Below are positions 1-42,414 of a stretch of 42,414 bases of DNA, piece by piece (positions within the stretch are counted from its first letter, which is position 1; each line of letters opens with the position of its first letter). The stretch is taken from positions 1 to 42,414 of the forward strand of contig FIZJ01000032.1 in the NCBI GenBank assembly GCA_900019385.1, written 5' to 3'. The position numbers and the translations under genes are program-made. Below the pieces are notes generated by a model that saw only the letters and a program-made list of their open reading frames with translations, made no database searches and was not told where the DNA came from. This stretch comes from an uncultured Clostridia bacterium. Its GTDB lineage: Bacteria; Bacillota; Limnochordia; Darwinibacteriales; DTU012.

Positions 1-209
1 CCAGAACCGGGCCGGGACATCGGTTTTGTCACCAAATCGAACGGGTCGCATTTCCGCAGTTTGATCGTGGATGTCCAAGATGGAGTTTTTTCGCTTGCCG
101 CCTCGATACAGCATGAATACGGTTCCTATTCCCGCAGGTTCCAAAACTACTATATCGAATCTTTCAAAACACCACGATACATCATTGACAACATCAACCA
201 GGAACCGCT
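1..209 (+). pseudogene. 5' part of an unrecognised gene, out of frame with its 3' part
   Basis: Reading frame 1 is open from the window edge and translates to protein-like sequence (for example IGFVTKSNGSHF and IQHEYGSYSRRFQNYY) up to about base 207. After that point frame 1 turns into Arg/Pro/Ser-rich sequence typical of a wrong frame. Frame 3, which carries the convincing downstream protein, has stops at 114-116 and 186-188, so it cannot be the coding frame here. Adding one base near 205-212 would join NINQEPL to AKDAARQTL in one continuous protein. I therefore read this as the 5' portion of one gene with a one-base deletion, either real or a sequencing/assembly error. The true start lies before the window and I do not recognise the family. 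Confidence 0.55.
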
Positions 210-1076
210 GTGGCCAAGGATGCTGCCCGGCAAACCCTCAGGACCAGCATCGATCTTGTCCGGGCGGCGAATGACGTCCACAGCGGAGAACTTGAGGCGA
301 TCCATGCCTTCAACCTTGGATCCGGCCTGGCGGCGACGGCTTTGGAGGCGGAAGCCCTGGACGGCATCGGCGCTTTTGAGATGTTCCAAGACCTGCCCGA
401 GGATGTGCCGGTGCTTTGGATTCATGAAGGCAACAAAGGGCTGGCGCTGGAGATTCTGCAGGAAGCGGGCTTCAGCCAATCGATCCAAAAACATATCGAG
501 CAGCTTCATAACAAAGTCGTGTTCTTCCCCTTGGCCACGTTCATGCGAGACGGGATCCCGGAAGCCGCCTGGCTGGAAATCGATACCGAAACCTTCTTCG
601 CCATCGGTGTGCTGGCCAGCGGCGAGCGCGGGGCGATGCTGGAATCGGCCATTAAGAATTTCACCAAGGAGATGGGCAAATACGTCGCCGGTGCTGTCGT
701 GGGCATGGAATCTATGATCTGGGGTGTCGCCAGTTACGCGTTGGTTTACGACGATTACGGCGAAATCCTGAAGGCGGCGGCCGAGGAAGTAACGGCCATA
801 GCTGAAGCTGTCAAAAAAGGCCTGGAAGACGTTGCCAAGTGGAATCCGAGCAAAGCGAAGGCGATCATGGAGAAGGTCGAGAGCAAGGCCGTGGCTTACG
901 CCGGTGCATCACTAGGAGAGATCGCCGAGGCGGAAGCCAAAGAGTGGATCACCGCTCAAGTAAAGGGATGGTTTGATGAAAAGAAAAACGGACTGAAGGA
1001 CGAGCTGCTGCCCGATATATCCTTTGTCGGGGGCATGCTCGACGCCATCGCACTCTATGTCGAACTGGCGCAGTAA
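210..1076 (+). CDS. Hypothetical protein, probable 3' part of a frameshifted gene
   Basis: This frame translates to 288 residues beginning with a GTG at 210, but there is no convincing ribosome site before that GTG and the upstream frame 1 looks like the missing N-terminus. The protein is acidic and mostly helical in appearance. The middle holds a hydrophobic, Gly/Ala-rich stretch (around KYVAGAVVGMESMIWGVASYAL, roughly residues 155-175). It is followed by Ala/Glu/Lys-rich likely coiled-coil sequence (KAAAEEVTAIAEAV, EAEAKEWITAQVKGWF). No signal peptide or enzyme motif is visible. I do not recognise the family. The next gene, a pectate-lyase-like lipoprotein, starts 84 bases downstream on the same strand. 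Confidence 0.6.
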   Translation: MAKDAARQTLRTSIDLVRAANDVHSGELEAIHAFNLGSGLAATALEAEALDGIGAFEMFQDLPEDVPVLWIHEGNKGLALEILQEAGFSQSIQKHIEQLHNKVVFFPLATFMRDGIPEAAWLEIDTETFFAIGVLASGERGAMLESAIKNFTKEMGKYVAGAVVGMESMIWGVASYALVYDDYGEILKAAAEEVTAIAEAVKKGLEDVAKWNPSKAKAIMEKVESKAVAYAGASLGEIAEAEAKEWITAQVKGWFDEKKNGLKDELLPDISFVGGMLDAIALYVELAQ

Positions 1077-1160
1077 CAACGAGGACGAAGGTCATCGGCG
1101 CCGTATTGACGAATAATATGAATAACAAATACATCAGCACAGCAGCGGGAGAGTTGGTTA

Positions 1161-2615
1161 ATGAAAAAGACGAAGTACTTGGTTCCACTTCTGGTTTTAG
1201 CATTGTTATTATCAGGATGCCTCATGTGGCCTTGGCGGGAGACAGCAGATCCGCCGGCGAACAATCCTCCAGGGAACGACAGCGGCGGTGACAGCCAAGA
1301 TCCCGGCCCGCCTCCTCCGCCCGGCAAAGTCCTGGCCTTCCCGGAAGCGGAAGGTTTCGGCGCGGAAGCGTCTGGAGGCAGAGGCGGCAAGGTGTACATA
1401 GTCACCAATCTGAACGACAGCGGCCCCGGCAGCCTCCGGGCGGCGATCGAAGCCAGCGGGCCAAGGATTGTTGTGTTTAGAGTGTCGGGGGTTATCGAGC
1501 TTAAGTCCACGCTGCAGATAAGGAACGGAAACATCACCATTGCCGGCCAGACATCGCCGCAGGGGATCACCTTGACCAACTTTCCCTTCGAGATCCGGGC
1601 TGAAAATGTCATTGTCCGCCATATACGGATCCGCATGGGTGATGCCAAGATCCCCAAAGAAAAAGCGGACAGCGCCGACGCAGTCTTGATCCGCAACGCG
1701 AAAAATGTCATACTTGATCATGTGACGGCCAGCTGGGGAATCGACGAGACCCTCTCGATTGTGGACAGTGATCTGGTCACTGTGCAGTGGAGTATAGTCA
1801 GCGAGGCATTGAACAGGTCCCTGCACTCAAAAGGCGATCATGGGTACGGGTCACTGATCCGCGGCGCCTATGGCGACCGTGTCACCATTCACCATAATCT
1901 GTACGCTCACAATCGGGGCCGCAATCCCCGTCCGGGCAATTACACCAGTTACAAACAGGATCCAACCGGACTGTTAGTGGATTTCCGCAATAATGTGGTC
2001 TACAACTGGGGCGGTGGGAGTGCCGGCAATAATGAGGACAGTGATACAATCACCAAGTACAACTTTGTCGGCAATTACTATAAGCGGGGACCAAACTCGT
2101 CCAGTTCGAGCGTGGCATTCAAGGACAATGCCCCCTATGCCCAGGCGTACTGGGAAGGGAACGCCATGAACGGAAGTGTGCCGTCGAACCAATGGTCTTT
2201 GGTCAGCGGCGACGGCCCGAAGAAGTCCACTTATGTCAAGCACGACATGGAGATCCCCGCCGCTTATGTCGAAACCCACACGGCCCACGAGGCTTACACC
2301 CTGGTTTTGGCCGATGCCGGCGCATTTCCCAGGGATTTTATCGATGCCCGTGTGGTTGACAGTGTACAAAAAGGGTCAGGGAAAATCATCGACCGGCAGA
2401 CAGAAGTGGTCAACTCCTGGCCGCAGACGCAGCCGCCCACTACAGGCACAGTGGTCGATCCCAACTGGAAGGATGCCAACAACAACGGCATCCCCGACTG
2501 GTGGGAGGCGGAACATGGAGTCATAAACGGCAACCACAACCAGATTATGCCCAGCGGCTATACAGCGGTTGAGGAGTACATCAACTGGGTTGCCGCCGAG
2601 CTTTTGAAGCAGTGA
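1161..2615 (+). CDS. Secreted pectate lyase-like lipoprotein (polysaccharide lyase family 1 type)
   Basis: A 484-residue exported protein likely to cleave pectate by beta-elimination outside the cell. The N-terminus is a lipoprotein signal with lipobox LLSGC (Cys20), followed by a Pro/Gly/Asp-rich linker (about 25-55). The body starts at AFPEAEGFGAEASGGRGGKV and continues NDSGPGSLRAAI, a typical PL1 opening. Parallel beta-helix features follow: NITIAGQTSPQG, VIVRHIRIRMGD, LDHVTASWGIDE and HHNLYAHNRGRNPR, the last carrying the conserved Arg region. Near the C-terminus a Ca-binding-like segment (DANNNGIPDWWE) resembles a thrombospondin type-3 repeat. A GGGAGAG ribosome site precedes the ATG. 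With the arabinanase at 10.2 kb it suggests pectin use. The family call is firm; the exact substrate is inferred. Confidence 0.85.
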   Translation: MKKTKYLVPLLVLALLLSGCLMWPWRETADPPANNPPGNDSGGDSQDPGPPPPPGKVLAFPEAEGFGAEASGGRGGKVYIVTNLNDSGPGSLRAAIEASGPRIVVFRVSGVIELKSTLQIRNGNITIAGQTSPQGITLTNFPFEIRAENVIVRHIRIRMGDAKIPKEKADSADAVLIRNAKNVILDHVTASWGIDETLSIVDSDLVTVQWSIVSEALNRSLHSKGDHGYGSLIRGAYGDRVTIHHNLYAHNRGRNPRPGNYTSYKQDPTGLLVDFRNNVVYNWGGGSAGNNEDSDTITKYNFVGNYYKRGPNSSSSSVAFKDNAPYAQAYWEGNAMNGSVPSNQWSLVSGDGPKKSTYVKHDMEIPAAYVETHTAHEAYTLVLADAGAFPRDFIDARVVDSVQKGSGKIIDRQTEVVNSWPQTQPPTTGTVVDPNWKDANNNGIPDWWEAEHGVINGNHNQIMPSGYTAVEEYINWVAAELLKQ

Positions 2616-2650
2616 TAAACAAGTTATGCCGATACCCTTATCCATAAAGG

Positions 2651-2681
2651 CTGCGGGGGAAGCTAGAAGCTTCCCCCGCAG
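2651..2681. terminator. Bidirectional terminator-like hairpin
   Basis: A perfect 14-bp inverted repeat with a 3-base loop (left arm 2651-2664, right arm 2668-2681) sits between the convergent pectate lyase and DegV genes. The flanks are only moderately T-rich (TATTTGTGT on plus, CCTTTAT on minus), so termination is inferred from the very stable stem and its position. Confidence 0.7.
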
Positions 2682-2690
2682 TATTTGTGT

Positions 2691-3539
2691 CTACTCCGCA
2701 GGTAGAACCGCGAACCCTACCGTTCCGGGGCCGGAATGCACGCCCAGCACTGGGCTTAGAGTCGATGTGATCAGTTCTTTCACATTGGCGAGTTTCCTGA
2801 TCTGCTGGATGATGTACACCGCTTCTTCTTCGGCCCCGCCGCTGCAGACAGCGACCCGGCAGGCGGCTCCGGACAAGTGCTCTTTGGCGACCTTCACCAG
2901 ACGGTCCAAGGCCTGCTTGTGCCCGCGCACCTTGGCATAGGTCGTGAGAATCCCTTCGGTATTTATGGTGATAATCGGCTTGATGTTCAACAGTTCTCCG
3001 ATTGTCCCCGAAACTTTGCCGATCCGGCCGCCCCTTTTCAGGTATTCCAAAGTGCCAAGGACAAAGAAGACATGCAGTTTATCCCTGAGATTCCCCGCCA
3101 GTTGGCAGACAGCGTCGAAACTCATCTGGGCCTTGATGGCCCGGGCCGCTTCGATGACAATATAGCCGAGGCCCATGGAAACCGACTTGGAGTCAAGGAC
3201 CTTTACCTTCATATCCGTAATCTTTCGGGCAAAACCTTCAATCGCCTGATACGTTCCGCTAAAGCTCGACGACAAATGGATCATCAGCACATGGGTACAT
3301 CCTTGCGCCTTCATGGTGGAAAGCGCCGCTTCAACATCATACATGCTCGGCAGAGAGGTAGTGGGCACCTCTTTGTCCATATTTGCGTAGACTTCTTCCG
3401 CAGTGATGTCAATCCTGTCCCGGTATTCCCGGCCTTTATACAAGACCCTGAGGGGAACCACAGAGATTCCCAGCTCGTCAACGAGTTCCTGAGGAATATC
3501 GCATGTGCTGTCAGTAACAATCCCAATTTTCTCTTTCAC
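2691..3539 (-). CDS. DegV family fatty-acid-binding protein
   Basis: A 282-residue DegV-family protein. The family is known to bind fatty acids, and members such as FakB present them to a fatty acid kinase. Typical elements are IGIVTDSTCDIP at the N-terminus, VPTTSLPS in the middle of the first domain, HLSSSFSGTYQ, a VLDSKSVSMGLGY segment, LEYLKRGGRIGK, LNIKPIITINTEG and, near the end, HSGPGTVGF. The frame is open upstream to an ATG at 3602, but the added 21 residues are Lys/Arg-rich and atypical. The GTG at 3539 is preceded by AGAGAGGTG at proper spacing and puts VKEKIGIVTDST at the N-terminus, so I choose it. The gene stands alone, divergent from the glutamine cyclotransferase. Confidence 0.9.
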   Translation of the reverse strand: MKEKIGIVTDSTCDIPQELVDELGISVVPLRVLYKGREYRDRIDITAEEVYANMDKEVPTTSLPSMYDVEAALSTMKAQGCTHVLMIHLSSSFSGTYQAIEGFARKITDMKVKVLDSKSVSMGLGYIVIEAARAIKAQMSFDAVCQLAGNLRDKLHVFFVLGTLEYLKRGGRIGKVSGTIGELLNIKPIITINTEGILTTYAKVRGHKQALDRLVKVAKEHLSGAACRVAVCSGGAEEEAVYIIQQIRKLANVKELITSTLSPVLGVHSGPGTVGFAVLPAE

Positions 3540-3659
3540 GGCTGCACCTCTCTCTTTGGCATACATTCTTTTTCTCGTCTGAAAGCAGATCTCCTTTTTC
3601 AACTGGAGGTATCACTTTTGTTTTGGAGAAGTTATCAATAAAACGTTCCAAGGAGGTTG

Positions 3660-4520
3660 TTGTCCATTAATCGCGGGATGACTCGGATAATCAGGGTTTT
3701 CCTGTGGCTCCTGGTGTTCGCTGCAGTCATTACATTATTCCACCGCAGGGGAACGAATGATCAACCCATGATTGAAACGGCCTACACCTACAAGATCGCG
3801 GCGGTTTATCCCCATGATTCCTCCGCTTTCACCCAGGGATTGGTTTATCACAACGGTTACCTGTACGAAGGGACAGGGCTTTACGGTCAATCATCTCTGC
3901 GGCAGGTGCGGCTTGCCGACGGGTTGATCCGCCAGGTGGTCACACTGCCGGATCAGTACTTCGGCGAAGGTATCGCCATCGTCGATCAGCGCATCATCCA
4001 GCTGACCTGGAAGGAAAACACAGGTTTCGTATATGATCTCGAGACCTTCACCCTCTTGGGCACCTTTGCATATCCAACCGAAGGGTGGGGCCTCGCTTAC
4101 GACGGAGAACTCCTCATCATGAGCGACGGTTCCTCAACACTGACATTCCTTGATCCCCACACCTTCGAGCCGGTCAGGCAGGTGACGGTCGAAAGCGTTG
4201 CCGGCCCGGTGAAAAACCTCAACGAACTGGAATACATTAATGGTGTTATTTATGCTAATATATGGTTGACCGACGAAATTGCCATTATTGATCCCGAAAC
4301 CGGCTTTATCCTCGGCTGGATCAACCTGTCCGGACTCCGCGCCTATCTTGGGGAGCGTTTCGGGCCACAGATTCATCAGCAGATCGATGTCCTAAACGGT
4401 ATTGCCTACCAGCCGGAGACCGGGTGTCTGCTTGTGACAGGTAAACTTTGGCCATTAATCTTCGCCATCGAAGTAGGAGAACGGCCTTTAAATCTAGAAG
4501 GAAGATCACAAGGTTTGTGA
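3660..4520 (+). CDS. Glutaminyl-peptide cyclotransferase (glutamine cyclotransferase family)
   Basis: About 286 residues. The family forms N-terminal pyroglutamate from glutamine and folds as a beta-propeller. Motifs visible are FTQGLVYHNGYLYEGTGLYGQSSLR, ending in the family hallmark, then GEGIAI, LTWKENTGFVYD, EGWGLAYDG, MSDGSSTLTFLDP, LNELEYINGVIYANIW and DVLNGIAYQPE. An N-terminal hydrophobic segment (VFLWLLVFAAVITLF) suggests membrane anchoring or export. The start is uncertain: AGGAGG at 3651-3656 is followed at once by TTG (3657), TTG (3660) and, 21 bases on, ATG (3678). The 3' end is followed directly by the NuoE-like gene (14 bases), so they may share a transcript, although the functions look unrelated. 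Confidence 0.85.
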   Translation: MSINRGMTRIIRVFLWLLVFAAVITLFHRRGTNDQPMIETAYTYKIAAVYPHDSSAFTQGLVYHNGYLYEGTGLYGQSSLRQVRLADGLIRQVVTLPDQYFGEGIAIVDQRIIQLTWKENTGFVYDLETFTLLGTFAYPTEGWGLAYDGELLIMSDGSSTLTFLDPHTFEPVRQVTVESVAGPVKNLNELEYINGVIYANIWLTDEIAIIDPETGFILGWINLSGLRAYLGERFGPQIHQQIDVLNGIAYQPETGCLLVTGKLWPLIFAIEVGERPLNLEGRSQGL

Positions 4521-4534
4521 AAGGAGTTGCAAAG

Positions 4535-5023
4535 GTGCGGATAACTTCGGAGCAGTCATATGCCATTGAGCAGATTGTCAATAAATACCGTAATCTTTCG
4601 GGCGCCGCGATCCCAATCCTCCAGGAGATACAAAACCAGTTAGGCTACGTGTCTCCCCAGTTCATCGAAAAAGTGGCGGAGCTAACAGAAATCCCCGCCA
4701 GCGAGCTGTACGGCATAGTCACTTTTTACACTCAATTCAGGCTTGAACCGATCGGTGAGAACCACATCCAGATCTGTCACGGCACAGCCTGTCACTTGGC
4801 GGGGGCCAACGCGGTGATCGAGGCCTTTGAATCCTCCACCGGCGCCAAATGCGGCTCTACCAGCAAGGACGGGAAGTTCACACTGGATAAGGTGGCGTGC
4901 ATGGGCTGCTGCAGCCTGGCTCCGGTAGTGGGCGTCAACGGCAAGATTCACGGCAGAATGACGGCGGAAAAGGCTCAGAAACTGGCCCGCGAGTTAAAAG
5001 GTGGTGACAGTCGTGGCAGATAG
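4535..5023 (+). CDS. NuoE-like [2Fe-2S] subunit of a bifurcating complex (StnA-like)
   Basis: A 162-residue thioredoxin-like [2Fe-2S] protein of the NuoE/HydC family. It shows the helical N-terminal part (IPILQEIQNQLGYVSPQFIE), ELYGIVTFYTQF, and the four cluster ligands in CHGTAC and CMGCC. The GTG at 4535 has AAGGAG eight bases upstream. Longer starts would read into the upstream gene. In this family the subunit passes electrons to or from the flavin subunit encoded next. The stop overlaps the next gene by 11 bases, so the two are probably translationally coupled. Together with the next two genes it makes a NuoEFG-like complex without any membrane subunit, hydrogenase H-cluster subunit or catalytic formate dehydrogenase nearby. 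Confidence 0.88.
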   Translation: MRITSEQSYAIEQIVNKYRNLSGAAIPILQEIQNQLGYVSPQFIEKVAELTEIPASELYGIVTFYTQFRLEPIGENHIQICHGTACHLAGANAVIEAFESSTGAKCGSTSKDGKFTLDKVACMGCCSLAPVVGVNGKIHGRMTAEKAQKLARELKGGDSRGR

Positions 5024-6833
5024 GCGGTTTACAATCAAAGTTGGCTTGGCCAGCTGCGGAATTGCCGCAGGGGCCCAGCAGGTGTACGACGAGTTTGCCA
5101 ATCAGTTGTCAAAGGCGGAACTAAACGCAGACCTCATTCTGACAGGTTGTTTGGGAATGTGTTATTGCGAACCGCTTGTGGAAGTGAGCACAGATGGACA
5201 CGAGCGGTATTTATATGGCAATGTGGGACCCGGCGATGTGGATCGCATCATCTCTCAGCACCTGGCCGGCGGGGAGCCGGTCCGGGATTTGCTGGTCTAC
5301 GCTCCAGGCCTTGATCCGGAAATGGACCTGTACTTTGCCAAACAGGTGCGGATTGCCCTGAAAAACTGCGGTGTGATCAACCCAGAAGATATCGCCAGTT
5401 ACTTGAAGGCAGGCGGGTATCAAGGCCTGCGGAAAGCGCTGGAGATCGGCCCCGAAGCAGTGATCGAGGAGATCAAAGCCTCCGGGCTGCGGGGGCGGGG
5501 TGGGGCAGGTTTCCCCACATGGCTGAAATGGTCCCTTACCCGCCAGGCTTCCGGCGATGTCAAGTATGTGATCTGCAACGCCGACGAAGGGGATCCCGGC
5601 GCTTTCATGGACCGGAGCATCCTGGAAAGCGATCCCCATTCGGTGATCGAAGGAATGCTGATCGCCGCGTACGCCATCGGCGCCGGCAAAGGCTATATCT
5701 ACTGCCGCGCCGAGTACCCGCTGGCGATTAAACGGCTGAGGCTCGCCATCGGGCAGGCGGAAGCCTGCGGCTTTCTCGGCGGGAATATCCAAGGCAGCGG
5801 TTTTGACTTCTCCCTGGAGATCCGGGAAGGGGCCGGTGCGTTCGTGTGCGGGGAAGAGACGGCGCTGATCATGTCTGTGGAAGGCAAACGGGGCATGCCC
5901 CGCTTCAGGCCGCCCTATCCCAGTGAGAAAGGTTTGTTCGGAGCGCCCACATCCATCAACAATGTGGAAACTTACGCCAATGTGCCGAGAATCCTCCAGG
6001 GCGGCGCCGAGGCGTACAGCAAGTACGGCACGGAAAAGAGCAAAGGCACCAAAGTATTCGCCCTCGCCGGGAAAGTGAAGCGGGGCGGGCTGGTGGAAAT
6101 CCCCATGGGGATGACCATCGACGAGATCGTGTTCGATATTGGCGGCGGGATCTCCACGGGAAAGGCTTTTAAGGCTATCCAGACCGGCGGGCCTTCGGGG
6201 GGCTGTATTCCCGCAAGCCTGGGCGGCACTCCCGTAGACTACGAGAGCCTCGGCCGCATCGGGGCGATTATGGGTTCCGGCGGCCTTCTGGTCATGGATG
6301 AGGACACCTGCATGGTTGATGTGGCCAAATACTTCCTCACCTTCGCCCGGGGCGAATCCTGCGGCAAGTGCACTTTCTGCCGCGTCGGCTCCGAGAAGAT
6401 GCTGGAGATCCTGGAGCGGATCACCTCAGGCAAGGGGACCAGCGAAGACCTGTCTTTGATCAAGAATCTCGGCGAAGCGGTCAAGTCCGGTTCCATGTGC
6501 GGGTTGGGCCAGACCATGCCCAATCCGGTTCTGACTACCTTGCAGTACTTCGCCGAAGAATATCAGGCCCATATCGATGAAGCATACTGCCCTGCCAGGC
6601 AGTGCAAGGCCTTGATTTCCTACCACATTGATCCAGACCGCTGCCGCGGCTGTGGGCTTTGCGCAAAGGTCTGCGCGGTTGGCGCCATCAGCGGCGAGCT
6701 GCGCAAGCCCTACACGATTGACAGTGAAGTATGCGTCCGCTGCGGCTTGTGTGCCGCCGCCTGCAGGTTTGACGCGATCGATGTGGTAAGCAGGCCTAAA
6801 TCGGCAGAGGCCAGTTTGGGGGTGGCCCAGTGA
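5013..6833 (+). CDS. NuoF/HydB-like NADH-binding flavoprotein subunit (StnB-like)
   Basis: A 606-residue soluble subunit that binds NAD(H), FMN and several FeS clusters. It begins with a thioredoxin-like [2Fe-2S] module (Cys in VGLASCGIA and TGCLGMCYC, about residues 10-55). It continues with the NuoF core: FMN/NADH loop GLRGRGGAGFPT, NADEGDPGAFMDR, GEETALI, and the [4Fe-4S] ligands CGKCTFC plus a later Cys in GSMCGLGQ. The C-terminus has two ferredoxin-type [4Fe-4S] motifs, CRGCGLCAKVC and CVRCGLCAAAC. This is the HydB layout of bifurcating hydrogenases and Stn/NADH-dependent complexes. An anti-SD match (AAGGTGGTGA at 4998-5007) supports GTG 5013 over GTG 5001. The stop TGA overlaps the next ATG (TGATG). 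Confidence 0.9.
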   Translation: MADRRFTIKVGLASCGIAAGAQQVYDEFANQLSKAELNADLILTGCLGMCYCEPLVEVSTDGHERYLYGNVGPGDVDRIISQHLAGGEPVRDLLVYAPGLDPEMDLYFAKQVRIALKNCGVINPEDIASYLKAGGYQGLRKALEIGPEAVIEEIKASGLRGRGGAGFPTWLKWSLTRQASGDVKYVICNADEGDPGAFMDRSILESDPHSVIEGMLIAAYAIGAGKGYIYCRAEYPLAIKRLRLAIGQAEACGFLGGNIQGSGFDFSLEIREGAGAFVCGEETALIMSVEGKRGMPRFRPPYPSEKGLFGAPTSINNVETYANVPRILQGGAEAYSKYGTEKSKGTKVFALAGKVKRGGLVEIPMGMTIDEIVFDIGGGISTGKAFKAIQTGGPSGGCIPASLGGTPVDYESLGRIGAIMGSGGLLVMDEDTCMVDVAKYFLTFARGESCGKCTFCRVGSEKMLEILERITSGKGTSEDLSLIKNLGEAVKSGSMCGLGQTMPNPVLTTLQYFAEEYQAHIDEAYCPARQCKALISYHIDPDRCRGCGLCAKVCAVGAISGELRKPYTIDSEVCVRCGLCAAACRFDAIDVVSRPKSAEASLGVAQ

Positions 6834-9800
6834 TGGCAAAAGTAACGATAATCATCGATGGAAAAACACATGCGGCAGAAGCAGGGAAAAACTTCCTCGC
6901 GGAAGCGCTGGCGCTGGGGATAGACATTCCCCATCTCTGCTATGATCCCAGGATAGAACCGTTCGGCGCCTGCCGCCTGTGTATCGTGGAGGTAAACGGC
7001 CGTCCAGTGCCGGCCTGTTCGCTGCAGGTCGCGGAAGGGATGGAAGTTGTCACCAAAAGCCCCGGGATTACCCAGCTTCGGAAAATGGCCCTGGAGCTGT
7101 TGATGGCGGAACACTGCGGCGACTGCGTCGCGCCCTGCCAACACGCCTGCCCGGCAGGGATCGACATTCAAGGCTTCATCGCCCATATTAATAACGGTGA
7201 TTTCATCAGCGCAGGCAAACTGATCCGCGAGCGGATGCCGCTGCCTTCGGTTTGCGGCCGGGTCTGCCCGCGCTTTTGTGAGGACGCCTGCCGCCGCAAC
7301 CTGGTGGATCAGCCCGTGGATATCCGGGGCCTCAAGCGCTTCGCCGGCGATAGATGGCTTGAGCGGTTGGGTGACGAAACACCCGAGGCTCAGCCGGACA
7401 CTGGGTTTAAAGTGGCGGTGGTGGGCGGCGGCCCCGCAGGTTTGACGGCCGCTTACTATCTGGCTCTCGCCGGGCACCAAGTCACTTTGTACGACGCCGG
7501 GCCGGAACTGGGAGGCATGCTCCGCTACGGCATCCCCGAATACCGGCTGCCGAAAGATATCCTCGACCGGGAGATCAGTGTGATCACCCGCCTTTGCAGG
7601 GAAGTAATCGTCGGCCAAGAGCTTGGCAGGGATTTTACCCTCGACGAGCTCCAAAGCCGATTTGACGCGGTCTTTATCGGGATCGGCTGTCAGGAAGCGC
7701 AGCTCCCCGGCTATGAGAAACAGGATCTGCCGGGAGTTTACAGTGGTATTGGTTTTCTAAGAGATGTGACCCTGGGTAAACCGGTGAACCTGGGCAAAAG
7801 AGTGGCGGTGGTGGGCGGCGGGAATACCGCCATGGATGCGGCTCGGACCGCGGTGCGTCTCGGTGCGGAGGAAGTCACGGTGATCTACCGCCGCTCCCGG
7901 GAGGAAATGCCGGCCCAGCCCATCGAAGTGGAAGAGGCAATGGAGGAGGGGGTGCAGTTTCTGTTCTTGACCAACCCCAAGGGCTTCATCGGCGAGGATC
8001 ATGTGGAAGCCCTGCAGCTGGTGAAGATGGAGCTCGGCCCCGCCGACAGCTCAGGCCGGCGCCGGCCGGTGGAAGTTCCAGGCAGTGAGTTCACCATGCC
8101 CGTTGACACCGTGATCCTGGCTTTAGGCCAGAAGGTGGATCAAGAACTCATTGCCGGGCTGAATGTGGAGCAAACAAAATGGGGCACTTTCACAGAGGTG
8201 CCGAAAACCGGCGTCTTTGCCGCAGGGGACTGCGTCAGCGGCGCCGCCACAGTGGTGGAAGCCATCGGCAATGCCAGAAAGATTGCTGTGGAAATAGATG
8301 CCTACCTGACTGGAGAAGTAATAAAAGACGGCATCAGTTTTGCCATCTCCAGAGGGGGTTTGGATGAGCTTGATCCAGCAGAGTTCGCCGACAAGCCCAA
8401 GATTCCCAGGTCTTTGACAAAGCATCTGGGGGTTGCCCAGCGGATCGGCGGCTTTGCCGAATACGATCTGGGCTATACGGCGGAAGAGGCGCAAAGAGAA
8501 GCCAAACGCTGCTTGTCCTGCGGCTGTTTGGACGCGGCTACCTGCGAACTGCGGAAACTTGCCGACCAGTTCGATGTGGAAATGCAGGCCTTCAGCCCCA
8601 CACCGAAGCGCTACGAGCTTGATCAGTCCCATCCATTCATCCACCGGGATCAAAACAAGTGCATCCTCTGCGGCCGGTGTGTCCTGGCCTGCAGTGAGCT
8701 GGCGGGTTTTGGTGTCTTGGGCTTTGTGGACCGCGGTTTCGGCACCACCGTCCAACCGGCCTTGGGCCTGCCTTTGGCGGAGGTGTGCCAATCCTGCGGC
8801 TTGTGCACCACTGTCTGTCCGACCGCGGCTATCACAGTCAATTATCCGTGGGCGGCGAGAGGGCCTTGGGAAGTGGAACAGGTGGTCCAGACCACCTGCC
8901 TCCAGTGTGATCTCGGCTGCGGGCTTGAGATTTCCACCGTTGGCGGAAAAATAGTCGGCGTGAAATCGGATCTGAATCATCCTGTCAGCAGCGGCGTCCT
9001 GTGCCGCAAAGGCAGTTTCAACTACGATTTCTTATACAGCAATCGGGTTACCGAACCCCTTGTGAAAACGGAAGATGGTTTCAAACCGGCAGCGTGGGAC
9101 GAAGCTCTCAGCCTTGTCGATCAGCGGCTGCGGCAAATTAGAGCCAAGTACGGCCCCAACAGCATCGGGATTGTGGCTTCGCCGCGGCTTACCAACGAAG
9201 AATACCGGCAGCTTAAGCGCTTTGCCGCCGGGTTGGGCACCGAGATGATCGGCAGCACTGCCGCTGGTTGGGGGGGCATGATCGCCCAATCACCGGCACC
9301 CTCGTCGCTGGCGGCTGTTGACGAGGCTGATCTCGTCATTGTCCTGAACACGAATCTGCGCCGGGATTACCTGCCGGCTGCCGCCAGAATCGATCGCCGC
9401 ATCAAAAACGGCGGCACGGTTGTTGTTTTCGGCGAGGACTGCTGCGGCTTCAAAGCCAAAGACGTGTCCCACATCAAGCTGGATAAAGCCCAGCAGGAAC
9501 AGCTTCTTGCCGTGCTTGCCGAGGGGATGGAAATCAGTGCGGCTGATCTCCCGGAACAGGCCAGGGCGGAGATTACCACATTGCTGGAGCTCTACCGCAG
9601 GGCAAAGAACATCGTGCTGATCACGGCCGAGGGAAGTTTGGCCCGGGAAGCGCTGGCCAACCTTGCCCGGTTGGTCCGCATCAGTGCCAAGAACGACAGC
9701 TTGATCCTGCTCCACAACCACGGCAACCTCCAAGGACAGCTGAGAGCAGGGATCCCGCAGCAGGAGATCGACTACGAGAACATCCGCGCCCTTGTGGTGG

Positions 9801-10066
9801 TGGGGGACGATTTGACGCCGGCCGCCATGGCTCGTAACTGCGAGTTTATAATGGTGGTTACCCCAAACAAGGCGGCAGCACTTGAACAGGCGGATGTAGT
9901 GCTGCCGGGAGCCCATTTCCTGGAAACCGACGGCACGGCGTACAACTTCGAAGGAAGGCTGCAGGATTTGGCTGCGGTTAGCCTGCCGCCTGCAGGGAAA
10001 GACAACCTGGAAGTGCTTGATCTGATTGCAGGTTCCGCGGGCGAAAGCCTGAAAATGGCCAAATAA
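6833..10066 (+). CDS. Fused [2Fe-2S]/GltD-NfnB-like/ferredoxin/truncated MopB protein (StnC-like)
   Basis: A 1077-residue multidomain oxidoreductase. In order: plant-type [2Fe-2S] domain (Cys36, 47, 50, 62); a GltD-type N-terminal FeS module (EHCGDCVAPCQHACPAG, CGRVCPRFCEDAC); an FAD Rossmann motif (VVGGGPAGLTAAYY); an NADPH-type Rossmann motif (VVGGGNTAMDAART with following YRRSREEMP); two [4Fe-4S] motifs (CILCGRCVLAC, CQSCGLCTTVC); and a molybdopterin-oxidoreductase-type Fe4S4 segment (CLQCDLGCGLEI, GVLCRKGSF). A shortened MopB domain follows that lacks an obvious catalytic Cys/Sec motif and the C-terminal cofactor domain. This plan fits the Stn electron-bifurcating transhydrogenase (NADH, NADPH and ferredoxin), known from Sporomusa. 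A fused NuoG-like diaphorase is the alternative. ATG 6833 overlaps the upstream stop. Confidence 0.85.
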   Translation: MAKVTIIIDGKTHAAEAGKNFLAEALALGIDIPHLCYDPRIEPFGACRLCIVEVNGRPVPACSLQVAEGMEVVTKSPGITQLRKMALELLMAEHCGDCVAPCQHACPAGIDIQGFIAHINNGDFISAGKLIRERMPLPSVCGRVCPRFCEDACRRNLVDQPVDIRGLKRFAGDRWLERLGDETPEAQPDTGFKVAVVGGGPAGLTAAYYLALAGHQVTLYDAGPELGGMLRYGIPEYRLPKDILDREISVITRLCREVIVGQELGRDFTLDELQSRFDAVFIGIGCQEAQLPGYEKQDLPGVYSGIGFLRDVTLGKPVNLGKRVAVVGGGNTAMDAARTAVRLGAEEVTVIYRRSREEMPAQPIEVEEAMEEGVQFLFLTNPKGFIGEDHVEALQLVKMELGPADSSGRRRPVEVPGSEFTMPVDTVILALGQKVDQELIAGLNVEQTKWGTFTEVPKTGVFAAGDCVSGAATVVEAIGNARKIAVEIDAYLTGEVIKDGISFAISRGGLDELDPAEFADKPKIPRSLTKHLGVAQRIGGFAEYDLGYTAEEAQREAKRCLSCGCLDAATCELRKLADQFDVEMQAFSPTPKRYELDQSHPFIHRDQNKCILCGRCVLACSELAGFGVLGFVDRGFGTTVQPALGLPLAEVCQSCGLCTTVCPTAAITVNYPWAARGPWEVEQVVQTTCLQCDLGCGLEISTVGGKIVGVKSDLNHPVSSGVLCRKGSFNYDFLYSNRVTEPLVKTEDGFKPAAWDEALSLVDQRLRQIRAKYGPNSIGIVASPRLTNEEYRQLKRFAAGLGTEMIGSTAAGWGGMIAQSPAPSSLAAVDEADLVIVLNTNLRRDYLPAAARIDRRIKNGGTVVVFGEDCCGFKAKDVSHIKLDKAQQEQLLAVLAEGMEISAADLPEQARAEITTLLELYRRAKNIVLITAEGSLAREALANLARLVRISAKNDSLILLHNHGNLQGQLRAGIPQQEIDYENIRALVVVGDDLTPAAMARNCEFIMVVTPNKAAALEQADVVLPGAHFLETDGTAYNFEGRLQDLAAVSLPPAGKDNLEVLDLIAGSAGESLKMAK

Positions 10067-10091
10067 GGTCTCAGCCGGCAGTATGTTTTGC

Positions 10092-10126
10092 AAGCTGACA
10101 CTGCTTGAAGGCGGTGTCAGCTTTTT
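10092..10126 (+). terminator. Rho-independent terminator after the Stn-like operon
   Basis: A 10-bp perfect stem (10092-10101 with 10114-10123) and a 12-base loop lead into a TTTTT tract, 25 bases after the StnC-like stop. It separates the redox operon from the arabinanase gene. Confidence 0.85.
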
Positions 10127-10205
10127 AGTAAAGGAAACTGATCTTTCGGCACGAATATATCTGTGTTAAAAGAACGTTTCTGGTGAAAGGAGCGGGCATT
10201 GAGAC

Positions 10206-11669
10206 ATGTTTCGGATCTGCTTTCTCAAGGTTTCTGCCGCAGCACTGTTCGTCGCGCTGAGTTTCAGCGCGCTCAGTTTGGTGGGCGTTATGGCTGCGGA
10301 TCCTACTCACCGGCCGCTTTTCCTGCGCAATGCCGTTGTGCACGATCCTTCGGTGGTCAAGGTCGGCGGCACATACTACATTTTCGGATCGCACCTGGCG
10401 GCGGCCAAAAGCGACGATCTGATCAACTGGACCCAGATTTCCACCAACGCCAGGGTCGGGAACCCGCTTGTCCCCAATCCCCGCGATGAGATGCGGGAAG
10501 CGCTGGAATGGGCTCAAACCAACACATTTTGGGCTCCGGATGTGATTCAGCTGGAGGATGGGCGCTTCTACTTCTACTACTGCGCCTGTGAAGGTTCGAA
10601 GCCTTTGTCCGCCATGGGAGTGGCGGTATCAGACAATATCGAAGGGCCATACACCGATCTCGGAGTGTTCCTCAAGTCCGGCATGGTGGGGATTGGTGCG
10701 GACGGCACCTGGTATAACGCCAACATTCATCCCAATGTGATCGATCCGCATGTCTTCTTCGACAAGGACGGCCAGCTGTGGATGGTTTACGGATCCTATT
10801 CCGGCGGCATTTTCATCCTGAAGATGGATCCCAAGACCGGGTTTCCCCTCCCAGGCCAAGGCTACGGCAAGAGACTGTTGGGCGGGCGCCACAGCCGGAT
10901 CGAAGGGCCTTACATCCTCTACAGCCCCGACAGCGGTTACTACTATCTCTTCCTATCATTCGGCGGTTTGGGAGCAAACGACGGGTACAACATCCGGGTT
11001 GCCAGATCCGAAAACCCAGACGGCCCGTATTTCGACGCCAAAGGGACCAACATGGAAGTGGTGGTGGGGACCGGTTCCTTGTCCAACGACTCTACCATCG
11101 CTCCACACGGTGTCAAGTTGATGGGGAACTATCAGTTTCTCCAGGTGGACGGCGAGCCGAGAGGGATCAGCCGGGGATATAAATCGCCGGGGCACAATTC
11201 CGCTTATTACGACCCGGATACCGGCAAGTATTTCATCATCTTCCACACCCGCTTTGTCAACCGGGGCGAGCAGCATGAAGTGCGGGTGCATCAGATGTTC
11301 ATAAATGAGGACGGCTGGCCGGTGGTGGCGCCGCACCGCTATGCCGGCGAGACCATCCGGGAGTATGGGAAGGAAGAAGTGGTTGGGGCGTATAAGTTCA
11401 TCAACCACGGCAGAGATATCACAGGGAAGGTCAAGGAATCGGTTGTGATCCGGCTCGAAGCGGACGGGACAGTCTCCGGCTCCTTGAACGGCAGTTGGAG
11501 CCATGAAGGGTACAATCTCACCATCACTGTCGAGGGTGTTGAGTACAAAGGTGTCTTCATCCGCCAGTGGGACGATGATCAGGCTGTGTGGCTGATGGCG
11601 TTCACCGCCTTGTCGGCGGACGGCACTGCTGTCTGGGGAAGCAAGGTCGCCTGGGCGGACAACATTTGA
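10206..11669 (+). CDS. Secreted endo-alpha-1,5-L-arabinanase, glycoside hydrolase family 43
   Basis: A 487-residue exported enzyme that would cut arabinan side chains of pectin. It has a signal peptide (hydrophobic 9-29, cleavage likely after VMA at about residue 30). The five-bladed propeller carries the three GH43 acidic residues: base Asp47 in VVHDPSV, pKa-modulating Asp180 in VIDPHVF, and acid Glu233 in SRIEGPY. FWAPDV and NAPH-like motifs (STIAPHGV) also fit. The final ~120 residues (from VVGAYKFINHGRDI) form the C-terminal beta-barrel seen in two-domain arabinanases such as Bacillus Abn2. The ribosome site AAAGGAG lies somewhat far (about 13 bases) from the ATG. The gene follows a terminator, so it has its own promoter, which I could not place confidently. 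Confidence 0.88.
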   Translation: MFRICFLKVSAAALFVALSFSALSLVGVMAADPTHRPLFLRNAVVHDPSVVKVGGTYYIFGSHLAAAKSDDLINWTQISTNARVGNPLVPNPRDEMREALEWAQTNTFWAPDVIQLEDGRFYFYYCACEGSKPLSAMGVAVSDNIEGPYTDLGVFLKSGMVGIGADGTWYNANIHPNVIDPHVFFDKDGQLWMVYGSYSGGIFILKMDPKTGFPLPGQGYGKRLLGGRHSRIEGPYILYSPDSGYYYLFLSFGGLGANDGYNIRVARSENPDGPYFDAKGTNMEVVVGTGSLSNDSTIAPHGVKLMGNYQFLQVDGEPRGISRGYKSPGHNSAYYDPDTGKYFIIFHTRFVNRGEQHEVRVHQMFINEDGWPVVAPHRYAGETIREYGKEEVVGAYKFINHGRDITGKVKESVVIRLEADGTVSGSLNGSWSHEGYNLTITVEGVEYKGVFIRQWDDDQAVWLMAFTALSADGTAVWGSKVAWADNI

Positions 11670-11685
11670 TCAAGATCCAATTTTT

Positions 11686-11714
11686 GGAGGAAACTGCCCA
11701 TGCATCCAGAATAG
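11686..11714 (+). other. Four-codon mini-ORF with a strong ribosome site
   Basis: TTGGAGGAAA at 11684-11693 is a near-ideal ribosome site placed nine bases before an ATG at 11700. The frame reads Met-His-Pro-Glu and then stops (TAG 11712-11714). It lies in the 91-base gap between the arabinanase and the P-II-like gene. It may be a regulatory minicistron or the remnant of a lost gene start; nothing else supports a function. Confidence 0.3.
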
Positions 11715-11760
11715 ATCACATTACACCCGGCACAGCTGGATGTGGAAAGGGGGAGTTGCT

Positions 11761-12087
11761 GTGTATTTGCTCTTAGCCATTCTTGCCGATCCCGACCAAG
11801 TACCCTACGTCTTGGAAGGATTCTTGACAGTGGGGATCGATCGAGCCACCGTTGTTGACAGTATCGGCATGGCCCATCTGATGGCCGACCGCGTTCCTAT
11901 CTTTTCTCGTTTCGCTTCATTGGGTGTAAGTGAACGCTACAACCGCATGGTTTTCGTAATCCTCAAGTCCAAAGAGCAGGTGGATGGAGCGATCAATGTG
12001 ATTCAAGAAGTGGTAGGCGACTTAAGCCAGCCGCGGACAGGCGTGGTCTGCGTGATCCCTGTTGAACGGGCTTTGGGATTGAGTTAA
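11761..12087 (+). CDS. Small P-II-like regulatory protein
   Basis: A 108-residue soluble protein with the size and pattern of the P-II/P-II-like trimer fold: an N-terminal strand (VYLLLAILADPD), a helix, a central strand with loop, a second strand (MVFVILKSKEQVDGAINVIQEVVG) and a C-terminal strand (TGVVCVIPVERALGL). Typical GlnB motifs (YRGAEY, GDGKIF) are absent, so it is not a classical GlnB/GlnK. The GTG at 11761 is preceded by AAAGGGGGAG at about six bases, which makes it better than the ATG at 11740. It is followed by a terminator. A second P-II-like protein is encoded at 35988. The effector and partner are unknown. Confidence 0.65.
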   Translation: MYLLLAILADPDQVPYVLEGFLTVGIDRATVVDSIGMAHLMADRVPIFSRFASLGVSERYNRMVFVILKSKEQVDGAINVIQEVVGDLSQPRTGVVCVIPVERALGLS

Positions 12088-12110
12088 ACGGGCTTATAGC
12101 GAAGAAACCA

Positions 12111-12151
12111 AAAAGCAGCTGTCGGCGAAGGTTTTGCCGGCAGCTGCTTTT
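12111..12151. terminator. Terminator between convergent P-II-like and PHP genes
   Basis: A 13-bp stem (12114-12126 with 12136-12148, one G-U pair) and a 9-base loop are flanked by AAAA on the left and TTTT on the right. It can therefore work in both directions between the convergent genes. Confidence 0.85.
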
Positions 12152-12177
12152 ATCTGCTTTCAGCATATGGTATGCGG

Positions 12178-13488
12178 CTAGCTCTGGAATCGGCTCTGGC
12201 CAATAGCTTTGTAAACCTCGATCCGCTCAGCCAAGTCCGGATACTTAGCCGCCGTTTCCGGAGCAAAGAATGCCTGCTTCAGATTCTCGGTCGCCGCGAT
12301 CTCGTGGCCGATCAGAGCCCAGGTGGAGTCCACCAGGTTTCTGAACTCCGGCCGGGCCAGCGCTTCACAGATGAAAGACTGCCGCGGCGTGTTGATGTCC
12401 TCACCGCTGATTTCAAACAGATTATGCTTGCGGCATAGTTCCTTCACCCGCAGCAGCTGCTCCAGAGTGTTGCGGGAGGGCATGTAAGTTACGGCATTGA
12501 AGCCGAGATCCGTAAGCACATCAAAGAGCAGGTCCAGGTAGTCGTCTTCGAACTTCTGGGCCTTCTTGTCGCCTGTGACTGATTCTCCCACATCGCCGAG
12601 GTAGGCATAGGCCAGAATGCAGCCGATTTCGTTCGCCAAGTCGACGATCTCCGTGATCGGCGGGCATTCGTCGGCGGCGGGCAGATAGAACTGCTCCACC
12701 AGATCGCTTTTCAGCACTCCCAACAGATCGTAGGTGTAGTAGGGGTTGTCAGCATCCAGCAGATAACCTTCCAGCTTGGAGCTGAAGTTGAGCTTAAGCT
12801 TGGATTTCAGGAAATCCACCAGCTTGGCGCCTTTGCCAAAGCGGTCGATCAGCTTCAGCGAGAGGGCATAAAGGATATGCCGCTCGGTGATGCTGCCGCC
12901 TTCTTTGGCCCGGGAGAGGGGGACGATGTCTTTGGCGAAGTCCACTTTGATTCCGTATTTCGCAAGCCCGATGTTCAGCCGCGCGGCCATGGCCGCATTG
13001 CGGCGGTTGCGCCGCTTGCGGTAAGGCGCAAGATAGGCTGCCACCTTGTCGATCTGGGTGTGGGGAATTCCATGCAGGGCCACATAAGCCACAGAAATCT
13101 GATCCGGATTGTTGATCCTTCTTCCGTTCAGCGGAGTCTGGGAGAAATCGGAACGGACTTCGACACCGATGGTTGTGGCCAGCCCCACAATTTGCCCCGC
13201 CCGAATAAACTCCTTCGCACCGCTGATAGAGTCGTGATCCATGATCCCTGCTGTCGTCAAGCCGGCGTTGTAAGCCATCCACACCGCTTTTGTCGGCGAA
13301 TAGGGTGAAAAGGAATAGGTTGTATGAATATGGTTGTTGACAAACCCGCCCGGCTCAGGCCGTTTGATTTGGCCCTGCCTGATCAGAGCCTGGAGCTGCT
13401 CCAGGCTCTGCAGGCGGATTTGGCGGTCATCATGGTTCAAATCATCAATTAAACGGTTGACCAAACCTTGTTCCACGTTCTGACTCAC
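12178..13488 (-). CDS. PHP-domain metal-dependent hydrolase/phosphoesterase
   Basis: A 436-residue protein of the PHP (polymerase and histidinol phosphatase) superfamily, which uses bound metal ions to hydrolyse phosphoesters. Metal-binding motifs are visible: [15 protein letters not shown] (His-x-His at about residues 53-55), [17 protein letters not shown] and, near the end, [11 protein letters not shown] short helical N-terminal region precedes the domain. The gene starts with GTG inside the stop of the upstream fused E1 gene (GTGA overlap), so it is the last gene of the dehydrogenase operon and is probably translationally coupled to E1. The substrate is unknown. The longer spacing between motifs does not fit histidinol phosphatase. 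Confidence 0.85.
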
Positions 13489-15956
13489 ACTCCATATTTA
13501 TTCCGCCGCAGCTGCTCGTTTCTGGTCCAGTTGGTTGTAGGCACATGGCCGTCCAAAGGCAGGATCTTCTCATGGATTGCGTCGATGATCCACTCAGGCT
13601 GCGGGAAGAAATACTTCTCGAACTCATGGGCCGGGGTGATCCAGTTCCGGGCGCCCACCACCACCGGAGGCGCGTCGAGATAATCAAAGGCAAGCTCGCT
13701 GATGGTCTGGGCCATGTCCTTCAAGTGGGATCCCCGTTCGCAGGCGTCGCTGGAAAGGACGATCCGTCCGGTTTTCTTCACTGATTCCAGCACCAGGTCG
13801 TAGTTGAACGGCACTATGGTGCGGGCGTCGATGACCTCTGCGGACAAGCCCCATTTTTCCTCCAGCATCTTGGCTGCGTCCAAAGCCCGGTACAAGGTGG
13901 CGCCTATTGTAAGGATGGTGATGTCTTTGCCCGGCTTCTTGATGTCCGGCTCGCCGATGGGCACTTCGTAGTAGCCCTCGGGGACACCCTCGAGATGGAA
14001 CATCTCACCGATGTCGTACAGCCGCTGGCTTTCAAAGAAGATCACTGGGTCGGTGCCGGCGAGGGCCGCGTTCATCAACCCTTTGGCATCATAAGGAGTG
14101 ACCGGGAAGACCACCTTCAACCCCGGGATATGGGCGCAAAGCGAAGTCCAGTCCTGGGAGTGCTGCGCGCCGTACTTGGAACCGACCGATACCCTAAGGA
14201 CCACCGGCATCTTCAGCAGGCCGCCGCTCATGGACTGCCACTTGGACATCTGGTTGAACACCTCGTCGCCTGCGCGGCCGAGGAAGTCACAGTACATCAG
14301 CTCCGCAATCACCCGGCCGCCGCAGAGGCCGTAGCCCACTGCCGAACCGGCGATGGCCGCTTCGGAAATCGGGGCGTTGAAGAAGCGGTGGTAGGGCAGT
14401 GATTCGGTCAAGCCGCGGTAGACAGCGAAAGCGCCGCCCCAGTCCCGGTTGTCCTCGCCGTAGGCGACCAGGGTCGGATCGGTGTAGAATTTGTCCAGAA
14501 TCGCTTCGAAGAGCGCGTCCCTAAGCTGCAGGGCCCTTGCTTTGGACACAGGTTTGCCGTCCTCGACGCCGACCCGGACTTTCTTTTGGATCTGCTGCAC
14601 CCTGGGGTTCTCCTCTTTCGGGATCAGCACCTCGCAGGGCCGGTCGTCGAATTTCTCCACTCGCCCGTTGGAGAACATCAGCTTGGCGATGAACTCCGGA
14701 TCTTTTTCCAGGTCGGCCCGGGGCGAGATCTCGGGGTCGATGGCCAGTTTGTAGATCCTGAACATCCTGGCCTTGATCTCTTCGTCGATAGCCGCGAACG
14801 CGGCTTCGTCCGCGACCTTGGCATCGATGAGCTTCTGCCTGTACATGACAATCGGATCCACTGCCATCCAGGTATCCAGCTCTTCCTTGGTCCGGTAGCT
14901 CGATGCGTCGGACGGGGAGTGGCCGGAGAAGCGGTAAGTGATCACATCCAGGAAGACAGGGCCGTTCTTCTGTTCGGTGATGATCGGCAGTTTCCGCCGA
15001 TACGCGTCGATCACCGCCAAGGGGTTGAACCCGTCGACACGCTCGGCGTGCATCTGGTTGACAGCGGCGGCCGCGGCCACCCGGGCTAGTTCTCTGTAGG
15101 CCATCGTTTCGCCGAAAGTCTGGCCGCCCATGCCGTAGAAGTTGTTGAAGAAATTGAAGATAATCGGGAGGCCGCCTTTGTGTTCGTCATCCCACAGTTC
15201 CCAGTACTGCTCCATAGCGGAGAAGTTCAGCGACTCCCAGACCGGGCCGCAGCCCATGGAGCCGTCGCCCAGGTTGGCGATGACCACGCCGGGTTTGCTG
15301 TTGACTTTCTTGAAGAGAGCGGCGCCGGCTGCGATCGGGCCTGACCCGCCTACGATGGCGTTGTTCGGGTAAATGCCGAAGGGCAGGAAAAAGGCGTGCA
15401 TCGAGCCGCCCATGCCCAGGTTGAACCCGGTGACACGGCCGAAGATCTCAGCCAACGCACCGTAAAGCAAAAACTCGACCGCCAGTTCCTTTACACCGGC
15501 GTTGGGGTTGGCTTTCTCCACAACGGCCAAGGTGGCGCCGTCCCAGTATTCTTTCATGATCTTGAGCAGTTCCTCTTCGGAAAGCTTGTCAATCGCTGAC
15601 AAACCTTTGGCGAGGATCTCGCCGTGGCTGCGGTGGGAACCGAATATATAGTCGTTGACACCCAGGAGATAGGCTTGGCCCACAGCGGAAGCTTCCTGCC
15701 CGATCGACAGGTGGGCCGGGCCGGGATAATTATATTCCACTTCGTTGTATCCACCGGTGGTTTTCACCAGGTTGAGCATGGTTTCAAATTCCCGGATGTA
15801 CATCATGTCCCGGTAGATGCGGATGAAATCCTCGGTGGAGTAGTTGGCCTTTTCTTCTTCGATCGTCTTGTTGTATTGGTTCACGGGGATGTCCTGGAAT
15901 TTGATGACACCGCTCTGCCGCACTTCCTCCGGACTAATAAACTGGCTTTTTGGCAT
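13485..15956 (-). CDS. 2-oxoacid dehydrogenase E1, fused alpha and beta subunits
   Basis: An 823-residue thiamine-diphosphate enzyme that decarboxylates a 2-oxoacid and transfers the acyl group to the lipoyl domain of E2. The N-terminal half is E1-alpha: [35 protein letters not shown], the ThDP motif starting GDGSMGCGP (about residue 230) and ending in FNFFNN, and SGHSPSD. The C-terminal half is E1-beta: [45 protein letters not shown] and the carboxy-terminal transketolase domain ([11 protein letters not shown]). Alpha and beta are usually separate genes in Bacillota; the fusion is less common. AAAGGAG lies at proper distance before the ATG. The substrate (pyruvate, acetoin or a branched-chain oxoacid) cannot be settled by eye. 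Confidence 0.9.
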
Positions 15957-15979
15957 AGGTTCTCTCTCCTTTGCTTGAA

Positions 15980-17344
15980 TTAGAATTCAAAGATTGCTTC
16001 ACGGATGATCTCCGCCACCGTCGGGTGGGGGAAGACAAGCTCTTTGATATCCTCAAGGCGCATTTCTGACTCAATCAGCATGGCTGCGCCGTAGATGATC
16101 TCGCTGGCTGGGTTGCCGATCATGTGCACTCCGATCACATTGCGGTACACCTTGTTGATCAGCACCTTGCAGATGCCGTCGCCGCCCTCGTTTTCCGCCA
16201 CATAGCGGCCGGAATAGCGCATCGAGAGATTGACCACTTCGTAATCAATGCCTTTGGCGGCGCAGGATTCTTCTGTTTCGCCAACACCGGCGACTTCCGG
16301 GTTGGTGTAGATCACTGCCGGAATGGCGTCATAGCGCATGATGTCCCGTTTGCCCAGCATGTTGTTGACGCAGACCTCCGCCTCCCGGTAGGCGGTATGG
16401 GCGAGCATCGAGCAGCCGTTGACGTCGCCTGCGGCGTAGACGCCCGGGACATTGGTCTGGCCGTACGCGTCGACTTTAACGGCGCCCCGCTCCAGTTCCA
16501 CACCGATGGTTTCCAAGCCGACACCAATGGTGTTCGGCCTGCGGCCTACACTCATCAGCACCTTGTCGGCGGGGACAAATTCCTGCTTGCCGTCGGCTTC
16601 GAAGACAACACCGTCGTCTTTGATCTCGGTGACTCTGGAGCTTAGGTGGAAGGTGACGCCTTTCTTCTGGTAGTTTTTCAGCAGGATGCTGGATATCTCC
16701 CGATCGGTTTGCCCGGCGATGTGATCCAGCATCTCGATCACTGTGACCTTGCTGCCGGCGGAGTTAAAATATGAAGCCATTTCCAGGCCCACAACGCCGC
16801 CGCCGATCACTACCAGTGACTCAGGCACTTCTTTTAGGTCGAGGATTTCACGATTGGTAAGGACAAATCCCTTCTCAAAACCTTCCTTCGTCCCGGGAAT
16901 GGGCGGGATGATGGCCGACGAGCCGGTGGCGATCAGCAGACGCCTGCCGGTGTAGGTTTCACCACCGGCGGCCACTTGGAAGCCTTCGCTGGTGCGGCCG
17001 AGAATCTTGCCTGTAGCATTGGCCACGTCCACTTTGAGGGCTTTCAGTTTGGAATTGATCCCCCCGACCAAGGTCTTGACCACCTTGTTCTTCCGCTTGA
17101 TCACCTGGGCGTGATCATATTTCACGTTTTCCGCTGTGACACCGTATTTCTCGCTGAAACGGGCATAGTCGTAGATCTTGGCTGAGTGGAGCAGTGTCTT
17201 GGAAGGGATGCACCCTTCGTTCAGGCAGACACCGCCGAGGAAGCGTTCTTCGATTACCAGAGTCTTGAACCCGGCAGCCCCGGCCCGTTCACCGGCCAGA
17301 TAGCCCGCGGGGCCGCCACCTAGGATGATCAGATCATAAACCAT
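15980..17344 (-). CDS. lpdA: Dihydrolipoyl dehydrogenase (E3)
   Basis: A 454-residue FAD- and NAD-dependent enzyme that reoxidises dihydrolipoamide on E2. It shows the FAD motif [15 protein letters not shown], the redox disulfide [13 protein letters not shown] (Cys40 and Cys45), the NAD motif [13 protein letters not shown], the second FAD motif [13 protein letters not shown], and the catalytic His-Glu pair in the C-terminal dimer domain ([14 protein letters not shown]). There is no fused lipoyl domain. It lies between E2 and E1 with short gaps (about 20 bases on each side), in the order E2-E3-E1. Confidence 0.93.
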
Positions 17345-17365
17345 ATTATCGCCTGCCTTCAGTCT

Positions 17366-18769
17366 TTATTTCGCCAGAAGCAGCGGGAAGTTCTCCAAGT
17401 TCTGTTTCAGCTCCTGCAGGAATCTTGCTGCCGGAGCACCGTCGACGGCCCGGTGATCAATGGTCAAGGACAGCGCCATGGCCGGGTAGTGGACATACTC
17501 GCCGTCAACGGGCTTCACTTTATAGTCAACTGCGCAAACACCAAGGATGCCTGTCTGCGGCGGGTTCAGAATCGGGGTGAAGGACTCGATCCCCAATGTG
17601 CCGAGGTTGGTCACGGTAAAGGTTCCCCCCTGCAGTTCGTCGGGATTGACGGAACCGGATTTGGCCTGGCTGATCAGGCGTTTGGCCTGCCGCGCAAGTT
17701 CGTCCAGGGATTTACGGTTGGCATCGAACAGGGTGGGCACCATCAAGCCCCGGTCCGTATCCACGGCAATGCCCAGATGGACGTTTTTAAACACTCTCAG
17801 GGTGTTGTCCAGGAAATGGGCGTTCAATTCCGGGTAGCCGGGCAAGGTCTTGGCGACGGCGAAGAGAATTATGTCGTTGAGGGTGATGTTTTCCAGGCCC
17901 AGTGCCGCGGGCGCCGCCTTCAGCCGCTGGCGGTACTCCAGGATCGCCGTGGCGTCGAAACTGGTATTGAGCGTCAGCTGGGCGGAATTGGCCAGTGACT
18001 GGTGCATGGCCTTGGCGATCAGCTTGCGGATGTTGGAAAGCGGCCGATCTTCATACTCGACAACCGGCGGAATCTGAGGACCGCCCAATTCAGCGGCGCC
18101 TGCGGGAACGCCGGCCGCGGGAGCAGCGGCTGCGGAATGGATGTCTTTTGTGGTGACTCTGCCGCCGATGCCGGTGCCTTCCACAGGCCGGCCGAGGGCG
18201 GCGTACGCCGCTTCCGCCGCGGGAGTCACTTTCGGCCCGGCTGCGATTAGCTTTTGCACATCCCGCTCGATGATGCGGCCTTCGGGGCCGCTGGGCTCTG
18301 CGTAACGCACATCAACATGGTGCTTTTGAGCCAGGTTCCTTGCTCTGGGCGAGATCTTGAGTTCTCCGGCCGCTGGTTGGACAGGCGCTGAGGAAACAGG
18401 GGCTGTGCCTGGAGCCGCCTCGGGAGCGGCAGCGGCGGCTTTGGCAGTTTCGGCTGGCGCGGCCTCGGCGCCAGATTCCACAGGCTGGCTTCCGGCCATG
18501 TTCTCAGGCAGGAAGGGCGTGATGTCCTCGCCTGGCTCGCCGATCACCCCCACCGGGGTCAGCACCGGAACTTCCGCATCGGCCTCGAAGAAGATCTCCA
18601 GCAGCACGCCGGATTCTTTTGCCTCTTCTTCGAAGCTGGCCTTGTCCGTTTCATAGGAGAACAGGACATCGCCTACTTCCACCCGGTCTCCTTTCTGCTT
18701 ATGCCATTCGGTAATAATACAGGTTTCCACGGAGATTCCCTGCCGCGGCATGATGATTGGTGTAGCCAT
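17366..18769 (-). CDS. Dihydrolipoamide acyltransferase (E2) with two tandem E3/E1-binding-like segments
   Basis: A 467-residue core subunit. It has one N-terminal lipoyl domain (residues 1-80; lipoylated Lys43 in SYETDKASFE), an Ala/Pro-rich linker, a peripheral subunit-binding domain (KISPRARNLAQKH...EGRIIERDVQKL, about 135-170), and a second, similar segment (KVTPAAEAAYAALGRP...GGRVTTKDIHS, about 178-212). After another linker comes the catalytic domain with active-site motif LTIDHRAVDGAPAARF. I choose the ATG at 18769, preceded by GGAGG eight bases upstream; the longer frame to 18808 overlaps the lipA end and adds no domain. The doubled binding segment is less usual. Acyl specificity is unknown. 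Confidence 0.9.
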   Translation of the reverse strand: MATPIIMPRQGISVETCIITEWHKQKGDRVEVGDVLFSYETDKASFEEEAKESGVLLEIFFEADAEVPVLTPVGVIGEPGEDITPFLPENMAGSQPVESGAEAAPAETAKAAAAAPEAAPGTAPVSSAPVQPAAGELKISPRARNLAQKHHVDVRYAEPSGPEGRIIERDVQKLIAAGPKVTPAAEAAYAALGRPVEGTGIGGRVTTKDIHSAAAAPAAGVPAGAAELGGPQIPPVVEYEDRPLSNIRKLIAKAMHQSLANSAQLTLNTSFDATAILEYRQRLKAAPAALGLENITLNDIILFAVAKTLPGYPELNAHFLDNTLRVFKNVHLGIAVDTDRGLMVPTLFDANRKSLDELARQAKRLISQAKSGSVNPDELQGGTFTVTNLGTLGIESFTPILNPPQTGILGVCAVDYKVKPVDGEYVHYPAMALSLTIDHRAVDGAPAARFLQELKQNLENFPLLLAK

Positions 18770-18804
18770 CAAATCGCCTCCACATATGTAAAATGAAAAC
18801 TTGT

Positions 18805-19654
18805 TCACTTCAGAGAGTTTGCTGCAGCATCGGCATGATATGAGCTGCGGACCAACGGGCCTGACTCCACATGCTTGAATCCGAGTTTAAGGCCCAGCTC
18901 GCGATATGCCTCAAACGTGTCGGGGTGGACGTATTCCACCACTGGGTGGTGGTTTTTGCTGGGGGCGAGGTACTGGCCGATGGTGAGGATGCCGCAGCCA
19001 ACGCCGCGGAGATCTTCCATCACCGCCTGAACCTCTTCCATAGTTTCACCCAAACCGACCATAATTCCTGATTTGGTGACCATATATGGATCAAGCTGCT
19101 TGACATTGGCCAAGAGCCCGATGGAACGCTCATATTCCGCCTGGGGGCGTACGGCCGGATACAACCGGGGCACTGTTTCCACATTGTGGTTGAGAATGGT
19201 TGGCTTTGCGGTCACCACTTTGGCCAGAGCCTCGATGTCCCCTTTGAAGTCGGGGATCAGGACTTCTATTTCAACATGAGGGTTTTTCTCCCTCACCGCG
19301 TTGATCACATTGACAAAATGGAAAGCACCGCCGTCGGGCAGATCATCCCGAGTGACGGAGGTGATCACAACATGCTTGAGGCCGAGCTCATTGACAGCCC
19401 AGGCCACATGCTCCGCTTCTTTGGGATCCACGGGGCCGGGGCGGTTGGACTCCACGTTGCAGAAGGTGCAGTTTCTGGTGCAGTGCCTGCCCAGGATCAT
19501 GAAGGTTGCGGTCCTGCGCCCAAAACACTCCAAAAGGTTGGGGCAGCTCGCCTCCTGGCACACCGTGTGGAGAGACAGGTTATGGATCAGGCGTTGGACC
19601 TCCATCACCTGATCGGAACTCCGGTGCTTGATTTTCAGCCATTCAGGCTTGCGC

Positions 19655-19662
<8 letters not shown>
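18805..19662 (-). CDS. lipA: Lipoyl synthase (radical SAM)
   Basis: A 285-residue radical-SAM enzyme that inserts two sulfur atoms into octanoyl groups on lipoyl domains. Both clusters are visible: the auxiliary cluster motif Cys35-x4-Cys40-x5-Cys46 and the radical-SAM motif Cys61-x3-Cys65-x2-Cys68 (CTRNCTFC). The C-terminal RSSYHAD carries the conserved Ser. [25 protein letters not shown] and [10 protein letters not shown] are typical. The start overlaps the lipB end by 8 bases. Its place next to E2 suggests dedicated lipoylation of this complex. Confidence 0.96.
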
Positions 19663-20350
<688 letters not shown>

Positions 20351-20383
20351 CAGAACTGCTCCTTCATGAAAACCGTTTACAGG

Positions 20384-21646
20384 TTAAATCGGCTTGGCGT
20401 GCTTCAGGAGGTATTGTTCCGCCTCTACACACCACAGCCCGTTGTTTTTGGCCACAATCTCCGCCAGCGCGGCAAAGAGGGGATCTGTCTTGCCTTTTTC
20501 GGCAAAATCGTCAATGGCGGTCAGTTCCATCTCAATATTGGTGTAGATCAGTTTTTTGCCGCCGGGGATGTTGGGCAGGTTCAAAGTGGTTTCCACTACA
20601 CTGTTCAGCCCGCCCACATGGGTGATCATCGCCGATGGGTTGATCACACCCGATTCCATCAGCTGCAGTGATTCGATCAAATCGTCGGTGTTTCCGCCGC
20701 TGGTCCCCACCAGGTGTGTGGAGTTGTAGTGGACATTGTAGAAGTTGAACTCAGCCTTGAAACCGGGATCAGTGGGCCCGGCGAAAAAGTTGAGGCAGCC
20801 GTCCCGGGCGAGCATCTGGTCTGCCATTTCCACAACAGCCCTGACAGGGGCGAACACAAAGACGTCATCATAACCCTGGCCGTCGGTGAGGGACAAGATA
20901 TACTCCAAGGGATCGGCGACACTGTTCGTGTTGAGGTACACCAGCTTGACCCCGTTTTTGGCCGCTTCTTCCACAGTGTAAATCGCGGCGGCCCGATCCA
21001 GCCGTTCCTGGTTGATGTCGGTGACTACCAGGAGCTTTGGCCGCTGTTCACGGTGGATAGCGTAGTCGATGGCGCCGAGCCCCATTGGCCCGGCCCCTGC
21101 CAAAATCGCCATGCTGCCGCCGGGTTTGATGTCCATTTCATGGATGTAGCTCCCGGCCTTGGTGTGGTACTGGGCGTGGAAGGCGCCGACGATGCACGAC
21201 ATCGGCTCGGCGAGCGACCCATAGAAGAAAGCTTCCCCGTTGTAGGGCAGCAGGCAGTTCATCTCCATCACTTCGTTGGGGATGATAATGTATGTGGCCG
21301 CTCCGCCGATATAGCGGTAGGAATACCCCGGGGCTGCCAAAGAACCTTTGTAGTTCAGAGCCGGCTGGATGGCAAAGCGTTGGCCGGGCTTGAACTGGTG
21401 CCGCCATTTGGCGCCAACCTCCAAGATTTCGCCGCAGAATTCGTGGCCGACAATAACCGGGTTTTCCGCGATGTCTTTGGGGACGCGTTTATGTTCAGGC
21501 CCTTGAATGGCGGCCTTGTAAGACGACATGCAGACACTGTCCGACACTATGTGGGCAAGGATTTCATCATCTTTGATCGGCGGAAGCTCAAACTCTTCCA
21601 ACCGCAGATCTCGCTTGCCGTACAACCTGACTGCCTTGGTACGCAT
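20384..21646 (-). CDS. Zinc-type medium-chain dehydrogenase, L-sorbose-1-phosphate reductase-like
   Basis: A 420-residue MDR-superfamily oxidoreductase. It resembles SorE-type L-sorbose-1-phosphate reductases in length and motifs. Catalytic zinc ligands fit Cys39 (SDSVCMSSYKAA) and His68-Glu69 (VGHEFCGEI). The four-Cys structural zinc lobe is absent. The cofactor-binding stretch reads AILAGAGPMGLGAIDYA. TSGGNTDDLIESL and ITHVGGLNSVVETTLNLP near the C-terminus are typical of the group. It is the first gene of the minus-strand run ending in the PHP gene, and is divergent from a sorbitol-6-phosphate dehydrogenase, which supports a sugar-phosphate substrate. No phosphotransferase genes are in the window, so the substrate remains inferred. 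Confidence 0.75.
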   Translation of the reverse strand: MRTKAVRLYGKRDLRLEEFELPPIKDDEILAHIVSDSVCMSSYKAAIQGPEHKRVPKDIAENPVIVGHEFCGEILEVGAKWRHQFKPGQRFAIQPALNYKGSLAAPGYSYRYIGGAATYIIIPNEVMEMNCLLPYNGEAFFYGSLAEPMSCIVGAFHAQYHTKAGSYIHEMDIKPGGSMAILAGAGPMGLGAIDYAIHREQRPKLLVVTDINQERLDRAAAIYTVEEAAKNGVKLVYLNTNSVADPLEYILSLTDGQGYDDVFVFAPVRAVVEMADQMLARDGCLNFFAGPTDPGFKAEFNFYNVHYNSTHLVGTSGGNTDDLIESLQLMESGVINPSAMITHVGGLNSVVETTLNLPNIPGGKKLIYTNIEMELTAIDDFAEKGKTDPLFAALAEIVAKNNGLWCVEAEQYLLKHAKPI

Positions 21647-21694
21647 ATTTTACGCCTCCTTTACGGCTGTGATTAATTCTTGGTATTCATAAGC

Positions 21695-21700
21695 ATTATA
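21695..21700 (-). promoter_or_regulatory. Possible -10 element for the dehydrogenase/lipoylation operon
   Basis: A perfect TATAAT on the minus strand lies 49 bases before the start of the first gene of the operon. No good -35 was found at 16-18 bases, so this is a tentative promoter resting on the -10 and the position. Confidence 0.35.
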
Positions 21701-21743
21701 CCACATTATTCAGGATAAAGCGCCTAGATTTGTGATTTCGCAG

Positions 21744-21772
21744 TTAAGAATCGCCGCGAAATATGCTATAAT
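21744..21772 (+). promoter_or_regulatory. Sigma-A-type promoter of the sorbitol-6-phosphate dehydrogenase gene
   Basis: TTAAGA (21744-21749) and a perfect TATAAT (21767-21772) are separated by 17 bases, with a TG one base before the -10 (extended -10). The start codon follows 54 bases downstream. Confidence 0.7.
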
Positions 21773-21826
21773 CCATAATGACGGAACTCGGGATTATTTT
21801 GATCATAGATGGAAAGGATGACTGTG

Positions 21827-22618
21827 ATGAGTGACACCCATGCGCAGCAGTTGAAAGGGCAGGTAGCCATCATAACCGGTGGAGCTCAGGGCCTGGGGGA
21901 AGCTTTGGCGGAAAGGCTGGCCCAGGAAGGGGCCAAAGTGGTGATCGCCGATCTGAACTATGAAGCGGCGAAAGCGGTTGCCGAAAGGCTCGGAGAGAAT
22001 GCCGCCGCTGTCAAGGTGGATGTGACCGATTACACCCAGTGCGAACAGATGGCCAAAGCGGCCCTGGATCGGTGGGGAAGGATCGATCTCTTGGTGGCGA
22101 ATGCTGCCATCCTCATTGCCAAGCCGACGGAAGAGTTTGCCCCTGAGCAGTGGCGCAAAGTGATTGAAGTCAACCTGGTGGGCTATTTCAACGCAGCCAA
22201 AGCGGTGATCCCGGCGATGCTCGCCCAAGGCAAGGGGAATATTATCCAGATCAACAGCAAGTCGGGAAAGAAAGGATCGGCGAAAAACTCGGCCTACGCA
22301 GCGTCAAAATTCGGCGGCATAGGGCTTACCCAGAGCTTGGCGCTGGAATACGCGGACAAAGGTATCCGGGTCAACGCCATCTGCCCGGGCAACTTGCTTG
22401 ATTCGCCTTTGTGGGTGAACAGCCTGTACGAGCAGTATGCCCGCAACCAGGGGATTACCCCGGAAGAAGTGAGGCAGAAATATCTGAATATGGTGCCGAT
22501 GAAGCGGGGATGCACTTATGTGGACGTTGCCAACGTGATGGTGTTTCTGGCGTCGGATCAGTCAAGCTATATGACAGGCCAGGCGATCAACGTCACCGGC
22601 GGGCAGCAGATGGATTAA
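21827..22618 (+). CDS. Sorbitol-6-phosphate 2-dehydrogenase-like short-chain dehydrogenase
   Basis: A 263-residue SDR enzyme, likely converting sorbitol 6-phosphate to fructose 6-phosphate with NAD. It has the cofactor motif TGGAQGLGEALA, Asp-ending second strand (VVIADLNYEAA), NAA motif VANAAIL, the Ser in QINSKSGKKGS, and the Tyr-x3-Lys pair in SAYAASKFGG. SKSGKKGSAKNSAY and LWVNSLYEQYARNQGI are typical of the SrlD/SorD group. ATG 21827 is preceded by AAGGA at eight bases; earlier in-frame ATGs (21809, 21818) sit before that site. It is divergent from the sorbose-1-phosphate-reductase-like gene. The two would form the sorbose/sorbitol path to fructose 6-phosphate. Confidence 0.85.
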   Translation: MSDTHAQQLKGQVAIITGGAQGLGEALAERLAQEGAKVVIADLNYEAAKAVAERLGENAAAVKVDVTDYTQCEQMAKAALDRWGRIDLLVANAAILIAKPTEEFAPEQWRKVIEVNLVGYFNAAKAVIPAMLAQGKGNIIQINSKSGKKGSAKNSAYAASKFGGIGLTQSLALEYADKGIRVNAICPGNLLDSPLWVNSLYEQYARNQGITPEEVRQKYLNMVPMKRGCTYVDVANVMVFLASDQSSYMTGQAINVTGGQQMD

Positions 22619-22626
22619 TGACAAAG

Positions 22627-22656
22627 AAGCCGGCGGGAAAGCGCCCCGGCTTTTTT
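22627..22656 (+). terminator. Rho-independent terminator
   Basis: AAGCCGG (22627-22633) pairs with CCGGCTT (22646-22652), followed by TTTTTT, eight bases after the sorbitol-6-phosphate dehydrogenase stop. Confidence 0.85.
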
Positions 22657-22718
22657 ACTTCTGAGCGATTTACGGCGCGGCGCTGCATTTTTCGCAAAAA
22701 ACCGAAAATGTTGAAGGG

Positions 22719-22746
22719 TTGCGCAAACGTACCTTCGAGGTATAAC
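22719..22746 (+). promoter_or_regulatory. Possible promoter of the beta-helix lipoprotein gene
   Basis: TTGCGC (22719-22724), a 16-base spacer and TATAAC (22741-22746) lie 82 bases before the TTG start of the decayed lipoprotein gene. The rest of this 209-base gap holds only the upstream terminator and AT-rich leader. Confidence 0.45.
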
Positions 22747-22827
22747 ACTGAAAGGACTTTTAATGAAAACGTTCAATATTAGTCATCAATGAAAACAATA
22801 TGTTCTGACTAAAAAAGAGGAACTCTT

Positions 22828-24549
22828 TTGCTGAACACCAGAACACGAAGAATTCACGTTTTTCTCAAGTGCTTGTGCTTGCTGCTGACAATGGCGATGA
22901 TAAACGGCTGTATGGGTGGTGGTAAAGGCGGTAAGGATTTCACATTATCAGTGAACATCGTAGGACGGGGTAGTGTGAATATTCCCGACGCTGGTGATAA
23001 GATTGCTCCACAAACTGTGGTGAACATCGAAGTGATTCCAGAAGAAGGCTGGGCGTTCGCATTTTGGGATGGCCCCGACAAAGCCGATGTTGTCCACAAC
23101 CCTAACGCTCCAGGCGGTTATCAAATTCTGATGAACAGGAACATAAGTATTACGGCTGTGTTTGGACGCACTTTAAGTTACGGCGGAGAATTTACAGCTG
23201 AAGATGACAATACAGCCGTAGTCCTGCAAAATGCTGTCATCAAAGATCTTCCTAAAGGAGCGGCCGTTTCCGTTCGAAAGGCAAACAGTGTTCCGCTGCA
23301 TGATGAGACTCCTGCCGGAGAACCACTGGAAATTACAGTGTCCAATCTTGGTGGGCGATCGGTGGAGTTTTTCATTGAAGCGACTTCAAGCAATGCAGTG
23401 ATGGCATATTACGATGACGAGGATGACAACTGGGAGTATGTCTATGGTTCAACGACTGTGAAGATAGGTGATAAGTGGTACGTTCACACCAAAGTGGAAA
23501 ACCTTTCGGTTTACTGCCCAATGCTTCTGTCAGCCAATCTCATAGCTGCGGGTATAGACTCGATCGACGCTCCCCTGCCGAATGAAACTTTACTGACGCT
23601 GCCTTCGGTTCCGGATGGATTTGGTGTCAGTGTACACTCATCCAGCGACACTGATGTCATTGCCTTGACCGGGGCAATTCAACCTCCGGAGAACGACACC
23701 GAGGTGGAGGTGGTGCTGATAATAACGCAAGGAGCCAAGTATGCCCTTACACGCAGCATCAAAGTGACAGTGCCGGGCAGAGTTGGCGGCCGAACCATCT
23801 CTGTGCCGAAAGACTATTCGACCATTCAAGCAGCAATTGACGCCGCGGAGGACGGAGATACGATTGTCGCCGCGCCTGGCACCTATAGAGAAACCATAAA
23901 CTTCAAAGGCAAAAATATCATTCTTCAGAGTGAAGATCCCCTGGACCCGGAAGTGGTAGCCAGTTGATCTGCGCGATGGCCGGCATTTCATTGCCGACAA
24001 TGAAATCAGTTATAATGAAAACGCGATTTACTCTGTGAATGGCAGCCACAATATCGTTGGAAACACAATAGCTTATAACGAGAGCGACAGGTATGGAGCC
24101 GGCATTAGAGTGTCATCTGGCGAACATAATATTGAGGGGAATGTTATATCAAACAATAGATCACATGGCGGCAGTGCAGGCATCTACATCGCAAAAGGCA
24201 ATCACACTATTATCAACAACACGATCAGCGAAAACTTCTCAGAGTTAAGCAATGGCGGAGGTGTTTTCATTACCGGCGGCACACATATCATCAGTGGGAA
24301 CACAATAACCAACAACACCTGCACTGGGGATTATGAATGGTTGGATGAGGGTAATCTTCTCACCAAAGGTGGCAGTGGTGGAGGTCTATTCATCGCGGAT
24401 GCAAGCTGCATTATCGATGGCAATTCCATCATCGGCAACACAGCCGTAAACGATGTCCACAGCCAAGCTGGTGGTTTATACATTTGGAAAGGCAGTGCTG
24501 TCGTGAGCAACAACACCATCAGTGAGAACCAAGCGGGCAGGCCGCTGCC
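22828..24549 (+). pseudogene. Decayed right-handed beta-helix lipoprotein with InlB-type repeat
   Basis: The gene starts with TTG after GAGG and encodes a lipobox (INGC, Cys28), then one divergent InlB B-repeat (VNIVGRGSVN...GWAFAFWDG...NISITAVFG, about 40-112), a middle region, and the start of a pectin-lyase-like beta-helix (DYSTIQAAIDAAEDGDTIVAAPGTY). That frame stops at 23965-23967. The helix resumes one frame over (open from 23960) as repeating N-x-I rungs (NIVGNTIAYN, NIEGNVISNN, TIINNTISEN, IISGNTITNN, VVSNNTISEN). That second frame has no stop at the end of the repeats: it runs through a terminator and into antisense of the next gene. So there is a frameshift at 23960-23967 and probably a lost 3' end. 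Base composition is more AT-rich than the neighbours, suggesting acquisition. Confidence 0.75.
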
Positions 24550-24577
24550 AAGCCGGCGTTTGCATACGCCGGCTTTT
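24550..24577 (+). terminator. Rho-independent terminator after the beta-helix locus
   Basis: A perfect 10-bp stem (24550-24559 with 24566-24575) and a 6-base loop end in TTTT. On the minus strand the hairpin is also just past the GDT1-like stop, but the T tract there is only two bases. Confidence 0.75.
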
Positions 24578-24589
24578 CACAATCATCGA

Positions 24590-25714
24590 TCAGTGGGTGT
24601 TCAGCATGGTACGGATTTTGCCGGCCAACACCGGCGACTCTCTTTCCACTTCCGCAAGGTAGGCCTCCATATTGCCTGTATAAGGCAGGACTCTGTCAAA
24701 GCAGATCTTTTCCAAGACCTTGCGGGTTTCGTTCAACACACAGGTATCCCGATGCCCCGGGTCGCAGTGCTGACAAGCGACTACGGTGCGGCACAGCGCC
24801 TCCCGGGCTTTGCCGAGGTCAAATTTGCGGCGGTCGATCTGCAGTTGCCCCAATCGATCAGAGAGGGGGACAACTGATTTTTTATTAAGGAAGGCCTCAA
24901 TATTTTCCCTGGCAGTTTCCAGCATGCAGTGAGCAGAGTCGCAGTGTGGGCAGCGTTCGTTTTTGAGGCACAGGTCGTCGACCAATGCCTTGATCCCGGA
25001 TAGGTGCTGGCGCAGGCGTTCCGCTCTAGCCTTGTAGGTTGTCGTGGCCTGGCTTTTGTGGATCTTCCACGCCCGCCAGATCAACAGCAGCGTCACAGCG
25101 CTCAAGACTGCGCTCGCCGAGAAAACATTAGGCAAAGAGAGCCAGGCTTGAGGCAGGTTCTGGTAAAGCGCGGACAAGCCAAAAAGCAAAAAGACTAACG
25201 CCGAGACAACGCGCATGGCAAATTCCGGGACCCGTTCGCCCATGCGGCTGCCGATCAGGATGCCGATGGCGCTGGTCATCACCATGCCGGAGACTGTCCC
25301 GGCCAAGACGAGGAGTGGATATTGGGCGCCGCCGGCGAGGGTGATGGTGGCAAGCTGGGTCTTGTCCCCCAGCTCGCTAATAAAAACCGCCATAGCCACA
25401 GTGAGCACAGGGCCATAGCGATTGCTTTCAGCGGATTCCAACTCGTCATCGTCAGCCTTGGCTAAAGTCAGCAAAGCAAAAAGCACGAACAGGACGCCGG
25501 AGGCTATCCGCACTTTATCCAAAGAAACAATGAGAGATAGGGAGGATCCAAGGGCAACTGCGGCGCCGTGGTTCAGCAAGATTCCGAGGAATACACCGAG
25601 CATTACCTGTCTGATGGAGTATCGGGTGGCGAAAGTCATTGCCAGAATCTGTGATTTGTCACCCATTTCCGCTGCCACAATCAAAAAACAGGAGGTCACA
25701 AATTCTTGCAGCAA
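24590..25714 (-). CDS. GDT1/TMEM165 family cation (Mn/Ca) transporter with Cys-rich C-terminal tail
   Basis: A 374-residue membrane protein. The N-terminal ~215 residues hold the two family repeats with signature motifs AAEMGDKSQ (about 15-23) and ISELGDKTQ (about 110-118), which in this family bind Mn or Ca for export. About six to seven membrane segments are visible. The remaining ~155 residues form a soluble tail not seen in the usual ~200-residue bacterial members. It contains two similar Cys motifs, Cys-x5-Cys-x2-Cys-x4-Cys (CLKNERCPHCDSAHC) and Cys-x5-Cys-x2-Cys-x6-Cys (starting CRTVVACQHC), each followed by a helix. The start is TTG with AAGGGGGGA upstream. It lies 73 bases after pheA on the same strand. 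Confidence 0.88.
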   Translation of the reverse strand: MLQEFVTSCFLIVAAEMGDKSQILAMTFATRYSIRQVMLGVFLGILLNHGAAVALGSSLSLIVSLDKVRIASGVLFVLFALLTLAKADDDELESAESNRYGPVLTVAMAVFISELGDKTQLATITLAGGAQYPLLVLAGTVSGMVMTSAIGILIGSRMGERVPEFAMRVVSALVFLLFGLSALYQNLPQAWLSLPNVFSASAVLSAVTLLLIWRAWKIHKSQATTTYKARAERLRQHLSGIKALVDDLCLKNERCPHCDSAHCMLETARENIEAFLNKKSVVPLSDRLGQLQIDRRKFDLGKAREALCRTVVACQHCDPGHRDTCVLNETRKVLEKICFDRVLPYTGNMEAYLAEVERESPVLAGKIRTMLNTH

Positions 25715-25787
25715 AGCAGGTCCCCCCTTATCTCAACTTCCTTAGTCTATCAGACTTCTCTTTGCCTTGCAAGGGGTGTTTTCCCGG

Positions 25788-26633
25788 TTATTTTTGCCTG
25801 GGATAACTTCCCAGCACTTTTTTCCAACCATTCGATTCCCGCACCTTCTGCTCGACCTTCTGCAGCGCCGCTTTCAACGCCGGATCCGATTTGTGCCCGA
25901 TCATCTCAAACAGCAGCACATACTCCTGAGGCCGCACTTTGTACGGCCGGGACTGGACAAAGGTCAAGTCGATCCCATGCTCCGCGAAATACCCAGTGAT
26001 TTCATGGAGCTGGCCCGGCTTGTTTTCACCGAACCGGACAGCGAGCAAAGTCCGGTCGCTGCCGGTGGGAACATTGTCTGTCAGCCCGCATACAAGGAAG
26101 CGGGTCTGGTTGTTGGGATAATCTGCCAGGTTTTCATGGAGAATGTTCAAGCCGTATTCCCGGGCCGTACGGGGTGAGCACAATGCTGCCGCTCCCGGTT
26201 CTTCTCCGGCTTTGACCGCCGCCTCGGCTGTTGACGAGACGGGGATCTGAAGAGCTGTCGGCAGCAGGGAGCGCAAGTTATGGACACATTGGTTGAGGGC
26301 CGACGGGTGGGAGTAGATTCGTTCCACCTCGCTCAAGTCTTGCATCCGGCCGGCAAGGACAAATTCGATCCTGATGTGCACTTCGTCGCAGACTTTGACG
26401 AAATCGTGGTACTCGATCAAACAGTCGAAGGTGATGCCGATGATGCCGTCCACCATGTTCTCCGCCGGCAGGACCGCCCGGTCCGCCTCGTATGTTTCCA
26501 CTTTCTGCAGGCATTCAGGTATGCTGAAAAACTGTATCTTTTCCGGTTCCACACAGCCGGTGATCCGCTGCTGGTAAAGCAGAGCCGCTTCTTCCGAGAA
26601 TGTGCCCTTGGGCCCCAGTGTCGCGATCCGCAC
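25788..26633 (-). CDS. pheA: Prephenate dehydratase with ACT domain
   Basis: A 281-residue stand-alone enzyme that converts prephenate to phenylpyruvate in phenylalanine synthesis. The catalytic domain begins VRIATLGPKGTFSEEAALL and contains the Asn-x-Thr-Arg-Phe motif (NNQTRFLV). The usual Pro-Ile-Glu-Asn-Ser-x-Glu-Gly motif is replaced by PAENMVDG. The C-terminal ACT domain (LLAVRFGENKPGQLHEITGYFAEHGIDL) has QSRP in place of the usual ESRP, so Phe feedback is likely but could be altered. The GTG start is supported by AGGAGG about eight bases upstream. No T-box or attenuator was seen before it; the 160 bases to the divergent YeiH gene hold the promoter region. Confidence 0.9.
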   Translation of the reverse strand: MRIATLGPKGTFSEEAALLYQQRITGCVEPEKIQFFSIPECLQKVETYEADRAVLPAENMVDGIIGITFDCLIEYHDFVKVCDEVHIRIEFVLAGRMQDLSEVERIYSHPSALNQCVHNLRSLLPTALQIPVSSTAEAAVKAGEEPGAAALCSPRTAREYGLNILHENLADYPNNQTRFLVCGLTDNVPTGSDRTLLAVRFGENKPGQLHEITGYFAEHGIDLTFVQSRPYKVRPQEYVLLFEMIGHKSDPALKAALQKVEQKVRESNGWKKVLGSYPRQK

Positions 26634-26724
26634 TTGCGTTTCCTCCTACAATTGTGTTCAGCCATAAACATTTTCATGTAATCTACCATACGCATACCCG
26701 TTTTTCCTCCTGCGCCGGCTAATT

Positions 26725-26781
26725 TTGACACACACTCTTTTTCCTGCTGCATAAGATAGAGCAAAATAGTACGCGAGTACT
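26725..26781 (+). promoter_or_regulatory. Tentative promoter and short inverted repeat before the YeiH-type gene
   Basis: A perfect TTGACA (26725-26730) is followed by a weak -10 candidate (CATAAG 26750-26755, spacing 19). Downstream, AGTAC-GCGA-GTACT (26768-26781) forms a small inverted repeat that abuts the ribosome site GGAGGG. It might be an operator or a small hairpin. Confidence 0.35.
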
Positions 26782-26795
26782 GGAGGGAAATAGGT

Positions 26796-28136
26796 TTGAG
26801 TGAAGAGATCGCAACCAGAAAGAGATTCAGCCTGGGATTTCTGTTCCGTACAGAAGATTGGTGGACTATCTGGCTGGGGACCCTGCTCTTGGTTTTGTCC
26901 GCCACCGGTGTGATTAAAACCGTGCCCCGCCTTAAAGGATGGACCAACACCATCACCGATGCGCTGCCGACGGATCTGATACCGGGGCTTTTGGCTCTGG
27001 GAGTGTTCCTGGCGGCAATTTGCGGCATTGCCTACGGTGTGATCAAGCGCAGCGGCCGGGAGGCGGGGCGGTTCCTGCTTGGGTACCCGGTAGTGTTTCT
27101 GCTGGCGGTCTTGGCTTATGTGGGCGGCAATCAAGCGACCATGAAGCATTACGGCGTAAATGACGTGATCTGGGCGCTGGCTTTGGGGCTGATCATCTCC
27201 AATGTGTTTGGCAAGCCTAAATGGCTTGTGCCGGCCCTGCAGACAGAGCTGTTCATCAAAACGGGATTGGTAGTGATGGGAGCCGAGCTTTTGTTCAACC
27301 GGATCCTAGTCCTGGGCGGTTACGGGCTGGGAGTGGCCTGGCTTGGCTGTCCCCTGGTGCTGATTTTGATGTACCAATACGGAATCCGCGTTCTCAAGAT
27401 GAAAGACAAGTCGCTGGTGGCAACGATCGCGGCCTGTACGTCGGTCTGCGGTGTGTCGGCGGCGGTGGCCACAGGAGCCGCAACCAAGGCGAAGAAAGAA
27501 GAAATCAGCATGGCCATCTCCATTTCGCTGATCTTTACGGTCGTGATGATGATTCTGGAACCTCTGCTCATCAAGTGGCTGGGGTTGAGCGACGCCGTGG
27601 GCGGGGCATGGATCGGCGGCACTGTGGACAGCACTGGCGCCGTGGTAGTTGCCGGGGCCATGGTCAGTGAGCTGGCCACCGAGGTGGCGGCGGTGATCAA
27701 GATGCTCCAGAACCTTTTGATCGGGATAGTGGCTTTTGTGTTCGCCCTGGTCTTCGTGGCGCAGGAAGGGGTGGAGGTTGGCGCAGGCGAATTTGCAGGT
27801 GCCCGTCCCCGGATCAGTGAGATATGGCGCCGTATGCCCAAGTTTGTCCTAGGCTTTGTCCTGTCTTCGTTGGTATTCTCCTTTATCCTGATCCCTTGGA
27901 TCGGCCAGGAAAAGGTCGACGGAATCGTCAATGTGACCAAAAACCTCAAGAACTGGCTGTTCACTCTGGCCTTTGTGTCGATCGGCCTTGATTCCCGTTT
28001 CAGCGATATGGCGAAAATGTGCCGGGGCGGCAAACCAGTTGTGCTTTATGTCGTGGGGCAAACAATGAACATGGTGGTCACATTGATCCTGGCTCTGATC
28101 TTCTTTGGAGGTTATTTTTTCCCGGTATCTTTCTAA
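26796..28136 (+). CDS. YeiH/UPF0324 family membrane transporter
   Basis: A 446-residue inner-membrane protein with about ten or more hydrophobic segments. It matches the YeiH/UPF0324 family (putative sulfate exporter by annotation; the substrate is not established). Family-like segments are ALALGLIISNVFG, LFIKTGLVVMGAELLF, AACTSVCGVSAAVATG, GGAWIGGTVDSTGAVVVAG, KMLQNLLIGIVAF and NWLFTLAFVSIGLDSRF. It is longer than the common ~340-residue members because of an N-terminal part with two extra segments. The TTG start has GGAGGG eight bases upstream. It is convergent with the germination operon. Confidence 0.85.
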   Translation: MSEEIATRKRFSLGFLFRTEDWWTIWLGTLLLVLSATGVIKTVPRLKGWTNTITDALPTDLIPGLLALGVFLAAICGIAYGVIKRSGREAGRFLLGYPVVFLLAVLAYVGGNQATMKHYGVNDVIWALALGLIISNVFGKPKWLVPALQTELFIKTGLVVMGAELLFNRILVLGGYGLGVAWLGCPLVLILMYQYGIRVLKMKDKSLVATIAACTSVCGVSAAVATGAATKAKKEEISMAISISLIFTVVMMILEPLLIKWLGLSDAVGGAWIGGTVDSTGAVVVAGAMVSELATEVAAVIKMLQNLLIGIVAFVFALVFVAQEGVEVGAGEFAGARPRISEIWRRMPKFVLGFVLSSLVFSFILIPWIGQEKVDGIVNVTKNLKNWLFTLAFVSIGLDSRFSDMAKMCRGGKPVVLYVVGQTMNMVVTLILALIFFGGYFFPVSF

Positions 28137-28153
28137 GTTTGACGCCGCAAGCA

Positions 28154-28204
28154 AGCAAACTTACGAGACTGCGCCGCCGGTAGTCTCACGAGTTTGCTTT
28201 TTTT
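28154..28204 (+). terminator. Two-tier terminator hairpin overlapping the gerAB 3' end
   Basis: AGCAAACT (28154-28161) pairs with AGTTTGCT (28191-28198), an inner GAGACT/AGTCTC stem sits within it, and a run of seven T follows. An outer ACGCCGCAA/TTGCGGCGT pair encloses the whole. The structure terminates the YeiH-type gene and overlaps the last codons of the convergent gerAB. Confidence 0.85.
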
Positions 28205-29327
28205 GTTTGCGGCGTTTCTGTTTTGAAGAGCGCTTTTGCCTGCCGGGATCGGGAGGCTTGCGGAAGAGAGAGATGATCAGCAGCAGGGGGACGATCCCGT
28301 ACACAAGGAACAACCACATAAACACCAGCACGTTGCTGTATTCGGTGACCTCAAACTCGTTCCCGGGGATTAAAGACATGAAGTAGACCGCTACACAGAT
28401 CGGCCAGACGAAACCTTTGCCTGAGTCCAGGTTGAACATCTCCGCCAGATGGTGGCTGGCTGTGAACAGACCGATGACAATTGTCGAGTAGGTGGAGGCG
28501 ATCCACACGGTGAAAATGAAAATGTCGATCCGTTCAAAAATGGAAAAAGGGACGGGGATAAACTTGATCATCTCAAACACAGGGTCGGTCAGTTTGGCGG
28601 TTTGGGAAACCGAAAGGCTGCCGAAGGCCAGGACGATGAGGACAAGGATCAGTGCTGACACGATGGAGATCCCCAGCAAGGCTGGGCGCATCAGCCCCCT
28701 GGGATTCTCGGCATGGGAGCCAAGGACCAGCATCACCTCGATTCCTGCCAGAGCGAAAATGGCGTTGAACGCCCCTTTGGCTATGGTCACGAAATCGGAT
28801 TGAAACAAAGGCAGAAACTCGCCGAGATCAAAGACAGGAATAAAGAACGGTGTCACCAAAAAGGGGATAAAAAAGATATAAAGCAGGATCTGGCATGATC
28901 TGGCGATGGGTTCCAGTCCGTTCCGAGTCAGGAACGAAGCGGCAAACAGCATGGAAATAATGATCGCCTCCAGCGGAGTCCGCTGCAGCAGGAAAATCTT
29001 GGTAATCCCGGCGAATCTCCGGACGACGGCGCTGACTACCGAGATCATATACAAGGCGAACACCAGGTTGAAAACAAACCCCAGAACCGAGCCTAACAGA
29101 TAGGAGCTGTAATCCGCCAACCCTTGGTTGGGAAACCGCTGCGCCAACCAGATGATCAGGACGGTTCCGACAAAATACAAAGCGACAGCCGCAAGGTAGC
29201 AAATGATCCCATCCGGCCCGGCAGTTTTAGCCAATGAAGAAGGCAGCCCGATCGTCCCGACGCCCAGAATCATGTTGACGATAATAATCGTGACTTCCTG
29301 TGTCAAAAGCTTATTCCTTGCTTTCAT
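28161..29327 (-). CDS. GerAB-type spore germination receptor subunit B (APC-superfamily transporter-like)
   Basis: A 388-residue inner-membrane protein of the spore germination GerAB/YndE family, which is distantly related to amino acid permeases and takes part in germinant sensing. About ten hydrophobic segments are visible; the opening TQEVTIIIVNMILGVGTIGLPSSL is characteristic. The C-terminal tail is strongly basic (KRSSKQKRRKQKKQ). The start overlaps the gerAC end by 17 bases and has AGGTGA upstream, so it is coupled as the third gene of the A-C-B operon. The 3' end overlaps the terminator of the convergent gene. Confidence 0.9.
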   Translation of the reverse strand: MKARNKLLTQEVTIIIVNMILGVGTIGLPSSLAKTAGPDGIICYLAAVALYFVGTVLIIWLAQRFPNQGLADYSSYLLGSVLGFVFNLVFALYMISVVSAVVRRFAGITKIFLLQRTPLEAIIISMLFAASFLTRNGLEPIARSCQILLYIFFIPFLVTPFFIPVFDLGEFLPLFQSDFVTIAKGAFNAIFALAGIEVMLVLGSHAENPRGLMRPALLGISIVSALILVLIVLAFGSLSVSQTAKLTDPVFEMIKFIPVPFSIFERIDIFIFTVWIASTYSTIVIGLFTASHHLAEMFNLDSGKGFVWPICVAVYFMSLIPGNEFEVTEYSNVLVFMWLFLVYGIVPLLLIISLFRKPPDPGRQKRSSKQKRRKQKKQTRETTGGAVS

Positions 29328-30459
29328 AGACGGTCACCTGCTCTAATATGCCTGTACGGCGGATATTGAACTCCGCAGTGATCTCAAAACGCGCCTGGGG
29401 CCACACCTGCTCTTTCCAGTCCGCCGCATGTTCATTCCAGTACTTAGGGTTATGGCGGTACACCAAGCGGTCAAAACCGATAGGGTCTGCCTTAAAGTCC
29501 TGGAGTTTGGCCAGGAGGTGGCGGATTTCCTCTTCCACCACTTGATTGAGTTTTGCTTCGATTTTCGGCAAGTCGAAATTAGTTGTCCCGCCGGGCCCTT
29601 TGTGGAATGCTTCGATAATGTCCCCTTCCGAGCGGACCTTTATTTTGAACGAAAGCAGCCCATCTTTGAGCATAGGCTTGATGCTTGTCGACGCGCTGCG
29701 CAGGGCGTAAGTGTAGAGAATGTTGTCGACGTTGACCGTGATCACCCCGCCGGAAATGCTGTTGTACAGGAACGCCACGGCGCGGGTTTCATTTTCGCCG
29801 AGCCAAGCGACAAACTTGTAGTCTTTGATGAGAGCGCCGCCGGCGATCACGACTTCCGTTTCTGTGCCCCTGACTCTGGGCAGCACCGTGTCGCCGTTGC
29901 TTTCCAGATCCCGGAGCGACTCCTGGAAACTGCGTTTGACAACTCGGGTTGTGTTGGTCAGGGTGTTTAGAATTTGGTTCAGGGCGATCGAAATCAATGA
30001 TTCGATGGGATTCTTGACGTGAAAAATCTGGCCTGCTTCTCCCTGGGCGATAAAAAGTGTCAGGCGTCGATCGATCCGGGGATTGCGGTCGAAGTAGTCG
30101 ATGATGGGCAGAATGCCCTCCCTGGCCAGATCCTCGCCGATAATGATACACTGGGTATGGCCGAAAAACTGTTCGCGCCAGGTGCGGGTTTCAAAGCGGG
30201 TCGCCATTTGGGTCACCGATGTGCCGGTTGTGGCTGCGATCAGTGATCTGGCATCCGAGGAACTCTGTGTTTTGGTGGCGAAACTGGTCAACACCGGTAT
30301 TTCAACAGTCATCACCAGCGTGTCGTCGGTGTCGTTCAGATCAAAAGCCACACCCATGACAAAGGAGCGCTGATCGATGTCTTTGGCATCCCAGCAGCCA
30401 GCGGCAAGCAAGCTGATCATGATCAGTGTGATTGGTAGACAGCGGCTGTTGCGGCTCAT
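29311..30459 (-). CDS. GerAC-type germination receptor lipoprotein
   Basis: A 382-residue lipoprotein of the Ger(x)C family, the membrane-anchored C subunit of the receptor. The signal has lipobox LLAAGC followed by WDAKDIDQRSFVMGVAFD, the family hallmark (W-D-x-x-D-I-D). The three-domain body ends in ARFEITAEFNIRRTGI. The ATG at 30459 is two bases after the gerAA stop and has AGAGGGAA upstream. The open frame to 30567 would overlap gerAA and lack a signal, so I reject the longer start. Confidence 0.92.
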   Translation of the reverse strand: MSRNSRCLPITLIMISLLAAGCWDAKDIDQRSFVMGVAFDLNDTDDTLVMTVEIPVLTSFATKTQSSSDARSLIAATTGTSVTQMATRFETRTWREQFFGHTQCIIIGEDLAREGILPIIDYFDRNPRIDRRLTLFIAQGEAGQIFHVKNPIESLISIALNQILNTLTNTTRVVKRSFQESLRDLESNGDTVLPRVRGTETEVVIAGGALIKDYKFVAWLGENETRAVAFLYNSISGGVITVNVDNILYTYALRSASTSIKPMLKDGLLSFKIKVRSEGDIIEAFHKGPGGTTNFDLPKIEAKLNQVVEEEIRHLLAKLQDFKADPIGFDRLVYRHNPKYWNEHAADWKEQVWPQARFEITAEFNIRRTGILEQVTVYESKE

Positions 30460-30461
30460 TG

Positions 30462-31979
30462 TCACTGCTTCCCTCTGTTTTGTTTCTTTTTGCCTGGGGG
30501 CCCTTGAGGGCGGCGCGTCGGGTCGTTGGTCCGGGTGTAGCGGGGGCGGATCCTCAGTGCATGCCATGGGAAGCGGATTACTGAGTCTCTAATGTCCTGA
30601 AGGTTCAACGGCGCCCACGGCGAAAGGTAGCTCACGCCGAAGCTGGTTAGAGTAGCCAGATGCCCCAGCAGGATCAGCATGCCCAATGTCAAGCCGTATA
30701 AACCAAGGAAGCTTGCGGCGATCATCAAAAAAAAGCGGGTGATCCTCAGACCGAAGCTCAAGGTGTAGGTGGGAATGATAAAGCCGGCGATGGCGGTCAT
30801 GGCTACCACAATGACCATAATCGGGCTGACAATACCGGCGCTGACGGCGGCGTCACCGATAACCAAGCCGCCGACGATACCGATGGTCTGCCCAATAGGG
30901 CCCGGCAGCCGGATTCCCGCTTCCCGCAGTAATTCCAGGGAGAGCTCCATCACTAAAGCTTCAATGAAAGAAGGGAAAGGCAGGCCTTCTCTGGAGGCGG
31001 CGATGGACAAGGCCAACTGGGTCGGAATCATCTCCGGATGAAACGATACCAGGGAGATATATAAAGAGGGCGTCACCAAAGCGACGAAAGACGCGATAAA
31101 GCGGATCAAACGGACAAAATTGGCCGCCGGCCAGCGCACATAGTAATCCTCCGGGGACAGCATCTGGGAGTTGATGGTGGTGGGAGCCAGCAGCGCAAAA
31201 GGAGAGTTGTCCACCAAAATGGCCACGCGCCCTTCCACCAACCCAGCCACCACCTCGTCGGGGCGCTCTGTATCTTGGACGGTGTTGAAGGGAGACCACC
31301 AATCGTCTTCGATCAGCTGCTCGATATAACCTGAGTCCAGGATCACGTCCAGATCGACTTTTTCAAGGCGCTTGCGCACTTCCGCGACCAGGTTTTTGTT
31401 GGCGATATCTTTGATATAGGCGATGACGACATCATTTTGCCCCCGGGTGCCGATTTGGATCCGTTCGAACACCAGATTGGGATCCCGCAGGCGGCGGCGG
31501 ATCAGCATCATATTGCGGTTGATCGCCTCGACGAAGCTATCCCTCGGGCCGCGGATCACCCCTTCAGACTGCGGCGACTCGATAGAACGGTGCTGCCAGC
31601 CCTTGACGGAGATGGTGAGGGCGGTGTTGTACCCGTCGATCAAAAGCGCGGCTTCCCCCATCATGATCGCCAGCAAAACCTTGTCCGCATCATTTGTTTC
31701 ACTGTGCTCCGCATCGGTTAGGATCGATTCTTTCAAGAACGTGAGGAGATCCGCGTCGATGGGCTGCTGAAACTCGCTGGTTTCATGCAGGATAGGATCC
31801 AGGACTGCGTCGGTGATCAGCTGGTTGGAGATGAGGCCGTCGAAAAAGACCAAGGCACCGGCAATCTCGCGGATCCCGGGGATGTTGATGTTGAACCGGC
31901 GCACGACCAAGTCGGTGCTGTTGTTGAATTGTTCCTGCAGAAACTTGATGTTGTGGTGAATGCGCTTTGTCAACTGCAT
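30462..31979 (-). CDS. GerAA-type germination receptor subunit A
   Basis: A 505-residue protein with a large N-terminal soluble domain (1-270) and about five C-terminal membrane segments. Typical GerAA sequence is present: FNINIPGIREIAGALVFFDGLI, GWQHRSIESPQSEGVIRGP, RDSFVEAINRNMMLIRRRL, EGRVAILVDNSPFALLAP, SPEDYYVRWP and GQTIGIVGGLVIGDAAV. The C-terminal tail is basic and Pro/Arg-rich. The ATG at 31979 sits next to a ribosome site (GAGGCGGA) that lies inside a strong hairpin. It is the first gene of the A-C-B receptor operon, preceded on the same strand by an exported NlpC/P60-like gene. Confidence 0.94.
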   Translation of the reverse strand: MQLTKRIHHNIKFLQEQFNNSTDLVVRRFNINIPGIREIAGALVFFDGLISNQLITDAVLDPILHETSEFQQPIDADLLTFLKESILTDAEHSETNDADKVLLAIMMGEAALLIDGYNTALTISVKGWQHRSIESPQSEGVIRGPRDSFVEAINRNMMLIRRRLRDPNLVFERIQIGTRGQNDVVIAYIKDIANKNLVAEVRKRLEKVDLDVILDSGYIEQLIEDDWWSPFNTVQDTERPDEVVAGLVEGRVAILVDNSPFALLAPTTINSQMLSPEDYYVRWPAANFVRLIRFIASFVALVTPSLYISLVSFHPEMIPTQLALSIAASREGLPFPSFIEALVMELSLELLREAGIRLPGPIGQTIGIVGGLVIGDAAVSAGIVSPIMVIVVAMTAIAGFIIPTYTLSFGLRITRFFLMIAASFLGLYGLTLGMLILLGHLATLTSFGVSYLSPWAPLNLQDIRDSVIRFPWHALRIRPRYTRTNDPTRRPQGPPGKKKQNRGKQ

Positions 31980-31985
31980 ATAACA

Positions 31986-32031
31986 ATCCGCCTCGCTCTC
32001 TAAACAATTGTTTGTCGAAAGCGAGGCGGAT
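31986..32031 (-). promoter_or_regulatory. Hairpin that covers the gerAA ribosome site, with a palindromic loop
   Basis: A perfect 12-bp inverted repeat (31986-31997 and 32020-32031) lies 6 bases upstream of the gerAA start. On the transcript the 3' arm is AGCGAGGCGGAU, which contains the likely ribosome site, so the stem would hide it. The 22-base loop contains the perfect palindrome AAACAATTGTTT (32002-32013). No T tract follows, so it does not look like an ordinary terminator of the upstream gene. Confidence 0.6.
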
Positions 32032-32057
32032 ATACATGATACAGCCGCGAACCGGGC

Positions 32058-32657
32058 TTATTCCGCGATGGTGTACTGCAGGCGGCCAAACCCGGCGAAA
32101 CGGGTGGTCCAGAATTCTCCGTTTAGATAGGCGTTGGTCCGGACGACTTTGCCCGCATTGGCCGAGGCAGTGATGAAATGAATCACGCTGCCTCTTAGCT
32201 CTGAAAAGATGGCGATGCCGTTGATGCTGCCGTTGGCGTCTTTGAAGAATATCAAGTCGCCGGGGCCAAGCTCCTCCTGGGTGATGGGTATGCTGTTGTA
32301 CTTGGCGATCAGGCTGCTGGTGGCGTCGCTCACCAGTGTTTTGCCGCTCTCGTCGAAAAAGAACCGGATGTTTGGTACCACATGCCGGTAGGCGTTGACC
32401 ACTACCGCTGAGGCATCGACGCCGATTTCCTCGCCGGGGACTTTACCGTCGGCAAGCGCTGTCAAATAGGCTTCCACACTTTGCCGGCCGCCGAACAAGT
32501 AGGCCACTTCATTTTCGACATAGCGCAGCGCATAATCATGGGCTTGATTTGCTTGTTCAGTTGTGATAAGATATCTGTTGGCAGCCCAAGTTTGGGCTGT
32601 GAGGATGCCCATCAGCATCAGCAGCAGGAAAAAACGTACTTTTACAGTGGTTTTCAT
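32058..32657 (-). CDS. Exported NlpC/P60-like protein lacking the catalytic Cys
   Basis: A 199-residue protein with a signal peptide (FFLLLMLMGILTAQTWA, cleavage likely at AWA-AN). The rest follows the NlpC/P60 plan: AYLFGG, then GVDASAVVVNAYR where active enzymes have Asp-Cys-Ser-Gly, ELGPGDLIFFKD, INGIAIFS where active enzymes have the His of HxGIY, VIHFITAS, and a terminal RFAGFGRLQY. Both the Cys and the first His appear replaced (by Ala and Asn), so it is probably a pseudoenzyme that binds rather than cuts peptidoglycan or a peptide. ATG 32657 has AGGGGGT upstream; the longer frame has no signal. It is just upstream of gerAA on the same strand. Confidence 0.7.
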   Translation of the reverse strand: MKTTVKVRFFLLLMLMGILTAQTWAANRYLITTEQANQAHDYALRYVENEVAYLFGGRQSVEAYLTALADGKVPGEEIGVDASAVVVNAYRHVVPNIRFFFDESGKTLVSDATSSLIAKYNSIPITQEELGPGDLIFFKDANGSINGIAIFSELRGSVIHFITASANAGKVVRTNAYLNGEFWTTRFAGFGRLQYTIAE

Positions 32658-32712
32658 AAATCGACCCCCTAGATTGCATTCCGCTCGATGCATTGATCTA
32701 TGTCCAAGTCTT

Positions 32713-32744
32713 ATTATATCTGATTGCTTCCCGGCAGGCAATCA
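32713..32744 (-). promoter_or_regulatory. Promoter with operator-like inverted repeat before the NlpC/P60-like gene
   Basis: On the minus strand TTGCCT (32736-32741) and TATAAT (32713-32718) are 17 bases apart. An inverted repeat TGATTGC-N10-GCAATCA (32721-32744) covers the -35 and spacer, which is where a repressor would act. No clear sigma-G motif was seen. Confidence 0.5.
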
Positions 32745-32776
32745 AAGCCCAGGGTAAAAATAACTCTGAATATGGA

Positions 32777-32805
32777 TTGACAACAAGGGCTCTCGCTGGT
32801 ATAAT
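32777..32805 (+). promoter_or_regulatory. Consensus promoter of the tRNA cluster
   Basis: TTGACA (32777-32782), exactly 17 bases, then TATAAT (32800-32805): a perfect sigma-A promoter. The first tRNA starts 36 bases after the -10. Confidence 0.92.
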
Positions 32806-32840
32806 TTAAAACGCACTTCGGTTTTTGGGAGTGCAGTTAT

Positions 32841-32916
32841 GGGCGAATAGCTCAGCTGGGAGAGCACCTGCCTTACAAGCAGGGGGTCACAGGTTCGAGC
32901 CCTGTTTCGCCCACCA
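32841..32916 (+). tRNA. tRNA-Val (anticodon TAC)
   Basis: Full cloverleaf: acceptor GGGCGAA pairs with TTCGCCC, anticodon stem CCTGC/GCAGG around loop CTTACAA, T-loop GGTTCGAGCC, and encoded CCA. First of eight tRNA genes in one transcript. Confidence 0.95.
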
Positions 32917-32940
32917 TTTATCAGCGCGGTAGTGGCTCAT

Positions 32941-33016
32941 GCGGTAGTAGCTCAATTGGTAGAGCATCGCGTTGCCATCGCGAAGGTTGCGAGTTCGAGC
33001 CTCGTCTACCGCTCCA
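32941..33016 (+). tRNA. tRNA-Gly (anticodon GCC)
   Basis: Acceptor GCGGTAG pairs with CTACCGC, anticodon loop TTGCCAT within TCGCG/CGCGA, T-arm GAGTTCGAGCCTC, discriminator T and encoded CCA. Confidence 0.95.
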
Positions 33017-33022
33017 GGTTAA

Positions 33023-33099
33023 GGAACCGTGGTGTAGTTGGTTAACACACCGGCCTGTCACGCCGGAGATCGCGGGTTCGAGTCCCGTCGGTTCCGCCA
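33023..33099 (+). tRNA. tRNA-Asp (anticodon GTC)
   Basis: Acceptor GGAACCG pairs with CGGTTCC, anticodon loop CTGTCAC within CCGGC/GCCGG, T-arm CGGGTTCGAGTCCCG, discriminator G and encoded CCA. Confidence 0.95.
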
Positions 33100-33107
33100 T
33101 CAATCAG

Positions 33108-33182
33108 TGGGGTGTGGCCAAGCGGTAAGGCACAGGACTTTGACTCCTGCATTCCCTGGTTCGAATCCAGGCACCCCAGCCA
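33108..33182 (+). tRNA. tRNA-Gln (anticodon TTG)
   Basis: Acceptor TGGGGTG pairs with CACCCCA, anticodon loop CTTTGAC within CAGGA/TCCTG, T-arm CTGGTTCGAATCCAG, encoded CCA. Confidence 0.95.
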
Positions 33183-33193
33183 AACAAATACAG

Positions 33194-33269
<76 letters not shown>

Positions 33270-33286
33270 CTAGGCAACAATCCGGT

Positions 33287-33363
33287 GGTTCCTTAGCTCA
33301 GTTGGTTAGAGTGCTGCCTTGACATGGCAGAGGCCGCTGGTTCGAATCCAGCAGGAACCACCA
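33287..33363 (+). tRNA. tRNA-Val (anticodon GAC)
   Basis: Acceptor GGTTCCT pairs with AGGAACC, anticodon loop TTGACAT within CTGCC/GGCAG, T-arm CTGGTTCGAATCCAG, encoded CCA. It is the second Val isoacceptor of the cluster. Confidence 0.93.
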
Positions 33364-33372
33364 TTATTATGG

Positions 33373-33448
33373 GCCCCCATCGTCTAGCGGCCTAGGACAC
33401 CGCCCTTTCACGGCGAAGGCACCGGTTCAAATCCGGTTGGGGGTACCA
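33373..33448 (+). tRNA. tRNA-Glu (anticodon TTC)
   Basis: Acceptor GCCCCCA pairs with TGGGGGT (one G-U), anticodon loop CTTTCAC within CCGCC/GGCG, T-arm CCGGTTCAAATCCGG with the TTCAAAT loop typical of Glu tRNA, encoded CCA. Confidence 0.93.
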
Positions 33449-33472
33449 AATTTCCAAATCAATCGCCAACAA

Positions 33473-33550
<78 letters not shown>

Positions 33551-33560
33551 GAAAATTTAA

Positions 33561-33586
33561 AGAGACCGATGTTCGGTCTCTTTTTT
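33561..33586 (+). terminator. Terminator of the tRNA operon
   Basis: AGAGACCG (33561-33568) pairs with CGGTCTCT (33574-33581), 5-base loop, followed by TTTTTT. Confidence 0.92.
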
Positions 33587-34243
33587 ATTCTATGCCATCT
33601 CAGGTTTCTGGGGTTTAGCCGGGATGTGGGGAGCCTGGGGTTCATGGACAAATTCCGGATGCTGGCGTCCGTCTTCGCACCGCTGGACGGTATGAACGAA
33701 AAAGGGTTGTGTGTGGCTATTCTTGCCATTAAGCATTCGGAACAGACCAATCAGAACACCAGCAAACCTGATCTCACCACCTCCTCGGCAGTGCGCCTGC
33801 TTCTGGATCGGGCGGCCACTGTGGACGAGGCGTTGGAACTTCTTTCCCAGTATGATATGCATGCTTCCGCCGACAACGACTACCACTTCGCCATCAGCGA
33901 CGCGTCAGGCAGGTCCGTTGTGGTCGAGTACATCAAGAATGAGCTGCACGCCGTGGAGATACCAGTGGTGACTAATCATATCCTAACACCTGGGGAGTAC
34001 TACCTGATTGGGCGGAAAGCAAATGACCGGCGCTTTGAGACACTGATGAGCCACTACCAGGCCGGAAACGGGGTTCTATCCCATGAGGAACTGAAAAACG
34101 CTTTGGCCGCGGCGGCTCAGCGCGGGACGATCAGCACCCAGTGGTCGATAATCTACGATCAGAGCGCTCTTAGGCTGGCTTTTTACCACCGCATGGATTT
34201 TGACAATCCTCTTTACTTTGACTTTGGCACGAAATCCCACTGA
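33587..34243 (+). pseudogene. 5'-truncated linear amide C-N hydrolase (choloylglycine hydrolase-like Ntn family)
   Basis: From about 33600 the frame encodes a clear C-terminal two-thirds of a choloylglycine-hydrolase-type Ntn hydrolase: APLDGMNEKGLCVAIL, NQNTSKPDLTTSSAVRLLL, ALELLSQYDMHASADNDYHF, SGRSVVVEYIKNEL and QWSIIYDQSALRLAFYH. The N-terminal ~100 or more residues, including the catalytic Met-Cys start, are missing. The frame continues upstream only through the tRNA terminator and tRNA-Ala gene, which cannot be coding here. Internal ATG 33644 has GGGAG upstream and could yield a ~200-residue product without the nucleophile. I read it as a remnant, truncated exactly at the edge of the tRNA operon. 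Confidence 0.75.
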
Positions 34244-34263
34244 GAACGAGGGGATTGGTCTCC

Positions 34264-34348
34264 TTGACGCCTGCGGTTTAATATGAGAGAATACCATTGA
34301 ATCTAAAGCGGATTCTTTGTATGGGCCTACCATATGATCAATCCGCTT
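34264..34348 (+). promoter_or_regulatory. Tentative promoter and inverted repeat before the DUF1538 gene
   Basis: TTGACG (34264-34269) and GAGAAT (34287-34292), 17 bases apart, could be a promoter. Downstream, AAGCGGATT (34306-34314) and AATCCGCTT (34340-34348) form a 9-bp stem with a 25-base loop in the leader, ending about 16 bases before the ribosome site. Confidence 0.45.
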
Positions 34349-34374
34349 AAAATTGGCAGAAAAGAGGTGGGCGG

Positions 34375-35904
34375 ATGCTGAAACTGCTGTTGGATAAGCT
34401 CAAAGAATCATCAAAGTCGGTTGTTCCCATTATCTTGCTTGTGCTGGCGCTAAACTTCACGGCAGCGCCGATGCCGCCTTGGAGCTTGGCTTTCTTTTTG
34501 ATCAGTGCCGCAATCATGACAATCGGGATTGCTCTGTTCAACCTGGGTGTGGACATATCCTTGATTCCCATCGGGGAATACGTCGGATCTTCCGTGGTCA
34601 AAAGCCGGAACCTGGCTTTGATCATTGGGCTGACCTTTGTTATCGGCGTTTTCATCACTGTGGCCGAACCGGACTTGATACTTTTAGCAGGCCAGATCAG
34701 CGGTGTCCCCGATGCAGTAATAATCTTCACCGTCGCTTTCGGTGTGGGCCTGGCGGTGGTTATGGCCTTTATGCGGATTCTGTTTCACTGGCGCCTTTCT
34801 TATGTTCTGATCGCCTGTTATTTGACCGCTATCATTCTGTCATATTTTACCGGTGCCAATTTTCTGTCCATCGCCTGGGAAGCGGGAGCGGTGACAACCG
34901 GCCCGATCCTGGTACCATTTGTGATGGCCCTTGGGCTCGGCCTGGCATCAATCCGCGGCGACCGGGCAACCCATGAAGACAGTTTCGGCCTGGTTGCCTT
35001 GACGCTGATCTGTCCCATCGTCGCCGTTCTGGTCCTGGGCGTGTTCTTTTCGCCGTCAGGCGGCAGTGCCCTCACTGAGGCGGAAGTCAATTCCCTGGCG
35101 GATATCGCCCGGCTGTACAAAAGCGGCATCGCTTCCCAGTTCGGGCAGGTGGCGGTGGCGCTTGCGCCCATTTTGGCGCTGTTTGCCGTCTTTCAGGCTC
35201 TGGTTTTGCGCCTTAAGCCCAGAGCGCTGTTGAAAACAACAGTGGGCACAGTTTATACCTACTTCGGGCTGGTGCTTTTTTTGGCCAGCGCCAATGTGGG
35301 CTTTATGCCCGCGGGGCACCTTTTGGGCCGCATCCTGATTGCCAATTCCAACACCTGGGTGCTGGTGCTCACCGGGTTGGCCATGGGTTATCTGGTGGTG
35401 GCGGCGGAGCCGGCCGTGTTCGTGCTGAAGCGGCAGGTTGAAGATGTCACTGCCGGAGCCATTTCCGGAAAAACAATGGGATTGAGCTTGTCTGCCGGTG
35501 TAGGCCTGGCGGTGGCCTTGGCCATGGTGCGGGTGGTGACAGGGCTGTCTATTTTGTATTTCGTGATCCCAGGCTATGTTGTTGCGCTGCTGTTGACCTT
35601 CACGGTGCCGAAGCTGTTTTCGGCAATCGCCTTTGACTCCGGCGCCGTAGCGTCCGGGCCCCTGGCGGCCACGTTTATGCTGCCTTTCGCCATTGGCGCA
35701 AGCGAGGCCCTTGGCGGGAACATATTCACCGACGCATTCGGGATTGTGGCCTTGGTGGCTCTGCTCCCGGTGATCACACTGCAGCTGTTCGGGGCTGTGT
35801 ATGCCTACAAGTCCAGGAAAGCGGCCCGCGAAATGGTGGTGCCCGCAGAGGAAACCATTATTGATATCGACGAAGCGCCGGATCTTGCCCGGGCCGGGGA
35901 TTGA
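34375..35904 (+). CDS. DUF1538 family membrane protein with internal duplication
   Basis: A 509-residue inner-membrane protein with about 12 hydrophobic segments, recognised as DUF1538. It contains two similar halves: FNLGVDISLIPIGEYVGSSV, VAEPDLILLAGQI and WEAGAVTTGPILVPFVMALGLG in the first; LASANVGFMPAGHLLGRIL, VAAEPAVFVLKRQV and FDSGAVASGPLAATFMLPFAIG in the second. The inverted-repeat-like plan and the conserved Ala-Glu-Pro and Gly-Ala-Val-x-x-Gly-Pro motifs in membrane segments suggest a transporter or channel. The substrate is unknown. The ATG has GAGGTGG just upstream. It is followed at 83 bases by a P-II-like gene, which suggests control by a P-II-type protein. Confidence 0.85.
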   Translation: MLKLLLDKLKESSKSVVPIILLVLALNFTAAPMPPWSLAFFLISAAIMTIGIALFNLGVDISLIPIGEYVGSSVVKSRNLALIIGLTFVIGVFITVAEPDLILLAGQISGVPDAVIIFTVAFGVGLAVVMAFMRILFHWRLSYVLIACYLTAIILSYFTGANFLSIAWEAGAVTTGPILVPFVMALGLGLASIRGDRATHEDSFGLVALTLICPIVAVLVLGVFFSPSGGSALTEAEVNSLADIARLYKSGIASQFGQVAVALAPILALFAVFQALVLRLKPRALLKTTVGTVYTYFGLVLFLASANVGFMPAGHLLGRILIANSNTWVLVLTGLAMGYLVVAAEPAVFVLKRQVEDVTAGAISGKTMGLSLSAGVGLAVALAMVRVVTGLSILYFVIPGYVVALLLTFTVPKLFSAIAFDSGAVASGPLAATFMLPFAIGASEALGGNIFTDAFGIVALVALLPVITLQLFGAVYAYKSRKAAREMVVPAEETIIDIDEAPDLARAGD

Positions 35905-35987
35905 AAAAGCAGGATTGGCAAGGAATGTCGGCGCTGTTTCTTGAATTGATTGAACAGTGACCGTTCGCTGAATGGAGGGCGATCAAT

Positions 35988-36695
35988 ATGGACGGCGGCA
36001 ACAGGATTGAAGCGTTGATTACCATTTTGGACTACAGCCTGAAAGACCGGTTGATTAATACTCTCAAAGCGTGCGAGATGCCGGCCGCGTTTTTGGTGCA
36101 CGGCTTGGGAACAGCGAAATCAGTGGTTTACGACATCCTCGGGTACGGTGGGCCGAAAAAAATCATCGCTGTCACATTGCAAACAGCCAGGATGGCCCGT
36201 CGTTTCGTGGAGAAGTTAGGGGATGTGATCGACTTCAGCAAGCCGGGCACAGGCATATGCTGCGGCATCAGTGTAACCAGCATCAGCAATGTGGTTTCCA
36301 ATACCCTTGGACAAACAGATAAAAACCTGGAGATAGGAAGTGAAGTCATGCCTGCTACTTCGGAACATCAATTTCATTTGATTGTCAGCATCGTCAACAA
36401 CGGGTTCTTTGAACATGCCATGGAAGCGGCCAAGGAAGCGGGGGCGACGGGAGGGACATTGATTCACGCCCGCGGTTTGGGTTCAAAAGAAGCCGTCAAG
36501 TACCTGGGCATCACTATCGAACCGGAAAAAGACCTGATCCTGATTGTGGCCCCCCAGGAGAAAAAGCGGGCCATCATGGAAGGCATCACCAAAGCTGTTG
36601 GGCTTACCACTCCCGGCAGCGGCATCTGTTTTTCCCTGCCCATCAATCACCTCTCCGGCTTTGGCGCCGGCATCGACAATATTGATCAGATCTAG
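35988..36695 (+). CDS. Double-domain P-II-like regulatory protein
   Basis: A 235-residue soluble protein made of two P-II-like domains (about 5-110 and 125-225). Each begins with a strand-helix unit (EALITILDYSLKDRLINTLKAC; HLIVSIVNNGFFEHAMEAAKEA). A Gly-rich loop follows (HGLGTAKS; HARGLGSKEA), then a strand-helix (IIAVTLQTARMARRFVEKLG; LILIVAPQEKKRAIMEGI) and a Gly-rich end (PGTGICCGISV; PGSGICFSLPI). Classical GlnB uridylylation and ATP-loop motifs are not obvious. The ribosome site GGAGGG precedes the ATG. It is paired with DUF1538, so it probably regulates that membrane protein, much as GlnK regulates AmtB; this is inference from the pairing. Confidence 0.8.
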   Translation: MDGGNRIEALITILDYSLKDRLINTLKACEMPAAFLVHGLGTAKSVVYDILGYGGPKKIIAVTLQTARMARRFVEKLGDVIDFSKPGTGICCGISVTSISNVVSNTLGQTDKNLEIGSEVMPATSEHQFHLIVSIVNNGFFEHAMEAAKEAGATGGTLIHARGLGSKEAVKYLGITIEPEKDLILIVAPQEKKRAIMEGITKAVGLTTPGSGICFSLPINHLSGFGAGIDNIDQI

Positions 36696-36710
36696 GGCTT
36701 AAATAAAAGG

Positions 36711-36733
36711 AAGGGGGGTTCAAAGCCCCCCTT
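36711..36733. terminator. Bidirectional terminator between P-II-like and phenol-lyase genes
   Basis: AAGGGGGG (36711-36718) pairs with CCCCCCTT (36726-36733). On the minus strand it is followed by TCCTTTTATTT. It overlaps the stop codon of the minus-strand lyase. Confidence 0.75.
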
Positions 36734-38177
36734 AATACTCGCCCAAATCAGCCATGTATTTGTCGGCAAGCTGCTCCTGCCAGTCTGACAGAGGCGCCAG
36801 CCTGCCGAAGAAGAAGCGCAGTGTCTCCGGCTCTTCCACAAATTTTAGGCCCCCGACCAGCCGGCGGTTTTCATAGAGCCAGCTCACCCGGTCCACAACA
36901 TACTTCACCTGGGAGAGGGTGAACACGCGCCGCGGCAGTGCCAGGCGCAAAAGCTCCATGTCCGCCAGTCGCTCCGAACCGTCGGGTTCGCGCTGTTCAG
37001 ACATGGTGCCCCGTTCCATGCCCCGGGCCCCGCTGGCGATATATACGGCGGCAGCCAAAGCTCCGGCAGGATATTCCTCCTGCGGCAGATGATCCAGAAA
37101 CTCCCGCGCGTCAAGATGACAGCCCAAACCTCCTGGTGGTGTGACCACCGGAATCCCGCGCTTGATGAGCTCCTCCGCCATATATGCGATAAACTGGGGG
37201 CCGTGGCTGATCATTTCCAACTCCATTGTTTCCTCGAGCCCAACTGCTATTGCCTCCATCTCCCGGACCGACATGCCGCCGTAGGTCAGGAAGCCTTCGT
37301 AAAGCGGGATGAACTCCCGGATCTGCTTGAAATACTCCGCGTTGCTGGTCATCATTCCGCCGCCCCGGGCGCATCCTAGCTTGCGGCCGGAAAAATAGAT
37401 GATGTCGCACAAATCGGCGATCCTTCGGGCAATTTCCCGAATACTCCAATCCCGGTATTTTTCTTCCCGGACTTTGATGAAATACAGATTGTCCGCCAGA
37501 AGGCTGGCGTCCAGGATCAGCGGGATGCCGTGTTTGCCGCACAAAGACTTGACTTCTGCCAGGTTGTCCAAAGAAAATGGCTGCCCGCCGATGAGGTTTG
37601 TCCCCGCTTCCATCCGGACAAAAGCGATGCGGCTTGCACCGTGCTCCTCCACTACCTGCCGCAGTTTGTCGATATCCATGTTCCCTTTGAATGGATAGGC
37701 GCTGGAAATGCGGTATGCCTCGTCGATGGGTGTTTCCACCACACTGCCGCCGCAGAGAACGATATGGGCCTTGGTGGTCGTAAAGTGATAATTCATGGGC
37801 ACGATAGTGCCGGGTTTGACAAAAACCTTGGCCAGGATATGTTCGCAGGCTCGGCCCTGGTGAGCAGGGAGGAAATACTTCGTTCCAAACAGTTCCGTGC
37901 ATTTGGCTTCCAGCCTGGCGAAGGTCTCGGAACCGGCGTAGCTGTCGTCGGCTTCCATCATCGCCGCCAGCTGCCGGTCGCTCATGGCGTTCACACCGCT
38001 GTCGGTGAGCATGTCCAGATAGACGTCGCGGTTTTTCAGCAGAAATGTGTTGCTGCCCGCGTCCTGCACAGCCTTCAGGCGTTCTTTGACCGAAAGCAGG
38101 CTTAGTTTCTGGACAATCCTCACTTTGTGCATTTCCACAGGAATCTCTTCACCTGAATAAAACCTGATTCTGTTCAT
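36732..38177 (-). CDS. Tyrosine phenol-lyase-like PLP enzyme (tryptophanase/TPL family)
   Basis: A 481-residue PLP-dependent beta-eliminating lyase. Family motifs include LTDSGVNAMSDRQ, YAGSETF, HQGRACEH, GGQPFSLDNL, the PLP lysine Lys266 (SGRKLG), YGGMSVREMEAI and LPRRVF. By alignment to my memory of Citrobacter TPL, residues that separate TPL from tryptophanase are TPL-type: Thr133 (T124, Asp in tryptophanase), Arg389 (R381) and Phe455 (F448, His in tryptophanase). Tyr80, Arg109, Asp223 and Arg411 are kept, but the PLP-contacting Arg217 is Leu226, so activity may be altered. TPL splits Tyr into phenol, pyruvate and ammonia, reversibly. ATG 38177 has AGGAGAG upstream. A T-box leader precedes it. 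Confidence 0.8.
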   Translation of the reverse strand: MNRIRFYSGEEIPVEMHKVRIVQKLSLLSVKERLKAVQDAGSNTFLLKNRDVYLDMLTDSGVNAMSDRQLAAMMEADDSYAGSETFARLEAKCTELFGTKYFLPAHQGRACEHILAKVFVKPGTIVPMNYHFTTTKAHIVLCGGSVVETPIDEAYRISSAYPFKGNMDIDKLRQVVEEHGASRIAFVRMEAGTNLIGGQPFSLDNLAEVKSLCGKHGIPLILDASLLADNLYFIKVREEKYRDWSIREIARRIADLCDIIYFSGRKLGCARGGGMMTSNAEYFKQIREFIPLYEGFLTYGGMSVREMEAIAVGLEETMELEMISHGPQFIAYMAEELIKRGIPVVTPPGGLGCHLDAREFLDHLPQEEYPAGALAAAVYIASGARGMERGTMSEQREPDGSERLADMELLRLALPRRVFTLSQVKYVVDRVSWLYENRRLVGGLKFVEEPETLRFFFGRLAPLSDWQEQLADKYMADLGEY

Positions 38178-38204
38178 CAAGATCTCTCCTCTTCGCTTCA
38201 TTAA

Positions 38205-38482
38205 CAAAAAAAGCCGTCCATTTCCAGGACGACTTAACACCGCGGTACCACCTGTCTTAATCTGCCAAACAGATTCACTCGTTTTCAGGAAGCCATCACT
38301 TCCCTAACCGGTAACGCCGGTAAGCGGCCAGGCCTACTGCTGTTTCAGCCCGCGGCTCCAGGGTGTATTTCAGCCGGCGGCAGCTGCCAAGTCGCACCAC
38401 CCCTTGGCTCTCTGCGAGCCCCTCTCCAGCTTACTTCTCCCTTTCACGGCCTTTGGATGTAAATTTGTTGGAGAAATCATTT
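38205..38482 (-). ncRNA. T-box leader, specifier UAC (Tyr)
   Basis: The minus-strand leader carries the T-box core AGGTGGTACCGCG (38241-38253) and, after it, a terminator stem GTCGTCC/GGACGGC with seven T (38205-38233). Stem I can be built by eye: lower helix AGGG/CCCU, a specifier loop with 5' side AGAAGUA and 3' side GAAAUACA, then upper helix AGCUGG/CCGGCU. The codon next to the usual 3' purine is UAC (38365-38367), Tyr. The antiterminator bulge UGGU would pair with a discriminator A, which fits tRNA-Tyr and not tRNA-Trp (G). An alternative reading of the loop as AUA would be followed by C and is less likely. It should switch the lyase on when tRNA-Tyr is uncharged. Confidence 0.88.
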
Positions 38483-38488
38483 AAAAAA

Positions 38489-38517
38489 ATTATAAAATAC
38501 TTCTCAGGCTTTGTCAA
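38489..38517 (-). promoter_or_regulatory. Consensus promoter of the T-box transcript
   Basis: On the minus strand TTGACA (38512-38517), 17 bases, then TATAAT (38489-38494): a perfect sigma-A promoter, starting the leader near 38482. Confidence 0.92.
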
Positions 38518-38591
38518 TAAACCCTGCGGCAGGTATAGCGGATCCTGCGCCGAAGAAAAGAGAGGAAACCTGTTGACAAAGGAGCCTGTCT

Positions 38592-40202
38592 ATGCTTAAG
38601 TTTGATCCGCTGTACAATCCTTATCCTTCTCAAAGAATGACCGTCTATGCCAAAAACGGCATGGTTGCCACTTCCCAGCCGCTGGCCGCCCAAGCCGGCC
38701 TGGAGATACTTAAAAAAGGCGGCAATGCCGTTGATGCCGCCGTTGCCGCCGCAGCCTGCCTCACGGTGGTGGAACCGACATCCAACGGTATCGGCGGCGA
38801 TGCCTTCGCCATTGTCTGGAGCGGAGGCAGGCTGTACGGCCTCAATGCCAGCGGCCCCGCGCCCAAAGGCATTTCCATCAGTAAAGTGCTGCAAAAAGGG
38901 CATAGCGCCATGCCGCGCTACGGCTGGCTGCCGGTTACTGTGCCGGGGATACCCGCCGCCTGGGCTGCGCTGGCGGAGCGCTTTGGACTGCTCCCGCTGA
39001 CAGAAACACTAAAACCGGCGATCGCTTACGCCGAAGACGGCTACCCTGTTTCACCGGTCACCGGGTACTACTGGCAAAGAGCATATGAGGTATACAAAGA
39101 AAACCTGAAAGGCGAGGAGTTCGCCCACTGGTTCGCCACTTTCGCCCCAGGAGGAAAGCCTCCGGCCATTGGCGAGATCTGGCGATCCCCGGGGCACGCC
39201 AGGTCGCTTAAGGCAATTGCCGAAACCAACGCCCGCGCCTTCTACAGTGGAGAGTTGGCCGAGGCTATCCATCAATTTGCCCGGAAAACCGGCGGGCTGA
39301 TCACCAAAGAAGACCTCGCCGCTTTCCAGCCGGAATGGGTGGAACCAATCCGCGTCAATTACCGCGGCTTTGATGTGTGGGAACTGCCGCCCAACGGCCA
39401 GGGGCTGGTGGCGCTGATGGCCTTGAAGATTCTGGAGCAGTGCGGGGATTTGGCCCCTGGTGATGTGGAGACTTACCACCGCCAAATCGAGGCGATCAAG
39501 CTTGCTTTCGCCGATGGCAGAACGTATATCACCGATCCCAAAGCGATGCCTGTCTCGGCGGCGGAACTGCTCACGGAGGACTATGCAAGGGAGCGCCGGC
39601 GGTTGATTACAGACACCGCCCTGGAGCCTGTGCCCGGGAAACCGCCGCAGGGCGGCACAGTGTACCTGGCGGTGGCGGACAGCAAGGGCAATATGGTATC
39701 ATATATCCAAAGCAACTACATGGGGTTTGGCTCAGGCATCGTGGTTCCCGAAACAGGAATCGCCTTGCAGAACCGGGGCCACACATTCTCCCTGGAGCCC
39801 GGCCACGTCAACAGCCTCAAGCCCGGCAAGCGCACCTACCACACCATCATTCCCGGGTTTTTGACCAAAGGCGGCCAACCTGTCGGGCCTTTTGGCGTGA
39901 TGGGCGGTTTTATGCAGCCCCAAGGCCATGTCCAGGTCATCGTCAACACTATAGATTTCAACCTAAATCCCCAGGCGGCGTTGGATGCGCCCCGCTGGCA
40001 GTGGATTGAGGGCAAAAAGGTTGAGGTGGAAAGCGCGCTACCCAACCACATCGCCCGGGCAATTGCCCAAAAAGGCCATCAGGTTCAGGTAGCCCTCACT
40101 TCCGGCGGCTTTGGCCGGGGCCAGATCATCTGGCGGATGCCCGACGGTACTTTGGCCGGGGGCACCGAGTCCCGCACCGACGGCGCTATCGCGGCTTGGT
40201 AA
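38592..40202 (+). CDS. Gamma-glutamyltransferase family protein, cytoplasmic
   Basis: A 536-residue Ntn hydrolase of the gamma-glutamyltransferase family, which matures by self-cleavage before a Thr. Motifs: NGMVATSQPLAAQAG, GGNAVDAAVAAAACLTVVEP, SNGIGGDAFAIVW, LPVTVPGIPAAW, ELPPNGQGLVAL, the likely nucleophile Thr356 in QGGTVYLAVAD, NMVSYIQSNYMGFGSG and GVMGGFMQPQGH. There is no signal peptide, unlike the secreted GGTs that use glutathione, and the PLSSMxP substrate loop is not evident, so the substrate may be another gamma-glutamyl or amide compound. The ATG has AAAGGAG seven bases upstream. It is divergent from the T-box transcript. Confidence 0.88.
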   Translation: MLKFDPLYNPYPSQRMTVYAKNGMVATSQPLAAQAGLEILKKGGNAVDAAVAAAACLTVVEPTSNGIGGDAFAIVWSGGRLYGLNASGPAPKGISISKVLQKGHSAMPRYGWLPVTVPGIPAAWAALAERFGLLPLTETLKPAIAYAEDGYPVSPVTGYYWQRAYEVYKENLKGEEFAHWFATFAPGGKPPAIGEIWRSPGHARSLKAIAETNARAFYSGELAEAIHQFARKTGGLITKEDLAAFQPEWVEPIRVNYRGFDVWELPPNGQGLVALMALKILEQCGDLAPGDVETYHRQIEAIKLAFADGRTYITDPKAMPVSAAELLTEDYARERRRLITDTALEPVPGKPPQGGTVYLAVADSKGNMVSYIQSNYMGFGSGIVVPETGIALQNRGHTFSLEPGHVNSLKPGKRTYHTIIPGFLTKGGQPVGPFGVMGGFMQPQGHVQVIVNTIDFNLNPQAALDAPRWQWIEGKKVEVESALPNHIARAIAQKGHQVQVALTSGGFGRGQIIWRMPDGTLAGGTESRTDGAIAAW

Positions 40203-40213
40203 GCATCATCAAT

Positions 40214-40232
40214 TTAATGCAATTTTAATGCT
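40214..40232 (+). promoter_or_regulatory. PhoP/OmpR-type direct repeat before the DUF4342-two-component operon
   Basis: TTTAATGC occurs at 40214-40221 and again at 40225-40232. The TTAATG cores are separated by five bases (11-base period), the geometry bound by OmpR/PhoB-family dimers. A weaker TTAAAGC copy lies at 40247-40253, and a TAGAAT -10-like hexamer at 40262-40267. The operon downstream encodes such a regulator, so autoregulation is plausible. Confidence 0.4.
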
Positions 40233-40298
40233 GCTCAAATTCGCCTTAAAGCTGCCTCTGTTAGAATGCAGGTAAATTCACAAAGGAGGTACAGCTTG

Positions 40299-40754
40299 AT
40301 GAACGACAAACTGGAACAAATTGAACGGCTGCGGGAAAGGGCCAAGGTTACTTATGACGAGGCCAAACATGCGTATGAAGCCGCCGGCGGGGATCTGCTG
40401 GAAGCCTTGATCCTTCTGGAGAAGCAGGGCAAGGTCAAACCCCCCGAGGGCAACGGTTTCTACAGCAGTGAACAGCCCACGGTGGAGCAGCATGAAGAAA
40501 AGAAGCAGTCCAAGGGCGGGAATTCCGACAGCTCGCTGAAGCGTTTCTGGCAGTTTTTGGTGGGCTTGTTCCACAGATGCAACAACACTACTGTGGAAAT
40601 GATTCAGAACGATGAGACAAAAGTCAAGATTCCCCTCACCCTCGTGATTCTGTTTACTCTCTTCCTTCCCTGGGTTGTCATTGTGCTCCTGGTGCTAGGA
40701 TTGTTCTTCAATTTCAAGTACCGGATCTATGAGAATCCTAAGGATGAGAATTAA
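40299..40754 (+). CDS. DUF4342 domain membrane protein
   Basis: A 151-residue protein. Residues 1-47 form a DUF4342/UBA-like helical domain (MNDKLEQIERLRERAKVTYD, then AGGDLLEALILLEKQGKV). A charged linker (about 48-80) leads to a second motif (RCNNTTVEMIQNDETKVKIPLT) and one or two closely spaced membrane segments (LVILFTLFLPWVVIVLLVLGLFF). AAAGGAGGT is eight bases before ATG 40299. It sits 40 bases before a response regulator and so probably shares its transcript. A role in envelope sensing with the kinase is inference. Confidence 0.82.
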   Translation: MNDKLEQIERLRERAKVTYDEAKHAYEAAGGDLLEALILLEKQGKVKPPEGNGFYSSEQPTVEQHEEKKQSKGGNSDSSLKRFWQFLVGLFHRCNNTTVEMIQNDETKVKIPLTLVILFTLFLPWVVIVLLVLGLFFNFKYRIYENPKDEN

Positions 40755-40794
40755 AAAGGTTTAAAGGGCGGAAAGCGTCAAGGAGGAGGATTGG

Positions 40795-41472
40795 ATGGCT
40801 GCGCGGATCCTGGTTGTGGAAGATGAGGAGAAATTTGCCCGTTTCATTGAAATGGAACTGACCCACGAAGGCTACGAGGTAGCCAAGGCTTTCGACGGCC
40901 GTACCGGTTTGGAGCTTGCCGAATCGGGGCAGTTTGATCTGGTTCTCCTTGACATCATGCTGCCGGGGTTGAACGGGATGGAAGTGCTGCGGCGGCTGCG
41001 GCGCAGCTCTTCTGTCCCTGTGATCATGCTTACAGCCAGGGACAGCGTCATCGACAAAGTGTCGGGGCTGGACAGCGGTGCCGATGACTATATCACCAAG
41101 CCCTTCGCCATTGAGGAGCTTTTGGCCCGGATCCGCACCGCCTTGCGCAAAACCGCTGTGTTTGGCGAAGCCAAAATCCTGACAGTGGGGGATCTCCGCC
41201 TCGATGTGGGGCGGCGGCAGTGTATGTATCGGGAAACACCGATTGAACTAACCAAGCGGGAGTTTGATCTTCTGCAGCACCTGCTGGAGAACAAAGGCCT
41301 GGTCATGTCCAGGGAAACGCTGTTGGAGAAAGTCTGGGGATACGATTACGCGGGCGAAACCAACGTGGTGGACGTGTACATCCGCTTTCTCCGCAGCAAG
41401 ATCGACGAACGGTTCGGCACAAAGCTGATCGCCACCGTCCGGGGAGTGGGGTATGTCATCCGCGATGAATAA
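40795..41472 (+). CDS. OmpR/PhoB-family response regulator
   Basis: A 225-residue DNA-binding regulator. The receiver domain has the acidic pair in VVEDEEKF, the phosphorylated Asp in LVLLDIMLPG (about residue 52), the Thr in IMLTARD and the Lys in YITKPF. The C-terminal winged-helix domain shows ELTKREFDLLQHLLENKG and VVDVYIRFLRSKID, ending VRGVGYVIRDE. GGAGGAGGA precedes the ATG. The stop overlaps the histidine kinase start by 8 bases. Confidence 0.95.
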   Translation: MAARILVVEDEEKFARFIEMELTHEGYEVAKAFDGRTGLELAESGQFDLVLLDIMLPGLNGMEVLRRLRRSSSVPVIMLTARDSVIDKVSGLDSGADDYITKPFAIEELLARIRTALRKTAVFGEAKILTVGDLRLDVGRRQCMYRETPIELTKREFDLLQHLLENKGLVMSRETLLEKVWGYDYAGETNVVDVYIRFLRSKIDERFGTKLIATVRGVGYVIRDE

Positions 41473-42414
41473 TCAAGCGAAAACCGATTGGCGCAGCAAA
41501 CTCCGTTTTTCCATCGCAGCCAGGCTCAACATCAAAATGTGGTTGTGGCTGCTGTCTTTTTTTATCTCCCTGAATATCTTGCTGTTTGGCGCTGGATTCA
41601 TCTTGACGGTTTCTTACGGCGAGCGGCAGCTCGCGGCCATTGCGCCTTACCTTGATGAGATCGAATCCCTGGCGGCCAATCAGCTGATTGGAGTGTCTGG
41701 GATCTCCGTCGAGCAACTGGAGGCGGAACCGAGGGGGCTAGTCCTGCCAGAGTTCCTTAAGCGGGCGGTGGCTGATGAAACGGCGGCTTTTTCCCGGAGT
41801 TTCAAGGTGCTCTCGCCGCCTTTGGCGTGGCCGAATCTGCAGAAAATGGCGAAACAGCTGGCCTACCGGGTGGAGTTTGCTCAAGGTGAGGGCGGGAGCG
41901 CCTGGGGGCTGACGATCAGCCTGGAGCCGGCGGCCCGGCCGATCATGTTTATCCTCGGCATTCTTCTGGTTGTTGAGCTGATCACTTTGGTGAGCAGGTT
42001 CTTCAACGGAATACAGCAGATTCGGGAAACCTTGACCCCCCTTACTGAACTGGCGAAGCAGGCCCAGAGCCTTAACGCGCAGAGAGGGCCTTTCACCGTC
42101 GAAGAGATGAGGGAGCTCGCCGGCAAGCTGGAAGGCATCAACGCCGCCAGGCTGGATACCCGCATCGATATTAAAACCACCCAGGATGAGCTTAAGGGGC
42201 TGGCCCAGGCCATCAACCAGATGCTGGACCGGATCAACGAATCCTACCGCGCCCAAGCTCGGTTTGTCTCCGACGCTTCCCATGAACTGCGGACACCGAT
42301 AGCCGCCATTCAGGGCTACGTCAATCTGCTAGACCGGTGGGGCAAGTATGACGAAAAGGCGCTGCAGGAATCGATCGACGCCATCAAAGAAGAGACAGCC
42401 AACATGAAGGAACT
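41465..42414 (+). CDS. Sensor histidine kinase, truncated by the window end
   Basis: The frame from ATG 41465 stays open to the window edge (316 complete codons). It shows a first membrane segment (LWLLSFFISLNILLFGAGFIL, about 27-50), a ~110-residue outside sensor region, and a second membrane segment (PIMFILGILLVVELITLVSRFF). A HAMP-like linker follows (RLDTRIDI...DELKGLAQAINQMLDRI), and then the dimerisation/phosphoacceptor helix FVSDASHELRTPIAAIQGY with the phosphorylated His. The ATP-binding domain lies beyond the window. It is the partner of the response regulator; the signal is unknown. Confidence 0.93.
   Translation, partial: MNNQAKTDWRSKLRFSIAARLNIKMWLWLLSFFISLNILLFGAGFILTVSYGERQLAAIAPYLDEIESLAANQLIGVSGISVEQLEAEPRGLVLPEFLKRAVADETAAFSRSFKVLSPPLAWPNLQKMAKQLAYRVEFAQGEGGSAWGLTISLEPAARPIMFILGILLVVELITLVSRFFNGIQQIRETLTPLTELAKQAQSLNAQRGPFTVEEMRELAGKLEGINAARLDTRIDIKTTQDELKGLAQAINQMLDRINESYRAQARFVSDASHELRTPIAAIQGYVNLLDRWGKYDEKALQESIDAIKEETANMKE

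Follow-up and report, generated by a model that had tools for sequence, protein, structure and literature searches.

The window, that is, the whole stretch of 42,414 nucleotides that was analysed, carries at positions 36732..38177 of the minus strand a gene for a relative of tyrosine phenol-lyase (TPL), 481 aa long, with its ATG at 38177 and the stop included. Upstream, on the same strand, lies a promoter of the sigma-70 type (TTGACA-17 nt-TATAAT, 38489..38517, 12/12 consensus bases), followed by a T-box leader (38222..38456, Rfam RF00230) formed by a Stem I with the specifier UAC and an antiterminator with a UGGU bulge. A hairpin with a T run at 38211..38235 (-), with a fold of -17.4 kcal/mol (z -2.1), is the leader terminator that competes with the antiterminator. 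Direct reading of the sequence located a ribosome-binding site, AGGAG, at 38186..38190 (-), 8 nt 5' of the ATG, and the gene ends in a terminator with an 8-pair stem and a T-rich tail (36711..36733, minus strand). The left neighbour, a P-II-like gene (35988-36692, plus strand), is convergent with the TPL-like gene and the right neighbour, a gamma-glutamyltransferase gene (38592-40199, plus strand), is divergent from it, so the TPL-like gene is alone on its transcript. No conserved neighbours of the orthologue genes were found in the loci read, and no phenol source is encoded near the TPL-like gene. A function deduced from gene neighbours was rejected, since the gene is monocistronic and its neighbours are not conserved. 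Elsewhere in the window, the region 34375-36692 encodes a two-domain DUF1538 (UmpA/UmpB-like) membrane protein and then the P-II-like protein, which has a long N-terminal extension, and positions 32841-33550 hold eight arrayed tRNA genes (Val, Gly, Asp, Gln, Phe, Val, Glu, Ala).

Specificity of the T-box leader

The leader matched RF00230 with 134.7 bits (gathering score 93, E 5.6e-30) over positions 1-219 of the 219 of the model, and a T-box search of the whole genome recovered the same position as the search of the window. The initial annotation had described a tyrosine T-box with the specifier UAC, and this was confirmed by the covariance-model alignment, where UAC occupies the specifier columns of Rfam. 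In the same genome these columns contain AUC in ileS, GUC in valS, UUC in pheS, UGC in cysS, AUG in metS, ACC in thrS, UGG in both trpS and trpE, UCC in serS, and GGC in glyQ. Considering that these ten other leaders show cognate codons at the same columns, it is unlikely that the specifier was misread, and a non-Tyr specifier (Ile AUA or Thr ACA) was rejected on this ground.

The bulge UGGU fits a tRNA with discriminator A. The tRNA-Tyr of the genome has the anticodon GUA and the acceptor end CCTCC-A-CCA, i.e., A73, which bears out the earlier assignment of the bulge to discriminator A; GACTGTAAATC occurs a single time in the genome, inside this tRNA-Tyr (GUA). Trp specificity was rejected because both Trp T-boxes of this genome, those of trpS and trpE, have UGGC instead. 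The leader joins a covariance match, a specifier and a bulge suited to a tRNA that the genome encodes, and a competing terminator, the features by which a T-box is recognised. It is the one tyrosine T-box among the 12 T-boxes of the genome; the whole-genome search found none at tyrS (C6:172165) and none around tyrA (C13). In the trpE leader of this genome (L128, ~1501-1771) inspection by eye showed what appears to be a second T-box antiterminator/terminator unit in tandem.

Family and active-site residues

The nearest solved proteins were TPLs, at ~42% identity, the best being 9j3u (E 7e-121). The protein scored 181.3 bits with PF01212, the beta-eliminating lyase superfamily (gathering score 27), and 602 bits with NCBIfam NF009709. 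It stayed below the cut-off of both equivalog models, with 456 bits against 720.7 for TPL (TIGR02618) and 345 bits against 825.8 for tryptophanase, TnaA (TIGR02617). The AlphaFold model (pLDDT 84) gave TM values of 0.86-0.89 with TPL structures and confirms, at the level of a prediction, the TPL fold; what follows about the cofactor and cation site comes from the sequence alone. Mean column identity was 80% among 40 orthologues from several phyla, so the function must be under strong constraint.

In TPL, the substrate OH is bound by Arg381 and Thr124, and C-gamma is protonated by Tyr71 (PMC9262865). By alignment, Thr133 of our protein corresponds to T124 of TPL, Arg389 to R381, and Phe455 to F448, and Leu226 is located at R217, in agreement with the initial annotation. 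Taking TPL numbering, the changes E69D, R217L, K256R, D258L/I, M288F, and H343L were fixed in 98/98 orthologues, as was N262R together with the deletion of residue 263, where TPL has Asn-Ile. Five of the TPL residues tested, Arg217, Lys256, His343, Glu69, and Asn262, are thus changed throughout. Gly52, Glu69, and Asn262 make up the monovalent cation site of TPL, and Arg217 is its contact to the 3'-oxygen of PLP. The residues invariant in the 98 orthologues were Tyr71, Phe123, Thr124, Asn185, Asp214, Lys257 (PLP), Arg381, Arg404, Phe448, and Phe449; among them are the four expected of a TPL, namely Tyr71, Thr124, Arg381, and Lys257. Since the contacts to the phenol OH are kept and the cofactor and cation residues are changed, the site is, as far as an alignment can tell, TPL-like at its ring-binding end and rebuilt at its cofactor and cation end. 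The signature also suggests that an arginine may replace the monovalent cation.

Judged by these residues and scores, the TPL-like protein belongs to a subfamily of its own within the TPL/tryptophanase fold. It has in common with TPL (EC 4.1.99.2; TIGR02618; PDB 1tpl, 2ez1, 9j3u) the fold, the PLP lysine, Tyr71, Thr124, Arg381, Arg404, and Phe448/449, and differs from it in the fixed residue set, the score below the cut-off, and the control by a tRNA-Tyr T-box. With tryptophanase (TnaA, TIGR02617) it shares the superfamily, but the subfamily has Thr and not Asp at the equivalent of 124, Arg at 381, and Phe and not His at 448. Nearly the whole signature was present in two sister proteins at ~57% identity, at which no T-box was found.

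Related genomes from another family of the order also hold an ordinary TPL (~44%) and a TnaA (~40%). These paralogues are devoid of the signature and no T-box was found at them, so the tyrosine-controlled copy is a dedicated and distinct enzyme. Relatives with no recognisable tyrA or pheA have a shikimate cluster headed by a TnaA-type gene (L141:8860-16619, L143:5901-13601), which immediately precedes pepF, an aroE-aroK fusion, aroA, aroC, the gene of a chorismate mutase, and ilvE. The chorismate mutase (L141:15783-16619) has a tail of ~190 residues that by eye resembles a degenerate prephenate dehydratase plus ACT, Pfam detecting the mutase alone; a divergent PheA at this place could make the call of pheA as absent wrong for that family.

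On a plasmid of Rhodobacter sp. CZR27 (L149:8293-10440) an orthologue annotated "tryptophanase" adjoins a divergent Rrf2-family regulator. We take rcc00516 to be the orthologue of Rhodobacter capsulatus (L096). This "tpl" gene appears among the listed members of the RegA regulon (PMC5359404), and a connection of the Rhodobacter branch with oxygen-regulated growth is possible.

Conservation of the leader and genes of tyrosine synthesis

Orthologues at 65-87% identity were present in at least 80 species-level genomes and in the 4/4 congeners searched. Besides the leader in the window, 34 orthologue leaders exceeded the Rfam gathering score, and all 35 readable leaders had the specifier UAC and the bulge UGGU (that of L030 was read by eye, as it has UAA in place of GAA). 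They belong to distinct sequence types (core ACCGCG, AACACG, or ACCACG) spread over several branches of the protein tree. With UAC in 35/35 leaders, the link between T-box and gene is not due to chance, and the association is conserved in many Bacillota of many genera. Rfam detected no T-box at the gene in 15 Bacillota orthologue loci; the other loci devoid of a T-box were judged by a pattern scan. No T-box was found at orthologues of Bacillaceae, several Clostridia, Campylobacterota, and Fibrobacterota, and none at the proteobacterial ones, from purple or other Proteobacteria. The question raised in the initial annotation, whether T-box leaders accompany the homologues with the same Leu, has thus a divided answer: it is affirmative for the 35 readable leaders, whereas no T-box was found at many Bacillota and all proteobacterial orthologues. 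In the isolate Caloramator quimbayensis, the T-box of the orthologue was the only tyrosine T-box found among 24, the rest serving synthetases, biosynthesis genes, and one transporter.

We scored 50 orthologue-holding genomes for tyrA (PF02153). The gene was missing in 10/18 genomes with the T-box version versus 2/32 without it (Fisher p 0.0002, ignoring phylogeny, its significance being inflated by shared ancestry and gaps in MAGs), and p was 0.003 once genomes below 1.7 Mb were dropped. In the order to which the window belongs, most genomes of one family are without tyrA. Where tyrA is lacking, pheA is mostly absent too, and in the 50-genome set aroC is often absent as well, so these organisms resemble general auxotrophs for Phe and Tyr, and a peptide-fermenting life style may lie behind the correlation. 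On the other hand, tyrA is present in about half of the genomes with the T-box version, and the genome of the window has it together with pheA, which is located at 25788-26633 of the window. A simple replacement of tyrA was rejected as a general explanation, given these two genes here and the absence of pheA from most tyrA-less genomes. The tyrA association supports a role in tyrosine supply, short of proof.

Proposed function and alternatives

The reading we favour, with about even chances of being right, is that the tyrosine T-box would drive a single enzyme which raises the supply of tyrosine, most probably a tyrosine synthase or salvage enzyme. Uncharged tRNA-Tyr would pair with the specifier UAC and the bulge UGGU in the nascent leader, the antiterminator would form, the terminator at 38235-38211 would be avoided, and the enzyme would be produced and would then add to the tyrosine pool. 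The subfamily would still bind a para-hydroxyphenyl amino acid or phenol, with a rebuilt PLP and cation site. TPL is well known as a reversible enzyme. Taking into account that its catalytic set is kept, the simplest reaction would be that of TPL in reverse, from phenol, pyruvate, and ammonium (or phenol and serine) to tyrosine. Against a role in supply, the remodelled site could have altered or lost the lyase/synthase chemistry. The wider proposal, that of a widespread and unrecognised tyrosine synthase in anaerobes, several of them without tyrA, which would use environmental phenol or another phenolic precursor and be induced by uncharged tRNA-Tyr, is plausible but falls somewhat short of even chances.

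It is also conceivable, with a probability that we consider low, that the enzyme supplies L-tyrosine in another manner, be it racemisation of D-tyrosine, transamination of 4-hydroxyphenylpyruvate, or beta-replacement from a donor other than pyruvate/ammonium. The change of R217, K256, N262, E69, and H343 in every orthologue, with the phenol-OH contacts and the tyrosine control kept, agrees with such a reaction, which would also suit the organisms that hold tyrA. However, the core residues Tyr71, Lys257, Arg404, Thr124, and Arg381 are all those of TPL, nothing hints directly at racemisation, transamination, or beta-replacement, and transamination is already served by ordinary aminotransferases.

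That we are dealing with an ordinary degradative TPL, whose T-box is a quirk or answers to another signal, seems quite improbable. The fold, the ~42% identity, and the substrate residues agree with TPL, which is catabolic in its known hosts, but a degrader induced by uncharged tRNA-Tyr would deepen the starvation, and yet the arrangement is kept across many genera; besides, the true TPL paralogues have no T-box and the score with TIGR02618 is far from its cut-off. The initial annotation had argued that it is senseless to switch on a tyrosine degrader at tyrosine starvation, except if the enzyme works in the reverse direction or has a different task, and the conserved T-box and the separate subfamily speak for that argument. 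Least probable of all, in our view, is that the enzyme acts on an analogue of tyrosine (meta-tyrosine or DOPA, for instance) and so clears a competitor for tRNA-Tyr, or that it produces another aromatic compound needed at tyrosine shortage: retention of the ring contacts, remodelling of the site, and occurrence in tyrA-holding genomes are compatible with it, but no context supports it, the neighbours in the loci read not being conserved.

The leader shares its tyrosine specifier and its antitermination with the known tyrosine T-boxes of tyrS, NhaC-type transporters, the tyrosine operon, and phenylalanine hydroxylase, and differs from them in the gene that it regulates, a relative of TPL. In the B. 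cereus group a T-box controls phenylalanine hydroxylase, a gene that makes tyrosine in one step (PMC2494555). No TPL relative under a T-box was found in the open-access T-box surveys searched, and a search of the open-access literature found no paper joining a T-box to this lyase. The database label "tryptophanase" is given to relatives in NF009709 and to the orthologue on plasmid record NZ_CP023549. Proteins of the subfamily thus carry the name of a degrader, be it tryptophanase or tyrosine phenol-lyase; if they are tyrosine suppliers, many genomes are annotated the wrong way round and calls of tyrosine auxotrophy for anaerobes need revision. The enzyme would then provide a one-step route to tyrosine outside the shikimate pathway. 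The subfamily would also lend itself to testing the TPL residues that set direction and cation dependence, and it might offer a biocatalyst for tyrosine and DOPA.

Caloramator quimbayensis is without tyrA, pheA, and trpA, and has a lone trpB behind a T-box (L185:575-1759). This gene probably serves indole salvage, of which a phenol-salvaging tyrosine synthase would be, by analogy, the tyrosine counterpart.
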